Below, one piece after another: positions 1-64,000 of a stretch of DNA of 64,000 nt (the first letter of the stretch is position 1; each line of letters begins with the position of its first letter). Source of the stretch: Chloroflexota bacterium (GTDB lineage: Bacteria > Chloroflexota > Anaerolineae > UBA4142); the NCBI GenBank assembly GCA_023381515.1, contig JAMCQI010000049.1, forward strand, positions 130,390 through 194,389, given 5' to 3'. Both the position numbers and the translations under genes were made by a program. The notes below the pieces were generated by a model. That model was not told the DNA's origin and ran no database searches. It saw nothing but the letters and a program-made list of their open reading frames with translations.

Positions 1-621
1 CTCGATACTTACCTCAATACTGTGATCGATCACGGCTTGAATGCGTCGACGTTCACGGCGCTTGTGATCATTTCCACCGGCTCTGATTTGGTCTCGGCGA
101 TCGTCGGTGCGATCGGGGCTCTGAAAGGGCCGCTCCATGGAGGGGCTCCCGGACCCGCGCTCAATACAGTCTTTGAAATCGGCGAGGCGAGTCGCGCCGA
201 GAGCGTGCTGCGGGCCAAGCTTGACCGCAACGAACGACTCATGGGGTTTGGGCACCGGGTGTACCGGGCACGCGACCCGCGTGCGGATGTGCTCGCCGCG
301 GCGGCCGAGCGCCTGTACCAGAACGGCGGGGATATGGCTCTCTACAACCTCGCAAAGTCGGTGGAGCAGACCGCGCTCAGACTCCTTGCCGAGTATCATC
401 CCGAGCGCAAATTGCAGACGAATGTCGAATTCTATACCGCGCTGGTCTTGCACGGACTCGCCCTGCCGACGGACCTTTTCAGTCCCACGTTCGCAGCCAG
501 CCGCACGGCCGGGTGGATCGCACACTGTGAGGAACAGCGTGAACAGAACAAGCTGATTCGTCCGAGCTCAGAGTACATCGGAGTCCGGGGACGGAGGTGG
601 GTGCCGGTTGAGGCGCGGTGA
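1..621 (+). CDS. gltA: Citrate synthase, C-terminal part (5' end outside window)
   Basis: Condenses oxaloacetate and acetyl-CoA in the cytoplasmic TCA cycle. The open frame runs in from position 1, so the N-terminal part lies outside the window. Visible family motifs are GPLHGGAPG with the catalytic His, GFGHRVYRARDPRADVL (oxaloacetate-binding His/Arg), and NVEFYTALVLHGLALPTDLF near the C-terminus. The last motif has Glu where E. coli GltA has the catalytic Asp (NVDFY). I believe this variant also occurs in actinobacterial citrate/methylcitrate synthases, so methylcitrate synthase cannot be excluded. No terminator is evident after the stop. Confidence 0.93.
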   Translation, partial: LDTYLNTVIDHGLNASTFTALVIISTGSDLVSAIVGAIGALKGPLHGGAPGPALNTVFEIGEASRAESVLRAKLDRNERLMGFGHRVYRARDPRADVLAAAAERLYQNGGDMALYNLAKSVEQTALRLLAEYHPERKLQTNVEFYTALVLHGLALPTDLFSPTFAASRTAGWIAHCEEQREQNKLIRPSSEYIGVRGRRWVPVEAR

Positions 622-734
622 GGAACCGGAGGTTGTGGGGGCAGTTTTCGGCCAAAGGTAGGGAAAGTCCCCATAGCGCATTCTGCTCACCCGTGCCATA
701 CTGTTTTGGTATTGTCACACGCAAGGCACAGTGT

Positions 735-980
735 ATGCACGCGTCGATAACTCATGTCACGAGCGGTCACATTATCGCCGTCCAGGAAGAGCGTTTTCGC
801 GTTCTCACCGATGACGGGCAGGGACTGGTTCTCTCGCTCGCCCATGACGTCCCTCTCGATTCGAGCGACCTCGCCGCGCTCCAGGCTGCGGGCGCGCATG
901 TGATTGTTCGTTATACGGGCCGTCCCAATTTGGAAATGGGTACGGCCCACTCTATTCGTTCCATGTCGCCCGCCGAGTAA
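735..980 (+). CDS. Small hypothetical protein (81 aa)
   Basis: An 81-residue acidic soluble protein starting MHASITHVTSGHIIAVQEER. The frame is open further upstream (to 618), but residues before this ATG read like translated intergenic sequence. The protein has beta-strand-like alternation (HIIAVQEERFRVLTDDGQGLVLSL would fit a small beta barrel) and no signal peptide or membrane segment. It lies 48 bp before the formate dehydrogenase alpha gene in the same direction and could share its transcript. No family recognised. Confidence 0.55.
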   Translation: MHASITHVTSGHIIAVQEERFRVLTDDGQGLVLSLAHDVPLDSSDLAALQAAGAHVIVRYTGRPNLEMGTAHSIRSMSPAE

Positions 981-1027
981 TTTGGAGCCTAAATCCCTGA
1001 CTTGGTTTTCCTATTCTCAGCTCCCTC

Positions 1028-4000
1028 ATGTCCAGAAAACCTATGGCAAAGCCGTTCCGGGACAAGCTCGTAAAAGCGTTTCAAGATTGGTCCCTCCCTC
1101 GCCAGATTGTCGGTGAAGACGCCATGAGCACGGCCGCGGAAAGCGAAGGGTCCCGCCGCTGGCGGCCGCGTCTCGAGCAAGCCGACCGCGTTGGCACAAG
1201 CATCTGCCCCTATTGCGCCGTCGGGTGCGCCCAACTCGTCTATGCGCGCGGGAATGACGTGCTCCACATCGAAGGCGACCCGCGCGGCCCGATCAATCAA
1301 GGCACCCTCTGCCCCAAAGGGGCCGCGACCATCGGCTGGATGATGAACCCCAACCGTCTGACCAAGGTCAGGTACCGGGCTCCCTATTCCGATCATTGGG
1401 AAGACCGCTCGCTCGATTGGGCCATGGACCGCATCGCCACTCTCGTCAAGCAGACGCGCGACGAGACTTTTGTGCGCCATCTCCCCGACGGCCAGACCGT
1501 GAACCACACCATGGCCATCGCCGAATTGGGCGGCGCCACCCTCGATAACGAAGAGAACTATCTCATCAAAAAGCTCTTCGGAGGCGGCCTGGGGATGGTG
1601 TGGATCGAGAACCAGGCCAGAGTCTGACACAGCTCCTCGGTGCCCAGTTTGGGCGCCAGTTTCGGGCGAGGGGCGGCGACTACCGCACAGTGGGATATCG
1701 CGAACGCGAACTGCGTCATGATCATGGGGTCCAACATGGCGGAAGCGCACCCGATCGCCTTTCGCTTTGCGCTCCAGGCGAAAGAAAAAGGGGCGACGAT
1801 CATCCACGCCGACCCCCGTTTTACCCGCACCTCGGCGCTCGCAGATATCTATGCCCCCGTGCGCGCCGGATCCGATATTGCCTTCCTCGGCGGGATCATT
1901 CACTATCTCCTCGAAAACGATCTCTGGTTCAAAGAGTATGTCCTGAACTATACGGACATGGCCAACATCGTCGAAGATGATTTCCGGGACGCGAGCGAAT
2001 TAGATGGGCTTTTCTCCGGGTGGGATCCCATGACGCGTTCGTATCACATCGACTCGTGGCAGTACAAGGGAGAAATGGCCCGCTCTGAGCTGGCCGAGCA
2101 TTACGCCCAGACGAGCATGGCGCGGAGCGAAACGTTTAAACCGGGCACGCCCGGCAACCCGCCGACCGATCCGACGCTCCAGAACCCGAAATGCGTTTAC
2201 CAGATTCTGAAGCGGCATTATGCGGCATACACACCGGAAATGGTCGAGCGGGTGACCGGCTGTCCGAAAGAGACCTTTCTTCAGGTCGCCGAGACTCTGG
2301 CGCGCAATTCGGGACGGGATCGCACGACGGCGTGGTGCTACGCCGTCGGATGGACGCATCACACGACCGGTGTCCAGATGATCCGAGCGGCGGCGATCAT
2401 CCAGACTCTTCTGGGAAATATCGGCCGGCCGGGGGGCGGCATTCTCGCGTTGCGCGGTCACTCGAGCATTCAGGGGAGTACGGATATCCCGACGCTCTAC
2501 AACCTCCTTCCCGGTTACTTGCCTCAGCCGAAGACGAACGCGCCGCACTCGAGCTTGAAGCAGTACCTGGAAACCGAGACGGCTGAAACCGGATGGTGGG
2601 CGAACTTGCCGAAATACGCGGTGAGCCTCCTCCGCGCGTGGTACGGGGACCATGCCAGATCCGATAATGAGTGGGGCTATCAGTGGGTCCCAAAGATCAC
2701 CGGCGATCATTCCCAATTGCCGATGACGCTTGCGATTCGGAACGGCACGATCCGGGGGCTGCTCCTCATCGGCCAGAATCCGGTGATCGGCGGGCACAAT
2801 ACCCACCTGCTCCGTATGGCGCTGCCCAACTTGGAGTGGATGGTGGTGCGAGACATCTTTGAAAACGAGGCGGCGTCCTATTGGTATAAATCGCCGGAAG
2901 TCGAGCGGGGCGAATTACGCCCGGAGGATATCAAGACCGAAATCTTTCTACTCCCCGCCGCGCTGCCCGGAGAGAAGGAAGGCACCTTTACGAATACGCA
3001 CCGGCTGATCCAGTGGCATGACAAGGTGGTGGATCCCCCAAGAGATTCCCGCTCGGATACCTGGTTTGTATACCATCTCGGCCGGCGCCTGAAAATCCTT
3101 TACGCAGACAGCGTTGACTCCAAGGACGATCCGATCAAGAACCTGACGTGGGATTATGGCACCCAGGGCCCGCTGGACGAACCGGTGGTCGAAGCGATCA
3201 CCAAAGAGATCAACGGCTATACGTGGCCCGACCGCAACCAAATCGCGGGCTTTGCCGACCTCAAGGACGACGGCTCGACGGCCTGCGGATGCTGGATCTA
3301 CACGGGTGTTTACCCGACGAACGATCACAACCAGGCGCGCTCGCGCAAGAATGACGGCCCGGACGGGCCGGGTACGCACCTGGGCTGGGGATTTGCGTGG
3401 CCGGCGAATCGCCGCATCCTCTACAACCGCGCTTCGGCCGATCCGGACGGCAAGCCCTGGTCCGAAGCCAAACGCTATGTCTGGTGGGATGAGACCGCGA
3501 GGCAATGGACCGGTTACGACGCGGTGGATTTTCAACTGGACAAACGGCCTGACTATCAGCCGGATTGGCCCGCGGAGCCCAAGGGCATGGAGGCGCTCAG
3601 CGGCAAGGCTCCCTTTATCATGCTCTCCACAGGCAAAGCGTGTCTCTTTGTGCCCGCGGGGCTGAGAGACGGACCGCTCCCGACGCATTACGAACCGGTC
3701 GAGTCGCCCACCGCGAATCCTCTCTATGCTCAGCAAGACAATCCGGCGGCTAAAAAATGGAGCCTGCCGGGGAATACGTACCACGCCGTGGCTGACTCGA
3801 ACTACCCTTACGTGATCACAACCTATCGCCTCACGGAACATCATTCGGGCGCGATTCCCACGCGCATGGTCCCTTCCACCGCCGAACTGCAGCCTGAAGG
3901 TTTTGCCGAGATCCCGCCAGAGTTGGCCGCGGAAAAGGGGATCGAGAACCTGGACTGGGTGGTGATCTCGACCGCGCGTGGAGCGATTGAGACGCGCGCC

Positions 4001-4210
4001 CTCGTCACCGACCGTCTGCGACCCTTTGAAATCGCCGGACGCCGCGTCTATCAGATCGGCATGCCCTGGCATTTTGGGTGGCAGGGATATGCGACGGGCG
4101 ATATTGCCAACACGCTTTCGGCCATCGTCGGCGACCCGAACACGACGATCCATGAAGGCAAGGCGTTCACATGCAACCTGCGCAAAGGGCGTTTGCGGGC
4201 TGGATCATGA
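1028..4210 (+). CDS. fdnG: Formate dehydrogenase-N type alpha subunit, selenoprotein (Sec at TGA 1625-1627)
   Basis: Catalytic Mo/W-bis-MGD subunit oxidising formate to CO2. The reading frame is interrupted only by TGA at 1625-1627. Translation continues in frame as ARV-U-HSSSVPSLGASFGRG, matching the Sec-His site of E. coli FdnG (ARV-U-H). CxxCxxxC plus a fourth Cys (C60, C63, C67, C95 counted from 1028) binds the N-terminal [4Fe-4S] cluster, and K97 follows. DPRFTRT and the molybdopterin domains are intact to the end. Length is about 1060 aa, close to the family's 1015. Start is uncertain: 1028, 1043 and 1124 are in-frame ATGs and none has a strong RBS (GGTGAAG precedes 1124). No Tat signal is visible, unlike E. 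coli FdnG. The stop overlaps the beta-subunit start (ATGA at 4207-4210), indicating coupled translation. Confidence 0.93.
1639..1657 (+). promoter_or_regulatory. SECIS-like hairpin for selenocysteine insertion
   Basis: Exactly 11 nt after TGA 1625-1627 a hairpin forms: GGTGCCC (1639-1645), loop AGTTT (1646-1650), GGGCGCC (1651-1657), seven pairs with one G-U. E. coli fdhF has the same geometry: UGA, 11 nt, then the upper stem with a GU-containing apical loop recognised by SelB. The hairpin lies inside the coding sequence, as expected in bacteria. Confidence 0.85.
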
Positions 4211-5109
4211 TTCATCCTCGCGTTCTTGACCACACGGACAGCATTCTCCCAGGAATGATTCCCGACGAATCCGAATTATCGGCGGGAGTGAGAATCGTGC
4301 CCGGCCGCCGCTATGGCTTTTTTACGGACACTTCGCTCTGCATCGGCTGCAAGGCCTGCGAGGTAGCCTGCAAGGAATGGAATCTGCTTCCGGCCGACCA
4401 CATCGGTCTAACCGGCATGAGCTACGACAACACGGGCAGTCTGTCGGCCACCACGTGGCGGCATGTCACGTTTGTCGAAAAGATACGTGGGGCGGACGGC
4501 CGGCGCGTCAGTATCCTCAAGCCCTTTCAGAGCCATTGGCTGATGATGAGCGACGTGTGCAAACACTGCAAGAATGCCGGCTGTGTCGACGCCTGCCCTA
4601 CCGGCGCGCTCTTTCGCACCGAGTACGATACCGTCGTCGTCCAACAGGACATTTGTAACGGCTGCGGCTATTGTGTTCCCTCCTGCCCCTTTGGCGTGAT
4701 CGACCTCAATCTCTACGACGGCAAGGCGCACAAGTGCACGCTCTGCTACGACCGCTTGAAAGGCGGTTTGGAGCCGGCGTGTGCAAAATCCTGCCCGACG
4801 GATTCGATCCAATTTGGCCAAGTAGAAGAACTGCAGATTCGGGCGCAAAAACGCGTGGCTGCTCTCCACAAGCTGGGCGTGCGGAATGCTTACCTCTATG
4901 GAGTGCCGGGTTCTCCGGGCGCGACCTGCGACATCGATTCGCTGAACGCCTTCTTTCTCCTCCTCGACCGGCCGGAGGTCTATAACTTGCCCACGGCGCC
5001 GGTGCTCCCAGCCGCGCGCGTCCCGGAAGGACTGGCTCTAGGCATGTTGACGATGGCAGGACTCGGGTTGGCAGCGGCCATGTGCTTTCTGCAAGGCAGG
5101 AGAAAGTAA
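4207..5109 (+). CDS. fdnH: Formate dehydrogenase iron-sulfur (beta) subunit
   Basis: Electron-transfer subunit, 300 aa from ATG 4207. It carries four ferredoxin-type cysteine clusters: CIGCKACEVACKEW (from C45), CKHCKNAGCVDACPTGAL, CNGCGYCVPSCPFGV and CTLCYDRLKGG/CAKSCP, the FdnH/HybA pattern for four [4Fe-4S] clusters. A single hydrophobic C-terminal segment (LALGMLTMAGLGLAAAMCF, about residues 270-292) followed by GRRK resembles the FdnH membrane anchor. ATG 4207 overlaps the alpha stop; the frame is also open to an upstream ATG at 4171. No FdnI cytochrome b gamma subunit follows; the only nearby quinone-reactive candidate is the NrfD-like gene at 7930. Confidence 0.93.
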   Translation: MIHPRVLDHTDSILPGMIPDESELSAGVRIVPGRRYGFFTDTSLCIGCKACEVACKEWNLLPADHIGLTGMSYDNTGSLSATTWRHVTFVEKIRGADGRRVSILKPFQSHWLMMSDVCKHCKNAGCVDACPTGALFRTEYDTVVVQQDICNGCGYCVPSCPFGVIDLNLYDGKAHKCTLCYDRLKGGLEPACAKSCPTDSIQFGQVEELQIRAQKRVAALHKLGVRNAYLYGVPGSPGATCDIDSLNAFFLLLDRPEVYNLPTAPVLPAARVPEGLALGMLTMAGLGLAAAMCFLQGRRK

Positions 5110-5124
5110 ATCCCTCGTTCGGAG

Positions 5125-6879
5125 CTAACCCTCCCCCATCCGCGCCACCCGGCCGCGAACCAGCGTGAGCGGGACGATAGCGCAGAGCAAGCTGGCCGCA
5201 CCCCCGGCCGCCAGGCCGACAGCTTGACCCACAATTTCCGGGCCCCCTAGGAGTGCAAACGCAATGGGAGGACCAAAAAAGAGGACGAGAACAGTGCCGA
5301 GGTAACCGAAACTCGCCAGGGCGGCAGCGCAACCGGCAGCGCCCCGCGTCATTCTGCGTGGGTCTTGCCACTGCAGATTCGCGCCGACCACGCCAAAAGC
5401 GAGATTGACGCCTGCCGCGCCCGCAATCGCGAGCGCAATCACCGGCATCCCAAACAGTAATGCGGCCGGTCCGGTTCCCTGCCACACGGAAAAGAGGAGC
5501 AGGAACCCCCATCCGAGCGCGAGGGTGGGAAGGAAGGCAATGAGGAACTTGGCTCCCAGAAGCTCATTTTCGCTCACCGGCGCTGACTTGATCAGCCAAT
5601 AGTGCTTGCCCTCTTGCGAAAAGCTCATCAATGCCAGCCGCGACAAGAGCGACCAGCCGACAAAGAGCGCAATGGCGACATTGCCATAGACCCATGCACT
5701 TTTGATTGTCTGTACGAACCACGCAGGTGCTTCACCTCGTCCCGTGGACAGGTCGCCGCCTCCCCGCAAAAAGACCATCCCGTAAACCAAACCCAGAATC
5801 ATCGGCGTGAGCAGCTGAGACATATTGCGCAGGTCGCGGCGAATCACGCGCGCATCTTTCGCAATCAATCCGCGCACAGGCGCGGGCAGCAAGCGACCCA
5901 ACAGCGCGTCTCCAGGCGCGCTGGCCGCCGTCGCGGCGCGGACCGGCCGGGTCGTTTTCCGACGACGAGTTCCTACCTGCATGCGCGTCCAACCCGTGAA
6001 GTAGAGGCGCTCGGCAGTACTCAGGGTCACTCCAAAGATGGCGCTCGCGAGACCGACCGTGACGAGCAGAAAGAAGACTCCGGAGACCCAGCGGCCCTGG
6101 CCAATATCGACCAGTCCGCGTCCTGCCCACGCGAGAGGCGACCAGGGCACATCCAGACGTGAGAGCAGACCAAGCGCCTGCGACACCTGCGCCTGAGAGG
6201 GCCGTGACGACCGGGCCAGGTACTGGGATTGGGAGCAAACAAGTGAAAGGAGGCTGCCGAAGAGCGCCAGGACCTCCGCAACCCGGCGCGCCGGAAAGAT
6301 GCGCACAATGCCCATGACGAGCAAGCTCGCCAGCCCCGCGGCGCCAAGCACCAAGGCGACCAGAACGACGACGACGAGCGGATAGTAGAGGACATTGTAC
6401 CCACCGGTCACACCCAACCCGAAGAGTACGGGCAATCCGAACAGGAGGACGAGACCGAGGTTGGGCAGCACCGCCTGGAGCATCTTGGTCACGAACACTG
6501 CGCGGACCGGCACCGGCGAGCTGAGCAGAAAATCCATGTCCCCGGCCAGATACAGCGCCTGGAGCAGAACGCCGGAACTAAAGATCAGTACTCCGCCGAA
6601 CGCAATCGTAGCGATCAGGACCGGGACGGTGGAGAGAAAGAGGGTGGGATCGACGAGGCCGGCCAGTTCGGGGGAACGCAGCGCGGAGAGGATGGCCCAA
6701 CTGACCGCAAAGACGCCGACCGCGGCTCCGAGCACGATCAGGGCGATGACCACATAGCCGATCTTGCGCAGCCATTTCGCTCGCCGAAAGTTGCTTAAGG
6801 TGATGGACCAGCTGAGACGCAGCAACTTCCAGACATAGCGCCACAGGGGGTATTCGGCACGCACGCGGGCCAGACTCAC
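5125..6879 (-). CDS. ABC-2 type transporter permease, 584 aa
   Basis: Large polytopic membrane protein with about 12 hydrophobic segments and no ATPase motifs. Examples are GYVVIALIVLGAAVGVFAV near the N-terminus and AVGLAAGGAASLLCAIVPLT at the C-terminus. Its GTG start (6877-6879) overlaps the stop of the upstream ATPase gene in a GTGA arrangement, so the two form a translationally coupled exporter. The substrate is unknown. It converges on the formate dehydrogenase operon with only 15 bp between stop codons and no obvious terminator hairpin. Confidence 0.85.
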   Translation of the reverse strand: MSLARVRAEYPLWRYVWKLLRLSWSITLSNFRRAKWLRKIGYVVIALIVLGAAVGVFAVSWAILSALRSPELAGLVDPTLFLSTVPVLIATIAFGGVLIFSSGVLLQALYLAGDMDFLLSSPVPVRAVFVTKMLQAVLPNLGLVLLFGLPVLFGLGVTGGYNVLYYPLVVVVLVALVLGAAGLASLLVMGIVRIFPARRVAEVLALFGSLLSLVCSQSQYLARSSRPSQAQVSQALGLLSRLDVPWSPLAWAGRGLVDIGQGRWVSGVFFLLVTVGLASAIFGVTLSTAERLYFTGWTRMQVGTRRRKTTRPVRAATAASAPGDALLGRLLPAPVRGLIAKDARVIRRDLRNMSQLLTPMILGLVYGMVFLRGGGDLSTGRGEAPAWFVQTIKSAWVYGNVAIALFVGWSLLSRLALMSFSQEGKHYWLIKSAPVSENELLGAKFLIAFLPTLALGWGFLLLFSVWQGTGPAALLFGMPVIALAIAGAAGVNLAFGVVGANLQWQDPRRMTRGAAGCAAALASFGYLGTVLVLFFGPPIAFALLGGPEIVGQAVGLAAGGAASLLCAIVPLTLVRGRVARMGEG

Positions 6880-7646
6880 CGCAGCACCTCGGCGATGGCC
6901 GCGTCCTCCGCCCCGCCCGTCAATCCCAGAAAGACATCTTCCAGGTTCGTCGCGCCCCCGCTGGACGCGCGCAGCTCACTCATCGTGCCCACGGCGACCA
7001 GTTCACCCTTGTCGATTATGCCGATCCGGTCGCACATGCGCTCGGCGATTTCTAGAATGTGAGTGGATAGGAATACGGCCGCCCCGCGATCGGCCATTTG
7101 ACGCAGCATGTCTTTGATAAGGCGGGCGGACTTGGGGTCGAGCCCGACGGTTGGCTCGTCGAGGACCAATACATGCGGGTCGTGCATGAGAGCAGCGGCG
7201 AGCGCGGTTTTCTGCCGCATGCCGTGGCTGTATGAGTCAATCAGATCGTCCCCCGCTTCGCCGAGGTCGAACAGGCGCAAGAGTTCGTCGATGCGCCGCT
7301 CGACCTGCCCGTGCTCCATATCGTAGAGATCGCCCACAAAGCGGAGCAATTCGCGTGCGGAAAGCTTGGGATAGAGGTTCGGCTCGTCGGGTACATAGCC
7401 GCTCGCCGCCTTGGCTTGCATGGGTTGGGTCACGACGTCGCATCCCGCGACCCGAACGACGCCCGACGTGGGGCGCAGCAGGCCAACAATCATCTTGATC
7501 GTCGTCGTTTTGCCCGCGCCATTGGGCCCGAGAAAACCGAAAATCTCGCCGCCGCGCACTGATAAAGTCACATTGTTGACGGCGGTCTTGTCGCCATAGC
7601 GCTTGACCAGATGGTCCGTTTCAATCAGGACATTGGCAGCTGCCAC
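6876..7646 (-). CDS. ABC transporter ATP-binding protein (CcmA/YhaQ type)
   Basis: About 256-residue nucleotide-binding subunit for the adjacent permease. Walker A GPNGAGKTTT, a YSHGMRQK signature (variant of LSGGQ typical of ABC-2 ATPases), Walker B VLVLDEPTVGLDPKSARL and switch His in STHILE are all present. Start is the GTG at 7646, six bases after GGAGAGG; a longer open frame reaches 7718 but has no better RBS. Expected to energise efflux at the inner face of the membrane. Confidence 0.9.
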   Translation of the reverse strand: MAAANVLIETDHLVKRYGDKTAVNNVTLSVRGGEIFGFLGPNGAGKTTTIKMIVGLLRPTSGVVRVAGCDVVTQPMQAKAASGYVPDEPNLYPKLSARELLRFVGDLYDMEHGQVERRIDELLRLFDLGEAGDDLIDSYSHGMRQKTALAAALMHDPHVLVLDEPTVGLDPKSARLIKDMLRQMADRGAAVFLSTHILEIAERMCDRIGIIDKGELVAVGTMSELRASSGGATNLEDVFLGLTGGAEDAAIAEVLR

Positions 7647-7929
7647 AATCACCTCTCCGCATGTTCGGGCGGCCCTGCCGTCGTAAGCATGATCCCCGGT
7701 CAGAGACCAATCCCTCACTCATAGTATACCAGATGGAGAGACAGTCTGACAAATGCGACCGCGGCCCTCACCGCGCCTGATGAATAGGGACAGTGCAAGC
7801 ACAAAGGTAGGGTTAGACCCCATAGACCCCGCGCGCGATGATGGTATACTGTTTTTGCCTTACTTGTCACCTTACGCAGACCCGAGTCCTCTTCCCCTCT
7901 TGGAAGAGCGACATGATGGAGGATGAAAA

Positions 7930-8991
7930 ATGCCCGCCGTGCGCGCGTCTCCAGGGCCGTCCCGTCCAACAAAGCTGCTGCAATCCACAGACCCGTTCAG
8001 CTCACGGTACAGAGGAGAGACCTATTATGGTCTTCCGCCCATCAAGTCCAGCTACTATGGTTGGCTGATCGTCGCGTACTTTTTCATTGGGGGCCTGGCA
8101 AGTCCGCTCCCATTCATTGCCAACATCGTCGATCTCTTTGGTCGCAAGCAAGACCGTGGAGTGGTGCGGGCGGGCCGATACATCGCGCTATTGGGCGCGC
8201 TGATCAGTCCTGTTCTCCTCATCGGCGATCTGCACACGCCGCGGCGCTGGTACAATATGCTGCGCATCTACCGGCGCACCTCGGCGATGTCCATCGGCGC
8301 ATGGGCGCTCGCCACTTTTGGCACCTTTACCGGGGTCGTCGCGTTTGGCCAGGCTCTGGACGATCTCTTTGGTTGGACCTTTGGACGCTGGGTGGCGCGC
8401 CTCTTTACATGGCCGGCCGCTCTGGCGGGCGGGGTCGTCTCGCTTTATACCGGCACACTGCTCGCGGCCACAAATATTCCCCTCTGGACGGGCGGTTTCC
8501 CGTATCTCTCGTCCCTCTTCACCAACTCGGCAGTTTCGACGGCGACGGCCGCGCTGACACTCGCGGCGGAAGCATCTCAAGCCTCGCCGAGCACGCGCCG
8601 GCGTCTCACTTGGCTCGCGCTCTTCGCCAGTGCCACTGAGCTCTTCTTTGCTTCCCTCGTCACCCGCCAGTGGCGGCGTTTCAAGGTGGACGCGCCGCTG
8701 CAAGATGCCTCTATCCGGCGCGGGTGGCGCTATGGCGTCCTTGGCCTCGGAATTGTTGGCCCTCTCGTCGTGCATGTGCTCGAAGTTGTCAGGGGTCGCA
8801 CTCTCCCTCACGTTTCAGCGCTCGCCCCCGTTGGCGCCCTCGTCGGGGGCTTTCTCATGCGTTACGTCTTTATCTTCGCCGGGAATGCTTCCGGCCGTAT
8901 CCCCGAAGACTATTTCCTCTCGACGCAGCCTTCCAGCGGTTCTGGCGAGATTGTCCTGCGGGCCACCGTGCCCGCAGGCGCAAGGAGCTGA
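7930..8991 (+). CDS. NrfD/PsrC-like membrane subunit (polysulfide reductase family)
   Basis: 353-aa polytopic membrane protein with about eight hydrophobic helices. The N-terminal element YYGLPPIKSSYYGWLIVAYF and FIGGLAS are typical of the NrfD family, the quinone-interacting membrane subunit of complex iron-sulfur molybdoenzymes. GGAGG at 7918-7922 lies seven bases before the ATG. The formate dehydrogenase genes at 1-5 kb lack a membrane gamma subunit, so this protein could be their quinone-reducing partner; the physical separation by a convergent ABC pair makes this inference only. Confidence 0.8.
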   Translation: MPAVRASPGPSRPTKLLQSTDPFSSRYRGETYYGLPPIKSSYYGWLIVAYFFIGGLASPLPFIANIVDLFGRKQDRGVVRAGRYIALLGALISPVLLIGDLHTPRRWYNMLRIYRRTSAMSIGAWALATFGTFTGVVAFGQALDDLFGWTFGRWVARLFTWPAALAGGVVSLYTGTLLAATNIPLWTGGFPYLSSLFTNSAVSTATAALTLAAEASQASPSTRRRLTWLALFASATELFFASLVTRQWRRFKVDAPLQDASIRRGWRYGVLGLGIVGPLVVHVLEVVRGRTLPHVSALAPVGALVGGFLMRYVFIFAGNASGRIPEDYFLSTQPSSGSGEIVLRATVPAGARS

Positions 8992-8993
8992 GA

Positions 8994-9371
8994 TTGATCG
9001 ACACAGCTGATGTAAACGTCACTTCAACAGTTGGTCCGCCATCTCCGGCATACCAATGCCGGCAGGCGCTCGAATTGATCGAGGAGATGTTCGGCTTGCC
9101 GCCCCTTCAAGCCATCGCCAAGGCGGACATGCTCGAGCAATTGGTCGCAAACATGCGCGATACCTTCATCGCACGCCTGCGCGATGATCCCGCGTCCCCC
9201 GAAGCGGCTCGCCGGCGCGCCGCTCTGGAGCAAATCAACCCGGCGCTCAGCCTGATCCTCGGCGTTGAATTCCCCGGCGCCGGCCTGGATCTCAAGCCGC
9301 TGGAGCAGGTACGAGACATATTGAGGGGCCTGCTCGCGCAAGGGCTAGTCGCTCAGGAGGAGAACAGCTAG
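8994..9371 (+). CDS. Hypothetical protein downstream of NrfD-like gene (125 aa)
   Basis: Starts at TTG 8994, three bases after the NrfD-like stop, with AAGGAG ending seven bases upstream; the operon position and RBS decide this start. The 125-residue product is soluble and mostly helical (QALELIEEMFGLPPLQAIAK...), with no cysteines that would bind a cluster apart from one near the N-terminus. A role as assembly factor or helper of the membrane oxidoreductase is a guess from position; no family recognised. Confidence 0.6.
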   Translation: MIDTADVNVTSTVGPPSPAYQCRQALELIEEMFGLPPLQAIAKADMLEQLVANMRDTFIARLRDDPASPEAARRRAALEQINPALSLILGVEFPGAGLDLKPLEQVRDILRGLLAQGLVAQEENS

Positions 9372-9655
9372 AATCGCATTCGAGGCGAAAGGCTCCGGCA
9401 GAATTGGACAAATCCGTGCGCTTGAGGTCCGCGTCACAGCGGGTTGTGGAGGGGCATTGCGTAAATGCATCAGCCATGCTAAAATTCTTGCAATTGTGAG
9501 GAGCTCGCGCCTGCGGCGGTCTTGTCGGAACCAAAGGTAAGAGGAGGTAGATCAAGCGCGTAAACCGATTGACGATCGCACGAACCGGACACTGACACGG
9601 TTGCTTCTGGCGTCCTGACCGATTGTCTCCATCAAACTCAACAAGGAGGAACTGA

Positions 9656-10234
9656 ATGGAACACAAATTGCCCCCACTGCCGTATGACCGAAATGCTCTC
9701 GCACCCTATATTTCTGTCGAGACGCTCGACTATCATTACGGCAAACACCATCAGGCGTATGTGAACAATCTCAACAAGCTCATCGTCGGCACCGAGTTCG
9801 AAAACATGCCCTTGGACGAAATCGTCAAGAAAGCCACCGGAGGCATCTTTAACAATGCCGCGCAGGATTGGAACCACACCTTTTACTGGAATTGCTTAAA
9901 GCCCAATGGCGGCGGCGAGCCGAGCGGCGCTTTGGCCGATGCGATCAAGAAGACCTTCGGTTCCTTTGCCCAGTTCAAAGAGAAATATTCGGCGGCCGCG
10001 AACACACTCTTTGGCTCGGGCTGGGCGTGGCTGATCAAGAACACCGATGGGACCCTGGCCATCGAGCAAGCGAGCAACGCGGGCAATCCCCTCAAGGAAG
10101 GGAAAAAGCCTCTTCTCACCTGCGATGTTTGGGAGCACGCCTACTATATCGACTATAAGAACGTCCGGGCGAATTACGTGGAAGCTTTTTGGAAGATCCT
10201 GAACTGGACGTTCGCCGAAGCGAACTTTAAATAG
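9656..10234 (+). CDS. sodB: Superoxide dismutase, Fe type
   Basis: 192-aa cytoplasmic enzyme that dismutates superoxide. Metal ligands are H27 (DYHYGKHH), H74 (DWNHTFYW), D157 and H161 (CDVWEHAYY). Q70 in [10 protein letters not shown] sits at the position where Fe-SODs carry the active-site Gln, as does the [14 protein letters not shown] stretch, so iron specificity is favoured over manganese. Strong RBS AAGGAGG precedes ATG 9656. It is followed by a GC-rich hairpin and is likely monocistronic. It would protect the oxygen-sensitive Fe-S enzymes encoded around it. Confidence 0.95.
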
Positions 10235-10288
10235 CGGCACAGAAAGCAGGTTTCTGCCAGGAACCTGGCTTCTCACGTTTCCGAAAAA

Positions 10289-10323
10289 GCGAGCCCCCCG
10301 CCGAACATCGGCGAGGGGCTCGC
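10289..10323. terminator. GC-rich hairpin after sodB
   Basis: GCGAGCCCC-c-CGCCG, loop AACAT, CGGCG-a-GGGGCTCGC: 14 pairs with one symmetrical mismatch. No T-run follows on the plus strand, though AAAAA lies before it, so it may also serve the minus strand. Confidence 0.55.
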
Positions 10324-10428
10324 GCCTGCTATTGCCCTGGGCTACCTGGATGGTTTTTTGACTTTTCACGTTCTGCACGTTATCATCCTGACCGTTCGAG
10401 CGGCATCAATACCACGGAGGGCATAGGC

Positions 10429-10818
10429 ATGATCGCCAGTCTCAGTTTCGTCACGATCGTCGTTAACGACCAGGACACTGCACTGGATTTTTACACGAAC
10501 AAGCTAGGTTTCGAAAAGCGCATCGACCTCAACTTCAAAGGGCTCCCACGTTTTCTGGCGGTAGCACCCAAGGGTCAGAACGAGCCGCAGATCGTGCTTG
10601 TGAAGGCAGGGGCGAGCAATGTCCAGCCCCACGGCGGTCATACCGGGATGGTGTTTCGCACCGACGATTGCCGGACGGATTTCGCCTCGCTCAAAGAGCG
10701 CGGCGTCAACTTTATCAAAGAGCCAACGGAACAGCCCTTTGGCATCGAGACGCTTTTCGCCGACCCCGATGGCAACATCTTTTCTCTTACCCAACCGCGC
10801 ACACGGCCATCCGGCTAA
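10429..10818 (+). CDS. VOC-family (glyoxalase/bleomycin resistance-like) protein
   Basis: 129-aa protein of the vicinal oxygen chelate fold: LSFVTIVVNDQDTALDFYTN at the N-terminus, GLPRFLAVAP in the middle and DPDGNIFSL at the C-terminus, including the usual Glu (FGIETLFADPDGN). These small dimeric proteins are glyoxalases, dioxygenases or drug-binding proteins; the substrate cannot be told from sequence. GGAGGGCATAGGC precedes the ATG. Likely a single-gene unit. Confidence 0.85.
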   Translation: MIASLSFVTIVVNDQDTALDFYTNKLGFEKRIDLNFKGLPRFLAVAPKGQNEPQIVLVKAGASNVQPHGGHTGMVFRTDDCRTDFASLKERGVNFIKEPTEQPFGIETLFADPDGNIFSLTQPRTRPSG

Positions 10819-11015
10819 CCCACACCGAAAAGGGGTGCGCCGAGAAACTCCGATCCTCGCCAATGCGGGGAACCCGTACCCTGCGCCAATCTACACAAAG
10901 AAGGCATTCAGGTGCACACCGCGAGAGGATGGCTCCCTAGAATCGAGGCGCACCTTCGCGGGCATTCGACGCGAATCAGACGGAAAGCATAAAGCAGAAG
11001 GCGGAAAAGCAGTAG

Positions 11016-12869
11016 TCAGCTTTCTTCTTTCTGCTTTCTGCCTTGTGTCCCGTCCGCGCCCACGAACTGTCGCTCGTACAGCTCCCGATACAAGCCCCCT
11101 TGAGCAAGCAGCGTCGCGTGGGTACCACGCTCGACGATACGCCCCGCTTGCACGACACAAATCAGGTCCGCTTTCTGGATCGTGCTCAACCGGTGGGCGA
11201 TGATGATTGCCGTCCGGCCGGCGAGCAGCCGCTGGAGCGCCTCCTGGATCAACAGCTCGGTCAGGGTATCTACGCTCGCCGTCGCTTCGTCCATAATCAG
11301 AATCCGCGGGTCGGCGAGGACCGCGCGGGCGATGCAAATAAGCTGGCGCTGTCCTAGAGAGAGGTTGACTCCCCCTTCCAAAATTCGAGTCTGGTACCCT
11401 TCCGGCAGGGCGGCGATGAAATCGTGGGCGTTCGCCAGGCGAGCTGCTTCCACCATATCGTGGTCCGACGCGTCGGGGCGCGAAAAGCGGACGTTATCGG
11501 CAATCGTGCCGGAGAAGAGAAAAGGATCCTGTGGAACGAGCCCCGTTTGCCGACGAAGAGAGGCCATGGTCACCTGGCGTACGTCCGCTCCGTCAACCAA
11601 GACTGCCCCATCCGTCACGTCGTACAAGCGTGCGATGAGGTTGGCGATCGACGTCTTGCCCGCGCCCGTCGGTCCAACGAGCGCAAGCGTCCGTCCCGGC
11701 TCGACGACCAGGTTCAGGTCGTGCAGCACCGGCGTATCGTCACGATACGAGAAAGAGACATGGCGCAACTCGACCCGGCCGCCGATCGGCGGCATCTCGA
11801 CTGCGTCCGGCCGGTCCGTGACCAGGAGTGGCGTGTCCAGCAGATCCAGTACTTGCTCGCCCCCGGCCATGGCTGCCTGCAAGGTCGTGTAGAGTTGGCT
11901 CAACTCCTGGATGGGCTGGAAGAAGCGTGTCACGTAGGCGAGAAACGCAACCATGACCCCCAGCGTGAGCTCGTTCCGGGCCACATAGAGCCCTCCAAAC
12001 CAAAGGACGACTGCCGTCGCCAGCATGCCCAGAAACTCGACTCCGGGCAAGAACACGAACGAAAGGGACACGGCTTGAATGTTTGCATCCCGGTTGGCAC
12101 GATTGACTTCGTCGAACCGTTCCTGAGCGACCTCTTCCTGCGCGAAGGCCTGGATCACGCGCATCCCGGAGATGTCCTCGGCAAGTCCCCCGACGACGGC
12201 CGCGATGCGGGCACGCGTCTGGCGAAACGCGATCTGAGCGCGACGCGAAAAGAGCCAGGTGGCCAAGACCATCAGCGGCAGCACAGAAAAAGTGAAGAGC
12301 GCGAGCCGCACATTCATCGAGAGCATGACGACGATGATACCTACCAGGACGGTGGTGTCTCCGAGCAAAGTCGCGACCCCCTGCGAGAGCAGATCGTCGA
12401 TCACCGCGACGTCGTTAATCACGTGTGAGATGGTCACGCCGACGATATGAGTATCGTGAAAACCCAACGGGAGCGCCTGAAGGTGCCGGAAGAGATCGGC
12501 GCGCATCGTCGCGAGTGTGCGCTCTCCAAGCCACGAGAGCAAATACTGCTGCCCCGCCGTCGTCACATAAATGCCGACGAATGTGGCGGCAATCAGCAAG
12601 GCGATTTGTGCCAGTCCCTGCGCATCTCCCGGGGTGATATACTGATCGATGGCGACTTTGACGAGGTAGGGCGTGACCAGCGTGAGTACGGAAGCCATGA
12701 GCATCAGAACAATAGCAGTAACCATCCGCTGCCAGTGCGGCCGCAGATAAAAGAGGAGCCGTTGGATGACTCGTGGGTCATAGACCCGGCCCTCCGCTCG
12801 CTTGCCCATGTGCTCCATGGTGCTGCGCGGGCCCAGGTGCGAACCGGATGCCCCGATTGATAGACTCAT
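11016..12869 (-). CDS. ABC exporter half-transporter with consensus Walker B, LSLGQ signature
   Basis: 617 aa: transmembrane domain (about residues 40-330) fused to a nucleotide-binding domain. Walker A GPTGAGKTS, signature altered to LSLGQ (503-507), Walker B ILIMD-E (E528) and switch His H559 (IAHRLST). It lies 21 bp after the neighbouring exporter gene (12891-14690), whose ATP site is degenerate; together they match the heterodimeric type (TM287/288, LmrCD, BmrCD), in which the non-consensus signature and the non-consensus Walker B are in different subunits and meet at the same site. GAGAG precedes ATG 12869. Likely exports lipophilic compounds or lipids. Confidence 0.93.
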   Translation of the reverse strand: MSLSIGASGSHLGPRSTMEHMGKRAEGRVYDPRVIQRLLFYLRPHWQRMVTAIVLMLMASVLTLVTPYLVKVAIDQYITPGDAQGLAQIALLIAATFVGIYVTTAGQQYLLSWLGERTLATMRADLFRHLQALPLGFHDTHIVGVTISHVINDVAVIDDLLSQGVATLLGDTTVLVGIIVVMLSMNVRLALFTFSVLPLMVLATWLFSRRAQIAFRQTRARIAAVVGGLAEDISGMRVIQAFAQEEVAQERFDEVNRANRDANIQAVSLSFVFLPGVEFLGMLATAVVLWFGGLYVARNELTLGVMVAFLAYVTRFFQPIQELSQLYTTLQAAMAGGEQVLDLLDTPLLVTDRPDAVEMPPIGGRVELRHVSFSYRDDTPVLHDLNLVVEPGRTLALVGPTGAGKTSIANLIARLYDVTDGAVLVDGADVRQVTMASLRRQTGLVPQDPFLFSGTIADNVRFSRPDASDHDMVEAARLANAHDFIAALPEGYQTRILEGGVNLSLGQRQLICIARAVLADPRILIMDEATASVDTLTELLIQEALQRLLAGRTAIIIAHRLSTIQKADLICVVQAGRIVERGTHATLLAQGGLYRELYERQFVGADGTQGRKQKEES

Positions 12870-12890
12870 TGATGCTCTCGTGAACAGAAC

Positions 12891-14690
12891 CTAGTTTTCG
12901 ACGATCGGGCCTTCCATCGTCTTGAGCTGCCGGTGATAGATCTCGGCATACAATCCCGATGTACGCAGTAATTCCTCATGCGTGCCGCGTGCCACAATGC
13001 GACCCTTTTCGAGCACGAGAATAAGATCCGCCTTCCGTAGAGTGCTGAGGCGCTGGGCAATGACAAAGGAGGTGCGTCCGCGCATGAGCTCTTCCAGCGC
13101 CTCCTGGATCAACTGCTCGGTCTCGGTGTCCACACTGGAGGTTGCGTCGTCCAGAATCAGGATGCGGGGATTCTTGAGCAGTGCACGCGCAATCGCAACG
13201 CGCTGCTTTTGTCCCCCGGAGAGCGTCACTCCGCGCTCACCGACCAGCGTCTCGTACCCATCCGGCATCTCTTGCACAAAACCGTGTGCCTGCGCGGCCC
13301 GGGCGGCGGCGATGATTTCCTCCATGCTCGCTTCAGGACATCCAAAGGCAATATTCGCCCGGATCGTCGTCGCAAAGAGGGTGGTCTCTTGCAAAACAAT
13401 GCCGATCTGATCCCGCAGGGAATTTAGCGTCGCCGCTCGGACATCGCGGCCGTCGATCAGAATCCTCCCGCGAGTGGGATCGTAAAAACGTGGGATCAGA
13501 TTGATGATCGTCGATTTGCCGGACCCCGTGGTTCCGAGGAGCGCGACCATCTGGCCCGGCCGAACCTCGAATGTGACCTCGTCGATCACCCGGTGGCGGT
13601 GAAAATAGTCAAAGGAGACGTGATCAAAACGGATGTGCCCCTGCACGAGGGGGAGCGGAGTAGCGTTCGGAGCATCATGCACTTCGGATTCAGTGTCCAG
13701 TATATCAAAGACGCGCTCCCCCGCGGCCGCGGCTTGCGCCAGGGCTGGGATGATGGTGCCCAGCCGTCGCACAGGCAATACGAGTTGTGCCAGATAAGTT
13801 GAGAAAGCGACCAATTCGCCGAGTGTCAGTTGATGTCCTATGACGAGAAGACCACCATACCAGACGATGAAGACGGTTCCGAGATTTGCGACCAGATCCA
13901 TTAGGGGCGTGTTGACGGCTTGCAGGCGCGCTGAGCGGGCAGAAAGGTTGAAGAGCCGCTCGTTTTCGAGGTCGAACCGGGCGACCTCTGCGTTCTCCTG
14001 GGCAAACGCTTTGACGACACGGGCACCTCGAAGGTTTTGCTCTAGCCGCGTGGTCAGGACTGCCAGTTGCTGCTGGATGGTGAGCGACAAGGGGCGAAGC
14101 TGCCGACCCAATTCAAAAGCGCGCCAGCCCAGGATGGGCATGGTCGCTAACGCCAGCATGGCGAGCGGGAAATTCATCGACGCCAGCATCCCCGTGGTGC
14201 CGACGAGGAGAACCAAGCCATCGGTCAACCGCAGGAACGAGCGCCCGGTCACAAAGCGGACCCGTTCGACGTCCTGGATCGCGCGGGAGAGAAGTTGACC
14301 GGTCTCGGTGCGATCGTGGTAAGAGAAGGAGAGGCTTGCCAATTTGCGATGAATGGCGTTGCGGAGGTCGCAAGCAACGCTCTGAGAAGCGGTTTCGGTC
14401 CACTTGCCCTGGAAAAAGGTCAAGACCCCTTTGGCCAGAGTGAGGACGAGGAGAGCCAGGACAGAGGTCGTCAGCAAACTCGTGTTGTGACCACCAATAC
14501 CTTGATCTACAATCCAGCGGATGAATTGCGGAATCGACAGGGCTAGTACGTTGATGCCGACGAGGGCGGCATAGGCGCCGAACGTCATGTGCCAGTACGG
14601 TCGCAGGTAAGTAAAGCATCGCCACAGAACTCGTCCCGAGCCGGGCTTGTTGGCTTTTTTCGTGTTTTCCGGTGTTACTCCTTCTCGCAT
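12891..14690 (-). CDS. ABC exporter half-transporter with degenerate ATP site
   Basis: 599 aa: six-helix membrane domain plus nucleotide-binding domain. Walker A GTTGSGKST (386-394) and signature LSGGQ (490-494) are normal, but the catalytic Glu after Walker B is Asp (ILILD-D515) and the switch His is Gln (IAQRLST, Q546). These are the same two replacements known for TM287 of Thermotoga. The partner (11016-12869) supplies the consensus Glu/His and an altered signature. ATG 14690 lies seven bases after the stop of the upstream gene, with GAGGGAAGG as RBS, so all three genes are co-transcribed. Confidence 0.93.
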   Translation of the reverse strand: MREGVTPENTKKANKPGSGRVLWRCFTYLRPYWHMTFGAYAALVGINVLALSIPQFIRWIVDQGIGGHNTSLLTTSVLALLVLTLAKGVLTFFQGKWTETASQSVACDLRNAIHRKLASLSFSYHDRTETGQLLSRAIQDVERVRFVTGRSFLRLTDGLVLLVGTTGMLASMNFPLAMLALATMPILGWRAFELGRQLRPLSLTIQQQLAVLTTRLEQNLRGARVVKAFAQENAEVARFDLENERLFNLSARSARLQAVNTPLMDLVANLGTVFIVWYGGLLVIGHQLTLGELVAFSTYLAQLVLPVRRLGTIIPALAQAAAAGERVFDILDTESEVHDAPNATPLPLVQGHIRFDHVSFDYFHRHRVIDEVTFEVRPGQMVALLGTTGSGKSTIINLIPRFYDPTRGRILIDGRDVRAATLNSLRDQIGIVLQETTLFATTIRANIAFGCPEASMEEIIAAARAAQAHGFVQEMPDGYETLVGERGVTLSGGQKQRVAIARALLKNPRILILDDATSSVDTETEQLIQEALEELMRGRTSFVIAQRLSTLRKADLILVLEKGRIVARGTHEELLRTSGLYAEIYHRQLKTMEGPIVEN

Positions 14691-14697
14691 CCTTCCC

Positions 14698-15705
14698 TCA
14701 GCCGACTGCCTTTAGCGCTCGCAGCGCCCGCCACGTCACCCATTTGTTGGGCTGCCTCTTGCGCCCAAAATCCACCCAGGTCTTGCCCGCATAGTCGTAT
14801 TCCAGCATCCAGCGCCCTTGCTCGTCTTGCTTCTCCCGAATGACCGTCAGGGCGTTTGCGAGCCGCGGGTCCTTGCCATAACCCAGGGCCGCGAGCGCCT
14901 CGACGTTTTGCAGCAGATCGGTAACATAGAATACGGGGAAACCAAACTTGTTCCAGTTCCCGCTGGGCCTGGCGCTATAGCCGGAAGGGTAATCGGCCTT
15001 GGCCGGGTCTGTCCCGAGCAAGAAATCGGCCCCCGCCTCAATCGCGGCGTCGACGAGCGGCGTCCGCTTTCTCTTTGGCCATTTGCCAAAGGCGAGCATC
15101 ACTTTGACGGCGCCCCAGGCGCACGGCAGTTTGTTGTTCGCGCCGCAAGCGAATCCGGGACCGCATTTACCGGCGTAGTAACGGAGCGGCCCGGTCTTGT
15201 CCTTCATTGGAGCGACGCCATCACCTGTTACGCTCCTCGCCATCCATTCGAACGCCCGATCCAGACGCGGGTCTTGATAACCCAGGTCGAGCAGCGCCGC
15301 GCAGAGGTTCCCCTGCAAACAATCGATCGTCCCTGAGGGCAGTCCATTCATGGTGAACTGTCCTCGCTCGGTCAGCGCATGCTCCAGAATAAAAGAGCAC
15401 CCGATACCAATGCGTTCATCCGTTTCGACCGAAGCGCCGAGCTGAGCAAGCAGGATGATCGACCAGACGGTCCCTCTGTACTTTGGATGATACCCGGGGC
15501 CCGGCTGCTCCCAGTATCCTTTCTTGTTCATTTTCGCAAGGATACCGGCGATGGGACCTTGCGTGTGCGCTTTTTCTATTGCGGCAGCGAGTTCCTTCTT
15601 ATCGCTCCTCGCGAGGTCACGCATAGCCAAATATCGTACTCCGGCATCACCCTCCTCGAGCAACCAATCGATCGGATTCGCTTTCGAGTCGTTTTTGTTT
15701 GGCAT
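14698..15705 (-). CDS. Terpenoid cyclase/prenyltransferase alpha-barrel-like protein
   Basis: About 335 aa from ATG 15705, which has GGGGGAG five bases upstream; an open frame continues to 15834 but its extra N-terminus looks untranslated. Repeated helical-hairpin segments (WLLEEGDAGVRYLAMRDL, LDLGYQDPRLDRAFEWM, LAALGYGKDPRLANALTVI, EQGRWMLEYDY) suggest an alpha-alpha barrel of the squalene cyclase/prenyltransferase type. Close relatives are often labelled nitrogen fixation protein NifH in databases, but no P-loop or NifH motif is present. No DxDD or other cyclase catalytic motif was recognised. First gene of the ABC exporter operon; perhaps it modifies or binds the exported compound. Confidence 0.7.
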   Translation of the reverse strand: MPNKNDSKANPIDWLLEEGDAGVRYLAMRDLARSDKKELAAAIEKAHTQGPIAGILAKMNKKGYWEQPGPGYHPKYRGTVWSIILLAQLGASVETDERIGIGCSFILEHALTERGQFTMNGLPSGTIDCLQGNLCAALLDLGYQDPRLDRAFEWMARSVTGDGVAPMKDKTGPLRYYAGKCGPGFACGANNKLPCAWGAVKVMLAFGKWPKRKRTPLVDAAIEAGADFLLGTDPAKADYPSGYSARPSGNWNKFGFPVFYVTDLLQNVEALAALGYGKDPRLANALTVIREKQDEQGRWMLEYDYAGKTWVDFGRKRQPNKWVTWRALRALKAVG

Positions 15706-15834
15706 AGTGTCTCCCCCACGGCCGACCCATAATACGAGAGGACGATTCGCCTTTGGAGCAAGCGGCTGGGCCACCTCTTTCCTCTGCTCATCGGCGAGCG
15801 GGCCAGGTTGCGCAACCCGCTTTCTTTTCAACAC

Positions 15835-16506
15835 GCTCCAGGACCTTGAATCTCGGTTTCGGGGCTAGTATCCGAATGCGAGTCCTCCAAACAGCGGGAG
15901 AGGTTTCGCCGTGCGACCCAAGATCAGAGCGATATGGCCGCGCACCATTCGATTATACATTCAAGGGGCACCTTGAGCCAAACTGCCCGAGGCTGCCGGT
16001 TCGCACTGACAGCGTTGCCGCCGCTCCTCTCAATTCTCCATTTGGAGATTCCCCGATGCACAAAAGGCAAGGTGGGCTCGCAAATCGCCGTTCGCGAAGC
16101 TCTCGATTGTCACGGCGACATTGTAAGGTATAATGTCCACGAGTAGTTCTCTTGTATATCACCACAAACCCGAGGTGGCAGACATGTGAAATGAACCCCG
16201 GGAAGCAGCCAACGAAGCCGAAGCGAAGGGCGCGAAAGATAGAGCCTCCTCCCGAAGCAGCACTCACAAGGATGGTCCTCCAAACCGCGCCGGAGTACAA
16301 ACACCGGATCCCAATCGGCTGCAACAGGACGTGCGGGCATCCGCCCAACCATCTTAACTGCATGTGTGCAAAGGAGAGGGTGCTGCGATTTTTCCCAGCG
16401 GGGATCCCGGGGGATGATCGCCCAGAGACCATCACCCAAAACGCAAAGAACCGCCCCTTTTGGCAGAACAGACCGTTCGCGGTAATATGGACGGCGGGAG
16501 GAACGC
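15835..16506 (+). other. 670-bp region without a convincing gene; possible non-coding transcript
   Basis: No open frame here has an RBS or recognisable product (a 120-aa frame at 16152-16514 is compositionally odd). A sigma70-like promoter (16107-16134) points toward the PfkB gene 370 bp away, leaving a long leader or an independent small RNA. Nothing in it matches a riboswitch or housekeeping RNA that I know. Confidence 0.4.
16107..16134 (+). promoter_or_regulatory. Sigma70-like promoter
   Basis: TTGTCA (16107-16112), 16-base spacer, TATAAT (16129-16134). The predicted start near 16141 gives a transcript that reaches the PfkB-family kinase gene or ends as an RNA of its own. Confidence 0.55.
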
Positions 16507-17364
16507 TTGTTTGATATCGCCTTTGTTGGTCACTTTACCAAAGACACGGTTGTGAATTCGCAAGGAAGCACGGTCAACCTGGGAGGCGCCTTTTACTACG
16601 GCGCGAATGTCGCCGTGCGCATGGGGCTCAAGGCTGCCGTGGTGACTCGACTCGCGCGCGAGGACTGGGTGATCGTGGACGAGCTAAAGCAAATGGGCGT
16701 AACTCTGTTCGCTAGGGCCACCCCCGAATCCACAAACCTACGCATCGTCTATCCCACCGCGAATCTCGACGAACGCACGATTTACGCGGTCGGGTCCGCA
16801 GGCCCCTTTGCCCCGGAAGAGGTCGCACCCGTCGAGGCGCGCGCCTTCCACATCGGCGCATCCATTCGCGGCGAAGTACCCCTTTCCGTCGTCGAGGCTC
16901 TCGCGGCGAAAAAGACACGTCTCTCGCTTGACGTGCAAGGCTTTATTCGCGTTAACGAAGGCGGGACCCTTCGCTATGCCAATTGGCCTGAGATGCCGCA
17001 GGTGCTCCGCTTCGTCAATGTACTAAAGGCGGACTCGACCGAGGCCGAGTTCCTGACCGGAAAGCAAGACATGCGTGCGGCGGCCGAATATCTCGCCTCT
17101 TTCGGGCCGCAGGAAATCGTCCTGACGCAGAACAGTGGCGTACTGGTGCTCGCGCAAGGGCAATTGTATGAGGAAAGGTGGCGGGTGAAGGAAATCAAAG
17201 GGCGCACCGGGCGAGGGGACACGTGCATTTCCTCTTATCTCTGCAAGCGGCTAACCGCGAGTCCGGCAGCGGCCGCGCGCTTTGCAGCCACCCTTACGGG
17301 ACGCAAATTGCAGGCGCCCGGCCCATTTCGAGGCGAGGTACCGAGCGATCAAGATCTGGACTAG
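16507..17364 (+). CDS. PfkB-family carbohydrate/nucleoside kinase
   Basis: 285-aa ribokinase-superfamily enzyme transferring phosphate from ATP to a sugar or nucleoside hydroxyl. TTG start 16507 has GGGAGG (16496-16501) five bases upstream. The N-terminal glycine motif is VNLGGAFYYGANVAVRMGL and the C-terminal anion-hole/catalytic Asp motif is GRTGRGDTCISSYL, with Arg replacing Ala in the usual GAGD. Shorter than ribokinase (about 310 aa), lacking some lid strands. Substrate unknown. It stands alone between a long leader and a strong terminator. Confidence 0.85.
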   Translation: MFDIAFVGHFTKDTVVNSQGSTVNLGGAFYYGANVAVRMGLKAAVVTRLAREDWVIVDELKQMGVTLFARATPESTNLRIVYPTANLDERTIYAVGSAGPFAPEEVAPVEARAFHIGASIRGEVPLSVVEALAAKKTRLSLDVQGFIRVNEGGTLRYANWPEMPQVLRFVNVLKADSTEAEFLTGKQDMRAAAEYLASFGPQEIVLTQNSGVLVLAQGQLYEERWRVKEIKGRTGRGDTCISSYLCKRLTASPAAAARFAATLTGRKLQAPGPFRGEVPSDQDLD

Positions 17365-17386
17365 AAGACCTTTTCCCGTCTTGAAT

Positions 17387-17423
17387 AAAGCGAGCGGAAA
17401 TACAGCTTATTTCCGCTCGCTTT
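17387..17423 (+). terminator. Intrinsic terminator after PfkB kinase
   Basis: Perfect 16-bp stem AAAGCGAGCGGAAATA / TATTTCCGCTCGCTTT (17387-17402 and 17408-17423) with loop CAGCT, followed by AATTTT. The A-rich left side makes it usable from either strand. Confidence 0.85.
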
Positions 17424-17467
17424 AATTTTCGCCAAACCCGCCGGGTTTAGATTCGTCTCCTTGTCCC

Positions 17468-17758
17468 TCAACCCGAGACGTGTGGCTTTTTCCGGGCGTG
17501 AAACTTGTCATATTCCCGCCCGAGAGCGGTCGCGTAGGCTCTTTCAAAACTGGCGGGTACATGGTTCCGCGCCCGCACTCGTCTCAGGAGTTCATACTCG
17601 CAGGCCGCATTTGGCATCCAACCGAGTTTGAACATCTCCTCGAAGATCTCAGCCAATCCTTCCAGGGTGACCGGCTTGCCGTTCCCGAGGACGTCCAACT
17701 CGACCAAACTCGCCGTCGTGGGGAAATGGGTTACTGTGCGTCCCCCCATCGCTTCCAT
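17468..17758 (-). CDS. Small conserved-looking hypothetical protein (96 aa)
   Basis: ATG 17758 lies five bases after GGAGG; the frame is open to 17776 but that ATG lacks an RBS. The product starts MEAMGGRTVTHFPTTASLVE and contains FEEMFKLGWMPNAACEYELL and VPASFERAYATALGREYDKF, a mixed alpha-helical acidic protein with one Cys and no membrane segment. It converges on the PfkB terminator. Family not recognised. Confidence 0.6.
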   Translation of the reverse strand: MEAMGGRTVTHFPTTASLVELDVLGNGKPVTLEGLAEIFEEMFKLGWMPNAACEYELLRRVRARNHVPASFERAYATALGREYDKFHARKKPHVSG

Positions 17759-17889
17759 CGGCTCCTCCCGGGACAATGCCAGGGGAAAACAAAAAAGCGA
17801 GACCCAAAACGTCCCGCTCTCGCCACGGTCGTGCTCAGTTGTTTGCGCGCAGCCATCACGCGCCCGCAGAGAGAATCCAGTTCTCTCCG

Positions 17890-18302
17890 CCTAGTATACC
17901 ACAAACTGGTCAAAACAGGGTTCCACCTTGGTTCAAATGCTCTGCTCCAATCCCTTTTCGCTCGAAATGAGAGCTCCTTCCGTTGAGGTCGCACGACTCG
18001 CCATGCTGCATGAAGAGTGCGGTTCAGATTGGGGGCAACTCGTCATTGCGAGCGACCGTAGGGAGCGAAGCAATCTCACCGCAGGCTGAGATTGCGCCCG
18101 CCCCGCTATGGTCCCGCAGACCCCGCGACTCCTGCGGGGGTCTGCGGGATCATCGATCCCGCGGGTCCCTAGACCCCGCGACTCCTGCGGGGGTCTGCGG
18201 GATGGCACTCCACAGGACGCCGCCGCTTCGCGGCTCCTCGCATTGACGCTCGTCTGTGTCGATTCGCCCCGAAACTGAACTACATTCTTCGTCTGCGTCG
18301 CA
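17890..18302. other. Intergenic region with palindromic repeats
   Basis: No gene seen. It contains GTATAC-type promoter-like sequence for the 17758 gene (about 17893-17899 on the minus strand) and the direct/inverted repeats annotated at 18112-18203. Confidence 0.5.
18112..18203. repeat. Palindromic REP-like element with 33-bp direct repeat
   Basis: A 33-base sequence beginning AGACCCCGCGACTCCTGCGG occurs at 18118-18150 and again at 18171-18203. The first copy with its left flank (18112-18149) is a near-perfect palindrome: TCCCGCAGACCCCGC, 7-base spacer, GCGGGGGTCTGCGGGA. A related set of palindromes lies at 50239-50323, pointing to a dispersed repeat family. Confidence 0.75.
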
Positions 18303-18331
18303 TTGCAGGTCATTGGAGAGTGTGCTAAACT
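18303..18331 (+). promoter_or_regulatory. Promoter of the toxin-antitoxin operon
   Basis: TTGCAG (18303-18308), 17-base spacer, TAAACT (18326-18331), 27 bases before the antitoxin start. Confidence 0.55.
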
Positions 18332-18357
18332 GCCGGGAGAGCGAAGGAGTAAGGAGT

Positions 18358-18564
18358 ATGCTCACACGAGATCAAGCCCGTGAGATCCTGGAAATTTTGC
18401 AGTCGCTGCCTTCTGATAAACTCGCGGAGGCCTATGATTACTTGAGCTTCTTGCGCGAGCGGTACGGCGGGACTCCGCCCATCGATGCTGACAGCGCTTG
18501 GAATGAGGAGGACATGCGAGATCTAGTCGCCGCCTCCCTTGCTCATGCTGACCAAGACGTTTGA
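18358..18564 (+). CDS. Putative antitoxin of MazF-type module (68 aa)
   Basis: 68-residue acidic protein from ATG 18358, preceded by AAGGAGTAAGGAGT. It begins MLTRDQAREILEILQSLPSD, has SDKLAEAYDYLSFLRERYG and ends in an acidic helix (WNEEDMRDLVAASLAHADQDV without the first residues), the usual layout of a small antitoxin whose C-terminus wraps the toxin. The following gene starts 14 bases after its stop. The family of the DNA-binding part is not identified (it resembles DUF2281-like proteins). Confidence 0.75.
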   Translation: MLTRDQAREILEILQSLPSDKLAEAYDYLSFLRERYGGTPPIDADSAWNEEDMRDLVAASLAHADQDV

Positions 18565-18578
18565 GCCGTAGGATACCA

Positions 18579-18908
18579 ATGCCGAGAGCCGGTGACATCG
18601 TTACTGTGGATTTTCCTGGTATCCGGGGAATCAAGCGCCGCCCTGCGGTCATTGTCTCTACGGACATCTACCACGGTACCCGCCCGGATTTGATTCTCGG
18701 GCTGGTGACAAGCAACTTGGCCGGCGCGACCGCTCCGACGGATTATGTGTTGCAAGACTGGCACCTAGCCGGGCTCCATACCCCTTCAGCGTTCCGGGCG
18801 TTTCTGGTAACGCTGCCCGCGACAAGTATTAATATCGTAGGTCATCTATCTGATCGCGACTGGCAGCAGGTTCAAGGCCGGCTCAAGATGGCAATCGCTG
18901 TTGGATAG
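18579..18908 (+). CDS. MazF/PemK-family endoribonuclease toxin
   Basis: 109 aa. The N-terminus MPRAGDIVTVDFPGIRGIKR followed by RPAVIVSTD is the MazF/PemK signature (PGD.W.VDF.P..G.E....RP.vVvs), and the C-terminal FRAFLVTLPATSINIVGHLS fits the beta barrel. Such toxins cut mRNA when the labile antitoxin is lost. ATG 18579 chosen with weak RBS GTAGGA; a TTG at 18561 overlaps the antitoxin stop. Type II toxin-antitoxin module. Confidence 0.85.
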   Translation: MPRAGDIVTVDFPGIRGIKRRPAVIVSTDIYHGTRPDLILGLVTSNLAGATAPTDYVLQDWHLAGLHTPSAFRAFLVTLPATSINIVGHLSDRDWQQVQGRLKMAIAVG

Positions 18909-19075
18909 CGTGATGGTCATTGGTCCATCTGCGGCGCCTACCTCTGCTCGTTGGGCAATTTGACAAATCGTCACTCTCGGTGTTAACTAGTAGTAAGGCA
19001 GTGTCGCGAACGCCCTCACCTCGTGCCCGGGGTGAGGGCATTTCGCTTGCCATTCTCCAAGGAAAGGACAGGCCT

Positions 19076-21340
19076 ATGCCAGTCACGAAAGAAGAGGTTC
19101 TCGAGTACCACCGGATGGGCCGCCCCGGCAAAATCCAGGTGGTCGCCACCAAGCCCTCTCTCACGCAGCGCGATCTCACCCTCGCGTACTCCCCTGGCGT
19201 AGCGGAAGCCACCCTCGAAGTCGAGCGGGATCCGGAATCCGCTTACGATCTTACGGCCAAAGGCAATCTCGTCGCCGTCGTCTCCAATGGCACCGCCATC
19301 CTGGGGCTCGGCAACCGCGGCCCACTCGCCGCGAAACCCGTCATGGAAGGCAAAGGGCTCCTCTTCAAGCGCTTTGCCGACATCGACGTCTTTGACATCG
19401 AAATCAACGCGCGCACGCCCGAAGAAATCATCGCGGTCGTCAAAGCGCTCGAACCGACCTTCGGCGGCATCAATCTCGAAGACATCAAGGCGCCCGAGTG
19501 CTTTGTCGTCGAAGAGACGCTCAAGCCGCAGATGAACATCCCCGTCTTCCACGACGACCAACACGGCACCGCCATCATTTCCGGCGCCGGCCTCCTGAAC
19601 GCCGCCGAGATTTCGGGCAAACGGCTCGATCAGCTCTGCGTCGTCATCAACGGCGCGGGCGCAAGCGCGGTCGCGTGCGGCGAATTTTGGATTCGTCTCG
19701 GCGTCAAGCGTGAAAACATCACGATGGTCGATACCAAGGGCGTCGTGTACCAAGGCCGCGTCGAGGGTATGAATCCCTACAAGGCTCGCTTCGCCTCCAA
19801 CACGCGGGCGCGCACCTTGGCCGACGCCGTCAAGGGCGCGGATGTCTTCCTCGGTCTCTCCACCAAGGACGTCATGACGGCCGACATGGTCAAGACGATG
19901 GGGCCCAAACCTCTCATCTTCGCCCTCGCCAATCCCGATCCCGAAATCAAATACGAGATTGCCAAAGACGCCCGGCCGGACGCCATTGTCGCCACCGGCC
20001 GCAGCGATTTCCCCAACCAGATCAACAACGTGCTCGGCTTTCCCTTCATCTTCCGCGGCGCGCTCGACGTCCGCGCCAAGGCGATCAACGAAGAGATGAA
20101 GGTCGCCGCGGCCAAGGCGCTTGCCGGCCTTGCCAAGGAGGACGTCCCCGATTCGGTCCTCAAGGCCTACGGGCTCGAGTTTCTGCGCTTTGGCCCGGAT
20201 TACATCGTTCCCAAGCCGATCGATCCGCGCGTGCTCCTCTGGGAGGCCCCCGCCGTCGCCCGTGCGGCCATCGAGAGCGGCGTGGCGCGCCGGACCATCG
20301 ACCTCGACAAATACCGCGAGCAGCTCGAGTCGCGCATGGACCGCGGCCGCGAGGTCATGCGCACGATCATCAAGCAGGCGAAATCCAGCCCGCGCCGGAT
20401 TGCTTTTGGCGAAGGCGAAGAGCCCAAGATCATCCGCGCCGCTTTCCAGGTCGAAGAGGAGGGCATTGGTCAGCCCATCCTGCTCGGACGCCGCGATATC
20501 ATCGAGAACAAAATCGTCGAGCTCGGCCTTGACTTTCATCCTGTGATCGTGACGCCCGGCGATTGCGAGGATTGTCCGGAATGGATCCGCTACGTCGACG
20601 CCTACTATGAGCTGCGCAAGCGCAAGGGGGTCACTCCCGCCATCGCCAAGCGCCGCCTCGTCCGCCCGAACCAATACGGGCCGATGATGGTCCATCTCGG
20701 CGATGCCGACGCCTTTGTCAGCGGCCTCACGTTCAACTATCCCGACGTCATCCGTCCGGCCCTCCAGATCGTCCATACGCGTCAGGGGGTGAACAAGGCA
20801 GCTGGTCTTTACATGGCGATCGTCAAAGACAGGGTCATGTTCCTCACCGACGCGACCGTCAACATCGATCCGAGCGCCGAGGACCTCGCCGAGATTGCCG
20901 TCCTCGCCGCCGACGAAGCCAAGGAATTCGGCATCGAGCCGCGCGTCGCGATGCTCTCCTTCTCGAACTTTGGCAGCACGCCCCATCCCTTTGCGGAAAA
21001 GGTGCGCCGTGCGCTCGACCTCGTCCGCGCGCGTCGCCCCGACATTCCCATCGACGGCGAGATGCAGGCGGATACGGCCGTCGTCCCCCAAATCCTCGAA
21101 GGCCGCTATCCGTTCGCCAAGGTCCGCAACCCGAACGTCCTCGTCTTCCCCAGCCTGGAAGCCGCGAACGTCGCCTACAAGCTTCTCCACCGCCTCGGCG
21201 ACGCGGAAATGATCGGCCCTATCCTGCTCGGCATGGGCAAGCCGATCCACGTCCTCCAGCAGGACGATGAGGTCAAAGACATCGTCAACATCGCCGCGAT
21301 CGCGACCGTCGACGCGCAACGTCAGTCCGAGGTGTCGTAG
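19076..21340 (+). CDS. maeB: NADP-dependent malic enzyme with phosphotransacetylase-like domain
   Basis: 754 aa. Oxidative decarboxylation of malate to pyruvate. N-terminal malic domain with [12 protein letters not shown] and the HDDQHGTAI motif; NAD(P)-binding domain with [15 protein letters not shown]-terminal half (from about residue 430, [17 protein letters not shown], through [10 protein letters not shown] and GEMQADTA) is the phosphate acetyltransferase-like regulatory domain of MaeB, which in E. coli makes the enzyme sensitive to acetyl-CoA. ATG 19076 has GGAAAGGA eight bases upstream; an open frame to 18920 lacks an RBS. Single-gene unit ended by a strong hairpin. Confidence 0.95.
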
Positions 21341-21343
21341 GTG

Positions 21344-21380
21344 TGGAGGGAGGCGGAGGCTTTGCCTCCGCCTCCCTCCA
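21344..21380 (+). terminator. Hairpin terminator after maeB
   Basis: Perfect 17-bp stem TGGAGGGAGGCGGAGGC (21344-21360), loop TTT, GCCTCCGCCTCCCTCCA (21364-21380). A second shorter hairpin built on CAAGGCTTCGCCTTG lies at about 21402-21416. Confidence 0.75.
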
Positions 21381-21530
21381 TAAATAGAAAATCCCTCTCC
21401 CGCAAGGCTTCGCCTTGGAGGAGAGGGGACGGTGGGGGGCGCACACCGCTGCGCGGGGCGTACCAGCTTCGAGGCGAGACCAAGCGTGAGGTCTGCACCG
21501 GGGAGCTATAGTAGGGGCTGGGGGCACTCT

Positions 21531-22088
21531 CTAGATCGATACCTTCGCATCACCGGTTACGGGCTCGCTCGCGCCATTCCCTTTTCCCTCGACCGCCGCC
21601 GGCGCGGCAGTCTGCCCCGCCGCGGCCGGCGCAGGGGCTTGCTCCTCCCAGACGCTCTGCGACGCTAGCGGTGCCGCTGGCGCCGGAGGAGCGATGGATT
21701 TTGGGGCCAATTCCACGCTCTCGTTATGTTCCATTCTTTCTGTCGCCGTCCACTCGGTGCTCTCCCGCGTATTCTCCTCGATGGCAATGAGCAAGTAAAT
21801 GAATTCTCCGCCGGCATAGATCAAGAGAAAGGGCCAGAGCGCGAGCGTGACCGCGCCGATGCCCCCCAGGATGCTCAGGATCCGATCCTGAAAGAGCAGG
21901 GCCACAAGGTCCGATGGCAGGCCGAGCGCGCGCACGAGGTCGCTCAGAGCAGTCAAGCCGCCAAGGTTGCCGAGCAAGCCGAGCACGACCAAGAGCCCGC
22001 CCACGACCACCCCCAGGGCGAGTTCGATGCACGCGCCGAGCTTGAAGAGGGTACCCACCACTCGCAGCACGAGGAAACGCTTCGCCAT
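21531..22088 (-). CDS. Hypothetical membrane protein at the end of the liv operon (185 aa)
   Basis: 185 aa with two to three hydrophobic stretches in the first half (ELALGVVVGGLLVVLGLLGN and AVTLALWPFLLIYAGGEFIY) and a cytosolic Ala/Pro-rich tail that looks disordered. Its start lies three bases after the stop of the LivF gene, so it is co-transcribed. No family recognised; possibly an accessory to the transporter. Confidence 0.65.
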   Translation of the reverse strand: MAKRFLVLRVVGTLFKLGACIELALGVVVGGLLVVLGLLGNLGGLTALSDLVRALGLPSDLVALLFQDRILSILGGIGAVTLALWPFLLIYAGGEFIYLLIAIEENTRESTEWTATERMEHNESVELAPKSIAPPAPAAPLASQSVWEEQAPAPAAAGQTAAPAAVEGKGNGASEPVTGDAKVSI

Positions 22089-22091
22089 CCT

Positions 22092-22802
22092 CTACAGCCC
22101 GAGATACGCCTTGCGGACACTTTCCATTTCGCGTACCTTTTTCCCCTCGCCTTCCGTCTCAATGCGCCCGTTGCTCATCACATAGGCATAGTCGCAGACG
22201 GCGAGGGCCATTTGCACGTTCTGCTCCACGAGCAGCATCGTCAGCCCTTCCCCCTTGAGTTTCCGGATCAATTCGAAGAGATTCATCATCAAGAGAGGCG
22301 AGAGGCCGAGAGACAACTCGTCGAACATGAGCACTTGCGGTTTGCTCATCAGGCCCCGGGCAATCGCGAGCATTTGCTGTTCCCCCCCGGAGAGCGTGCC
22401 CGCCGACTGGTTGATGCGCTCTTTGAGTCGCGGGAGCAGCTCGAACACCCACTCGAGCGTCCGCGCATAGTCGGCGCGCGCCCGTCCCGGCGTGGCGCCC
22501 ATTTCCAAATTTTCCAGCACGGACATGTCCGTGAATAACTGGCGCCCTTCGGGGACGAGGACGAGTCCACTCTGAACCTTTTCGTGAGGAGAGAGCCGAG
22601 TCACATCTCGTCCGTCGAACGTCACCGACCCTTTCCAGGCCGGTATCACCCCCATGATCGTCCGCAAGAGAGACGTCTTGCCGCTGCCGTTGGTTCCCAC
22701 CAGGGTGGTCAAGCAGCTCGCCTCCAGTTTGAGGGAGACGCCCCAAAGGACTTGGACCTCGCCGTATCCCGACTCGATCCCTTGCACGCTGAGGATACTC
22801 AT
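22092..22802 (-). CDS. livF: Branched-chain amino acid-type ABC transporter ATPase LivF
   Basis: 236-aa ATPase: Walker A GTNGSGKTS, signature LSGGEQQM, Walker B VLMFDELSLGLSPLLM (Asp followed by Glu), and the LLVEQNVQMAL switch typical of LivF. Its ATG (22800-22802) overlaps the LivG stop by four bases. Energises uptake with LivG; the liv family also carries urea or other organic acids, so the substrate is open. Confidence 0.93.
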   Translation of the reverse strand: MSILSVQGIESGYGEVQVLWGVSLKLEASCLTTLVGTNGSGKTSLLRTIMGVIPAWKGSVTFDGRDVTRLSPHEKVQSGLVLVPEGRQLFTDMSVLENLEMGATPGRARADYARTLEWVFELLPRLKERINQSAGTLSGGEQQMLAIARGLMSKPQVLMFDELSLGLSPLLMMNLFELIRKLKGEGLTMLLVEQNVQMALAVCDYAYVMSNGRIETEGEGKKVREMESVRKAYLGL

Positions 22803-23548
22803 GCCGCACTCTCCAAAAAGCGCTGCGCTACCTTGGGATCGCCCAGGTAAGCTTCAATCACTTTCGAGTCGGCCGAGACGGCCGCCGGCGTTCCCTCGGC
22901 AATCTTGCGCCCATAGTCCAAGACGACGACGCGATCAGAGACGTTCATCACGGCATGCATCAGGTGCTCGATCATGAGGACCGTAATCCCCTGCTCGCGA
23001 ATTTTGCGGATCACGGCCAGCATATCTGCCACCTCGCTCGGATTCAAACCCGCGAGCACCTCGTCGAGGAGAATCAGAATCGGGTGGGCCGCGAGGGCAC
23101 GCGCCATCTCCAGGCGCTTTTTCTGGGCGACGTTCAGCTTGCTCGCGAGCATCTCGCTTCGGTTCGCAATCCCGACAAAGTCGAGCACCTCGTCCGCTAC
23201 CTTCTCCGCGGCGCCGAGCGAAAGGTTTTCCCGTCCGAAGCACGCGCCAGCGAGGACATTCTCTTTGACGGTCAATTCCCCCAAAGGACGAACAATCTGA
23301 TTTGTCCGGGCGACACCGCGTTTGGCCACTCGGAAAGGAGGCTGTCCGGTGATATCCTGACCATGGAAGACGATCTGACCCTCCTGAGGAGCGTACACGC
23401 CGTTAATGACGTTGAAAAGGGTCGTCTTGCCCGCGCCGTTCGGGCCGATCAGCCCCAGGATCTGCCCCTCCTCCACGGAAAACGAAACCTTGTCCAGCGC
23501 GAGGAGCCCGCCGAAGCGTTTGCTCACCTGTCGGAGTTCAAGAATCAT
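22799..23548 (-). CDS. livG: Branched-chain amino acid-type ABC transporter ATPase LivG
   Basis: 249 aa with Walker A GPNGAGKTT, the LivG-type IVRPLGELTVKENVL helix, a degenerate signature (LNVAQKKRLEMARAL instead of LSGGQ, a known LivG trait), Walker B ILLDEVLAGLNPSE and MIEHLM switch. Start overlaps the LivM stop by four bases. Confidence 0.93.
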   Translation of the reverse strand: MILELRQVSKRFGGLLALDKVSFSVEEGQILGLIGPNGAGKTTLFNVINGVYAPQEGQIVFHGQDITGQPPFRVAKRGVARTNQIVRPLGELTVKENVLAGACFGRENLSLGAAEKVADEVLDFVGIANRSEMLASKLNVAQKKRLEMARALAAHPILILLDEVLAGLNPSEVADMLAVIRKIREQGITVLMIEHLMHAVMNVSDRVVVLDYGRKIAEGTPAAVSADSKVIEAYLGDPKVAQRFLESAA

Positions 23549-24540
23549 TCTAGATACCTCCGCAGCCCTGGCACACGCAGTCGCAACCAGCCGGCGAATC
23601 CGGCGGTCACGAACAGAACGATAAGCAACAGCAAGACACCGGCAATGGCGAGATGCAGCTGGCTAAAGCCCACGGTGATTCCCGCCACAGTAAGGGGAGG
23701 AGCCACGATGAGGAGTGTGCTGAGGCGCTCGTAGACGACGGCGCCGACAATGGGGCCCACCACCGAACCGTAACCTCCCAGCATCACCATCACCAGCGCC
23801 TCGATCGAAGTAAGCAGATCGAAGGCGACGTCTGGCTCGATAATCCCGTTCTTGAAGAAAAAGAGCGCGCCCGCCAGGGCGGGGAAAAATGCCGAGAGAG
23901 TATATGCGACCACTTTGGCGCGCGCCGGGTCAATCCCGAGCAGCTGCGCCGCGTCCTGATCCTCGCGGATCGCCATCAGGCTCAAACCGAATTTCGACTT
24001 TTTGATCAGAAAACTGGCGGCAATCGTCGCCAGCGCCACCACCACGATACCGTAGTAAGCCAGCCACAAGGCATTCTTCGCGCCCCCATAGGCATTGTAC
24101 ACGCTATAATTGAAAAACATCCCCACCGCGCCGCCGAACGGGTCGAAGCTGGCCACGAAGGTGCGGAAGGCTTCGTTGATGCCGATCGTCGCGAGGGCAA
24201 AGTACGCGCCGCGCAGCCGCAGCACCGGCATACCGACCAGCACGGCCACGATACTCGCACCGACGGCCCCAATGAGAGCGGCCAGCACGAAATGGGTTTG
24301 CAAGTTTTGCATGAGGTAAAAAGCCAAATAGCCGCCGATTCCAAAGAACACGATATTGCCGAAGCTGACGTAGCCCGCATAGCCCATGATAATATTCACA
24401 CTCGAGGCGAGCACCACCAGCATCAAAATCAGAAAGAGGGTTTCGCGGAGGGACGCATCCCCCGTCAGAATGGGAATGACGGAGAAGGCCGCGACGACGA
24501 GCAGGATGATCCAGAGAAACGGATTCAGGAGATTCTTCAT
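23545..24540 (-). CDS. livM: Branched-chain amino acid-type ABC transporter permease LivM
   Basis: 331-aa permease with about nine to ten membrane helices and the family loop GLSLMAIREDQDAAQLLGID. ATG 24540. Stop overlaps LivG; 16 bp separate it from LivH upstream. Confidence 0.92.
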   Translation of the reverse strand: MKNLLNPFLWIILLVVAAFSVIPILTGDASLRETLFLILMLVVLASSVNIIMGYAGYVSFGNIVFFGIGGYLAFYLMQNLQTHFVLAALIGAVGASIVAVLVGMPVLRLRGAYFALATIGINEAFRTFVASFDPFGGAVGMFFNYSVYNAYGGAKNALWLAYYGIVVVALATIAASFLIKKSKFGLSLMAIREDQDAAQLLGIDPARAKVVAYTLSAFFPALAGALFFFKNGIIEPDVAFDLLTSIEALVMVMLGGYGSVVGPIVGAVVYERLSTLLIVAPPLTVAGITVGFSQLHLAIAGVLLLLIVLFVTAGFAGWLRLRVPGLRRYLE

Positions 24541-24556
24541 CGCAGGATGACCTCGC

Positions 24557-25420
24557 TCACGCGCGCGCGCCGAATAGGCCGGTGGGACGAATCAGGAGAA
24601 TGAGCACGAACACCACGTACTCGATCACCGGCACCCAACCGATCGGAATGAAGAGCGTCGTGATCCCTTCCAGCAAGCCGAGGAGAATGCCGCCCACGAG
24701 CGCGCCGGTCGGATTTCCCAGCCCGCCCAGCACGACGATGACGAAACTCTTGACTTCGTAGCCGGTGCCGATGAGGATCGTGAAGGCAAACAGAGTGGCA
24801 ATCAGCCCGCCGGAGATCATCGCCAGCATCGTGCCGATTCCGAAACTGAGTGCCAGCATCATGGGCGTGTTAATGCCCATCAGTTCGGCGGCCCCGCGGT
24901 TGTTCGCGACCGCGCGGATCGACTTGCCGGCGCGGGTGCGATACAAAAAGTAGTACAGCCCGGCCGTCACAAGAATCGCCACCAGCACCGCGACGACCTT
25001 GGTCCCCAGGACGGTGACCGCGCCGGAGCCATAGGTGCCGAGATTCACATCCACCGCGTACGGACTCGTCGTAAAGATCGCGGTGCCCAAGCCGATGATG
25101 ACGAGGTTGACGGAAAACGTGGCGAGGAGGGTGGTCAATTCCGGCGCGTTGATGACGCGATGAACCGCCACAAAGTACATCGCGACGCCGAATGCCAGGC
25201 CGATCAAGAGAGCGCCCACCAGCGCCAGATAGGGGTTCAGTCCGAGCCGGATGCTGAGTAGGTAGACCGCGAACATTCCCAGCGTGATCACCGCGCCATG
25301 CGCGAGGTTGATGACGCGCATCACGCCGAAGATGAGCGTCAAGCCCATAGCCGCCAGGCCGTAGATAAAGCCAAGCATCAAGCCGTCTATGGCGGAAGAG
25401 ACAAGCGCAGGAACCATCAT
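24557..25420 (-). CDS. livH: Branched-chain amino acid-type ABC transporter permease LivH
   Basis: About 287 aa, polytopic. Family motifs GAVITLGMF, RAVANNRGAAELMGINTP and VLGGLGNPTGALVGGILLG. ATG 25420 is placed by GGAGG a few bases upstream; a longer frame to 25450 lacks an RBS. Pairs with LivM. Confidence 0.93.
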   Translation of the reverse strand: MMVPALVSSAIDGLMLGFIYGLAAMGLTLIFGVMRVINLAHGAVITLGMFAVYLLSIRLGLNPYLALVGALLIGLAFGVAMYFVAVHRVINAPELTTLLATFSVNLVIIGLGTAIFTTSPYAVDVNLGTYGSGAVTVLGTKVVAVLVAILVTAGLYYFLYRTRAGKSIRAVANNRGAAELMGINTPMMLALSFGIGTMLAMISGGLIATLFAFTILIGTGYEVKSFVIVVLGGLGNPTGALVGGILLGLLEGITTLFIPIGWVPVIEYVVFVLILLIRPTGLFGARA

Positions 25421-25513
25421 GCCCACCTCCGAGTGAGCGCGCGGGTGCAAGAGTTAGACAGTGCGACCGTGGGCGTGTCCACGGTCGCACTGTCCTGCTG
25501 TCGTACGGCGGCG

Positions 25514-26878
25514 CTACTTGCGGAGTTGCGCGTCAGCCGTTTTGGCGCTCGCCGGCCAGACGATCTGCTTGACAAACTTGCCGGAGGCGTCTTTTTGCCA
25601 CTGCATGTAGACCATCTCGTGCCCGATCTGCTTGCCGTGAGTCTTGGCATCCGTGCTGAACTTGATATGCCCGTAGAAGGTGAGCAAGTCGGTCTTGTCG
25701 AGGTCGGCTTTGATCGCGGTTGGATCGACACCGTTCGTGTCTTCAATCGCCTTTTGCAGCAGCAACCCGGCCGCGTATCCACCCGCCGCGTGATAGGAGG
25801 GATCGGCATTGTATTTGGCTTTGAATTCCGCGGTGAAATCTTTCACGCTGATGCCGTACCACGGCAGGTTGGCGGCTTTGGCGGCGTCGGCGCTGTACGT
25901 CACCTGGGGTTCCCACTGGCTGGGGCCGATCACGTATTGAGCCGCATCGCCAATTTGCGTGAAGGTAGGTTCCGGCGGGGCGACGAGCAGAGCCAGCATC
26001 TGTGCGGGCACCTTCTTTTCATAGAGTTGTTTGGCAAAAGTGCTGCCGTCGGCAAAGTGGCCGCCGCCCATGATCGCGTCCGGACTGGCCGCGGCGATCT
26101 TGTTGATGAGCGCTGAAAAGTCGGTCGTACCGGTGTCGTAACCTTCGTCCATGACGACGGTGTATCCGTGAGCCTTGGCGTACTCGTCAGCATACTTGGC
26201 CACGGTGGAGGAGAAGGCATCGTTCTCGTGGGCAATCGCGATTTTCTTCGCCGATGGAGCTATCTTGCCCAAGAGGTCAATCGCGCCCGCGAGGTACAGA
26301 CTGGCAGGCGTATACAACTGATAGGTGTTCTTAAAACCCTGCTCCATCGTGGCATCGTCTGCCGCGCCGGTCGTGATCATGAGCTTGCTATACTGCTCTG
26401 AAACCACGGCGGCCGCTTTAGCCAACCCGCTGCCGTAGGGGCTGATCAGAAAATCAACCTTGTCCTGGTTGATCAGCTGCGTGTACAAGGACTGAATGCG
26501 GTTGGCAGCGCTTTGATCATCATAGAACTTGAGCGACGGCATGATCACGGTGCCGTCCTTGAGCTTGATGCCGCCAGCTTTCGTCACGTCGTCCAGCCAC
26601 AACTGCAACCCCTGCACCTGCTTGGTCGATTCGACGTTGAGGCTACCGGTCTGAGACGCGGTAAAGCCGATGACGATTTTCTTGGCTGTGCCGGAAGGCG
26701 CGGAGGTCGCAGCCGTCGTCGCCGCCGGCTTGGTCGCCGCGGGCGCCGTGGCGGCCGGCGCGGAGGTCGGCGGAGCGGAGGTGGGCGCTGGCGTCGGCGC
26801 GGGTGCGCACGCGACGACGAGGCCAAGAACTGATACTAGCAAGAGGCTAATCCATAAAGAACGGGGAATGCGAGACAT
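25514..26878 (-). CDS. livK: Substrate-binding lipoprotein of the liv-type transporter
   Basis: About 454 aa. ATG 26878 follows GGAGAGAAGAAG. N-terminal lipoprotein signal ending LVVACAP (lipobox Cys about residue 24), then a long Pro/Ala/Thr linker and a type 1 periplasmic-binding fold: KIVIGFTASQTGSLNVES, INQDKVDFLISPYGSGLAK, GAADDATMEQGFKNTYQLYT. The ligand is not deducible; the fold also binds amides and aromatic acids. Upstream-most gene of the livKHMGF operon. Confidence 0.92.
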   Translation of the reverse strand: MSRIPRSLWISLLLVSVLGLVVACAPAPTPAPTSAPPTSAPAATAPAATKPAATTAATSAPSGTAKKIVIGFTASQTGSLNVESTKQVQGLQLWLDDVTKAGGIKLKDGTVIMPSLKFYDDQSAANRIQSLYTQLINQDKVDFLISPYGSGLAKAAAVVSEQYSKLMITTGAADDATMEQGFKNTYQLYTPASLYLAGAIDLLGKIAPSAKKIAIAHENDAFSSTVAKYADEYAKAHGYTVVMDEGYDTGTTDFSALINKIAAASPDAIMGGGHFADGSTFAKQLYEKKVPAQMLALLVAPPEPTFTQIGDAAQYVIGPSQWEPQVTYSADAAKAANLPWYGISVKDFTAEFKAKYNADPSYHAAGGYAAGLLLQKAIEDTNGVDPTAIKADLDKTDLLTFYGHIKFSTDAKTHGKQIGHEMVYMQWQKDASGKFVKQIVWPASAKTADAQLRK

Positions 26879-26991
26879 CTTCTTCTCTCCTTTCCTTTCT
26901 TCGCTGCTTCGCGAGCTGGATACATTCTCAGTACGGTGAGAACTAGGAGCCAACGGGTAGCGAACCCGACTTTTCGGCTACCATCACCTCT

Positions 26992-27348
26992 TTATTGACG
27001 GTTTTGGTATGTCTCGAACCAACTGCGGCGAAAGAACGAGGGGAGAATTTTGCGGTAGGAGCCAAAGGGCAGAGTCCGTCCGGCTTCCAAACGAGCCGTT
27101 TCGCCCGCTGCAGAGGAATGCAGAGATCCGTCTTTCAGAGGAATCAGACCGGGTAACTGGCGCTCTCGTAACGCAGCCTCGTGGACCTTGACTTGCCGCA
27201 AAAAGACCAAACAAACCTGAGAGATTATATATGCGAGTTCTCGACAGGTCAAGTCACTCCACTCCACGGCCCGGATGGTTTTCGCCTTGTCCGCGAGTAG
27301 TTTTTGCGCTATAATATCGCCTACGCTCAATTGGGCCAATAGATCCAT
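26992..27348 (-). CDS. Possible small hypothetical protein (118 aa)
   Basis: ATG 27348 has GAGGAG six bases upstream and gives MDLLAQLSVGDIIAQKLLAD.... The N-terminal half is amphipathic; the C-terminal half is basic and low in order. It lies alone between divergently oriented livK and topoisomerase genes. Nothing recognised; the RBS is the main support and it may not be expressed. Confidence 0.35.
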   Translation of the reverse strand: MDLLAQLSVGDIIAQKLLADKAKTIRAVEWSDLTCRELAYIISQVCLVFLRQVKVHEAALRERQLPGLIPLKDGSLHSSAAGETARLEAGRTLPFGSYRKILPSFFRRSWFETYQNRQ

Positions 27349-27381
27349 CACCTACTCCTCAATACACGCGTGCGGACAGGT

Positions 27382-27411
27382 TTGACCTATCTGCGCATTG
27401 GCTCGTATTAC
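27382..27411 (+). promoter_or_regulatory. Promoter-like sequence before topoisomerase IB
   Basis: TTGACC (27382-27387), 18-base spacer, TATTAC (27406-27411). The predicted start near 27418 leaves a very short leader before TTG 27435. Confidence 0.45.
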
Positions 27412-27434
27412 AAAAGGAGAGGAGCATTCCGGCT

Positions 27435-29579
27435 TTGAAGTGGACGACATTGCGGCACAACGGGGTGGCTTTCCCGCCACCTTATGAATACCGCGCACTC
27501 ACTGTAAAAATCAAAGGCGAACCTTATCGGCTCAACCCAGCTCAAGAAGAGATGCTGATGGCATGGGCCAAGAAGAAGGATACGGTCTACGTCCAGGATC
27601 CCATTTTTCAGCAGAATTTTCTCGGCGACCTCCGGCCTAATCTGCCCGAACGCTTCGCCGACATTACTCTTGACGACATTGACTGGACGGAGCTGCACGC
27701 GATTGTCGAGCGCGAAAAGACGGCCAATTTGACGCCCGAGGAAAAGAAAAAGCGCTCGGCGGAACGCAAGGCCGTTCGTGACGACTTGAAGGCGCAGTTC
27801 GGGCAGGCTGAGGTGGATGAGGTCGAGTGCGAGATCGGAGCCTACCTGGTCGAGCCGCCTGGAATCCTGATGGGCCGCGGCGCTCATCCCCTGCGGGGTA
27901 AATGGAAACCGCGCGTCGAGCCGGAAGAGGTGACGCTGAACCTCGACGAGGATGCCGTTGTGACTTCGGCACCCGAGGGACACCAGTGGGGCAAAGTCGT
28001 CCACGAGCACGACTCGATGTGGGTCGCCTCGTGGTACGACAAGCTTTCGCAAAAGCGCAAGTACGTTTGGCTCGCGGACTCGTCGCACTTGCGTCAAGAG
28101 CGTGACAAGGAGAAATACCTCAAGGCCGCCAAGCTCGAAGGCGGCCTTGGGCGCGTGCGCGCGGCCATCCGCTCCGGTATGAATCACCAAGACCGGCGGG
28201 CTCATACCGGTATCGACCGCGAGGAAAAAAAGCTGCACGCCAGGGCCAAGGAACTCGACGCCAAGTTGCTGCAAGTGCAAGCGACCGAAGCCGGAAACGC
28301 GGACAAGCGGAAGAAGCTGGAAGACGATGCGGCCGCGGTCCAGAAGGATTTGGAGGCGTTGGCCAAGCGGCGGGAGAAGGCGCACGCGGCGGAAATGAAG
28401 ACACGCCAGATCGCGACCGTCTGCTACCTCATCGACCGGCTGGCGATGCGCGTGGGCGACGAAAAGGACGAAGACGAAGCGGATACGGTGGGTGCGTCCA
28501 CGCTGCGGGTGGAGCACGTTCACGTTCTCCCCGATCGCATCGAATTCGATTTCCTCGGCAAAGACAGTGTCCAGTGGCAAAAATCCATCCCGCGGGATGA
28601 CAACGAGCGCGCTCTCGCACGAAACCTGCAGGATTTCATGCGCGGGAAAGAGCGGACCGAACAGATCTTTGACAAGATCGACTCGACTCATGTCAACCGC
28701 TTTCTGGGCCAGGCGCTGCCCGGCCTCACCGCCAAGGTGTTCCGCACCTACCACGCGACGACGACGGTGCGAAGCTACCTGGGAAACAAAGGCGAGTTAA
28801 AGCAGGACGCCGCGACCTTTGAAAAGGAGTATGTCGCCAAGCTGGCAAATCTCGAGGCGGCCATCACGTGCAACCACAAGCGGACGCCGCCCAAGAATTG
28901 GGAACAGAATCTCGTCAAGAAAGAAGAGGCGGTCGAGAAATTACGCGCGGCCAAGCCCGACGTCACGAAACTGGACGCCGAAATCGAGAAACGCGAGACG
29001 GCACTGAATAAACTGCTTGAAGAGCAGAAACAACTCGAGGCGGACAAGCCGCGTCGCGTCGAGGAAAAAGAAAAGACTCTCGCCGACCTGCAAGGCAGGC
29101 CAGCGCCTGAGGCGGGGGAAGAGGCGGCGAAGCTAGAAAAAGAGTCCCAGGCGGCCGAAAAGGCATTGGAAAAGACCAGGGCCGAAGTGGCGAGAAAAGC
29201 CGAGCGCTTGAACGAACGGATTGCCAAGGCCCAAGAGGCTCTGGCACACGCCAGAGAGGCACCGGCGCGCGCGACCCGAGAGTACGAAGAACGCCTCGCC
29301 AAGGCCCAACGCCAGCTCGATCTGGCCAAATCGACCCGTGACTATAACCTGGGTACGTCGCTCAAAAACTATATCGATCCGCGAGTGTATAAGGCGTGGG
29401 GCGATTACGTGGGCTTTGAGTGGAAACGTCTCTACACCAAGACGCTTCAGCGCAAGTTCGCCTGGGTGGACCAGTCCCGGATGCGCTGGAACGGGAGTAA
29501 CCAAGGCTCTACTCCGGAAGACGATACGATGGGCGGCGCCCAAGAATTACGGGCAGAGGCTCACGCCGTCGCCGATTGA
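27435..29579 (+). CDS. DNA topoisomerase IB, eukaryotic (large) type
   Basis: 714 aa; relaxes DNA supercoils by a 3'-phosphotyrosyl intermediate. Unlike the short poxvirus/Deinococcus-type bacterial enzymes, it has the eukaryotic N-terminal DNA-binding core (KWTTLRHNGVAFPPPYEY; PPGILMGRGAHPLRGKWKPR), catalytic core and a coiled-coil linker. All five catalytic residues of human Top1 are present: R339 (YLIDRLAMRVGDEK), K376 (FDFLGKDS), R437 (LTAKVFRTYHAT), H481 (TCNHKRTPPKNW) and Y646 (NLGTSLKNYIDPRV). Two differences: an extra charged coiled-coil segment of about 65 residues (260-325) before R339, and a 40-residue C-terminal tail. Start is TTG with AGGAGAGGAG about 10 bases upstream. A terminator follows. 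Confidence 0.93.
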   Translation: MKWTTLRHNGVAFPPPYEYRALTVKIKGEPYRLNPAQEEMLMAWAKKKDTVYVQDPIFQQNFLGDLRPNLPERFADITLDDIDWTELHAIVEREKTANLTPEEKKKRSAERKAVRDDLKAQFGQAEVDEVECEIGAYLVEPPGILMGRGAHPLRGKWKPRVEPEEVTLNLDEDAVVTSAPEGHQWGKVVHEHDSMWVASWYDKLSQKRKYVWLADSSHLRQERDKEKYLKAAKLEGGLGRVRAAIRSGMNHQDRRAHTGIDREEKKLHARAKELDAKLLQVQATEAGNADKRKKLEDDAAAVQKDLEALAKRREKAHAAEMKTRQIATVCYLIDRLAMRVGDEKDEDEADTVGASTLRVEHVHVLPDRIEFDFLGKDSVQWQKSIPRDDNERALARNLQDFMRGKERTEQIFDKIDSTHVNRFLGQALPGLTAKVFRTYHATTTVRSYLGNKGELKQDAATFEKEYVAKLANLEAAITCNHKRTPPKNWEQNLVKKEEAVEKLRAAKPDVTKLDAEIEKRETALNKLLEEQKQLEADKPRRVEEKEKTLADLQGRPAPEAGEEAAKLEKESQAAEKALEKTRAEVARKAERLNERIAKAQEALAHAREAPARATREYEERLAKAQRQLDLAKSTRDYNLGTSLKNYIDPRVYKAWGDYVGFEWKRLYTKTLQRKFAWVDQSRMRWNGSNQGSTPEDDTMGGAQELRAEAHAVAD

Positions 29580-29604
29580 CGATCTCGTCGGTGTAGCGTT
29601 CCTT

Positions 29605-29648
29605 CTCCCCCATCTGAGACACTTCTCTCAGATAGGGGAGATTTTTTA
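29605..29648 (+). terminator. Intrinsic terminator after topoisomerase
   Basis: Fifteen-pair stem with one mismatch (CTCCCCCATCTGAGA / TCTCAGATAGGGGAG, loop CACTTC), followed by ATTTTTTAT. Confidence 0.8.
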
Positions 29649-29651
29649 TGC

Positions 29652-30248
29652 TTAGGGAGTCGCGGTGGCGGAGACGCCACCCGTTCCGGGTGTGGTGCCG
29701 GGCACGGCGCTACTAGGGCTGGATGAGATGTTGCCGCAGGAGACATAGACGCCCAGGTCGGAGGTCGACTTGTGTACATTGATGGCATAGCCGCCCTTGA
29801 GCAGATCTTGAAGAGAATCGTTCACGATGGTCGTAGACGTGCCATCCACGACGTTATGCAGCGGATACGTGATAGCGCCGACGCCCGGGCAGGATCCGAC
29901 ATGAATATGTGCAGGCTGAGGGACGTCGGCCGGGCCGGGCTGGATATTGATGACGACTTGAGTTTTTTCTCCCTGGGGCGTCAGCACGGCCGTGCCCGTC
30001 TGGCGGCCATCGCGGCCGGGGCCCAAGACGATGGTGAGTGCCCCGGCGGTGGTTGTGGGTGCGCTGCTGGGAGCGAGAGTGGGCGCTTGCGCGGCGGCCG
30101 CGGTGGTGGGCGCGGCGATGATTCCGGTCGTCGGAATGGCCGTGGAGGCAGGCGCCGTTGGTCCGGCGGAAGAGGGCGCACAGGCCGAGAGGGCGACGAA
30201 CGTGAACAGAGTAGTCAAGGCGATGAGGTTATAGCGCGAGATGTTCAT
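29652..30248 (-). CDS. Secreted lipoprotein with CHRD/CuZn-SOD-like domain
   Basis: 198 aa from ATG 30248 (GGAGGAGAAGAG upstream). Signal peptide ends FVALSACAPS with lipobox Cys near residue 23, then a Thr/Ala/Pro linker of about 60 residues. The C-terminal domain (GTAVLTPQGEKTQVVINI, QPAHIHVGSCPGVGAITYPL, LLKGGYAINVHKS) resembles CHRD or superoxide-dismutase-like beta sandwiches with the HIHxG motif. Copper binding and enzymatic activity are not established by what is visible. Divergent from the LexA-boxed cassette. Confidence 0.75.
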   Translation of the reverse strand: MNISRYNLIALTTLFTFVALSACAPSSAGPTAPASTAIPTTGIIAAPTTAAAAQAPTLAPSSAPTTTAGALTIVLGPGRDGRQTGTAVLTPQGEKTQVVINIQPGPADVPQPAHIHVGSCPGVGAITYPLHNVVDGTSTTIVNDSLQDLLKGGYAINVHKSTSDLGVYVSCGNISSSPSSAVPGTTPGTGGVSATATP

Positions 30249-30340
30249 TCTCTTCTCCTCCTGAATTGTCTCTCCACATGGTATTACGCAAGTGGCAAAT
30301 GAGATGTGACAAGAGTGAAACGTAAAATTGCGAAAAACCC

Positions 30341-30369
30341 TTGACATAGAACAAAAGTTCTGCTATAAT
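30341..30369 (+). promoter_or_regulatory. Consensus sigma70 promoter of the RadA-like/PolB cassette
   Basis: Exact TTGACA (30341-30346), 17-base spacer, exact TATAAT (30364-30369). A LexA-type box fills the spacer, so repressor binding would block RNA polymerase. Strength plus occlusion suggests tight repression with strong induction. Confidence 0.88.
30348..30361. promoter_or_regulatory. LexA-type box 1
   Basis: Perfect inverted repeat AGAAC-AAAA-GTTCT between -35 and -10. The GAAC-N4-GTTC core is the LexA/DinR box of Gram-positive bacteria; I recall the same form for green non-sulfur bacteria. Confidence 0.8.
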
Positions 30370-30378
30370 CTCAAGGTA

Positions 30379-30392
30379 AGAACAAAGGTTCT
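30379..30392. promoter_or_regulatory. LexA-type box 2
   Basis: Second perfect inverted repeat AGAAC-AAAG-GTTCT, 31 bp from box 1 (three helical turns), just downstream of the predicted transcription start. The phasing favours cooperative binding on one DNA face. Confidence 0.8.
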
Positions 30393-30415
30393 GATTCTGC
30401 CCTCCGCGGAGGCTT

Positions 30416-31042
30416 ATGGAAACGGGGATTACGCTCCTGTGCGGCGCGGCTATACAAAACGAATGGATTTTCAAGCCGATTGTGCAGATGACGGGACGCG
30501 GCCGCACCGTTCTTGTCGTCGATGGCGAGAATTCTTTTCGCTCGTACTGGATTGCGCGCTATGCGCGCGAAATGGGATTGGATCCTCGAACCGCGCTGGA
30601 GTATGTCAAACTCTCACGCGCCTTTACGTGTTACCAGCTGGCTGAATTGATCACCCAGAAAGTGGCTCCGCTCGCCCACGCCGGCTGCGCCGGTATCGTC
30701 TGTCTCGGTCTCCTCGCGACGTTGAACGACGAAGATATATCCCTCTCAGAAGCCGGGCGTCTGCTCTCCAATATTACGGCGGCACTCAAGACGCTCGCGC
30801 GGTCTTGCCCCATTTTAATTACCATAAGACTGCCGTCTCGGCGCGCGGACCCGCGCCTTGGGTTGGTCCATGCTTTGATGCGCCAGGTGGACAAGGCCTA
30901 TGTGATCGAGCCGGGCGCGGCTCCAAGGATAAAGACGGAAGCCGACGAGCCAACCCTGGCCCCGCCCGCCGGGGTCGGTGCGAATCAGTTGGCCCTTGCG
31001 CCAATGCTCGACGACAAATGCGTGAAAGGTAACGAGCGATGA
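30416..31042 (+). CDS. RadA/Rad51-like protein lacking Walker A and B residues
   Basis: 208 aa. Aligns by eye with the RecA core of RadA/Rad51: GITLLCG (strand before P-loop), VLVVDGENSFRSYWIARYAR (like LYIDTEGTFRPERI), GLDPRTALEYVKLSRAFTCY and a long helix. The P-loop position reads GAAIQNEWIFK (residues 10-20) with no GKS/T, and the Walker B strand reads GIVCLGLLA without Asp, so ATP hydrolysis is unlikely. First gene after the LexA-boxed promoter; ATG 30416 with GGAGG only three bases upstream. Likely a structural adaptor for DNA or polymerase, analogous in position to ImuA. Related proteins are not known to me by name. Confidence 0.8.
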   Translation: METGITLLCGAAIQNEWIFKPIVQMTGRGRTVLVVDGENSFRSYWIARYAREMGLDPRTALEYVKLSRAFTCYQLAELITQKVAPLAHAGCAGIVCLGLLATLNDEDISLSEAGRLLSNITAALKTLARSCPILITIRLPSRRADPRLGLVHALMRQVDKAYVIEPGAAPRIKTEADEPTLAPPAGVGANQLALAPMLDDKCVKGNER

Positions 31043-31122
31043 GGGAAACTTAACGTGGAACCTTGAACCTGAACCACGCGGTTTAATTGAGCGGACAGTA
31101 GGTGAGGAAATAGGATGGTGCG

Positions 31123-31413
31123 ATGGGACGCACAAACGAAACGTCGACGCAGCTAATCCGGTTCCATCAACAAGAACTGGCCAAGTTTTTTACGGCGCTG
31201 CGCAAGGCGGACCAGGAAGCTTTTCAAGACCTCTTTGCGCTGGCGCAGTTTCATATCGCGCCGTTGGCCTTTTCGGGCGCGGCGGACCTGCAGATGCTGA
31301 TCTACTTTGCGATGCTGCTGGAACAGCACAAGATGATCCTGCACATGCAGAGCGCGATCAAATATCTGCTGGAGCAGCAGGGGGACGATGCAGATCAATG
31401 GCTGGATCCTTGA
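31123..31413 (+). CDS. Small helical protein of the PolB cassette (96 aa)
   Basis: 96 aa, predicted almost wholly helical: TQLIRFHQQELAKFFTALRK, then DLQMLIYFAMLLEQHKMILH and a terminal acidic tail. Its 3' end overlaps the polymerase start by 26 bp, so translation is coupled. GAGGAAATAGGA lies 8-10 bases before ATG 31123. No family recognised; probably a subunit linking the RadA-like protein and polymerase. Confidence 0.75.
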   Translation: MGRTNETSTQLIRFHQQELAKFFTALRKADQEAFQDLFALAQFHIAPLAFSGAADLQMLIYFAMLLEQHKMILHMQSAIKYLLEQQGDDADQWLDP

Positions 31414-33736
31414 CGTCTATGCGGCGGGGACCGGCATGGTCGTCTGGGCGATGGACACGGAAGGCGCCGCCCACTGCCTGCACGATACCCTGGCGCCTTC
31501 GTTTTTTGTTTACGGACCGGATGCCGAACTGCACGCGGTGTGCGTGATGCTCGCCGCGACACGGGCGCCGGTCCGCCTGCGCCGGGCGAAGCGCTACGAC
31601 CTGTTCCTGCGCCGCGAAATCGTCGTGCTCGAGGTGCAGGTGGAGCCACCGGTCTTGCTCGCGTCGCTCTTTCGGCGCGTGTACCGCTTTAAACCGGCGC
31701 TTTCCTATTACAATGCCGATCTCGCCCCGGCCCAGTTTTACTATTTCGCCAAGCGGCTCTTTCCGCTCGCCCACTGTGAGATCGAGGCGGATGCCGGCGG
31801 CCACATTCGAGAGATCCACGCGCTCGACTCGCGGTGGGACCTGGATTATGAGCTGCCGCCGCTCAAGTACATGTTCCTGCGGCTGGAGGGCGAAGCGCGG
31901 AATCCGAACCACGGGTTCCGCGGGCCGCTCGAGGTGCAGACGGACGACGGGACCCGCCTCCTCAATCCGGAAGACCCATACGAAATGCTCGTTCACCTCG
32001 GCGAGTTGATCGACAAGTACGATCCGGACGTGCTCATTTCCGAGTACGGAGACTCGTTCATCCTGCCCGAGCTCTTGCGCCTATCCAAGTATTATAAAGT
32101 CACCCTGCCGCTGAACCGCGATCCCGCGCAGACGCCGCTTTACAAGAAAGAATATTCCTACTTTTCCTACGGGCGGATCGTATATCGGGCCTCTTCGCAA
32201 ATCCTCTTTGGCCGCTGGCACATTGATTTGCGCAACGCGTTCCTCGTGGACGACTATTGGCTGGAAGGCGTGTTCGAACTGGCGCGGCTCACCGGATTGA
32301 ACGTTCAAAAAGTGGTGCGCACGTCGACGGGCACGGGCATTTCGGCGATGGAAGCGGCGACGGCGTATGCCCAGAACATTCTGATCCCGTATCAGAAACG
32401 AGAGCCGGAGGATTTCAAGAGCGCGGGGGACCTGGTCCTCACGGACAAGGGAGGCCTGACCTACCGGCCGATTTTGGGGCTGCACGAAAATGTCGCCGAG
32501 CTGGATTTCGTGTCGATGTATCCGTTCATTATGGCCAAATTCAACATCAGCCCGGAGACGGTGAATTGTCCGTGCTGCGAGAACCAGGCGGTCCCGGAGA
32601 TCGGCTATTCGATTTGCCGGAAACGGCAGGGGCTGATTCCGGCGACGCTGGAACCGCTCGTCGCCAAGCGGGTGCGGTACAAAATGACGGCGAAGCAACT
32701 GCCGGAGGGGCCGCAGCGGGAAGCATACAAGCGGCGATCGAGCGCGATCAAATGGATTCTCGTCACCTGCTTTGGGTACACGGGCTATAAGAACGCGCGC
32801 TTTGGCAAGATCGAAGCGCACGAATCGATCAATGCGTATGCACGCCACGCGCTCCTCCAGGCCAAAGAACTGGTCGAGGCGCGGGGATTTCAAGTCTTGC
32901 ACCTGCTCGTCGACTGCCTGTGGGTCAAGAAGAAGGACGCGCGCGAGGAAGACTATCGGGCGCTCATTGCCGAAATCACGCACGAGACGGGCTTGCCGAT
33001 CGCGCTGGAGGGCGTCTATCATTGGATCGCGTTCCTGCCGGCGCGTGAGCACGCGCGCTTGAGCGTGCCGAACCGTTACTTTGGCGTTTTTCACGACGGC
33101 ACGGTCAAGATCCGCGGGATTGAGCTGCGGCGGAGGGATACACCGGCGTGGATCAAGCAGGTGCAGCAGCAGGCGATTGACATCCTAGCGACGGCGCAGA
33201 ACCGGCACGAGTTCCGCGAGCGGGCGGTGGAGGTGTTGGACCTGATCTCGGATGCGTTGAACCGTCTCGAGTCGCAGCAGGTGAATTATCGCGATCTCGT
33301 GCTCACGTATCACCTGACGCACGATCCGAAAGAATACCGGCACAATACGTTGAATGCGATCGTGGCACGCGCGCTGATGGAGCGGGGCGTGTCACTGCGG
33401 CCGGGGGAATCGATCCAGTATATTATTACGGCGGCGGAGGCAGCTTGTCCGAGCGACCGGGCGCAAGCGTTGGAACTGTTTGATGCGACGCGCGGGTACG
33501 ACAGCGACAAGTATGGGGAGCTGCTCTTGCGCGCGATGGAGACGATCCTGCAGCCGGCCGGGCTGAACCGGAGCAAGATTGAGGAGAAAGTGGCAAAAGC
33601 GCGGAAAGCGGCGAACGGGGAGGATGGGCCATCCCTTGTGGGCACCGGCAATGAGGCGCCGTTCCGCGGCAGCAAGAGAAAGGCGCGGCGGCCGGTGGTG
33701 TACACGTTGCCGTTGAATAGTTGGACAGTTGTGTAG
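31388..33736 (+). CDS. Family-B DNA polymerase with degenerate exonuclease and motif C
   Basis: 782 aa, PolB order intact: N-terminal domain, exonuclease-like domain (about 155-335), palm/fingers (365-515), thumb. Motif A LDFVSMYP (D373) is kept, as are Lys 455 of motif B (KWILVTCFGYTGY) and the thumb KIRGIELRRRDTP. Motif C reads LLVDCLWV: D509 is kept but the second Asp of DTD is Leu 511. Exo I is RLE (R165 for Asp), Exo II ends FI (I225 for Asp), Exo III YAQNI lacks its Asp. A CPCC...C cluster (394-410) sits after motif A. Proofreading is almost surely lost and synthesis is doubtful. Resembles inactivated archaeal PolB2-type polymerases as I recall them. ATG 31388. Confidence 0.9.
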   Translation: MQINGWILDVYAAGTGMVVWAMDTEGAAHCLHDTLAPSFFVYGPDAELHAVCVMLAATRAPVRLRRAKRYDLFLRREIVVLEVQVEPPVLLASLFRRVYRFKPALSYYNADLAPAQFYYFAKRLFPLAHCEIEADAGGHIREIHALDSRWDLDYELPPLKYMFLRLEGEARNPNHGFRGPLEVQTDDGTRLLNPEDPYEMLVHLGELIDKYDPDVLISEYGDSFILPELLRLSKYYKVTLPLNRDPAQTPLYKKEYSYFSYGRIVYRASSQILFGRWHIDLRNAFLVDDYWLEGVFELARLTGLNVQKVVRTSTGTGISAMEAATAYAQNILIPYQKREPEDFKSAGDLVLTDKGGLTYRPILGLHENVAELDFVSMYPFIMAKFNISPETVNCPCCENQAVPEIGYSICRKRQGLIPATLEPLVAKRVRYKMTAKQLPEGPQREAYKRRSSAIKWILVTCFGYTGYKNARFGKIEAHESINAYARHALLQAKELVEARGFQVLHLLVDCLWVKKKDAREEDYRALIAEITHETGLPIALEGVYHWIAFLPAREHARLSVPNRYFGVFHDGTVKIRGIELRRRDTPAWIKQVQQQAIDILATAQNRHEFRERAVEVLDLISDALNRLESQQVNYRDLVLTYHLTHDPKEYRHNTLNAIVARALMERGVSLRPGESIQYIITAAEAACPSDRAQALELFDATRGYDSDKYGELLLRAMETILQPAGLNRSKIEEKVAKARKAANGEDGPSLVGTGNEAPFRGSKRKARRPVVYTLPLNSWTVV

Positions 33737-33762
33737 TTGGATAGTCTAATAGAGATTTCCGG

Positions 33763-34551
33763 TCACCGCGTCTGATCGGCGGTCTGCCACCACGTAAAGG
33801 TTGCGGCAAGGCCGACGAAAAAGGCGAGGAGGACCACAAGATAGCTATGCAGCCCGACCTGGTCGGCATTCGTCTTGACCATTCCGCTCACGAGAACGGG
33901 GACCGCCCACGGGAACCAATCTCCCCAGCCCAGGACACTCACGATGTTGGCAAAGGCCAGCGCCAGAATGGTCCAACCCAAAGGGGGCAAGTAGCCGTGT
34001 CCTGAGCTAGCGAACAGGGCGACGAGCGGCATGAGCATGAACGTCAGGAGCGCCGTGACCAACACGGTCCAAAAGGATGTCCATTCCAACTCGGCGGACC
34101 CACCGGGAAGACCGACCGCCGTGCCAACGATAAGCCCAACCACAAAGATCAGGAGAGTGAGTCCGAGTATCCACAGCGCCATCAGCACAAACTTGGCCGC
34201 GACGATGACCCAGCGGGGAGTAGGAAGGGCCAAGAGCTCCTTGGCGGTGTGATCGGAAAACTCGCGTCCAAAGACCCAGGCCGTGATCAGCGCAAACAGG
34301 ATGGCTCCCCCCGCGGCGACCCCCTGCGAGAGCAATCCCCAAAAGGACGGCCAATCGGCCACGCCTGCGGTGAGTTGGGCTTTGGCGCTGATCAATCCCA
34401 TGGCCCGCGCCTGCTCGGGATTCTTCAGGATGATCATGAAGAACCCGCCGGCGAGAGGCAGAAGCAAGAATCCGGCGGCGGTCAGGAGAGTCATCTTGGA
34501 GCGGCGGGCTTTTAGAGCTTCCGCCCAAAAAGCGGAAATGAAAGCGTTCAT
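33763..34551 (-). CDS. ABC-2 type permease
   Basis: 262 aa, six hydrophobic segments (for example LTAAGFLLLPLAGGFFMIIL and LVVLLAFFVGLAATFTWW). ATG overlaps the ATPase stop by four bases (ATGA). Third gene of a tetR-ATPase-permease operon; related to bacitracin/lantibiotic-type exporters by organisation. Confidence 0.85.
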   Translation of the reverse strand: MNAFISAFWAEALKARRSKMTLLTAAGFLLLPLAGGFFMIILKNPEQARAMGLISAKAQLTAGVADWPSFWGLLSQGVAAGGAILFALITAWVFGREFSDHTAKELLALPTPRWVIVAAKFVLMALWILGLTLLIFVVGLIVGTAVGLPGGSAELEWTSFWTVLVTALLTFMLMPLVALFASSGHGYLPPLGWTILALAFANIVSVLGWGDWFPWAVPVLVSGMVKTNADQVGLHSYLVVLLAFFVGLAATFTWWQTADQTR

Positions 34552-35459
34552 GCTTGTGCTCCCGTCAAACGCAGAAAATAAGCCTCGAGGTCCTCTTGTT
34601 CTACCGCGAGCCGGGCAGGGGGCGTGCCGGCGTTGACGAGAAGGGTTGCCACCTCCTCCGGAGCGTCGACGGCACGCGCTTGCGTCAGAACGATCTTCGT
34701 CCCGTTCGCTTTCGCCGTATAGCCCGCCTGGACCAGCGCGTGCTGCGCGGCTTTTGGATTACGGACCTTGATCTCTAGCCGGCGCGACCGCAGGGCTTCC
34801 ATCTGCCCGGCGTCGAGTTCCTCGATCAGGCGGCCTTTGTGGATGATACCGATGCGCGTCGCGAGGCGGTCCACTTCGGTGAGGATGTGGCTCGACATGA
34901 AGACGGTGACTCCCTGTTCATGAGCAAGAGTGGCCAGAAGCTGACGGATCTCAACCACGCCCGCCGGGTCGAGCCCGTTGGCGGGTTCGTCGAGAACCAA
35001 CAACTCGGGTCCGTGCAGCAGCGCGCGGGCGAGCCCCAGGCGCTGGAGATTACCGGTTGAAAGGACACCTGCCTTGCGGTCGGCATAAGGGGCGAGCGCG
35101 AGATGCTCGATCACATGTGTCGTCGCGTTCTTGTCGCCAACGCCTTGCAAGCGGCGGGCAATTTCGAGATTCTCCCGAACGGTTAATTCGGGATAGGCGG
35201 CGGGCGCCTCGACGAGATGGCCGACCCGGCGCCACGGGCCGCGCCCATTCGGGCCGACCGTCTGCCCGAGGACTTGCACTGAGCCTGCGCTCGGTCGGAT
35301 CATACCTAACAAGGCGCGGATCGTCGTCGTCTTGCCCGCGCCGTTGAGACCGATAAAGCCATAGATCTCTCCCGGCTTGACCCGCAAGCTAACCGAGTCG
35401 ACGGCACAAACCGGACCATAAGATTTCGATAACCCATTCGTCTCGACGGCAAAATTCAT
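34548..35459 (-). CDS. ABC transporter ATP-binding protein (BcrA-like)
   Basis: 303 aa. Walker A GLNGAGKTTT, signature LSTGNLQRLGLARAL (degenerate, Gln replaced), Walker B LLVLDEPANGLDPAG, switch SSHILTEVD. The C-terminal 80 residues form the extension common in drug-export ATPases. ATG 35459 overlaps the TetR stop by four bases. Confidence 0.9.
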   Translation of the reverse strand: MNFAVETNGLSKSYGPVCAVDSVSLRVKPGEIYGFIGLNGAGKTTTIRALLGMIRPSAGSVQVLGQTVGPNGRGPWRRVGHLVEAPAAYPELTVRENLEIARRLQGVGDKNATTHVIEHLALAPYADRKAGVLSTGNLQRLGLARALLHGPELLVLDEPANGLDPAGVVEIRQLLATLAHEQGVTVFMSSHILTEVDRLATRIGIIHKGRLIEELDAGQMEALRSRRLEIKVRNPKAAQHALVQAGYTAKANGTKIVLTQARAVDAPEEVATLLVNAGTPPARLAVEQEDLEAYFLRLTGAQA

Positions 35460-36058
35460 GGGGCACCTTCGGTCACGTAGCCCGCGACAAGGTCCGTGAG
35501 AATCCTGATCGTCTCCGCGTAGGCGTCGCCAAAGTCCTGGCGATGGAGACTGACCAGGAACAAGCTGAGAATGAGGTACATCGCAACGCGCGGAGGGACC
35601 TTGAGAGGGATGCCTTCGCGCTTGACCTTTTTGATCAGGCTGTCAAAGAATTGGTTATCCCGATTCACGTGCGCCTGGAGACGCTCGGCAGGCAGTTTGC
35701 GGACGAGGTAATCAAAATCGGATTGGCTAAAGGACTTGAGGAGGGGATAGGCGTCGTATGTGAGAAGAAAGCTGGTGAGAATCCGACGGACGCTCTCGCG
35801 GGCATTCTCTTGGGGCTTGAGAGTATGGGCAAAGACACTCCCGCGCAGTTCGGACTCCATCTGCTCCATGATTTCGAGGAACAGATCCTCTTTGGAATCG
35901 TAAAAGAGATAGAAAGCGCCTTTGGAAATACCGACCGCCTGGGTGATTTCGTCCACGCTGGTCTTGCGCAGACCATGCTGCTCGAAAAGGCGTTTGCTCT
36001 TTTCGCGCATCTGCCGGCGAATGACCTCTTTTTCCTTGTCCGAAAACGCTTTAGGCAT
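35456..36058 (-). CDS. TetR-family transcriptional regulator
   Basis: About 200 aa from ATG 36058 with GAGAG five bases upstream. N-terminal helix-turn-helix TSVDEITQAVGISKGAFYLF followed by YDSKEDLFLEIMEQME, the TetR signature; variable ligand-binding C-terminal domain. First gene of the exporter operon and probably its repressor, released by the exported compound. Confidence 0.92.
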   Translation of the reverse strand: MPKAFSDKEKEVIRRQMREKSKRLFEQHGLRKTSVDEITQAVGISKGAFYLFYDSKEDLFLEIMEQMESELRGSVFAHTLKPQENARESVRRILTSFLLTYDAYPLLKSFSQSDFDYLVRKLPAERLQAHVNRDNQFFDSLIKKVKREGIPLKVPPRVAMYLILSLFLVSLHRQDFGDAYAETIRILTDLVAGYVTEGAP

Positions 36059-36098
36059 GGGTCTCTCTGTGACTATATATACTGAATTAGTCGCAAGT

Positions 36099-36127
36099 AG
36101 TATAAGGCGAGGCAAGGGAATTGTCAA
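36099..36127 (-). promoter_or_regulatory. Promoter of the tetR-exporter operon
   Basis: On the minus strand TTGACA (36127-36122), 17-base spacer, TATACT (36104-36099). AT-rich imperfect dyads between it and the tetR start (36071-36098, ACTATATATACTGAATTAGT) are candidate operators. Confidence 0.7.
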
Positions 36128-36318
36128 GGGGCGGAGCAGAAGGCAGAAGGCAGAAGGCACTAGGCACCCCGCAAAGGACGCCCTGCTGGAGGTCGCGGGG
36201 TCTTCGCCTCGCTCCGAGAAGGCGGAAGACAGTTGGAGAGTTGGATAGATGAGTAGTTGTATGATTCGATAGTCGAGCGGCGTGGGTTATGATGGCGCAC
36301 GGCGAGTGGGAACCGTGT

Positions 36319-36549
36319 TATAATGAGGTGGTCGATAGACCCAGTCCCCTCGGTTCGCGGGTGGCTCTTGGTGGCCACGAGCAGGAGAGATTCCTGAATG
36401 CGGTGCCATCGAAACGCGTGTGGGACGCGCCGACTCTATGGCGCTCGCTTCATAATTAAAGACCGAGCACCTCTCGTCAGACGCAGCCTGGGTGGTTAGG
36501 GGCAGGCGCGATTGGTGGCGGGTGCTTTTGTTTTCCGGGGAGGGGCGAA
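36319..36549 (+). ncRNA. Structured 5' leader, candidate attenuator/riboswitch
   Basis: TATAAT at 36319-36324 (weak -35) suggests a 220-nt leader before the gene at 36550. It contains a series of hairpins: GTGGC/GCCAC, AGGA/TCCT, GCGT/ACGC, GCGCC/GGCGC, then GCCTG/CAGGC inside an outer AGCACC (36466-36471) / GGTGCT (36521-36526) stem followed by TTTTGTTTT. The last element looks like a transcription terminator just before the RBS. Known riboswitch signatures that I checked were not found. Confidence 0.45.
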
Positions 36550-37287
36550 GTGAAGACTCTAGATTACGAAAGCCTGAGGCGTCTCGTTTTCGGCGCCGGA
36601 TTGGGCCTAGCCACGTTCTTCATGTCCGGAACGGCGCTCTTGTCTTTCGCCAAGCTCATCAATCTCGATTTCCGGTTTAGCTGGTGGTTGCTTCTGCCTG
36701 TGGCGCTGCTCGCGGGGCTGGTCGCGGGTGCCACAAGCAGGCAGTGGGGGTTTGCCGTCGGCGCGGTGGCCGCGAGTTGGTGGCTGATAACGCTTGTCGT
36801 GACGGGCCTGGCGGTCGGGATCGCGGGCGGTTCGCCCCCCAGGCTGGACCTCGGTTTGGCCAGCCTCCTTCTTCATCCGATCCTTGGAGGGGTGGGCGGA
36901 GGGATCGGAGCACGCGCGCTGCCGCCGATTACCTTGCCCCCTATGCCCCAGAGCAGAGCGCGAACAAACGCAATCCTTTTCGTCCTGACCTTTGCCAGCG
37001 TCATTGCGGTGCTGTACACGAAGGCGATTCCGCCCCTTCTCTTTGCGGCGCTGCTCATTGCGCTTGGTTGGGGCTATGGCGCCTACATTTGGCTCAAGGC
37101 TAAAAATGCTTCCGAACGCTGGCGGGCCGTGTTCTTTATCGGGATGGGCGCCTTGCTCGCGCTATCGACCTGGCAAACCCCGGAGCCTCCACCTCTGAAT
37201 CCAGCCGCTGCCCTCGGGTTGCTCATCGGCGGGGCGTTAGGAGCACTCTTGATGTGGCGGCTCTACGCGCGCGGAGGCGCTACATAA
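36550..37287 (+). CDS. Hypothetical polytopic membrane protein (245 aa)
   Basis: GTG 36550 after GGGGAGGGG. About seven to eight membrane helices rich in Gly/Ala/Leu (FSWWLLLPVALLAGLVAGAT, LLLHPILGGVGGGIGARALP, ALGLLIGGALGALLMWRLY). No conserved charged motif seen. Preceded by the structured leader and 72 bp upstream of the YidC-like gene in the same direction. Confidence 0.65.
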   Translation: MKTLDYESLRRLVFGAGLGLATFFMSGTALLSFAKLINLDFRFSWWLLLPVALLAGLVAGATSRQWGFAVGAVAASWWLITLVVTGLAVGIAGGSPPRLDLGLASLLLHPILGGVGGGIGARALPPITLPPMPQSRARTNAILFVLTFASVIAVLYTKAIPPLLFAALLIALGWGYGAYIWLKAKNASERWRAVFFIGMGALLALSTWQTPEPPPLNPAAALGLLIGGALGALLMWRLYARGGAT

Positions 37288-37359
37288 GACCGACGCGTCC
37301 CTTCTACCCGGTGCTCGCCAAGCTAGCTCATCGAGGTTAGCGAAGAACGGAGCGTTGCG

Positions 37360-38001
37360 ATGTTCATTTGGTCAAATGTGATACAAGCCCTTGTCATGCT
37401 GCTCGTCACCTTGGCGCAAGTCTATGGCGGCAATTTGGGACTGGCCATCATTACGCTGTCGCTCGTGGCGCGCCTTGCGCTGTTACCCGTCACGCTGCGC
37501 CTTGCGCGACGCGCGCAGAGACGCCAGGAGCAATTGAAGGCGCTTCAGCCACAGATTGACCAGTTGCGGCGGCGCTATCGCTCCAACCCCGAACGTCTTG
37601 CCCAAGAACTCACCCAGTTGTACCGGCGTCACGGTTACAGCCTTTTTGACCCGGCGAGCGTCCTGGGCAGCCTCGTCCAACTGCCCATCTTTGTCGGTCT
37701 GTGCTCGGCGATCCGCGAAGGCGTCGGAATCGGGGGCCGGTTCTTGTGGATCGCCAATTTGGCACAGCCTGATCTGCTCATGACGGCCATGGTCGCCGTT
37801 CTCACCTACGCGGTGAGCATCATCAGTCCCGGACTGCCCCAGAGCACGCACTATCTCTTTGCCGTTCTCCCCGCCTTGATCACCGCGCTCTTTTTGTGGC
37901 AACTGGCTGCCGGTCTCGGTTTGTACTGGGCCACATCGAGCACCGTTAACCTGTTGCAATCAATGATGTTGCGTCGCAAGGCAGCGGAACCCGGCCGGTA
38001 G
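37360..38001 (+). CDS. YidC/Oxa1-family membrane insertase, short form
   Basis: 213 aa. Begins with a hydrophobic helix, then SLVARLALLPVTLRLARRAQRRQEQLKALQPQ and a long cytoplasmic coiled hairpin (IDQLRRRYRSNPERLAQELT), then LFDPASVLGSLVQLPIFVGL: the YidC/Oxa1 fold with the Arg in TM1 expected to sit in the hydrophilic groove. Lacks the large periplasmic domain and the N-terminal lipoprotein Cys, and is shorter than the main YidC of most bacteria, so may be a second copy that aids insertion of specific proteins. Confidence 0.87.
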   Translation: MFIWSNVIQALVMLLVTLAQVYGGNLGLAIITLSLVARLALLPVTLRLARRAQRRQEQLKALQPQIDQLRRRYRSNPERLAQELTQLYRRHGYSLFDPASVLGSLVQLPIFVGLCSAIREGVGIGGRFLWIANLAQPDLLMTAMVAVLTYAVSIISPGLPQSTHYLFAVLPALITALFLWQLAAGLGLYWATSSTVNLLQSMMLRRKAAEPGR

Positions 38002-38007
38002 GAAAAA

Positions 38008-38243
38008 TCATCCCCTGCACCCCCCTCGAATCTCGTGGAGCTGTTTCAGCAGTTGCGCCGCAGACGTGACGCCGCTATTCGCATGCCGCGGCTGCGCGTT
38101 CTCGTCGAGGATCGGTGTCGTCGGAACGCTCAACACTCCCCACTGGTTCGCCAGGTCGGTCCGCCGCGCGGCGTCGATCTTGATGACCTGGAGGCAGCCC
38201 CATATTGCGCGCGCACTTTTTCAATAGCGCGTTTCTTCGTCAA
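38008..38243 (-). pseudogene. Thioredoxin-fold remnant
   Basis: Minus-strand translation up to the stop at 38008 gives VIKIDAARRTDLANQWGVLS followed by VPTTPILDENAQPRHANSG, the C-terminal half of a thioredoxin with the cis-Pro (VPT). Upstream, KKRAIEKVRAQYGAA is in another frame, so one frameshift near 38196 separates the parts, and the CxxC half is absent. TTG 38243 with GGAG would be the only start. A decayed gene. Confidence 0.6.
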
Positions 38244-38335
38244 TTGACGCTCCGCAGCACAGGGATTATAATGCGCGACGAGGCTGATCGCGCTCATCCG
38301 CTAACGCAAGCGCACGGACTGGAAAGAGGACCACA

Positions 38336-39646
38336 GTGCCGAATAGGGCAAGACGTCACAACGGGAATAACAACAAGCTCCTTCCGGAAGACCGGGCCGC
38401 CCACGAATGGTACCGGTTTGTCTTGTCTTTTCCCCCGCACCTCGTCCGTGACTATATTCAGCGTTTTGGATTGGGGGAAACGCACCGCGTCCTAGATCCG
38501 TTCTGTGGCACCGGCACCACCCTGGTCGAGTGCAAGAAGCACGGGATTCCGAGTGTGGGAATCGAGGCGAATCCGATGGCTCATTTCGCGAGCCAGGTGA
38601 AGGTGGACTGGAGCCCATCCCCCGACGGATTGAAAAGCCACGCTCACCGAATTGCAAAGCGTGCTTTGGCAGAACTGGAGAAAGAAGGCATAGAGGACAC
38701 GCCGCTCCTTATCGGCCGGCATACCTACAAGGATCTGCGCTCCCTCTCCCCCGAGCAAGAAAAGCTACTGCTCACTCATTCCATCAGCCCTCTTCCGCTT
38801 CACAAGGTCTTGGTATTGCTCGATTGTCTGAAGCAATACCGGGATCCCGAATATGATCCGCACGAACGCCTCGCGCTCGCCAAGGCCCTGGTTTTTTCCA
38901 TCAGCAATCTGGTCTTTGGGCCGGAGGTCGGCGTCGGCGCGGCCAAAGCGGATGCTCCGGTTGTTTCCGCCTGGCTGGCCGAGGTCGACACGATGGCGCG
39001 CGATCTGATCGAGCTGCAGGGCCTGAACCCCACTCCATCGACGGTCCACCTGGCCGACGCACGGCAACTGGAACTGCTCCAGCCCGATTCGATCGATGCT
39101 GTAATTACTTCTCCACCTTATCCGAATGAAAAGGATTACACACGGACCACCCGACTGGAATCGGTGCTGCTTGGATTTCTTCAAAGCCGGGATGACTTGA
39201 GAGCCGTCAAGCAGAATCTGGTCCGCTCGAACACACGCAGCGTATACAAAGTAGATAGTGATGACGCGTGGGCAAAGGCGTATCCGGAGATCGAGGGCAT
39301 CGCGGAGGCGATCGAAGCCCGGCGGATTGAGCTTGGCAAGACTTCCGGATTCGAACGGCTCTATCCACGGGTTACCAAGCTCTACTTCGGCGGAATGGCA
39401 CGCCATTTGGCCGAACTGCGGAGGGTGTTGCATCCGGGCGCTCACATGGCATACGTGGTAGGGGATCAGGCTTCTTATCTGCGTGTCATGATACGGACGG
39501 GTAAAATCCTCTCCGAGATTGGCCAGTCGCTTGGGTACGAGCTCGTCGGAATTGATCTGTTCCGCACTCGCCTGGCAACCGCGACGGGCGAGCAACTGCG
39601 CGAGGAAGTGGTCGTCTTACGCTGGCCGGGAGAAAAGAGGAGGTAG
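38336..39646 (+). CDS. DNA methyltransferase (N4-cytosine/N6-adenine type)
   Basis: 436 aa. SAM-binding motif VLDPFCGTGTT (about residues 52-62) precedes the catalytic motif TSPPYPNEKDYTR (about 260-272); SPPY is typical of N4-cytosine enzymes, and the order I then IV fits the gamma/beta-like classes. A target-recognition region lies between and after. The next gene is a predicted nuclease starting six bases after the stop, so this is the modification half of a type II system. Start 38336 is a GTG or ATG-like codon with GGAAAGAGGACC upstream. Confidence 0.9.
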   Translation: MPNRARRHNGNNNKLLPEDRAAHEWYRFVLSFPPHLVRDYIQRFGLGETHRVLDPFCGTGTTLVECKKHGIPSVGIEANPMAHFASQVKVDWSPSPDGLKSHAHRIAKRALAELEKEGIEDTPLLIGRHTYKDLRSLSPEQEKLLLTHSISPLPLHKVLVLLDCLKQYRDPEYDPHERLALAKALVFSISNLVFGPEVGVGAAKADAPVVSAWLAEVDTMARDLIELQGLNPTPSTVHLADARQLELLQPDSIDAVITSPPYPNEKDYTRTTRLESVLLGFLQSRDDLRAVKQNLVRSNTRSVYKVDSDDAWAKAYPEIEGIAEAIEARRIELGKTSGFERLYPRVTKLYFGGMARHLAELRRVLHPGAHMAYVVGDQASYLRVMIRTGKILSEIGQSLGYELVGIDLFRTRLATATGEQLREEVVVLRWPGEKRR

Positions 39647-39652
39647 CGCCGG

Positions 39653-40456
39653 ATGGCAGAAAAGGGGAAGAATCGTTACACCCGGCTCATCGAAGACATC
39701 TTCCGCAGGCACTATAAGGAAGGCGCTAGCTCGATCGAGTTTGACCGGTCGGAGTTGTCCGAGGCTGCTCGACGACTGAAGATAAAGCTGCCGAAGAATC
39801 TCGGAGATGTTCTGTATACGTTCCGCTACCGAGCGACGCTGCCGAGCAGCATAATCGCGAAGACACCACCGGGGAAGATGTGGATTCTGCGGCCTGCCGG
39901 ACGCGGGCGCTATAGGCTGGAGCTCACAACGGCCGCGAGCATTTCTCCTTCGCCGATGTTGATTGAAACCAAAGTGCCGGACGCCACTCCAGGTGTCATC
40001 ACCAAATATGCCCAGAGCGACGAGCAGGCACTGTTGGCCATCATTCGATATAACCGACTGGTCGATATTTTCACCGGGCTCGCATGCTACTCACTACAGA
40101 ATCACTTGCGCACAACAGTACCGGGCCTTGGGCAGGTCGAGACCGATGAGATTTACATTGGCATCGACAAGCGGGGCGTGCATTACGTTATCCCGGTTCA
40201 AGCCAAGGGTCGGTCCGAGAAGATCGGAATTGTTCAGATTGAACAGGACATGGCGCTGTGTGCGGCCAGATTCCCGGACCTGGTCTGCCGTTCCGTTGCC
40301 GCTCAATTCATGAAGGGGGATCTCATCGCTCTCTTTGAGCTTGCTCGATCGGAGGAGGGCGTCGCCATCTCTTCAGAGAGGCACTACAAGTTGGTTCGTC
40401 CCGAGGAGCTATCATCAGAGGAATTGCGGGCTTATCAGCAGCGCCCTGTCGAGTAA
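39653..40456 (+). CDS. Putative type II restriction endonuclease
   Basis: 267 aa. No named family recognised, but the C-terminal half holds QVETDEIYIGIDKRGVHYVI followed by PVQAKG, a plausible PD-(D/E)xK core (D...QAK with Gln for the usual Glu). N-terminal region (YTRLIEDIFRRHYKEGASSI) may be a DNA-recognition domain. AGGAGG lies about 10 bases before ATG 39653. Its position right after a methyltransferase is the strongest argument. Recognition sequence unknown. Confidence 0.75.
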   Translation: MAEKGKNRYTRLIEDIFRRHYKEGASSIEFDRSELSEAARRLKIKLPKNLGDVLYTFRYRATLPSSIIAKTPPGKMWILRPAGRGRYRLELTTAASISPSPMLIETKVPDATPGVITKYAQSDEQALLAIIRYNRLVDIFTGLACYSLQNHLRTTVPGLGQVETDEIYIGIDKRGVHYVIPVQAKGRSEKIGIVQIEQDMALCAARFPDLVCRSVAAQFMKGDLIALFELARSEEGVAISSERHYKLVRPEELSSEELRAYQQRPVE

Positions 40457-40516
40457 TGGCAACGCGTACCGCGTTTGACGGACGCTCGTACCCCGTCTGT
40501 TGTACCGTCGCTCCTC

Positions 40517-40545
40517 AAGACCACCCCACTCGGGTGGTCTTTTTG
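40517..40545 (+). terminator. Intrinsic terminator after the R-M operon
   Basis: Ten-pair stem AAGACCACCC / GGGTGGTCTT (40517-40526, 40532-40541), loop CACTC, then TTTG. Confidence 0.85.
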
Positions 40546-40673
40546 TTACTCGCAAACCACTCTTTTTTGCGATGCGGAAGAGTGCGAGTTGTGGTAATGA
40601 GTATTCGCATATTGGACGTGCGACAGGAATGAGGGGAGGTTACAATGAGAACGAGTATTGAAACGAGCGGTCG

Positions 40674-40814
40674 ATGGCATCGGTGGTCACCGGGTCGCTG
40701 GCGCTCGCGTACGTGAGCTACTGGAAAAAGAATGTCTATCTTGCGATGATTTTGCACGGAGGCATGAATTTCGCCTTTATGCTGCTGCCCTTTATGGCGC
40801 TGCTGGCCAAGTGA
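40674..40814 (+). pseudogene. C-terminal remnant of a CPBP-family membrane protease
   Basis: 46 codons from ATG 40674 to TGA 40812-40814. The end of the product reads YWKKNVYLAMILHGGMNFAF, the last conserved segment (HxxxN) of CPBP (CAAX-like) intramembrane metalloproteases; the EE motif and other helices are gone. No RBS. Looks like a gene tail left by deletion. Confidence 0.6.
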
Positions 40815-40841
40815 GGGATGCAGTTTGGTAGGCAAATGAAA

Positions 40842-40879
40842 GAGTACGCGCGTACTCGTAAAAGAGAGTACGCGCGTAC
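40842..40879. repeat. Pair of 14-16 bp palindromes
   Basis: GAGTACGCGCGTACTC (40842-40857, perfect palindrome) and GAGTACGCGCGTAC (40866-40879), 24 bp apart, upstream of the truncated sigma factor. Spacing of about two helical turns suggests an operator for an unidentified repressor; a hairpin function is also possible. Confidence 0.6.
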
Positions 40880-40971
40880 CTATTTGTTCCCCACGGATTC
40901 GTGGTACAATCTAAAATACCTCTTTCCGCTTTTTGCATCCACCCGCGTCTAATTTAGCAGATGAATACCAG

Positions 40972-41187
40972 ATGAATGCCTACACCGACATCACACAGGT
41001 ACCGACAGGCTGTCAGGACGGGGATTCGGCGGCCCTCGAAGCATTGATCCGCAGCTTTAGGCCGCAGGTCTACCGCCTGGCGCTCTCCATTTTGCCCGAT
41101 CCGGACGTTGCTCGCTCGGCGAGCCTCATGGGGAACTCTTATTTGGTCCAGCGAAGAGGCCACTGGCTCGTCTGGGCCGCGGAGTGA
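40972..41187 (+). pseudogene. Truncated ECF sigma factor fragment
   Basis: From ATG 40972 the frame reads GDSAALEALIRSFRPQVYRL then ALSILPDPDVA, the start of sigma70 region 2 of an ECF factor, but after about 45 residues switches to unrelated sequence (GNSYLVQRRGHWLVWAAE) and stops at 71 residues. Region 2.4 and region 4 are missing, so it cannot act as a sigma factor. The frame is open to 40933. Confidence 0.6.
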
Positions 41188-41207
41188 ATCGAGGTTTGGG
41201 AACCGTT

Positions 41208-41283
41208 CCTCTATTTTAGCAGCCCCATCTGCACCAACGTTTCCTGTAATTGCTCCGGGGACCGGAAATGAATAATCGCGTGC
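41208..41283 (-). pseudogene. Duplicated tail of the HAD hydrolase gene
   Basis: Minus-strand reading gives AIIHFRSPEQLQETLVQMGL, almost the same as the C-terminus of the HAD protein at 42137 (ATIHYRSPEQLEETLVQMGL). Nucleotide identity is high over about 65 bp and stops abruptly at both sides, so this is a partial duplication or the scar of a replaced gene copy. Confidence 0.75.
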
Positions 41284-41324
41284 TTAACGGGTTTGCAACA
41301 ACCTGGTAATTGGGGTTGGAGAAA

Positions 41325-41360
41325 CGGACCCGAAGGGTTTGCAGAAACCCTTCGGGTCCG
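41325..41360. terminator. Bidirectional hairpin
   Basis: Perfect 16-bp stem CGGACCCGAAGGGTTT / AAACCCTTCGGGTCCG, loop GCAG. It sits 10 bp after the stop of the minus-strand antitoxin gene and would terminate that operon. Confidence 0.7.
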
Positions 41361-41369
41361 TTGAAGGCG

Positions 41370-41651
41370 TTACGCTGCCTTTTTTCGCGCACGGCGCTTT
41401 TTCACCTGCGCCCAGAACTCTTTATGAGGAATACCGCCCGTTTCTCTGACGCTTTTGTATCCCTCTTCAATTATCGCACGCAATCGCGGGTTGTGCGTTA
41501 GGATCAGATCGTCCAGATCCGCGTCCTCTTGCACAGACACGAGCATCGCGACCGGTTTGCCGTTTCTGGTGACGACAATCGGCGACTCCTGGCACGCGTT
41601 AATGTATTCACTGAGATGATCTTTGACTTGGGCGAGTGGAGCAATTTTCAC
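41370..41651 (-). CDS. Phd/YefM-family antitoxin
   Basis: 93 aa: MKIAPLAQVKDHLSEYINAC and ESPIVVTRNGKPVAMLVSVQ are the Phd/YefM DNA-binding domain, and the basic C-terminus is the toxin-binding part. ATG (41649-41651) overlaps the toxin stop. Unusually it is the second gene: in most Phd/RelE modules the antitoxin comes first. Confidence 0.9.
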   Translation of the reverse strand: MKIAPLAQVKDHLSEYINACQESPIVVTRNGKPVAMLVSVQEDADLDDLILTHNPRLRAIIEEGYKSVRETGGIPHKEFWAQVKKRRARKKAA

Positions 41652-41971
41652 AGATCAAGTACCTCCTTTCCAACGAACAACCGATTACCGATTTTGCTGC
41701 CGATGGCAACCACGATAACCGCACGCGCCGCTTTATCTACCGCGTAGAGAATGCGAAAACGGTTTTCCGGCCCGCAACGGAGCTCCCACGCCGCGCCGAA
41801 GCTGGTAGGTTGGCGCAAGGGCTTGCGGTTACGTGTGCGCGTCAGCGGCTCGTACTGCAGTTGCCCCTTAATGGCGTTCTCAATCCGCGAGTAGAATTTC
41901 TTGTCGATCGCAGTCAGGTGCTCGCGCGTTTGGCGGGCATACGTGATGGTGAACGGCGGTGTGCGCGGCAT
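41648..41971 (-). CDS. RelE/ParE-family toxin
   Basis: 107 aa from ATG 41971: PFTITYARQTREHLTAIDKK, then LRQPTSFGAAWELRCG and RFRILYAVDKAARAVIVVAI, the RelE/ParE barrel with the Arg-rich strand. A TTG at 41989 is in frame but overlaps the -10 box, so ATG 41971 is the start. The predicted mRNA has no leader (see promoter entry). With the Phd-type gene it forms a type II toxin-antitoxin module in toxin-first order. Confidence 0.88.
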   Translation of the reverse strand: MPRTPPFTITYARQTREHLTAIDKKFYSRIENAIKGQLQYEPLTRTRNRKPLRQPTSFGAAWELRCGPENRFRILYAVDKAARAVIVVAIGSKIGNRLFVGKEVLDL

Positions 41972-41978
41972 GGCTAGA

Positions 41979-42006
41979 ATTATAGCCAATCCGGGGCGAG
42001 TGTCAA
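41979..42006 (-). promoter_or_regulatory. Sigma70 promoter giving a leaderless toxin mRNA
   Basis: Minus strand: TTGACA (42006-42001), 16-base spacer, TATAAT (41984-41979), then only seven bases to ATG 41971. Transcription should start at or within a base of the start codon, and no RBS is present. Confidence 0.75.
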
Positions 42007-42136
42007 CGATGACGACTGGAAACTCAGAGTTGCCGGATGCGTGGCGCCGAGTTTCGTGATCAAATCCGGATGTGAATACGCGGGCCGCAGATGACGGGAG
42101 CGGAGAAAGGGTGAAGGCATCCCAGCGGCAAATCTC

Positions 42137-42748
42137 CTAAGACAGCAGCCCCATCTGCACCAACGTTTCCTCCAATTGCTCGGGCGACCGATAGTGAATG
42201 GTCGCGAAGCTGAGCTGCTGGGCCGTTGCGATATTTGCCGCGGAATCGTCGACGAATAAGCATTCGCCCGCCGTCCGGCCGATCCTGGCGAGTAGCACTT
42301 GGAAGATGCGGGGGTCGGGCTTGGCGAGCTTGACCTCGCCCGAAATCACAATGTCATCGAACCATTCCAGAAACGGATACTGGCGGCGGACCGACTGGAA
42401 CTTGTCTCCATTCCAATTGCTGAGCCCGTAGAGCGGATAGCCGGCTTGCTTGAGGCGACGGAGAATATCAACCGTGGGCTGGATTGGACCGAGGATGGAC
42501 TCGTCGTACCGGAGATCGTAGGCTTGAATCAGGTCGCGGTATTGGGGAAACTTGGCCGATAGCTCTGCAACGGCTTCCGGAAACGGGCGCCCCTTGTCCT
42601 GCTCGTGATTCCATTCGGCAAAGCCGATCTCGCGCATAAAATCCTCTACCGCTTGCTCGTCGTCAAGGAGCTTGCGGTACAAATGACGCGGGTTCCAATC
42701 GATCAAGACGCCGCCGAAATCGAAAATGATGGCCAGGTTTGTGTTCAT
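42137..42748 (-). CDS. HAD-superfamily hydrolase (subfamily IA, epoxide-hydrolase-N-like)
   Basis: 203 aa. Motif I IIFDFGGVLIDWN (nucleophile Asp10; second Asp replaced by Gly, as in the FDFGGV class), motif II YGLSNWNGDKF, motif III KLAKPDPRIF, motif IV ECLFVDDSAANI. Predicted phosphatase or dehalogenase; substrate unknown. The 3' end has a duplicated copy at 41208-41283. No RBS-like element strong enough to argue for another start. Confidence 0.9.
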   Translation of the reverse strand: MNTNLAIIFDFGGVLIDWNPRHLYRKLLDDEQAVEDFMREIGFAEWNHEQDKGRPFPEAVAELSAKFPQYRDLIQAYDLRYDESILGPIQPTVDILRRLKQAGYPLYGLSNWNGDKFQSVRRQYPFLEWFDDIVISGEVKLAKPDPRIFQVLLARIGRTAGECLFVDDSAANIATAQQLSFATIHYRSPEQLEETLVQMGLLS

Positions 42749-43265
42749 GGGTTCGTTCGAGAGCTAGTATAACGCTATTGCTTTATGGTACCAAAGCGGC
42801 AACAAGCGAGGGCCGTTTTTCTCATTTGGCTGTATCCACTTTTATGATATACTGAAATAGCAGATCGTCGTTGCATGGGCAATCGGTGGCTGTCTATCCT
42901 GAGAAGAGTGTCGCTCTTCAGACGTGTGACAGCCGCAGTTCATTTCGTCACTGACCCGATCGCGACACGGCCCGTGAGAAATATTCTCTCCCCTCTGCAT
43001 ACAACTGAAATTCTCCTCGCTCTGCTCACGACCTTGGACCCCGGGTCCGTTCTCCGGTCACGAAATGCGGTTGGGCAGAATTACTGCCCCGCGGGCGCAC
43101 GCGCCGAGTTGAACACTGCCTCCTTTCAGCCAATTCTCCTCCCTCGGGCCATCACCCTTTGCCCTATAGCTGCCAGGTTGGGCGTGTCCTTCGCGGGCCA
43201 ATCCCGCCCGTCATCCATATTCTTCCTCACCGCTCGTTCTCCGACTCTGAAGGGAGAAGCAATCC
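42749..43265. other. 517-bp region with no convincing gene
   Basis: Contains a plus-strand promoter-like pair TTGGCT (42826-42831), 16 bases, TATACT (42848-42853). A 133-aa frame (42875-43276) has no RBS and odd composition; I do not accept it. The transcript could be the long leader of the lipoprotein gene at 43266. Confidence 0.45.
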
Positions 43266-43685
43266 ATGTCACGTAGATGGCGGTCTGAACGGGTGCTGGT
43301 GAGCAGCCTCCTCAGCGCGCGGCTCATGGTCGGCTGCACCGCAAGCAGCGGGTTTATCACACCGCAGCAAGCCTATGACATTGCCGTGCGGGACTCTAAC
43401 CAGGGTCATTTGAGAGCACAAGAACCCCCGAGCAGTCGGACGACGAGAGCAGACCTGATGACGCTTGAAAGTGCCAGAGCGGCTTTCGGAGGGAACGGCG
43501 ATAACGGAGGGCGTGCTCCCACGACGATGGTTTGGCTCGTCACCCTCGAGGGTACCTGGACCATCACCGGAGGTCCGCTGACTCCGAAAGGGGCAGGCCC
43601 GGCGCCTCAACCGACCTTTCATCATTATGCCGTCATCCTCGACGCGAGGACAGGCGAGACGATCGCCGAAAGGGCAGCGGATTAG
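43266..43685 (+). CDS. Small secreted lipoprotein (139 aa)
   Basis: Begins with two Arg-rich residues then LVSSLLSARLMVGCTASSGF, a short lipoprotein signal with lipobox Cys near residue 24. The mature part contains TPQQAYDIAVRDSN and HHYAVILDARTGETIAERAA, a pattern seen in PepSY-like and other small extracytoplasmic domains. GAAGGGAGAAGC precedes ATG 43266. Six bases before the next gene. Confidence 0.65.
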   Translation: MSRRWRSERVLVSSLLSARLMVGCTASSGFITPQQAYDIAVRDSNQGHLRAQEPPSSRTTRADLMTLESARAAFGGNGDNGGRAPTTMVWLVTLEGTWTITGGPLTPKGAGPAPQPTFHHYAVILDARTGETIAERAAD

Positions 43686-43691
43686 CGACGA

Positions 43692-44780
43692 ATGCGTGGG
43701 GATATGGGACGGCTGGCCGCTGTCGGTTTCTTCGGGGCATGGCTGCCCACCTCGGTGATGATCGATGTCGATACGGAAACGGGAGCATCGATGACAACAC
43801 ACAATGCGTTTGCGGTTCGTCCGGGATGGCCGAGCGTGGGGCTGGCTCTCCTACCGGGTCTTGCTCTCATCGCACTCAAGAGCGGAATGCTGCAAGGCTT
43901 GGGAGGACCTTCCGTTGGCAACTTTTACACCGTGCCGATCTTGTGCCTGGCTTTGGTGCTCGCCAGTCTCCTTCGCAAGGGCCGCTTTGAGGTCTGGAGC
44001 TATCCTGCCCTGGGCATTGCGCTTGCCGCCGGCCTTTCCATGTTCATGGGTGTGATCTCTGCATTGGCGCAGTCGTTCCGCTGGAGCAACCCGCTCATCC
44101 CCATTTTCATCACGAGCGCAACCGTCTGGGGCGCCTTGCTGATCTTGGCCGCCCGGTACCATCTCGGTCCGGTGGCTCCGCGGGCGGCATGGGTGCTGTT
44201 GGCCGTCCTGATCGGCGCTTGTGTCGTGGGATACGGCATCGATGTCTTCACCCTTACCGGCGGTATCGCGGCCAATGCACCCATGATCCTTGTGGCGCCG
44301 AGCACCCTATTCCTCGGACTCTCGCTGCTGCCGGTCTTGATCGCATGGCACCTGGCTCGCAAGGATGGCACGGCGGCCGCCCTCGTCGTTCTCGCCGCCG
44401 AGTACTTGTTCTACGACGTTATCGCAGAACCCGGCTACGCGCTCGCGATGCACACGCAGGAAGCGGCGATTGTGTGGCTCGTAAACAACCTCCCCGCCGT
44501 TGGTCTGTTGATCCTTGCCCCACTATGGGTCATGACCGCGCGCTCGTTCCGTTCTCAGGCGCTTGCGTTTCTCCTGCCGTCTTCGCTCGTGCTCGCGATC
44601 GTCGAGCTGTTGAGTGGGTCGGTGCGTCTAGAGTATACGCCGGTGATGTGGCTCCGCCGCGGCTTGGGAGCGTCCGAATACGTGCTGGTCATCGCTTTGG
44701 CCGTCCTCCTTTACCACGCCTATCAAGGCCGTACCGACGAGAAGGACGATGCACCACATCTTGCGCAAGAGACAACATGA
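43692..44780 (+). CDS. Hypothetical polytopic membrane protein (362 aa)
   Basis: About nine to ten hydrophobic helices (SVGLALLPGLALIALKSGML, AWVLLAVLIGACVVGYGIDV, ALAFLLPSSLVLAIVELLSG). In-frame ATGs at 43692, 43704 and later (near 43791) make the start uncertain. Co-transcribed with the lipoprotein gene. No transport or enzyme motif recognised. Confidence 0.65.
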   Translation: MRGDMGRLAAVGFFGAWLPTSVMIDVDTETGASMTTHNAFAVRPGWPSVGLALLPGLALIALKSGMLQGLGGPSVGNFYTVPILCLALVLASLLRKGRFEVWSYPALGIALAAGLSMFMGVISALAQSFRWSNPLIPIFITSATVWGALLILAARYHLGPVAPRAAWVLLAVLIGACVVGYGIDVFTLTGGIAANAPMILVAPSTLFLGLSLLPVLIAWHLARKDGTAAALVVLAAEYLFYDVIAEPGYALAMHTQEAAIVWLVNNLPAVGLLILAPLWVMTARSFRSQALAFLLPSSLVLAIVELLSGSVRLEYTPVMWLRRGLGASEYVLVIALAVLLYHAYQGRTDEKDDAPHLAQETT

Positions 44781-45077
44781 ATGAAAAGGCGTGCTCGAAT
44801 TGAAACCTGTCCAGCAGCCGCAACTCGCCCTTACCATGAGTTGCACCGGGCCGGGCACGTTTCCTGATGCCAAGATCGCCGTCGAGGCAGAGCGCCGTCA
44901 CTCGTGTATGGCGACGATTTATGATTCAAAATGGGGACGTGACGCGACTTTTTGAAGAGAAAAGGGAGAGCCCAATCGAGGGCTTTCCCTTGAGTCGAAG
45001 GAATTGCGCTACTGGCATGCGCGTTTGACCAGGGGCGTACCGGCCGGCTGCACGGCACTCTCGAGAATCAGATTTGC
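44781..45077. other. Intergenic region with terminator hairpin
   Basis: No gene seen. A 12-bp hairpin AAGGGAGAGCCC / GGGCTTTCCCTT (44962-44973, 44980-44991) lies at the end of the minus-strand catabolic operon and probably terminates it. Confidence 0.6.
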
Positions 45078-45959
45078 TTACGGTAATGCTTTGAGCACCG
45101 CCTCTATATCTTTCGGCGATTCCTCCTTAAAGGGCTCACTCGACTGCAGCGCGATCAGTTCTTCGAACACTTGGCGGCTCGCACGGGCGACCGGCAGACC
45201 GAATCCGAGTTCCTGAAAGCTGTCGATCGCTTCGTCCAATTCCGCCGCCCTCCGGCTCGCGTGGGTGACCGACGAACAAACGAGGCGCTTGAGCGCCGGC
45301 TGAAAGCCTTCCGTCTCCCAGGTTTCCGCCAGGGAAGCGACGACCTCGTCCTGGACGCCGTTCTTGCGGGCGACGCGGAGCGTTTCGACCGCCAGCGCGA
45401 CATACCCTTTCATGAAGAGGCTGCGGCACAGTTTGAGCGTAGCTGCCGCCCCGGGGTCGTCGTTGAGGACCTCGATCTTCATTCCGAGCGGGACCAGATG
45501 GTCGGCGAGCGCCCGGGCGCCGGGACCGGAAGCAACGCACGGCACCCGGTAGCCGAAGGAGGCGACCGCGCCCATGAGGGCGAGCTTGGCAAAGCGTGCG
45601 CCGCGGGCGCCGACGAGCGCGGCCACCTCGCAGGCTTTGGCCGGCCCGCTCGAGGTCAAGTCGACATACAAATGCCCAGACCCAAGGAAAGGGGCCGCCT
45701 GAGCCGCCGCATCGCGTGCGGCCTGCGGGACGACCGCGCAGATGACCATGCTACTCTGCCCCACCAGCTCCGAAAGTGAGGATGGGAACTGAACGCCGAG
45801 GTCGTTCGCTTGCGAACGCCGCTTTTCGCTCCAAGCGACGTCAAAGGCGGCGACGGCCAAGGCCGGGTTCGCTTCCCTCCAACCGCGTGTGAGCGTGCTC
45901 CCCACTTCGCCAAAACCGATGAGGCCAATTTTGAGATCGGACATTTCGGATTCGGTCAC
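45078..45959 (-). CDS. NAD(P)-dependent dehydrogenase, 3-hydroxyisobutyrate dehydrogenase-like (DUF1932)
   Basis: 293 aa. Rossmann motif IGLIGFGEVGSTL, then VICAVVPQAAR, YVDLTSSGPAKACEVA (substrate-binding DxTSxxP), catalytic Lys in AATLKLCRSLFMKGYVAL, and a C-terminal helical domain of the DUF1932 type. Reduces or oxidises a beta-hydroxyacid. Start GTG 45959 after GAGG; ATG 45944 is an alternative. Last gene of the catabolic cluster, 20 bp after the RraA-type gene. The nicotinate-fermentation enzyme 2-(hydroxymethyl)glutarate dehydrogenase belongs to the same superfamily. Confidence 0.85.
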   Translation of the reverse strand: MTESEMSDLKIGLIGFGEVGSTLTRGWREANPALAVAAFDVAWSEKRRSQANDLGVQFPSSLSELVGQSSMVICAVVPQAARDAAAQAAPFLGSGHLYVDLTSSGPAKACEVAALVGARGARFAKLALMGAVASFGYRVPCVASGPGARALADHLVPLGMKIEVLNDDPGAAATLKLCRSLFMKGYVALAVETLRVARKNGVQDEVVASLAETWETEGFQPALKRLVCSSVTHASRRAAELDEAIDSFQELGFGLPVARASRQVFEELIALQSSEPFKEESPKDIEAVLKALP

Positions 45960-45978
45960 GTTGCTTTTCCTCGCTTGC

Positions 45979-46650
45979 CTATTCTTCCGTTAGCCCGAGT
46001 TGGGTGAGGAGCTGGTCGAGGCCGAGGAGTTCAAGGGTGGTCCTGCCCGCCTGGAGCTGCTCCATCATCGTGACTTCGCGCGCCTCGCGGGCGCGCGCTT
46101 GAGCCAAAACCTCCTCGGCACGATCAAGGGGAATGACGACCACGCCGTCGTCGTCTCCGACCACGATGTCGCCGGGATTGACGAGGACGCCAGCGCAGAC
46201 AACCGGATGGTTGATCGTGCCGAGGGAGGCCTTGGCCGCCCACTTCATCGAGACACCCCGGGAAAAGATGGGAAAACCCTTGCGATGAATCGGTTCAATG
46301 TCCCGCACCGCGCCGCTCGTCACGAGACCCGCAATCCCGCGCTGCAGGGCGCCGGTCGTCATGATTTCGCCCCACACGTTCGATTCGAGCCAGTCCTCGC
46401 CGTCGTGGACGATGACATCGCCGGGCCGAGCGACGCAGATTGCCTTATGTAACATCAGGTTGTCGCCGCCATGCGATCGGACCGTGCACGCGGGGCCGCA
46501 GCATTTCATCCCCGGATACACCGGACGAATCGTGTGGGCCATCGCGCCGACATGGCCCTGTGCTTCGTGAATCGTCGAGGTGGGCAGTTGGCCGAGCGCG
46601 GCGATGAGCTGGGGATCGGGACGGCGGATGTTATGAATGACGTGAGGCAT
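45979..46650 (-). CDS. RraA-family aldolase/decarboxylase (4-hydroxy-4-methyl-2-oxoglutarate aldolase-like)
   Basis: About 223 aa from ATG 46650 (AGGAGA upstream). Family motifs: TSTIHEAQG, MLHKAICVARPGDVIVHDGE, GEIMTTGA, and LVTSGAVRDIEPI with the metal/substrate Arg-Asp pair, and GDDDGVVVIP. Enzymes of this group cleave 4-hydroxy-2-oxo diacids to pyruvate or decarboxylate oxaloacetate, a final step in protocatechuate/gallate pathways. The RNase E inhibitor role of RraA is not implied. Confidence 0.9.
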   Translation of the reverse strand: MPHVIHNIRRPDPQLIAALGQLPTSTIHEAQGHVGAMAHTIRPVYPGMKCCGPACTVRSHGGDNLMLHKAICVARPGDVIVHDGEDWLESNVWGEIMTTGALQRGIAGLVTSGAVRDIEPIHRKGFPIFSRGVSMKWAAKASLGTINHPVVCAGVLVNPGDIVVGDDDGVVVIPLDRAEEVLAQARAREAREVTMMEQLQAGRTTLELLGLDQLLTQLGLTEE

Positions 46651-46722
46651 GTGTTCTCCTAGTGATGAGTGACCAGTGGCAAGTGACAAGGAAAAACGGG
46701 GTGGCCGCAGAGGAACGGGAGT

Positions 46723-47346
46723 TCAAGAACGATCCTCGCCGGCCAGGAGTTTGGCGCCGCGGATGTGGTTAAAGATGCCACAGGGACAGTAGGTGGCGAT
46801 TCTCTGCGCCGCCCGCTCCGGCTTCATCTTGCCTTCGCGCACCCGTTTTTGGTAAAACTCGACCAGCGCGGGGGAAATCTGGTGATGGCCGCACATGGTG
46901 GTGACTGCCAAAGTCTCTTCGGAGGGGAGCAGTTCCTTTTTTCCCCACACGCCGAACGAGTAGTTGACCGTGTGCGGAGTGACGCCGGCTTGCTCACAGG
47001 CGGGCAGGACCTCGTCCAAAAGGCCGGAGATGACGACGGAGAGGCCCACATCGCGTTTTTTCATCTGGCGGAGGAACTCGACGACCTGGGCGCGTGAGGT
47101 AAAGACGCCGCGCAAGCGGCTCTTGTCCGATATGCGTTCCTTGACGGCGGGCGCGCCTAACTCCAGGATGGAACCGGATTTCACGTCCCCCCAGTTCTCG
47201 CAGCCGACTGCTTCGGCGGCGGCAATAAACTCTTCCGCTTTCGGCTTGATGTTCGAATCGTTAATGCCCTTGGCCTGGTACATGAGCCAGACATAGTCAC
47301 CCCGGAGAGATTCGACGGTGCCCGAACGATGCAGTGTGTGTGTCAT
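46723..47346 (-). CDS. Four-cysteine protein, copy A
   Basis: 207 aa, no signal or membrane segment. One of three paralogues (others at 51650 and 53093), each encoded directly after a double-[4Fe-4S] protein. Invariant in all three: MTH-LHR start, GLSVxxSGLxDxxxxxC (C117), PHTV, GVxGxxELLP, TTMCGH (C152) and CxCGxFNxxRA (C187, C189). The four Cys could bind an Fe-S cluster or metal. Function unknown; operon context suggests the second subunit of a reductase. Confidence 0.75.
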   Translation of the reverse strand: MTHTLHRSGTVESLRGDYVWLMYQAKGINDSNIKPKAEEFIAAAEAVGCENWGDVKSGSILELGAPAVKERISDKSRLRGVFTSRAQVVEFLRQMKKRDVGLSVVISGLLDEVLPACEQAGVTPHTVNYSFGVWGKKELLPSEETLAVTTMCGHHQISPALVEFYQKRVREGKMKPERAAQRIATYCPCGIFNHIRGAKLLAGEDRS

Positions 47347-47392
47347 CTAATCTCCAAATTGAAAAACCCCCCGGAGCCCCCGAGTTCTCTTT

Positions 47393-47439
47393 CCTCCGAG
47401 TTCCCTTGAATTCCCCCGGACTTCAGAGGAACTCGGAGG
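47393..47439. other. Intergenic hairpin between copy A genes
   Basis: CCTCCGAGTTCC (47393-47404) pairs perfectly with GGAACTCGGAGG (47428-47439) across a 23-base loop between the Fe-S and four-cysteine genes; may adjust relative expression or stabilise the upstream mRNA. Confidence 0.5.
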
Positions 47440-47450
47440 GAAAGGATGCA

Positions 47451-48173
47451 TCAGTCTTGCACGAGGGGTTTTCCTAGTCCAACGTTCACTTTGCCGCGGA
47501 TGGGTGGGGTGAGTCCGAGCCTTTCGACCTGGTCCAGGAACGGAGCGCGCCCATTCGCGTCCGCTCGGCTGATCACTCCAAGCGAAAAGACCGTATCAAT
47601 CTCCTTTTCGACCTTTTGCAGCGCGGCGATGACCTTGGCAAAATCCTCCTCAGGAATCGTGCCCTCGACGATAATCGAAAGAAGGCGTTCCTCGCGTACC
47701 TCGTCTACGATCTCGCCCGTTCTCTTGTCTTTTAATACGGCGGTCAGCGGGCTGGCCTCTTCGAACTGCAGCCCGACCCGCGCGAGCGCCATGGCCACCT
47801 TTTCGGCGTCCCGCATCCAGACGCCGACGCCAGGGCGCCCCATGTCGATACAGATTCCGAGCTGGCCGGGTCTGACGCGTCCGGTCACGTCATTCGTCTT
47901 GCTCTCTTCAGTGCCGCGGCCGGGCACACCGGTGGCGGCCTTGGTCTCGGTGGGATCGCTCAAAAAGTGCCGCAGAGCCCGACCCTGGGTATTGATTTCG
48001 CCCGGCCGAATGGCGTGCTTGGCGCAGACGCGCTTGCGCGTGCAGACAAAACATTCGACGCATTGGTCTTGATCGATGACGGCTTTATCGCCCTCCATGC
48101 GAATGACGCCTAGAGGGCAGTACATGAGACAAACCTTGCAGCCGTTGCACAGATCCGCGTTGATGACGGCCAT
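47451..48173 (-). CDS. Double [4Fe-4S] protein with conserved C-terminal domain, copy A
   Basis: 240 aa. Two clusters: CNGCKVCLMYCP (C9, C12, C15, C19) and CVECFVCTRKRVC (C38, C41, C44, C50). The C-terminal 170 residues are not ferredoxin: GRGTEESKTNDVTGR, IDMGRPGVGVW, and EKEIDTVFSLGVISR recur in the two paralogues. From memory, the KTNDVTGR/GRPG pattern resembles the 6-hydroxynicotinate reductase family; this needs a search. Lies between the TctA transporter gene and four-cysteine copy A. Confidence 0.78.
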   Translation of the reverse strand: MAVINADLCNGCKVCLMYCPLGVIRMEGDKAVIDQDQCVECFVCTRKRVCAKHAIRPGEINTQGRALRHFLSDPTETKAATGVPGRGTEESKTNDVTGRVRPGQLGICIDMGRPGVGVWMRDAEKVAMALARVGLQFEEASPLTAVLKDKRTGEIVDEVREERLLSIIVEGTIPEEDFAKVIAALQKVEKEIDTVFSLGVISRADANGRAPFLDQVERLGLTPPIRGKVNVGLGKPLVQD

Positions 48174-48191
48174 GAGTTCTCCAGGAAAAAG

Positions 48192-49700
48192 TTAGGTTTC
48201 GAGTACGGGCGAGCCGGCTCTGCGCCACATGGCGCGGACGACCGGCGTAAAGAGCGACAGCAGAGCCAGGATGATCAGAACCGCCGACATGGGACGCGCG
48301 AAGAAGATGGCCAATGAACCATGCGACATGGTCAACGCCTGACGCAGCGACCGCTCGACCATGGGACCGAGGACCAAGCCCAGGACGACAGGCGCGGGGT
48401 GGAACTCGAGTTTGCGCATGACATAGCCGATTAGCCCAAAGACGAACATGATCCACACGTCAGAGATCATATTGTCCGTCGCATAGACGCCCACGGCCGA
48501 GATGATGAGGACGAGGGGCATCAGCAGCCTGTACGGAACGCGCAGCAGGCTCACCCAGATGCCGATCAAGGGCATATTCAAGACGAGGAGCATGATATTG
48601 CCGATGTACATGCTCGCAATCAAGCCCCAAACGAAATCGGGATTGTTGTCAAAGAGGAGCGGCCCGGGACGGAGACCGTGAATGAGGAGCGCGCCCATCA
48701 TGACAGCCGTCGTCCCGGAACCCGGAATGCCCAACGTGAGCAGGGGGACCATGGCACCGCCTGCGGCGGCGTTGTTCGCCCCCTCTGGAGCCGCGACCCC
48801 TTCGATGGCCCCGGTCCCGAATTTTTCCGGATGCTTACTCGCTTTTTTCTCGGCGGCGTAGGCCATGAAGGAAGCAATGGTCGCGCCCGCGCCCGGCAGG
48901 ACGCCGACGACAAAGCCGAGGATCGAGCCCCGCCACAAAGCGCCGAACGAGTCTTTCCAATCCTGGAGGTTGGGGAACAGATTGCGGAGGGTCAACTTGG
49001 GCTGCATAAAGACGGACTGCATCGGCGCCTCAATGTTGCACAGTACCTCGGATACGGCGAAGAGGCCGACGGCGACTCCGATAAAGCCCACGCCATCCAA
49101 GAGGTAGATGTTGCCGTAGGTGAACCGCGCCGCGCCCGAAATCGCGTCAATGCCGATGGAAGCGATGAGCAGCCCAAAGAGACCGCTGATGATCCCCTTG
49201 ATCATCGATTTGCCGGTGAGACTTGTGACCAGCGTCAGCCCGAGGAAGGTGAGCGCGAAATATTCCGGCGGCCCAAAGCTGATCGCCAGATCGGCGAGCG
49301 GATTGGCGATCAGGGAGAGCATGATGACGGCAAAGGTGCCGGCGATAAAGGACGCCAGCGCGGCCATGCCGAGCGCCGGCCCCGCGCGCCCCTTGCGGGC
49401 CATCGCATAGCCGTCCAGGCACGTCATGACGGACGAGTTTTCACCCGGCACATTCAACAGGATCGAAGTGGTGGACCCGCCGTACATCGCCCCATAATAG
49501 AGCCCGGCCATGGTGATGATCGCGGTGGTCGGATTCAAGCCGTACGTAATGGGAATGAGCAAGGCCACTCCCGTCACCGGACCGATCCCGGGGAGGACGC
49601 CGATGAGCGTCCCCATTAGCACGCCGATAAAACAAAAGAGCAGATTCTGCGGACTGAGAGCTACCGAGAAACCGAGGGCCAGGTTTTGAAAGAGTTCCAT
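48192..49700 (-). CDS. tctA: Tripartite tricarboxylate transporter permease TctA
   Basis: About 502 aa, 11-12 membrane helices, with the TctA signatures [40 protein letters not shown] and [23 protein letters not shown] 49700 follows GAGG; a GTG at 49709 overlaps that RBS. Large permease of a secondary, binding-protein-dependent carboxylate importer with TctB and TctC. Members carry citrate, terephthalate and other di/tricarboxylates. Confidence 0.95.
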
Positions 49701-49724
49701 GGGGCTCACCTCATCGAGGCTGTG

Positions 49725-50195
49725 CTAGAATCCCAAAAAGCCCTTGGGCAGGGTGACGCCGAGCAGGATTTGGAAGATAACATAGAGCGCAATCGTCATT
49801 CCGACGGTGACAAGCAAAGTAATCTTCCACGGTTCCCGCTCGACCCCTTTAAGCAAGAGGCCGGTCAGGAGCAGAGTATCCAGGATGTATCCCAACGGTT
49901 CCATGAGAAAGGCATAGACACCCAGGGCCGCAAGGACGAGCGCTACGTTGACAAGCCCTTGGCGTTCCGGGAAGGGAGCCTTTTCATCGAGCGCCTCCGG
50001 CCGCTGGCGCGCATCCACGAGCAGCATGATCGAGAGAATCAGCATCAATACGCCCAGCCAAAACGGAAAGAATCCGTAGCCCGGCGCGAATTCGGCCGTC
50101 AGTTGCATCTTGGCCGACTCTTCGATGACAAGGAGCGAAAAGACCGCGAGGACGATGGCGGTGATCTGGTCCGCCTTTTTCATCATGATCTTCAT
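49725..50195 (-). CDS. tctB: Tripartite tricarboxylate transporter small subunit TctB
   Basis: About 156 aa, four predicted helices (AIVLAVFSLLVIEESAKMQL, GFFPFWLGVLMLILSIMLLV). ATG 50195 follows GAGGAC; the frame opens to 50213. The order tctC-tctB-tctA is the standard one. Confidence 0.9.
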   Translation of the reverse strand: MKIMMKKADQITAIVLAVFSLLVIEESAKMQLTAEFAPGYGFFPFWLGVLMLILSIMLLVDARQRPEALDEKAPFPERQGLVNVALVLAALGVYAFLMEPLGYILDTLLLTGLLLKGVEREPWKITLLVTVGMTIALYVIFQILLGVTLPKGFLGF

Positions 50196-50238
50196 GGTCG
50201 TGTCCTCAAGCAAATGAAAGTGACGGGTTTATCAGCCA

Positions 50239-50323
50239 ACCCCGCTGGGCATCGCGGGGTCCGAGACCCCGCTGGGAATCGCGGGATCCGAGATCCCGCA
50301 GGGAAATGCTGGGTCTGCGGGAT
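50239..50323. repeat. Tandem palindromic repeats (about 27-bp unit)
   Basis: Three units, each a short palindrome: ACCCCGCTGGGCATCGCGGG..., ACCCCGCTGGGAATCGCGGG..., ATCCCGCAGGGAAATGCTGG..., separated by CCGAG. Related in sequence to the element at 18112-18203. Located between tctC and tctB, where it may form mRNA hairpins that set the high expression of the binding protein. Confidence 0.75.
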
Positions 50324-50467
50324 GAGCCAACAACGAGCGACGTGTGAAACGTGATGCGTGTCCCGTGACGGACGATAAGTAAATATGTAAGGACGGTAAG
50401 TAGGGGCGGCCGGATGAGGAGGAAGAACAAGAAGGGAAGGAGCGGCCGCCCCTACAGCACGGACACT

Positions 50468-51463
50468 CTACTTGCTGGCGCCCGACCCCTTGATCACACC
50501 CATATCCTGGAGGAGCGTGGCGTATTTGCTATTCTCTGACTCCATCCACTTGCCGTAGGTGGGGCCGTCCATCCAGGCTTCGGTCAGGCTGTTGTCTTTA
50601 ACGTAGGCTTTGAATGTGTCGGTGTTGCTGTACTTGAGCATGGCATCTTCCAGGACTTGGCGATCCGCATCGGAGATGCCGCCCGGGGCGACGAGACCGC
50701 GGTTCTGCTGGAAGATGGCGTCAATCCCCTGCTCCTTCATCGTGGGGACATCTGGAAGAGAGCCGAGGCGCTTTTCCGAGAGGGAGCCGAGAATCCTGAT
50801 CTTGCCACCTTTTTGCAGTTCCATGATCTCGCTCGGGTTGCCAATCGCAAATTCGACGTGACCGCCCATCACCGCGGCGTTGACCTCGCCGCCGCTGTTA
50901 AAGGTGATGTAGTTGAACTTGGCACCGGTGTTCTTCTCGATCAAATAGGTGGCAATCGAGTCTGCGGCGCCCAACTGTGTGCCGCCGACATTGAGCTGTT
51001 TAGGGTTCGCTTTGGCATAGTCCACAATGTCCTTCATGGTCTTGAACTTGGACTCGGGCCGGACGAACGCGACAAATTCGTCAAAGGCGAGGTTGCAGAT
51101 GGGAGTAAAATCCTTGTACGTTACTTGCGAGAGCCCCTGTAACGGGGTGGTTAAAAAGCTGGCCACGGCGGTGAGCATGTAGTAAGGTTCGCCCTTTTTG
51201 CCCGCGACGTAGGCAAAAGCGACCGCGCCGCTGCCGCCCGGCTTGTTTTCGACCGCGATGGGCTGGGAAAGGATCTTTTCTTTTTCAAAGGCGGCGGAGA
51301 GGGTGCGGGCGAAAATGTCGCTGCCGCCGCCCGCGGAGGCGTGGACGATGATCGTCACCGGCTTTTCCGGGAACTTGGCCGTCTGAACGGGACTGCAGCC
51401 GACAATCACAGCCAGGACGAGGGCGGCGAAGAGCACAAGGCTGAGAAAGCGCAAGGTCTTCAT
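50468..51463 (-). CDS. tctC: Tripartite tricarboxylate transporter substrate-binding lipoprotein TctC
   Basis: 331 aa, signal FLSLVLFAALVLAVIVGC with lipobox Cys23, then the Bug/TctC fold: KPVTIIVHASAGGGSDIFAR, YKDFTPICNLAFDEFVAF, NVGGTQLGAADSIATYLIEK, GHVEFAIGNPSEI. AAGGAGA precedes ATG 51463. Captures a carboxylate for TctAB; the ligand is unknown but the surrounding genes suggest it feeds the reductive pathway of this cluster. Confidence 0.95.
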   Translation of the reverse strand: MKTLRFLSLVLFAALVLAVIVGCSPVQTAKFPEKPVTIIVHASAGGGSDIFARTLSAAFEKEKILSQPIAVENKPGGSGAVAFAYVAGKKGEPYYMLTAVASFLTTPLQGLSQVTYKDFTPICNLAFDEFVAFVRPESKFKTMKDIVDYAKANPKQLNVGGTQLGAADSIATYLIEKNTGAKFNYITFNSGGEVNAAVMGGHVEFAIGNPSEIMELQKGGKIRILGSLSEKRLGSLPDVPTMKEQGIDAIFQQNRGLVAPGGISDADRQVLEDAMLKYSNTDTFKAYVKDNSLTEAWMDGPTYGKWMESENSKYATLLQDMGVIKGSGASK

Positions 51464-51649
51464 GAGGAAATCTCCTTTGGTTCGGGCAAAAACGCGTTTG
51501 TTTGCGGGCGAGCGAGAACCGAAAAAAGAAAAACCCCTGACCTCGACCGGCCGTCATCGCCGCCGGACTGAGGCCCCCATCGTTGGGGAGCAGGGGCATC
51601 TTCACGAACTGCCTTGATTGCTGAGAACGCGCCGAAGGGGTCGAGTGCT

Positions 51650-52294
51650 CTAGGCAATTTCGGTTGGCTGGTCATCACCTCCCTGCAAGAGTACCTCCGC
51701 TCGTGTGAGGTTAAAGATGCCGCAGATACAGGGTCGCGCCAACTGGCGAGCGGCGGCTTGCGAATCCGTGCGGCCTGCAGTTACATCGGCTTGCATCTGG
51801 TCGGCGAGATGGCTCGCGATGAGCGCGTGGCCGCACATGGTGGTCAATTCCAAACAATCTTCGCTTGGCAGCAGCTCCGTTTTCCCATGGACTCCGAGCG
51901 AGAGATTGACGGTATGGGGCTGCAGGTCCAGCTCCCTGCACATATCCAACACCTCGTCAATCAGGCCGCTGACGGTCACGGAGAGACCCAGATCGGCCTC
52001 TTTCACCCGTCGGACAATCTCTTTGATCCGGGCGCGGCTTGGTACGGACGCAGCAATAATCGGGGACTCGGTCTCGTCCGCGCGGAGCATCTCCTCGGTC
52101 AGCCCGTGCGCCATGTTCTCGCCGGTCTCCATCCGGCCCGTGTTTGAAATGCCGACATCGCAGAGGATATTGCGAATGGTCTTGAGCTTGGGCCCGCAGC
52201 CGGTCCGATTCAACCCGGCGACGGTGCGGGTGATAAAGACGTAATCGTCTTTCAGGCTATTAACGGAGCCACGTCTGTGCAAAGAATGCGTCAT
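51650..52294 (-). CDS. Four-cysteine protein, copy B
   Basis: 214 aa. Shares all invariant positions of the family (MTHSLHRRGS, DLGLSVTVSGLIDEVLDMC, LQPHTVNLSLGVHGKTELLP, LTTMCGH, CICGIFNLTRA). The middle region differs from copies A and C, so the substrate-contacting part may be specialised. Follows Fe-S copy B by 63 bp; that spacer holds GACGAGTGAC-type repeats. Confidence 0.75.
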   Translation of the reverse strand: MTHSLHRRGSVNSLKDDYVFITRTVAGLNRTGCGPKLKTIRNILCDVGISNTGRMETGENMAHGLTEEMLRADETESPIIAASVPSRARIKEIVRRVKEADLGLSVTVSGLIDEVLDMCRELDLQPHTVNLSLGVHGKTELLPSEDCLELTTMCGHALIASHLADQMQADVTAGRTDSQAAARQLARPCICGIFNLTRAEVLLQGGDDQPTEIA

Positions 52295-52357
52295 CGATTG
52301 GACCCCTTGTGACGAGTGCCGACTGACGAGTGACGGGCGACGAGAGAAATCGACATG

Positions 52358-53083
52358 TCACTCGTCACTTGGTGCGCGTGGTCTTCCCAGTCCCAGATTG
52401 ATTTTGGCGTTGGATCGCGCGGGGAAACCGAGACGGGCGAGTTCGGGTAGAACGGCGATCGTGCCGTCGGGCTCAAAGCGAGTGATGAGGTCCAGAGAAA
52501 AGACAGAGTCGATCTCTTGGGCGACCTGCCGGACCGCGGCGAGCACCCGGGGCAGCTCCCGGGCAGGAAAGCCCGCCTCGACGATGGCGGAGAGGACGCG
52601 TTCATTCCGCACCTCCGGCGTGAACGTGCCCGTCGCCGGGTTGTCGAAGAGGGCATAGACGGGGTTCTTTTCCTCAAAGCGGACGCCGATGCCGGCGAGT
52701 GCTTGAGTCGCTTTTTCGACGTCGCCCAGGCGGGTGGCGATGCCCGGCCGCCCAAATTCGAGCGCCATGCCGTAGGTGCCGCGGCGGTAGCGGCCGGTGA
52801 CGTCGTTCGTCTTCATCTCTTCGGTGCCGCGGCCAAAGCCGCGGGTGTGCGGATGAGGTACCGTCGGATCGCTAAACTGTTTGCGGAGGACACGCGGCCA
52901 CAAGTCGCTCTCGGGAGGCTGGAAAAAAGCGGCGGTGGGACAATCGGCGCTGCGGCGGCAGACGCCGCACTCGACGCACTGGTTCTCGTCGACACGCAAA
53001 CGGTCTCCGTCGTCGAGAATAGCGCCGACGGGACAGAAGGGGAGGCAGATACCGCAGCCGGTGCAATCGTCGTTGATGCGCAT
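52358..53083 (-). CDS. Double [4Fe-4S] protein, copy B
   Basis: 241 aa. Clusters CTGCGICLPFCP and CVECGVCRRSADCP; C-terminal GRGTEEMKTNDVTGR, LEFGRPGIATR, RNERVLSAIVEAG, AQEIDSVFSLDLITR. No in-frame ATG nearer the cluster. Starts nine bases after the stop of four-cysteine copy C, so copies C and B are one transcript. Confidence 0.78.
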   Translation of the reverse strand: MRINDDCTGCGICLPFCPVGAILDDGDRLRVDENQCVECGVCRRSADCPTAAFFQPPESDLWPRVLRKQFSDPTVPHPHTRGFGRGTEEMKTNDVTGRYRRGTYGMALEFGRPGIATRLGDVEKATQALAGIGVRFEEKNPVYALFDNPATGTFTPEVRNERVLSAIVEAGFPARELPRVLAAVRQVAQEIDSVFSLDLITRFEPDGTIAVLPELARLGFPARSNAKINLGLGRPRAPSDE

Positions 53084-53092
53084 GGCCGGAGG

Positions 53093-53740
53093 CTACTCCT
53101 GGGCGAGAGTGGCGACCAACTCAGCCGCCCGCTTTTGATTAAAGACGCCGCATACGCACGGTTTGCCAAGCTCGGTCGCGGCTGCTTCCGCCGCCATGCG
53201 CCCGCTGCGGACCTGGGAGACCAAGTCCTCCACGAGTGCTGGCGAGGTGAGCGCATGGCCGCACATGGTTGTTATTTCCATCAACTCGGCTTTGGGGAGC
53301 AGCTCTTTCCTACCCCAAACACCCAAGGATAGATCAACCGTGTGCGGCTGTAGACCGACCTCGTCGCACAGGTCAAAGATTTGATCCATCAAGCCGCTGA
53401 CGACTACGGAGAGTCCAATGTCGCGGGCCTTGAGTTCGCTCAAAGCGTTGCGCAAGCGGTCGCGATCGCTAAAGACGCCGCAGACGACGGCATTGGGCTT
53501 GAGCCCGGTGCGCAGTTCGGCTGCGGTCTTGCCGTGGGCCAACGTGCCGGGCACGTACAGACTGCCGAGATTGGTTGGCGCATGCTGGATGAGGACATCG
53601 AAGACCGCGACGAGTTTGTCGAGGGTACGCTTTTTCGCCTGGTCGTCCACGATATCGAATTGACGCGCGGGCATGGCCAAGATGGGAAAATCGTGCTCGA
53701 GCGATGCGCACGACCCCTGGCGATGCAGTGAGTGTGTCAT
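53093..53740 (-). CDS. Four-cysteine protein, copy C
   Basis: 215 aa. All family residues are present (MTHSLHRQGS, GLSVVVSGLMDQIFDLC, LQPHTVDLSLGVWGRKELLP, ITTMCGH, CVCGVFNQKRA). ATG 53740 overlaps the stop of Fe-S copy C by four bases, so the two proteins are probably made in equal amounts and form a complex. Confidence 0.77.
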   Translation of the reverse strand: MTHSLHRQGSCASLEHDFPILAMPARQFDIVDDQAKKRTLDKLVAVFDVLIQHAPTNLGSLYVPGTLAHGKTAAELRTGLKPNAVVCGVFSDRDRLRNALSELKARDIGLSVVVSGLMDQIFDLCDEVGLQPHTVDLSLGVWGRKELLPKAELMEITTMCGHALTSPALVEDLVSQVRSGRMAAEAAATELGKPCVCGVFNQKRAAELVATLAQE

Positions 53741-54456
53741 GGAACGAGTGGCCTCCCCAATCCGACGTTGACTTTGGCATTCGGCCGCACTTGCACTCCC
53801 GCTTGCTCCAAGAGAGAGACGACAGGGATCGTCTTGTCTGGATTCACGCGGGTGATGACGCCCAGACTAAAGACGGTATCGATCTTGTCCTCGACCGCGC
53901 GCAAGGCAGCAATCACCTCGCCCGTCTTTTCGATGGGGACGGTGAATTCGATAATCAGGGAGAGGACGCGCTCGCCGAGAATCTCAGGCTTGAAGGTGCC
54001 GGTGGCGGTATCGGCGAGCAAGGGATAGATCGGGTTTTTCTGTTCATAGACCGCGCCCACCCTCGATACCGCTTGCGCGACCGTCTGTGCATCGGCAAAG
54101 CTCGTGCTGACGCCGGGACGTCCCATCTCGATGCAGAAACCCACCTGACCGAATTTAAAACGGCCGGTGCGGTCGTTCGTCTTGCCTTCTTCGGTGCCGC
54201 GGCCGCCCGCGAAAGTGACCGGGGAGATCGAGATCGGATCGCTGAAATAGCGGCGCAGGTTGCGCGGATAGGGGAGTTGGTCGACGCCCAACTGGACCAT
54301 CGCGTCGACGGGGCACTCGACGAGGCGGGTGCAGACAGCGCATTCAACACACTTGTCCTGGTCGGAGACGGCGATGGGCCCGTCCATAGTAATGGCGCCT
54401 ATGGTGCAATAGGGGAGACAGAGACCACAGCCGATACAATCCTCAGTGATGTGCAA
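53737..54456 (-). CDS. Double [4Fe-4S] protein, copy C
   Basis: 239 aa. Start is TTG 54456, five bases after GGAGG, which gives an N-terminus (HITEDCIGCG) of the same length as copies A and B; the open frame to 54501 is ignored. Clusters CIGCGLCLPYC and CVECAVCTRLVECP; GRGTEEGKTNDRTGR, IEMGRPGVSTS, EDKIDTVFSLGVITR. First enzyme gene after the GntR regulator. Confidence 0.78.
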   Translation of the reverse strand: MHITEDCIGCGLCLPYCTIGAITMDGPIAVSDQDKCVECAVCTRLVECPVDAMVQLGVDQLPYPRNLRRYFSDPISISPVTFAGGRGTEEGKTNDRTGRFKFGQVGFCIEMGRPGVSTSFADAQTVAQAVSRVGAVYEQKNPIYPLLADTATGTFKPEILGERVLSLIIEFTVPIEKTGEVIAALRAVEDKIDTVFSLGVITRVNPDKTIPVVSLLEQAGVQVRPNAKVNVGLGRPLVP

Positions 54457-54541
54457 AGCGACCTCCGACGATGGCGTACCAGGTTGGGCGGCTGCCCGCA
54501 CAGCGGGAGCCTGTTGAGCGATGCTTGCTCAACGGGACGAA

Positions 54542-55237
54542 TTATGTGATGGGGAGGCTATCGAGCAAGCGCCGAGCGGCCTCGAGGATATGGTCGTGCA
54601 CGAGTTTTTGCGCGCGGTCCGCATCGCCGGCGATGACGGCGTCGGCAATAGCGGTGTGATCGCGCAGCACCTCCTGGGGTCGGTTCGGGAGGGCAATCGA
54701 GGCGTGACGAAAACGAGAAACGGAATCGCGTAACTCGGCGAGGAGCTTGAGCAAAGTGGCGTTCCCGCTCACTGCCGCGAGCACATCATGGAATTCCACG
54801 TCGCACGCGGTCAGAGTCCTTAGGTCTTGGCGCTCGACGGCAAGACGAGAACGTTCCAGCACCTGGCGCAGGCAGTCGGCATCGGCTTGGGTCACGCGCT
54901 GAGCGGCGAGGCGACAGACGAGGGCTTCCAAGACAGCTCGTACGGTATAGACCTCTTGGATGCTGGCGCGGGTCAGAGAACTGACGACCATGCCTTTGCC
55001 CGAGGTGGTGACAAGCTGTTCCTGCTCCAGTCGTCGGATGGCTTCTCGAACGGGGACGCGGCTGACGCCGAGCTGCTTGGCAATTTTGGTCTCCACGAGG
55101 TGCTCGCCGGGACCGAATTGCCCCTCGATGATGGCTTGTTTGAGGCGCTCGTAGACCACCTGGCGCAGCGGAGGGTGGCCGTGGATGGGGGCGCCGAGGA
55201 CGGCGCGCAGGCTTGCGGGTTGCTGTTGGGTAATCAT
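54542..55237 (-). CDS. GntR-family regulator, FCD subfamily
   Basis: 231 aa. N-terminal winged helix: LKQAIIEGQFGPGEHLVETK, IAKQLGVSRVPVREAIRRLE; C-terminal all-helical FCD domain whose His/Asp residues (for example DVEFHDVLAAVSGN) bind metal and effector. Such regulators sense organic acids and usually repress their catabolic operon. A perfect operator-like palindrome overlaps its own promoter. Confidence 0.92.
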   Translation of the reverse strand: MITQQQPASLRAVLGAPIHGHPPLRQVVYERLKQAIIEGQFGPGEHLVETKIAKQLGVSRVPVREAIRRLEQEQLVTTSGKGMVVSSLTRASIQEVYTVRAVLEALVCRLAAQRVTQADADCLRQVLERSRLAVERQDLRTLTACDVEFHDVLAAVSGNATLLKLLAELRDSVSRFRHASIALPNRPQEVLRDHTAIADAVIAGDADRAQKLVHDHILEAARRLLDSLPIT

Positions 55238-55252
55238 TGTATACAGTATACA
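55238..55252. promoter_or_regulatory. GntR-type operator
   Basis: TGTATACAGTATACA, a perfect 15-bp palindrome immediately before the gntR start and overlapping its -10 box. The form T-GT-N-AC-A fits FCD-GntR operators. Implies autorepression. Confidence 0.72.
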
Positions 55253-55272
55253 GCAACTCCGTTTTTTGTCAA
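55245..55272 (-). promoter_or_regulatory. gntR promoter, leaderless
   Basis: Minus strand: TTGACA (55272-55267), 16-base spacer, TATACT (55250-55245), seven bases, then ATG 55237. CGGAG lies too far from the ATG to serve as RBS. Confidence 0.7.
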
Positions 55273-55306
55273 ATCTGGGGATTTCGAAGGGTTCGCGGGG
55301 GAGGTC

Positions 55307-57334
55307 CTAAGAAGGGGCGCCTGCTCGGAGACAAGCGACCTGATGCTCCTTGCCGACATCATGAAGCACAGGCCTGGTTTGAGCGCAATCCCGGGTCGCC
55401 AGGCGGCAGCGCGGGTGAAAATTGCAGCCCGTGGGCGGATTCACGAGGCTGGGCGCCTCTCCCTGCAAGAGGATCATCTGCCCACGCTTTTCTTCGATGA
55501 ACGGGTCGGGGATAGGCACGGCCGAAAGCAATGCCTGAGTATAGGGGTGCAACGGGTTTTCGTACAGCGAATGACAGTCGGTGATTTCGACGATGCGTCC
55601 GAGATACATGACCGCGACGCGGTCGCTAATGTGGCGCACCACCGACAAGTCGTGACCGATAAAAAGGTAGGTGAGGCCCAGTCTTTCCTGCAATTCGTCG
55701 AGCAGATTGACGATTTGCGCCTGGATGGAGACGTCGAGCGCGGAAATCGGCTCATCACAGACGATGAGGGAGGGATCAGTCGCCAGGGCGCGCGCAATGC
55801 CGATACGCTGCCGTTGTCCGCCGCTGAATTCGTGCGGCACCCGCTCCGCCAGCCCTGGATTGAGGCCGACCATTCGAAAGAGCTCGGCCACTCGTTCTCG
55901 GTATTCGCCTTTACTTTTCACGAGATGATGAATCTCGAGCGGCTCGCCCACAATGTCGCCCGCACTCTGCCGCGGGTCGAGCGAGCTATACGGGTCTTGG
56001 AAAATAAGCTGCAGCTTGTGGCGGAGAGGGCGGAGTTGACTGGTCGAGTGAGCCGCAATGTCTTGCCCTTCGAAACGAATCTCACCCGCGGTGGGACGAT
56101 ACAGCCGCAAGACGCAGCGCGCGGTGGTGGTCTTGCCGCAGCCGCTCTCGCCCACCAACCCCAGGGTTTCTCCCCGCCTGAGGGTAAAGCTGATATCGTC
56201 CACGGCTCTCAAGTCCGCCACCTTGCGCCGGAGCAATCCCTTGGTCACCGGGAAATACATCTTGAGATTCTTTACCTCAAGGACGAGACCCTCAGAGAAC
56301 CGCTTTCCCTCCGCGCTCGGCGACGCCGCGCTTGCTAAAGCGCCCTCTCTCTCCTTCTCTCCCGCGGGGAAAGGGCAGGCCACATAATGCTGACCGCCGA
56401 TGGGTTGGAGTTTTATCTCTTCCCCCCGGCAGCGGTCGGAATGGCGTGAACAACGAGGATAAAAGGCGCAGGTTCCCATGCGATAGGTGAGGCTCGGCGG
56501 CATCCCGCGAATGGGAATCAACTGCTGCCCTTTCGGCGCATCCAGACGGGGCACCGATTTGAGGAGACCCACCGTATAAGGATGCCGCGGATCGCCAAAG
56601 ATTTCCTTGGCCGTACCCGATTCGACAATGGCGCCCGCATACATGACGTAGATTCTCTGCGCGTAACGTGCGACCACCCCCAGGTTGTGCGTCACGATCA
56701 ACAGCGACATCTTAAACCGCTGAATCGTCTCGCGCAGAAGCTCCAAGAGCTGTGCCTGCGTGGTTACATCCACTGCGGTCGTCGCTTCATCGGCGATCAG
56801 CAGCTTCGGGTTGCAGCCGAGCGCCATGGCGATCATGACCCGCTGCCGCATGCCGCCGCTGAATTGGTGCGGATAGTGGTCAATCCGCTGCTCGGCATCC
56901 GCAATCCCCACCAGTTTCAAGAGTTCGATCGCCCGGGCGCGGGCCGTGCCTCGGTCCATCTTCAAATGCAGGACGAGGCACTCGACGATCTGCTGGCCGA
57001 TGGAGAGCACGGGGTTCAGCGACGTCATCGGCTCTTGGAAAATCATCCCGATCTTGCCGCCGCGCACGGCTCGCATCGCCCGGCTATTCGAGCCGCACTG
57101 CAACAGGTCCACCCCTTCAAACAACACTTGTCCGCTCACGATTTTGCCGGGCGGTGTTGGAATCAACTGCAGGACGGAGAGCTGGCTCGCCGATTTCCCG
57201 GAGCCGCTCTCGCCCACGATGCTGACGATCTCGCCTTCGTCGATATAGTAAGAGATGCCGTCCACCGCGTGGACCGTACTGTCCTCGATATTGAATTCAG
57301 TAGTCAGGTTTTGGACATCCAGAAGGTGCGCCAT
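55307..57334 (-). CDS. Fused oligopeptide-type ABC ATPases (DppD-DppF)
   Basis: 675 aa containing two complete ATPase units. Unit 1 (about 1-330): [39 protein letters not shown] and the Cys-containing tail [19 protein letters not shown], which in DppD-type proteins binds an Fe-S cluster. Unit 2 (about 345-675): [42 protein letters not shown] and [17 protein letters not shown]. Energises the DppBC permease upstream. Fusion of the two subunits is less common than separate genes. Confidence 0.93.
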
Positions 57335-57349
57335 TTCTGCTCCACGCGA

Positions 57350-58264
57350 TCAGATCGTGCCGCGCAGCCGGGGGTCCAGCGCGTCGCGGAGACCATCTCC
57401 GACGAGGTTGAAAGCCAGGACGACGAGCATCACACAAAAACCGGGGGCGATGGAGAGGACCGGGCTCCGTGCCAGATAGCGATAGCCGTCGCTCACCATA
57501 GACCCCCATGCGGCGCCCGGGGGAGCAATGCCCAGCCCCAAAAAGCTCAACCCGGCTTCGGCGAGGATGGCGATGCCCAGGTTCAAGGTAATGAGCACGA
57601 TGAGCGGAGACAAGCAATTGGGCAAGACATGTACCCGCATGATTCTCAGATGGCTCCCGCCGATGATCTCGCCGGCTTTGATAAAGTCGGCTTGCTTGAC
57701 GGCCAAGACCTGGCCGCGCATCAAACGGGCATAGGTGGGAATCAGGGAAATACCCAGCGCGACGATCACGTTCATCAAACCCCCGCCGAGAGCGGCGCCA
57801 ATCGCGAGGGCCAGCATCAGCGAGGGAATCGCCATCAGCGCATCGACGAAACGCATAATCACGGTGCCGGTGAATCCGCCCAGATAGCCGGCGAGGAGGC
57901 CGAGGGCCATACCGATCAGAGCCGCGACCCCGACCGACACCAGCCCCACCGCGACGGAGGTGCGTGAGCCGTAAATGATGCGGCTGAGCGTATCTCGGCC
58001 GAAAGCATCCGTGCCGAGAAGGTGCGTCATGGAAGGCTGCTGCATGGCTTCGCGGAGATTCGGCTTGTAGGGATCGTAGGGGGAGATGAAATCGGCAAAG
58101 ATGGCGACGAAGACGAGCAGCAAGATGACGGCGGCGCCAAAGATGACCACCTTGCGCCCGAAAAAGACGCGCAGGAACCGTCGCCACGCGCTCGCCCGGG
58201 GTGGCATTTCGAGCGAATCGTCGTAGGGGGCAGGAAACTGAAAAGGTGTTGCCGTCGCCGACAT
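57350..58264 (-). CDS. dppC: Oligopeptide-type ABC permease DppC
   Basis: About 304 aa; N-terminal helix, then the family motifs HLLGTDAFGRDTLSRIIYGS, and EAA loop GEIIGGSHLRIMRVHVLPN. GGAG is eight bases before ATG 58264; ATG 58270 is too near. Works with DppB (58276) and the fused ATPase. Confidence 0.93.
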   Translation of the reverse strand: MSATATPFQFPAPYDDSLEMPPRASAWRRFLRVFFGRKVVIFGAAVILLLVFVAIFADFISPYDPYKPNLREAMQQPSMTHLLGTDAFGRDTLSRIIYGSRTSVAVGLVSVGVAALIGMALGLLAGYLGGFTGTVIMRFVDALMAIPSLMLALAIGAALGGGLMNVIVALGISLIPTYARLMRGQVLAVKQADFIKAGEIIGGSHLRIMRVHVLPNCLSPLIVLITLNLGIAILAEAGLSFLGLGIAPPGAAWGSMVSDGYRYLARSPVLSIAPGFCVMLVVLAFNLVGDGLRDALDPRLRGTI

Positions 58265-58275
58265 CGCCATCGCTC

Positions 58276-59223
58276 CTATTCGTCGAACCGGATGCGGGGA
58301 TCAATGTAGCCGTAGGAAATATCCACGAGAAGATTAGCCAGCACGACGACGGCTCCCACGACCATGACGATCCCCTGCACAATCACATAATCTCGATCGA
58401 AGATGCCGCTCACCATCAAGCGCCCCATGCCGGGGATGTTGAAAACCTGCTCGACCAGAACGGAGCCCCCTACCAGGTTGCGGAGATCCATGCCTAGCAG
58501 CGTCACCACCGGGACGAGTGCGTTCTTGAGCGCGTGACCCGCGATCACGCCCCAGTCGCTCAATCCTTTGGCGCGCGCCGTACGGATATAGTCCTGCCGG
58601 ATCACCTCGAGCATGCTCGACCGCGTCTGGCGCGTAATGGAAGCCAGCGGCACGATCGCGAGGCACGCGGCGGGCATGAGGAGCTGCCGAAGGCTCAGTT
58701 CCAGGTTGTCGAAAGGCGATGTGTATCCCTGTACAGGCAGCCAGCCGAGCGTCAGCGCGAAGAGATAGATGCACAGGATGCCGAGCCAGAAGATCGGCAC
58801 CGCCATCGCCAGGTTCGCCGAGACGGTGATGACTGAATCGAGCCAACCTCCGCGGCGGACCGCACAAATGACTCCGGCCGGAATACCCACGGCCACGCTG
58901 ATCAAGAATGCGACGAGCCCCAGGTAAAAGGTCGCGGGCAAACGCGTGGCAATAAGAGTCGTCACGCTGTCCCGATAAAAGATCGAGGTGCCGAGATCGC
59001 CGCGCATAAAGTTGCCGGCCCAATGGGCATACTGCACCCACAGAGGCTGATCCAGCCACAGCTCTTGGCGGAGGGCGTCAATTTGGGCTTGCGTCGCCGA
59101 GTCCCCCAAGATCACGCGGGCCGGATCACCGGGGGTAAGATGCAGCAGCGAAAACGCCACGAAGCTGACGATCACCAAGACGATGAGTGTTTCCAACAAC
59201 CGCCGTACCATAAATGCGACCAT
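58276..59223 (-). CDS. dppB: Oligopeptide-type ABC permease DppB
   Basis: About 315 aa. Typical N-terminus MVRRLLETLIVLVIVSFVAF, then LHLTPGDPARVILGD and the EAA loop RTARAKGLSDWGVIAGHALK. Start is uncertain between ATG 59223 (AGAGG four bases upstream) and ATG 59211; the frame opens to 59289. Confidence 0.92.
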   Translation of the reverse strand: MVAFMVRRLLETLIVLVIVSFVAFSLLHLTPGDPARVILGDSATQAQIDALRQELWLDQPLWVQYAHWAGNFMRGDLGTSIFYRDSVTTLIATRLPATFYLGLVAFLISVAVGIPAGVICAVRRGGWLDSVITVSANLAMAVPIFWLGILCIYLFALTLGWLPVQGYTSPFDNLELSLRQLLMPAACLAIVPLASITRQTRSSMLEVIRQDYIRTARAKGLSDWGVIAGHALKNALVPVVTLLGMDLRNLVGGSVLVEQVFNIPGMGRLMVSGIFDRDYVIVQGIVMVVGAVVVLANLLVDISYGYIDPRIRFDE

Positions 59224-59293
59224 AAGGCCTCTGCAAAGGCGCCCTGCGACGAGTGGCCTGCGCGCCACTCGCCGGCCGGCGCTCTTCACCTCG

Positions 59294-59635
59294 CTATCGC
59301 GCCGGGGGTCGGGTGTTCGGAGGGGGTGGGTCCTTCATGCCGAGTCGGAAGTACTCGCCGGTGGCTTTCCGCTTCCAGGTCACGACGACGGTCTGGTTCA
59401 TGGGATGCCGCATTGCGATCGCCCCGGGGCGATTACAGTCCTCAATACAACATCCGCAGTACCAGCACTCGTCGGGGTAAAGCACGATTGGCGGCTTGTT
59501 CTTTTCCGGATTGGGCATGAGCACATCCGCGCGGCAAACTTCCACGCAGAGATTGCAGCCGTTACATATCTCAAAATCGAATTCGATAGGCACATTGGGG
59601 GTCGGCGGATTGGGCATCATGTAGACTTGAACCAT
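59294..59635 (-). CDS. Ferredoxin-type protein, AprB-like (113 aa)
   Basis: Two clusters: CNGCNLCVEVCRADVL and CWYCGCCIEDCNRPGAI. The short C-terminal extension and pairing with the large flavoprotein 90 bp upstream match the APS-reductase/fumarate-reductase arrangement of a catalytic flavoprotein plus small [4Fe-4S] protein. It would pass electrons to or from the flavin. Confidence 0.85.
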   Translation of the reverse strand: MVQVYMMPNPPTPNVPIEFDFEICNGCNLCVEVCRADVLMPNPEKNKPPIVLYPDECWYCGCCIEDCNRPGAIAMRHPMNQTVVVTWKRKATGEYFRLGMKDPPPPNTRPPAR

Positions 59636-59724
59636 TATGGCTTGCTCCTCTGGGATCGCTAAAGATGATGGCCCGGTCGGTCGCTGCAGCGCGGTTCATG
59701 GCCCGCTACGGCAGCGTCGGACTG

Positions 59725-61719
59725 CTACAGGCCGCTGTGGGCTTTATAGTTTTTCTCAAACGTCGCGGCATACGGCGCCCTCAGGTAATAGTCCAGGGGC
59801 AGTTCCCGCATCTTGACCTGGCCGTTCTCCTGTCGCAGCGGCAAGAGCTTGCGCCACTCGGGCGGGTCTATCTCGGTATAGTCCAGTCGGTTAAAGTTCA
59901 GATACCGGCTGCTGGCCTTGCGCGCCAGCGACGCGTGGATCACCATTTCGCCGACGGTCGCGATGGTATGACATTCCAGCACGCGCTCCAGTTCATGAGG
60001 ATTCGCGGCATAGGCCCGGGTCAATTCCGCCTCCTTGACCTCTCCCAACAGGCGCAAGCCCGCCTGGAGCGCTTGTTCACTGCGGTATTCCCCACAGTAA
60101 TCTTGCATGATGCGGCAGAGGCCCGCGTTCAATTCCTTCCAGCCGATGGCCGCCTTGCTTTTCTGGATGGGAGCATAGACGCGTGCCTTTTCTTGCGCGA
60201 CCTGGCGCGTGTCCAGTACCGCCTCGGCGGCCGTCGCCGCATATTGTGCCGCTTTCCTCCCGGCGTATCGCCCGCTGGTGGCCGCGCCCGAGTGCTCTCC
60301 GCCCCCGTAGACACAACGGCCGCCGGCATATAATCCCTCCAGATTGGACCGGAGGTCCCAGTCGACCACCAACCCCCCACCGAATATTTCACGCCATTGG
60401 GAAATCGGCGCTCCGGCGGGATAGTGCGGGCTCGTATAGGCATCCGGGGACATGATGGGCGCCTGGAGCATATCCTGGTCGGGGTCGAAACCGGCTTGCG
60501 TGTAAACGTCGTAAACGGGAATGCGAGTCTTACCTTCGTTGCCGACCATCAGTCCGAAGATGGCTCGCCGCTCGTGCTCCGGCAGCCCGGGCAGGTCGGC
60601 ATACATGGGCAGAGTGATTTCCCCTTTCCGGATCCGCTCGGCCAGGGTATCGTCGATATAGTTCCCCTTGACCTCCCGGCTGATCGCGCCGCCGACCAGT
60701 CCTCCTCCCATCAGGATGAATTTCTGCCCGGGAGCCGGTTGGAAGCGTTCGCCGACGGTCTTGAGTTCCTGGCCGTCCCGATTGAACCACCGCACCTCTT
60801 GGCCGCGAGCATCGACCATCGTGCAGCCATACCACGTGTTGTCGGGATAACCGACGCCATACTGAATATAGGCAAAGCCGCCGGCGCTGCTGATGGAGCG
60901 TTCCATCGCCGCGTACTCGGCGCCGGCATTCCAGCCCATGGCGTGACCGTCGCCGACGATGTTGATATCCGCAAAGGTGGATGCGCCGCCGTTTAGTTCG
61001 GTCGAGAAAGTCCATTCCCGCCGGGGATGGGCCAGCGCGAGCACCGTCGCCTTGGCCTGGAAGATGTAAAACTCGCCCGTTCTCACGTGGACGCCGGTCG
61101 CCCCGACGACTCGGGCCCCTTGCTTGCCCCCTTCCGTCAGGAGGCTGGTGCTCATGACCCGGTCGCAAATCTGAACGCCCAGGCGCTTGACCTCTTTGTA
61201 CAAGGCGAGCTTGATATTGTGGCCATACACCCTCAGGGTATGTTTGTTTTCATAGTCATAAGTGAACATCAACTTGGTTTCATCATCTCGGAACGCGGCG
61301 CCCTTGAACTCGTCGTTGACATCTCGGATCTGCACGCCCATCTGCTCACAATCGAGCAGCGTGTCCCAACTCTCCTTACATTGAACGTACCGCAACGGGC
61401 CGCAATCGTAACCCGCAAAGCTATCGACGATCGCCCGGGTGTACTCTTCCGGAGAGACCTTGCTGCACGGATTGGTACACGCCGCCTGCCAATGATCCAC
61501 TCCGGCGCCTCCCTGTCCGCTTCGTCGGACCGCTCCTTTCTCCACGATCACGACCTGGGCGCCCCTGCGCGCGGCGTTGATGGCCGCGTGGCACCCCGCG
61601 ATGCCGCCGCCGAGAACAAGAACGTCCGCGGTGATTCGGTGCTCCTGACCATAGCGCACGGGATAGGGCCACTCGGGCAGAGGAGCATCTCGCTGTATGA
61701 ATTCCCACCATGATGTCAT
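59725..61719 (-). CDS. FAD-dependent oxidoreductase, AprA/fumarate reductase flavoprotein-like
   Basis: 664 aa. FAD motif DVLVLGGGIAGCHAAINAAR, RSGQGGAGVDHW (AprA-like substrate loop), GLYAGGRCVYGGGEHSGAAT and the succinate-dehydrogenase-type helical C-terminal domain. Not true AprA: the neighbours include no sulfate activation gene, and the substrate residues could not be verified. Likely reduces or oxidises an organic acid double bond, with the ferredoxin as partner. Confidence 0.85.
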   Translation of the reverse strand: MTSWWEFIQRDAPLPEWPYPVRYGQEHRITADVLVLGGGIAGCHAAINAARRGAQVVIVEKGAVRRSGQGGAGVDHWQAACTNPCSKVSPEEYTRAIVDSFAGYDCGPLRYVQCKESWDTLLDCEQMGVQIRDVNDEFKGAAFRDDETKLMFTYDYENKHTLRVYGHNIKLALYKEVKRLGVQICDRVMSTSLLTEGGKQGARVVGATGVHVRTGEFYIFQAKATVLALAHPRREWTFSTELNGGASTFADINIVGDGHAMGWNAGAEYAAMERSISSAGGFAYIQYGVGYPDNTWYGCTMVDARGQEVRWFNRDGQELKTVGERFQPAPGQKFILMGGGLVGGAISREVKGNYIDDTLAERIRKGEITLPMYADLPGLPEHERRAIFGLMVGNEGKTRIPVYDVYTQAGFDPDQDMLQAPIMSPDAYTSPHYPAGAPISQWREIFGGGLVVDWDLRSNLEGLYAGGRCVYGGGEHSGAATSGRYAGRKAAQYAATAAEAVLDTRQVAQEKARVYAPIQKSKAAIGWKELNAGLCRIMQDYCGEYRSEQALQAGLRLLGEVKEAELTRAYAANPHELERVLECHTIATVGEMVIHASLARKASSRYLNFNRLDYTEIDPPEWRKLLPLRQENGQVKMRELPLDYYLRAPYAATFEKNYKAHSGL

Positions 61720-61756
61720 CTTGGCCTCTCGACTTGGTCAATCCTCGGGAATATGT

Positions 61757-61792
61757 GATCAATCGGAACCGGAGTTCCGGTTCCGATTGATC
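61757..61792. terminator. Intergenic hairpin between binding protein and flavoprotein genes
   Basis: Sixteen-pair perfect stem GATCAATCGGAACCGG / CCGGTTCCGATTGATC with loop AGTT. No strong T-run; probably a partial terminator or mRNA stabiliser that keeps the binding protein at a higher level. Confidence 0.6.
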
Positions 61793-61819
61793 GTTGGTCT
61801 TAAGGGACGTGCGTCGCCG

Positions 61820-63475
61820 TCACTGTTTACTCATCCACGCCGTTTCCGGCGTCCATGGAGTACCCGGGACCACAGCAAAGCCGTCGTCGTGGACATTTTT
61901 CTGCATGGCATACAGACCGGTATCCGTGCGCAGCCAAATGGCCATGGCATTGTCGTCGATCATCAGCTTCTGCAATTCCCACGTCAGTTTCTGCTTGGCT
62001 GCAAAATCTGCCGCGGCGCCAATCTCCGCCAGCTTTTGTTGGACTGCGGGAGGCCGCGCGGCGCTCGGAATCAGAACACCGCCGGGCAGGTACAATCGAT
62101 TGAGCATGCCGATTTCGTCCGGCGAGAGTCCCATCGGGATCATGGTCAGGCCGTCTTTCCAGCCGGTGCCGGAGAAGATGGGGCCAAAGCGGCCGTGGTC
62201 CATGGCGTCGATTTGGGCGTCAATGCCGACCGCCTTCAAGTAACCTTGCACGGCCGTCAGCATGTCCACGATGATTTGCGGAGAGTTCATCGTGTAGATG
62301 GTCGTTTTGAATCCGTTGGGGTAACCCGCCTCGGCGAGCAGTTGCTTGGCCTTGGCGGGGTCGTACTTGTAACCGACCAGATTCGGGTTCTCGGCCCACC
62401 CTCCCGGAACGGCCGGCTGGTAAAGCGGCGTCCAGTAACCATAGCCGAGGGTGTCACAAATCGCCTGCTTATCAATCGCGTATTCCACAGCCTGCCGCAC
62501 CTTGATATTCGCGAACACGGAGCTGGCGTTTGCACTATCGCCGGTGAGGCCGTAGAGCCCCGAGACGAGCGATCCAATCCGGTACTTGCCTTCCGTTTCC
62601 ATCTGCTTCGCGGCGCTCGGCTCTACGTCCACGGTAACGTCGGCCTCGCCTCTCTGGAAGGAAGCCAGCCGGACCATCGGGTCCGCGACAATGTCCCACT
62701 CGACGCCGTCCAAGTAGGGTTCTCCTTTCCGCCAGTACCCGTCGAACTTTTTATATACCTGTTTGACATCCCTCTGCCAACTCACCAACTGGAACGGGCC
62801 GGTGCCAACCGGATTCTTTTCGGCCCAGGCGGCGCCATTTTTCTCAAACGCGGCCTCCGAGATCATGAGACCGGCGGGACCGCCCAGATTAGTGAGGATA
62901 CTGTTGTCGAACGTGGAGAGATTGAGCCTGAGAGTGTAATCGTCGACGACGTCAATCGAGCTCACCGGTTTCAACTCAGTCCGCGTCGAGTTCCGAATAC
63001 TGTCCAAATTCCATTTGGCTACTTTCGCATTGAAATCGGTGCCGTCCTGGAATTTGACCCCTTGCTGCAGGGTGAGGGAGATCGTCTTGGCTGCGGGATC
63101 GACCTTCCAAGTTTTCGCCAGATTGGGGATCGGCGCGCCCGTCTTGTCGAACCGGATCAAGGTTTCGAGGCTCGTCAGCGCGAATTCAAAGTCATACAAC
63201 TTGACCATCGTCACCGGATAGCCGATGATGGTTGCGTCGGGCACGATCGAAATTCTGAGAACGCCGCCTTGGGTCGGTGCGGCCGTTGCCGCGGTGGGGC
63301 CGGTGGCGGGCGCGGCTTTCGTCGCCGACGGCGCCGTCGTCGCTACCGGGGCGGCAGTAGCGGGCGTAGCGGGGGGTGGTGCGGAGGTCGGCGCCGGCGC
63401 CGGGGCACACGCTACGGCGACGAGCGCGAGGACCATTCCAACGGTAAGGGCGATCAACCAGCGCTGGCGATTCAT
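61820..63475 (-). CDS. Extracellular solute-binding lipoprotein, family 5 (oligopeptide type)
   Basis: 551 aa from ATG 63475 (GGAGGAGAA upstream). Signal ending LVAVACAP with lipobox Cys, a Thr/Ala/Pro linker, then family-5 motifs: DNSILTNLGGPAGLMISEAA, VGTGPFQLVSWQRDVKQV, and NIKVRQAVEYAIDKQAICDT. Binding partner of DppBC and the fused ATPase. Family 5 also takes up nickel, opines and modified sugars besides peptides. Confidence 0.93.
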   Translation of the reverse strand: MNRQRWLIALTVGMVLALVAVACAPAPAPTSAPPPATPATAAPVATTAPSATKAAPATGPTAATAAPTQGGVLRISIVPDATIIGYPVTMVKLYDFEFALTSLETLIRFDKTGAPIPNLAKTWKVDPAAKTISLTLQQGVKFQDGTDFNAKVAKWNLDSIRNSTRTELKPVSSIDVVDDYTLRLNLSTFDNSILTNLGGPAGLMISEAAFEKNGAAWAEKNPVGTGPFQLVSWQRDVKQVYKKFDGYWRKGEPYLDGVEWDIVADPMVRLASFQRGEADVTVDVEPSAAKQMETEGKYRIGSLVSGLYGLTGDSANASSVFANIKVRQAVEYAIDKQAICDTLGYGYWTPLYQPAVPGGWAENPNLVGYKYDPAKAKQLLAEAGYPNGFKTTIYTMNSPQIIVDMLTAVQGYLKAVGIDAQIDAMDHGRFGPIFSGTGWKDGLTMIPMGLSPDEIGMLNRLYLPGGVLIPSAARPPAVQQKLAEIGAAADFAAKQKLTWELQKLMIDDNAMAIWLRTDTGLYAMQKNVHDDGFAVVPGTPWTPETAWMSKQ

Positions 63476-63531
63476 TTCTCCTCCTCGACGTGCAAATCTT
63501 GAATTTGATATCGCAGTCTTGCTAGTAGCCA

Positions 63532-64000
63532 TCAGAGAGGTAAACGCAGCAACTCCTTGGCGTTCTTTTCAAAGATTCTCTGCTTGTCTTGCTCGCCGAT
63601 CTCCATGCGCTCGATGGCATGGATCGTCTCGCGAGTGTTTCGATCTCCGCAGGCCGCGTCCCCGAGCGGCATATCGGTCGCAAAGAGAAGGTGATCGGCG
63701 CCAAAAAAGGCGTTCGCACAGAGGAGGGCCGCCGTATTGCCGCAGATCGCCGTGTCGTTGTAGAACATTTTGAAATAATCGGGTAAAGGCCGCATCAGTT
63801 TCCTGGTCAGCTTGATCCCGCGACGCATAGCGTCCGAATTGGAGAATTGGGTCATTCTCTCCCAGTAGTAGGGGATCATCCCGCCGGCGTGGTGAGTGAT
63901 GAATTTGAGATGGGGGTATTTGTCAAAGACGCCGCTAAAGACCAGGCGCGCCATGGCGACGCTGGTTTCATAGGGCCAGGTGAGTGCGCGTGCCGCGCCG
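63532..64000 (-). CDS. Amidohydrolase family 2 protein, C-terminal part (continues beyond window)
   Basis: The frame is open to position 64000 (ARALTWPYETSVAMARLVFS), so the start is outside. Motifs KFITHHAGGMIPYYWER (metal/catalytic His) and LLFATDMPLGD (catalytic Asp) are those of the ACMSD/gamma-resorcylate decarboxylase group, which decarboxylates or hydrolyses aromatic-derived acids. First visible gene of the minus-strand cluster. Confidence 0.85.
   Translation of the reverse strand, partial: GAARALTWPYETSVAMARLVFSGVFDKYPHLKFITHHAGGMIPYYWERMTQFSNSDAMRRGIKLTRKLMRPLPDYFKMFYNDTAICGNTAALLCANAFFGADHLLFATDMPLGDAACGDRNTRETIHAIERMEIGEQDKQRIFEKNAKELLRLPL

Follow-up and report, generated by a model that had tools for sequence, protein, structure and literature searches.

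Probable LexA repression of a PolB2 translesion mutasome operon in a Chloroflexota bacterium

The analysed stretch of DNA, hereafter called the window, covers 64 kb of the genome of a Chloroflexota bacterium and contains three genes on one strand behind a promoter with two predicted LexA boxes (Table 1). The genes encode iRadA, PPB2 and PolB2, and this order is a trait of the bacterial PolB2 mutasome operon, which was described by Makarova 2014 (PMC4104785) and modelled by Timinskas 2025 (PMC11791011). The cassette is an operon of this known kind, and the original prediction that no such PolB-based SOS cassette had been described did not hold, since the same three families have been published in the same order (PMC4104785, PMC11791011). 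The present comparison adds operator-level evidence.

Table 1. Positions of the cassette genes and predicted control elements in the window.
Feature	Position	Strand	Basis
Sigma-70 promoter, TTGACA-N17-TATAAT	30341..30369	+	12/12 consensus matches; −35 TTGACA at 30341-30346, −10 TATAAT at 30364-30369, spacer 17 bp
LexA box 1 (predicted), AGAACAAAAGTTCT	30348..30361	+	Exact AGAAC-N4-GTTCT, within the promoter spacer
LexA box 2 (predicted), AGAACAAAGGTTCT	30379..30392	+	Exact AGAACN4GTTCT, directly beyond the −10 hexamer
iRadA, Rad51/RadA-fold, 208 aa	30416..31042	+	ORF, PF08423, profile alignment, fold matches
PPB2 (arCOG07300-type), helical, starts with MGRT, 96 aa	31123..31413	+	ORF, motif, model
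PolB2, family-B polymerase, 782 aa	31388..33736	+	ORF, PF00136, residue alignments

The iRadA protein is Rad51-like (PF08423, E 1.3e-6) and its fold matches are to Dmc1/RadA. The column of the Walker B aspartate contains a leucine in a profile alignment to RadA, and the stretch at which the P-loop is expected, placed by eye, reads GAAIQNEW and contains no GKT/S. These results confirm the predicted RadA/Rad51-fold protein without the P-loop lysine and the Walker B aspartate. An inactivated ATPase site combined with the lack of an N-terminal domain is a trait of the mutasome protein and is present in the 208-residue protein of the window. Of 14 homologues selected for alignment, 12 back the start at position 30416 by opening with the same MxxG block, and the two most divergent ones have a longer N-terminus. 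A start 24 codons later, prompted by the length of 184 amino acids of many homologues, was rejected because the N-terminal block is shared by these 12 proteins and the shorter homologues end earlier. The tail of the protein, NQLALAPM, does not match the β-clamp pattern that we used; this pattern is matched by 6 of the 17 Chloroflexota iRadA rows (window included), and the motif is not universal in mutasomes.

The PPB2 protein begins with the MGRT motif reported for bacterial PPB2 (PMC11791011). Its model shows long helices, with the N-terminal arm free, and its ORF overlaps that of PolB2 by 26 nt, in agreement with the predicted 96-residue helical protein overlapping the next gene. A PPB2 was identified by profile in 63 of the 67 loci with enough upstream DNA, and MGRT was found in frame in 59 of the 63, although the seeds of the profile were chosen by the [MV]GRT motif. 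A count of 58/59 was set aside as circular, since its rows had been selected by that motif, and is replaced by the count given here. Among seven relatives found by the profile outside the seeds, four contain MGRT.

The polymerase belongs to family B (PF00136, E 9.4e-32). It retains D373 of motif A and D509 of motif C, which reads LVD, and alignments against PDB chains place L507 at the site of the first motif C aspartate. In the Exo II motif, the asparagine is replaced by a tyrosine and the aspartate by an isoleucine; Exo I was placed by eye and not from the PDB alignment. The Exo II asparagine and aspartate and the first motif C aspartate are missing in all of the 80 aligned rows, and the motif A aspartate, the motif B lysine and the second motif C aspartate are retained in all of them. 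The sequence FKSA at residues 343-346 is located ahead of D353-K354. The phenylalanine of this FxxA-like stretch is present in 54/80 rows and the alanine in 45/80; in the DK motif, D353 is invariant and K354 nearly so (26 rows). The window protein scores 396 bits with a PRK05761-type model and 67 with the highest-scoring of the models called DNA polymerase II; all of these scores are below the curated cut-offs. In a phylogeny of 80 bacterial rows (79 of the 80 loci plus the window), the window PolB2 falls within a group that comprises all 18 Chloroflexota rows and has a support of 99. Its nearest relative, L001, encodes a polymerase that is 66-67% identical.

The original prediction had called the polymerase degenerate, which is accurate for the lost motif C aspartate and exonuclease residues. 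However, degenerate need not mean dead, as illustrated by the archaeal homologue Dpo2, an active extender in translesion synthesis. In Dpo2 of S. islandicus the first aspartate is replaced, and the enzyme is reported as a robust polymerase with no exonuclease (PMC8764526, PMC11791011).

To follow the linkage of the three genes we used 80 loci, the phylum labels of which were assigned from record titles, and excluded 13 with less than 1.5 kb of upstream DNA. Of the remaining 67 loci, which reach 1.5 kb or more upstream, 62 contain both partners, as identified with iRadA and PPB2 profiles built from these same loci and, for iRadA, also from further homologues. The conserved linkage, which had been put forward earlier as a test, is thus borne out. 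One or both partners were missing in the fetched upstream DNA of L025, L030, L037, L044 and L079. A viral placement of the cassette was set aside, as the viral collection gave two relatives that were 38% and 36% identical; the iRadA motif was seen in neither, and one of them (L132) has an MGRT protein upstream. The idea that PolB2 is a simple substitute for Y-family polymerases was also rejected, because a Y-family match was found in 19 of the 27 genomes searched (27 of 39), with exactly one match in 16 of the 19, counts that are subject to the completeness of the MAGs.

The two boxes and the promoter agree with the original prediction of a consensus promoter whose spacer holds one perfect box, followed by another 31 bp further on, counted from start to start. 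No other exact copy of AGAACN4GTTCT is present in the window. Dinucleotide shuffles (n=100) gave a mean of 0.05 exact boxes and in no case two; together with the conservation in relatives, this rules out that the boxes arose by chance. No lexA gene was found within the 64 kb. Box 1 occupies the same position as the box found at lexA promoters in 11 Chloroflexota genomes, as judged by eye from printed contexts.

All 17 fetched Chloroflexota relatives have a box upstream of the cassette, 12 of them exact and five with one mismatch. The 17 loci are not independent: a single MAG contributes both L060 and L070, and the latter is almost identical to L066. The rest of these loci (156,059 bp) contains two exact boxes and 66 with at most one mismatch. 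Since boxes with one mismatch are this frequent, the five cases rest on their position, and four of them also on the variant found at recA, rather than on the count. We searched for lexA in the genomes behind 14 of these 17 loci (all but L005, L060 and L070). An exact box is located within about 185 bp upstream of the strong lexA hits (E 2.9e-13 or better) in 11 of 11 genomes, each time directly after a TTGAC. Two of the 14 genomes gave no lexA match, and one (G013) gave a weak match with no box upstream. A recA match was obtained in 13 genomes. Two of them were left out of the search for boxes, namely G004, with just the C-terminal part of the gene, and G009, with the gene split into L143 and L146. 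At nine of the 11 remaining recA loci, a box with one mismatch or none lies within 500 bp, and none was found within this distance at L134 and L137. The variant GAACN4GTGC occurs in either orientation at 7 of the 11 recA loci and also upstream of the cassettes L001, L004, L005 and L006. The box is also present at L079, where the polymerase has no adjoining iRadA or PPB2.

The proposal that GAAC-N4-GTTC boxes precede the orthologous cassettes is hence upheld in Chloroflexota, whereas in other phyla the operator is different or was not recognised. A role for GAACN4GTTC in all phyla was rejected, as few exact copies occur near the cassette outside Chloroflexota, and other operators were therefore sought. 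The Acidobacteriota contain a direct repeat, TTCGC-N6-TTCGC, at 9 of 12 cassette loci and also before 5/5 lexA genes; it is absent from a sixth, weak LexA hit (L128). At L024, the element lies 37 bp into the region matched by the iRadA profile and may sit inside the frame. The three cassette loci without it are L023 and L067, in which iRadA is cut off by the end of the contig, and L026, which has a short, broken iRadA frame. An automatic comparison of lexA and cassette regions based on 16-bp palindromes missed this element because it is a direct repeat. The comparison also matched control regions, so that only L043, L034 and loci with lexA and the cassette on one stretch were accepted. The cassette and lexA of L043 have a third element in common.

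Outside Chloroflexota and Acidobacteriota, the cassette often adjoins lexA or another S24-type repressor. A LexA-like gene is located just upstream on the same strand in 11 of 15 Nitrospirota loci. The element CGACA-N4-TGTCG occurs in Ignavibacteria, where at some loci its neighbour is a divergent S24/HTH_3 repressor, and is absent, even with one mismatch, in 13 of the 22 Bacteroidota/Ignavibacteria loci with iRadA. By phylum, the proposed operators are GAAC-N4-GTTC in Chloroflexota, TTCGC-N6-TTCGC in Acidobacteriota and CGACA-N4-TGTCG in Ignavibacteria, and in Nitrospirota lexA or an S24/HTH_3 repressor would be the first gene. A Pfam check of 10 of the 21 LexA-like neighbours identified L036, L047, L040, L069 and L038 as canonical LexA, while L010, L012, L031, L033 and L059 have S24 and HTH_3-type domains with no LexA_DNA_bind match. 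The assumption that all such neighbours are lexA was rejected, as 5/10 do not have this domain. Four of the proteins are from Nitrospirota, two canonical (L036, L047) and two S24 proteins with another HTH (L010, L012), and the Ignavibacteria neighbours (L031, L033, L059) combine S24 with an HTH_3/CI-type domain.

We consider it highly probable that the cassette is a PolB2 translesion mutasome operon under repression by LexA. The predicted SOS (LexA) control of the three-part cassette is well supported by comparison with the cassette, lexA and recA boxes in relatives, and the putative match to LexA rests on the lexA promoters of these relatives, L001 being the nearest. The mutasome complex, its activity and its mutagenic role we infer from published models and archaeal biochemistry. 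In the undamaged cell, LexA dimers would close the promoter by binding to box 1, between the −35 and −10 hexamers, and to box 2, about three helical turns further on and just beyond the −10. After damage, RecA filaments would trigger the self-cleavage of LexA and the operon would be transcribed. The modelled complex would contain PolB2, one iRadA and probably three PPB2 proteins, with the Rad51-like FxxA stretch (FKSA) docking PolB2 on iRadA and with PPB2 placing its MGRT arm near the active site. By analogy with the archaeal enzyme, the complex may extend mispaired primer ends beyond lesions, the base having been inserted beforehand by another polymerase, perhaps the Y-family DinB.

The cassette resembles the published PolB2 operons in its three families, gene order, MGRT start, inactive RadA, losses in motif C and the exonuclease, FxxA-like stretch before DK and link to the damage response. 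It differs in that two predicted promoter operators, rather than an adjacent lexA, tie it to LexA. A link to DNA damage and LexA in bacteria was proposed earlier from neighbouring lexA genes (PMC4104785; PMC11791011). As far as their main texts go, these papers mention the neighbouring lexA and not operators, and "promoter" occurs 0 times in that of PMC11791011. Similar to the window cassette, the Leptospirillum cassette is tied to LexA, but there lexA is part of the same predicted operon, lexA-iRadA-PPB2-PolB2 (PMC4104785), and the window operon contains none. DNA polymerase II of E. coli (polB/dinA) is likewise of family B, SOS-induced and an extender, and is a single subunit with an active exonuclease (PMC11791011). 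In contrast, the window PolB2 has two linked partners, and its residues indicate neither an active 3'-5' exonuclease nor an intact motif C.

The residues missing in 80/80 rows could also mean that the polymerase is catalytically dead and that the complex, still under LexA control, has a structural or regulatory role at stalled forks. A dead polymerase was the first published reading (PMC2527604, PMC4104785). However, the three residues of motifs A, B and C retained in 80/80 rows and the robust activity described for S. islandicus Dpo2, a PolB2 with the same aspartate replaced (PMC8764526, PMC11791011), make this unlikely. It is more improbable still that another S24-family repressor, LexA-like or CI-like, occupies the boxes in place of the main LexA. 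Related genomes do contain second LexA-like genes with their own box pairs (L093, L094, L098), and the neighbours without LexA_DNA_bind in some Nitrospirota and Ignavibacteria are of the S24, HTH_3/CI type. Yet no LexA-like gene adjoins the cassette in any of the 17 fetched Chloroflexota stretches, and the same box is present at the main lexA promoters and near recA in 11/11 genomes and 9/11 loci, respectively.

The original prediction had also seen in the cassette a mirror of imuA-imuB-dnaE2 built from non-homologous parts. The plan is indeed alike, with a RecA-fold accessory, a small partner, a non-standard polymerase and SOS control (predicted here), and the polymerase parts are not homologous, as domain and profile searches found no Y-family (ImuB) or C-family (DnaE2) polymerase domain in the three proteins. 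A new PolB-based analogue unrelated to anything described is nevertheless hardly credible, given that the families and their order are already published for bacteria, and a nearer parallel in the literature is the Pol V mutasome (PMC11791011). Similar to the PolB2 complex, that of E. coli (UmuD'2C-RecA) joins a polymerase to a RecA-family partner docked by an oligomerisation motif and has a small subunit with an N-terminal arm, but its polymerase is of the Y-family and its small subunit is different (PMC11791011).

Beyond the window, we regard it as an even chance that LexA or a LexA-like S24 protein controls the PolB2 mutasome in bacteria generally, and that this control persisted while each phylum exchanged the repressor or the operator. 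If so, several large and mostly uncultured groups would have PolB2 as a main damage-inducible mutasome. Where the cassette and the lexA of a phylum share an operator, the published guess, which was drawn from adjacent lexA genes, becomes a direct and testable prediction. Such shared operators would reveal a link to LexA in Chloroflexota and Acidobacteriota, where no lexA adjoins the cassette in the fetched stretches (0/17 and 0/12), and the operator sets may aid the mapping of LexA regulons in both phyla. No mention of a GerE-type partner was found in the published accounts consulted. In roughly half of the Chloroflexota the operon opens with the gene for a small LuxR-type (GerE) protein, which as part of such general control would be a fourth partner or a regulator.

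The three ORFs that follow the promoter encode a RadA-like protein (iRadA), a small protein (PPB2) and a polymerase (PolB2), and the last two overlap by 26 nt, in agreement with the tight packing originally described. The window iRadA matches the Rad51 domain with an E-value of 1.3e-6, and its AlphaFold2 model (mean pLDDT 83.5) has Dmc1, RadA and Rad51 chains as top Foldseek matches in the PDB (best E 1.7e-10). The column of the Walker B aspartate holds a leucine in a profile alignment to RadA, and the expected place of the P-loop, located by eye, reads GAAIQNEW, which bears out the prediction of a RadA/Rad51 fold without the P-loop lysine and the Walker B aspartate. The model of PPB2 (mean pLDDT 85.1) consists of long helices and a free N-terminal arm. 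Compared to PDB chains, PolB2 retains D373 (motif A Asp), K455 (motif B Lys) and D509 (second motif C Asp); the first motif C Asp is replaced by L507, and Tyr and Ile stand at the Exo II positions. The three retained residues are present in all 80 aligned rows (the window and 79 loci from relatives), and each row has I, L or Y at the first position of motif C.

The original prediction that such a system had not been described is wrong. An operon of PolB2, arCOG07300 and an inactivated RadA was reported in archaea and several bacteria by Makarova, Krupovic and Koonin (2014; PMC4104785), who inferred that it functions in the response to DNA damage and, for some bacteria, included lexA in the predicted operon. 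The text of Timinskas and co-workers (2025; PMC11791011), the source of the names iRadA and PPB2, gives iRadA-PPB2-PolB2 as the sole bacterial gene order, reports enrichment of lexA near bacterial polB2, describes the MGRT arm and a Rad51-like docking stretch preceding the DK motif, and models a 1:1:3 complex. The window cassette is of this known kind and carries the tested marks, including FKSA (343-346) ahead of D353-K354. The family was described as inactivated by Rogozin (2008; PMC2527604), and Dpo2 of S. islandicus was reported to be active as a polymerase, to lack exonuclease and to extend mismatched ends (Feng 2022; PMC8764526).

A scan of one genome per species (84,980 species) gave at least 549 relatives, the best 80 of which were kept as loci. 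The linkage is conserved: both partner genes are present in 62 of the 67 loci among these with at least 1.5 kb of upstream DNA, and MGRT occurs in 59 of the 63 PPB2 frames found in these 67 loci. In a quick tree of 80 rows, all 18 Chloroflexota rows fall into one group (support 99), in which the window stands next to L001 (Thermoflexales, 66% identity); the 12 Acidobacteriota rows likewise form one group. In locus L079, polB2 (5951-8295) stands without adjoining iRadA or PPB2, and an exact LexA box lies 50 bp before it. In L132, a contig filed as viral, an MGRT-type protein is encoded upstream of a PolB2 relative.

Features of the window cassette and of related loci
Feature	Locus	Position	Strand	Remark
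Sigma-70-like promoter, TTGACA	window	30341-30346		17-bp spacer; 12/12 consensus matches with TATAAT
Sigma-70-like promoter, TATAAT	window	30364-30369		
Box 1, AGAACAAAAGTTCT	window	30348-30361		within promoter spacer; exact AGAACN4GTTCT
Box 2, AGAACAAAGGTTCT	window	30379-30392		directly past -10; exact AGAACN4GTTCT
Gene 1 (iRadA)	window	30416-31042		Rad51 domain PF08423
Gene 2 (PPB2)	window	31123-31413		96 aa, MGRT start
Gene 3 (PolB2)	window	31388-33736		family-B polymerase
GerE/LuxR-type HTH gene	L001	4607-5005		between LexA box and iRadA
GerE/LuxR-type HTH gene	L002	4613-4993		between LexA box and iRadA
GerE/LuxR-type HTH gene	L003	4630-5007		between LexA box and iRadA
GerE/LuxR-type HTH gene	L052	4660-5073		between LexA box and iRadA
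GerE/LuxR-type HTH gene	L060	1564-1971		between LexA box and iRadA
GerE/LuxR-type HTH gene	L066	4667-5092		between LexA box and iRadA
GerE/LuxR-type HTH gene	L077	4613-5017		between LexA box and iRadA
S24/HTH_3 repressor	L010	4034-4606	+	Pfam
S24/HTH_3 repressor	L012	4435-5007	+	Pfam
S24/HTH_3 repressor	L031	2311-3063	-	Pfam
S24/HTH_3 repressor	L033	4090-4914	-	Pfam
S24/HTH_3 repressor	L059	4008-4694	-	Pfam
Candidate operator TTCGC-N6-TTCGC	L008, L019, L021, L022, L024, L041, L045, L063, L078			Acidobacteriota
Candidate operator CGACA-N4-TGTCG	L014, L033, L048, L053, L056, L059, L073, L029			upstream of iRadA

The predicted promoter with two perfect boxes was recovered; these boxes are the only exact copies of AGAACN4GTTCT in the 64 kb, while 100 shuffles of the window gave 0.05 on average and never two. 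Boxes also lie upstream in related loci: among the other 17 Chloroflexota loci, GAACN4GTTC is exact in 12 and has a one-mismatch copy in five, and the rest of these loci (156,059 bp) contains two exact copies and 66 with at most one mismatch. The box occupies the corresponding position in a good promoter of L001 (TTGACATAGAACATTTGTGCGTATATAAT). Genomes were searched for lexA for 14 of the 17 loci; 12 gave a match, strong in 11, and all 11 strong matches have an exact box at most about 185 bp upstream, by eye between TTGAC and a -10-like hexamer. No box was found upstream of the twelfth, weak match (genome G013, E 1.6e-4). For recA, 9 of 11 loci examined have a box with no more than one mismatch within 500 bp, and GAACN4GTGC, in one or other orientation, is near the gene in seven; this variant also occurs in the cassettes L001, L004, L005 and L006. 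By comparison, the predicted SOS control by LexA is well supported. Second LexA-like genes were seen in L081/L093, L094 and L098; one genome carries its two genes in tandem. Exact boxes paired 30-31 bp apart, close to the 31 bp of the window, precede L094, L098 and the gene of L081.

LexA dimers bound to both boxes would sit on about the same helix face and together span the spacer of the promoter as well as the start region, and DNA damage would free the promoter. The three proteins may then form an extender complex, which could act after another enzyme, perhaps DinB; a Y-family gene was found in 19 of 27 genomes searched.

Eight of the 17 Chloroflexota relatives (the seven in the table and L070) have a gene of about 125-141 codons between the box and iRadA, and all seven products scanned contain a GerE (LuxR-type) domain. 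Such a gene is absent from this place in the window but present in its nearest relatives, L001-L003. By eye, a CopG-like N-terminal part or a membrane segment can be made out in some of the proteins.

The cassette adjoins a LexA-like gene in 11 of 15 stretches from Nitrospirota, 9 of 28 from Bacteroidota/Ignavibacteria and one of six others, and in none of the 17 from Chloroflexota or the 12 from Acidobacteriota. Of these 21 neighbours 10 were examined, and Pfam assigned five to canonical LexA and five to S24 proteins with an HTH_3-type domain. In five loci, S24-peptidase repressors with HTH_3/CI-type domains, rather than canonical LexA, were thus seen near or beside the cassette. In Acidobacteriota, TTCGC-N6-TTCGC occurs near the iRadA start in 9 of 12 cassette loci and at lexA in all five loci with a strong match, and the remaining 68 loci together (725,992 bp) contain five matches to a looser N6-7 version. 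Of the 22 Bacteroidota/Ignavibacteria loci with iRadA, seven have an exact CGACA-N4-TGTCG close to the cassette, as does L029, and five exact copies occur elsewhere in 286,193 bp; in many other loci of this group no operator was recognised. The motif is placed between iRadA and the divergent S24/HTH_3 gene in L059, and at the 5' end of the frame of an S24/HTH_3 gene in L033. In L043, CTGTATATTTTTACAG is found about 490 bp ahead of iRadA and CTGTATATTTATACAG ahead of lexA. Literature searches, with most subscription literature outside their reach, turned up no study of the operators that precede PolB2 cassettes in bacteria, and the main text of a 2021 study of non-canonical LexA proteins of Bacteroidetes (PMC8565304) does not mention PolB or Ignavibacteria. 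The operator evidence, chiefly from phyla without a neighbouring lexA, goes beyond the published text consulted on the PolB2 operon.

The window also encodes a full-length eukaryotic-type DNA topoisomerase IB (27435-29579, + strand) that contains the N-terminal, the core and the C-terminal domain (PF02919, PF01028, PF14370). A eukaryotic-like topoisomerase IB was reported from Thaumarchaeota in 2008, with shorter forms in viruses and several bacteria (PMC2621148). Many relatives of the window protein are metagenomic, and several among the 120 matches listed are named Chloroflexota.
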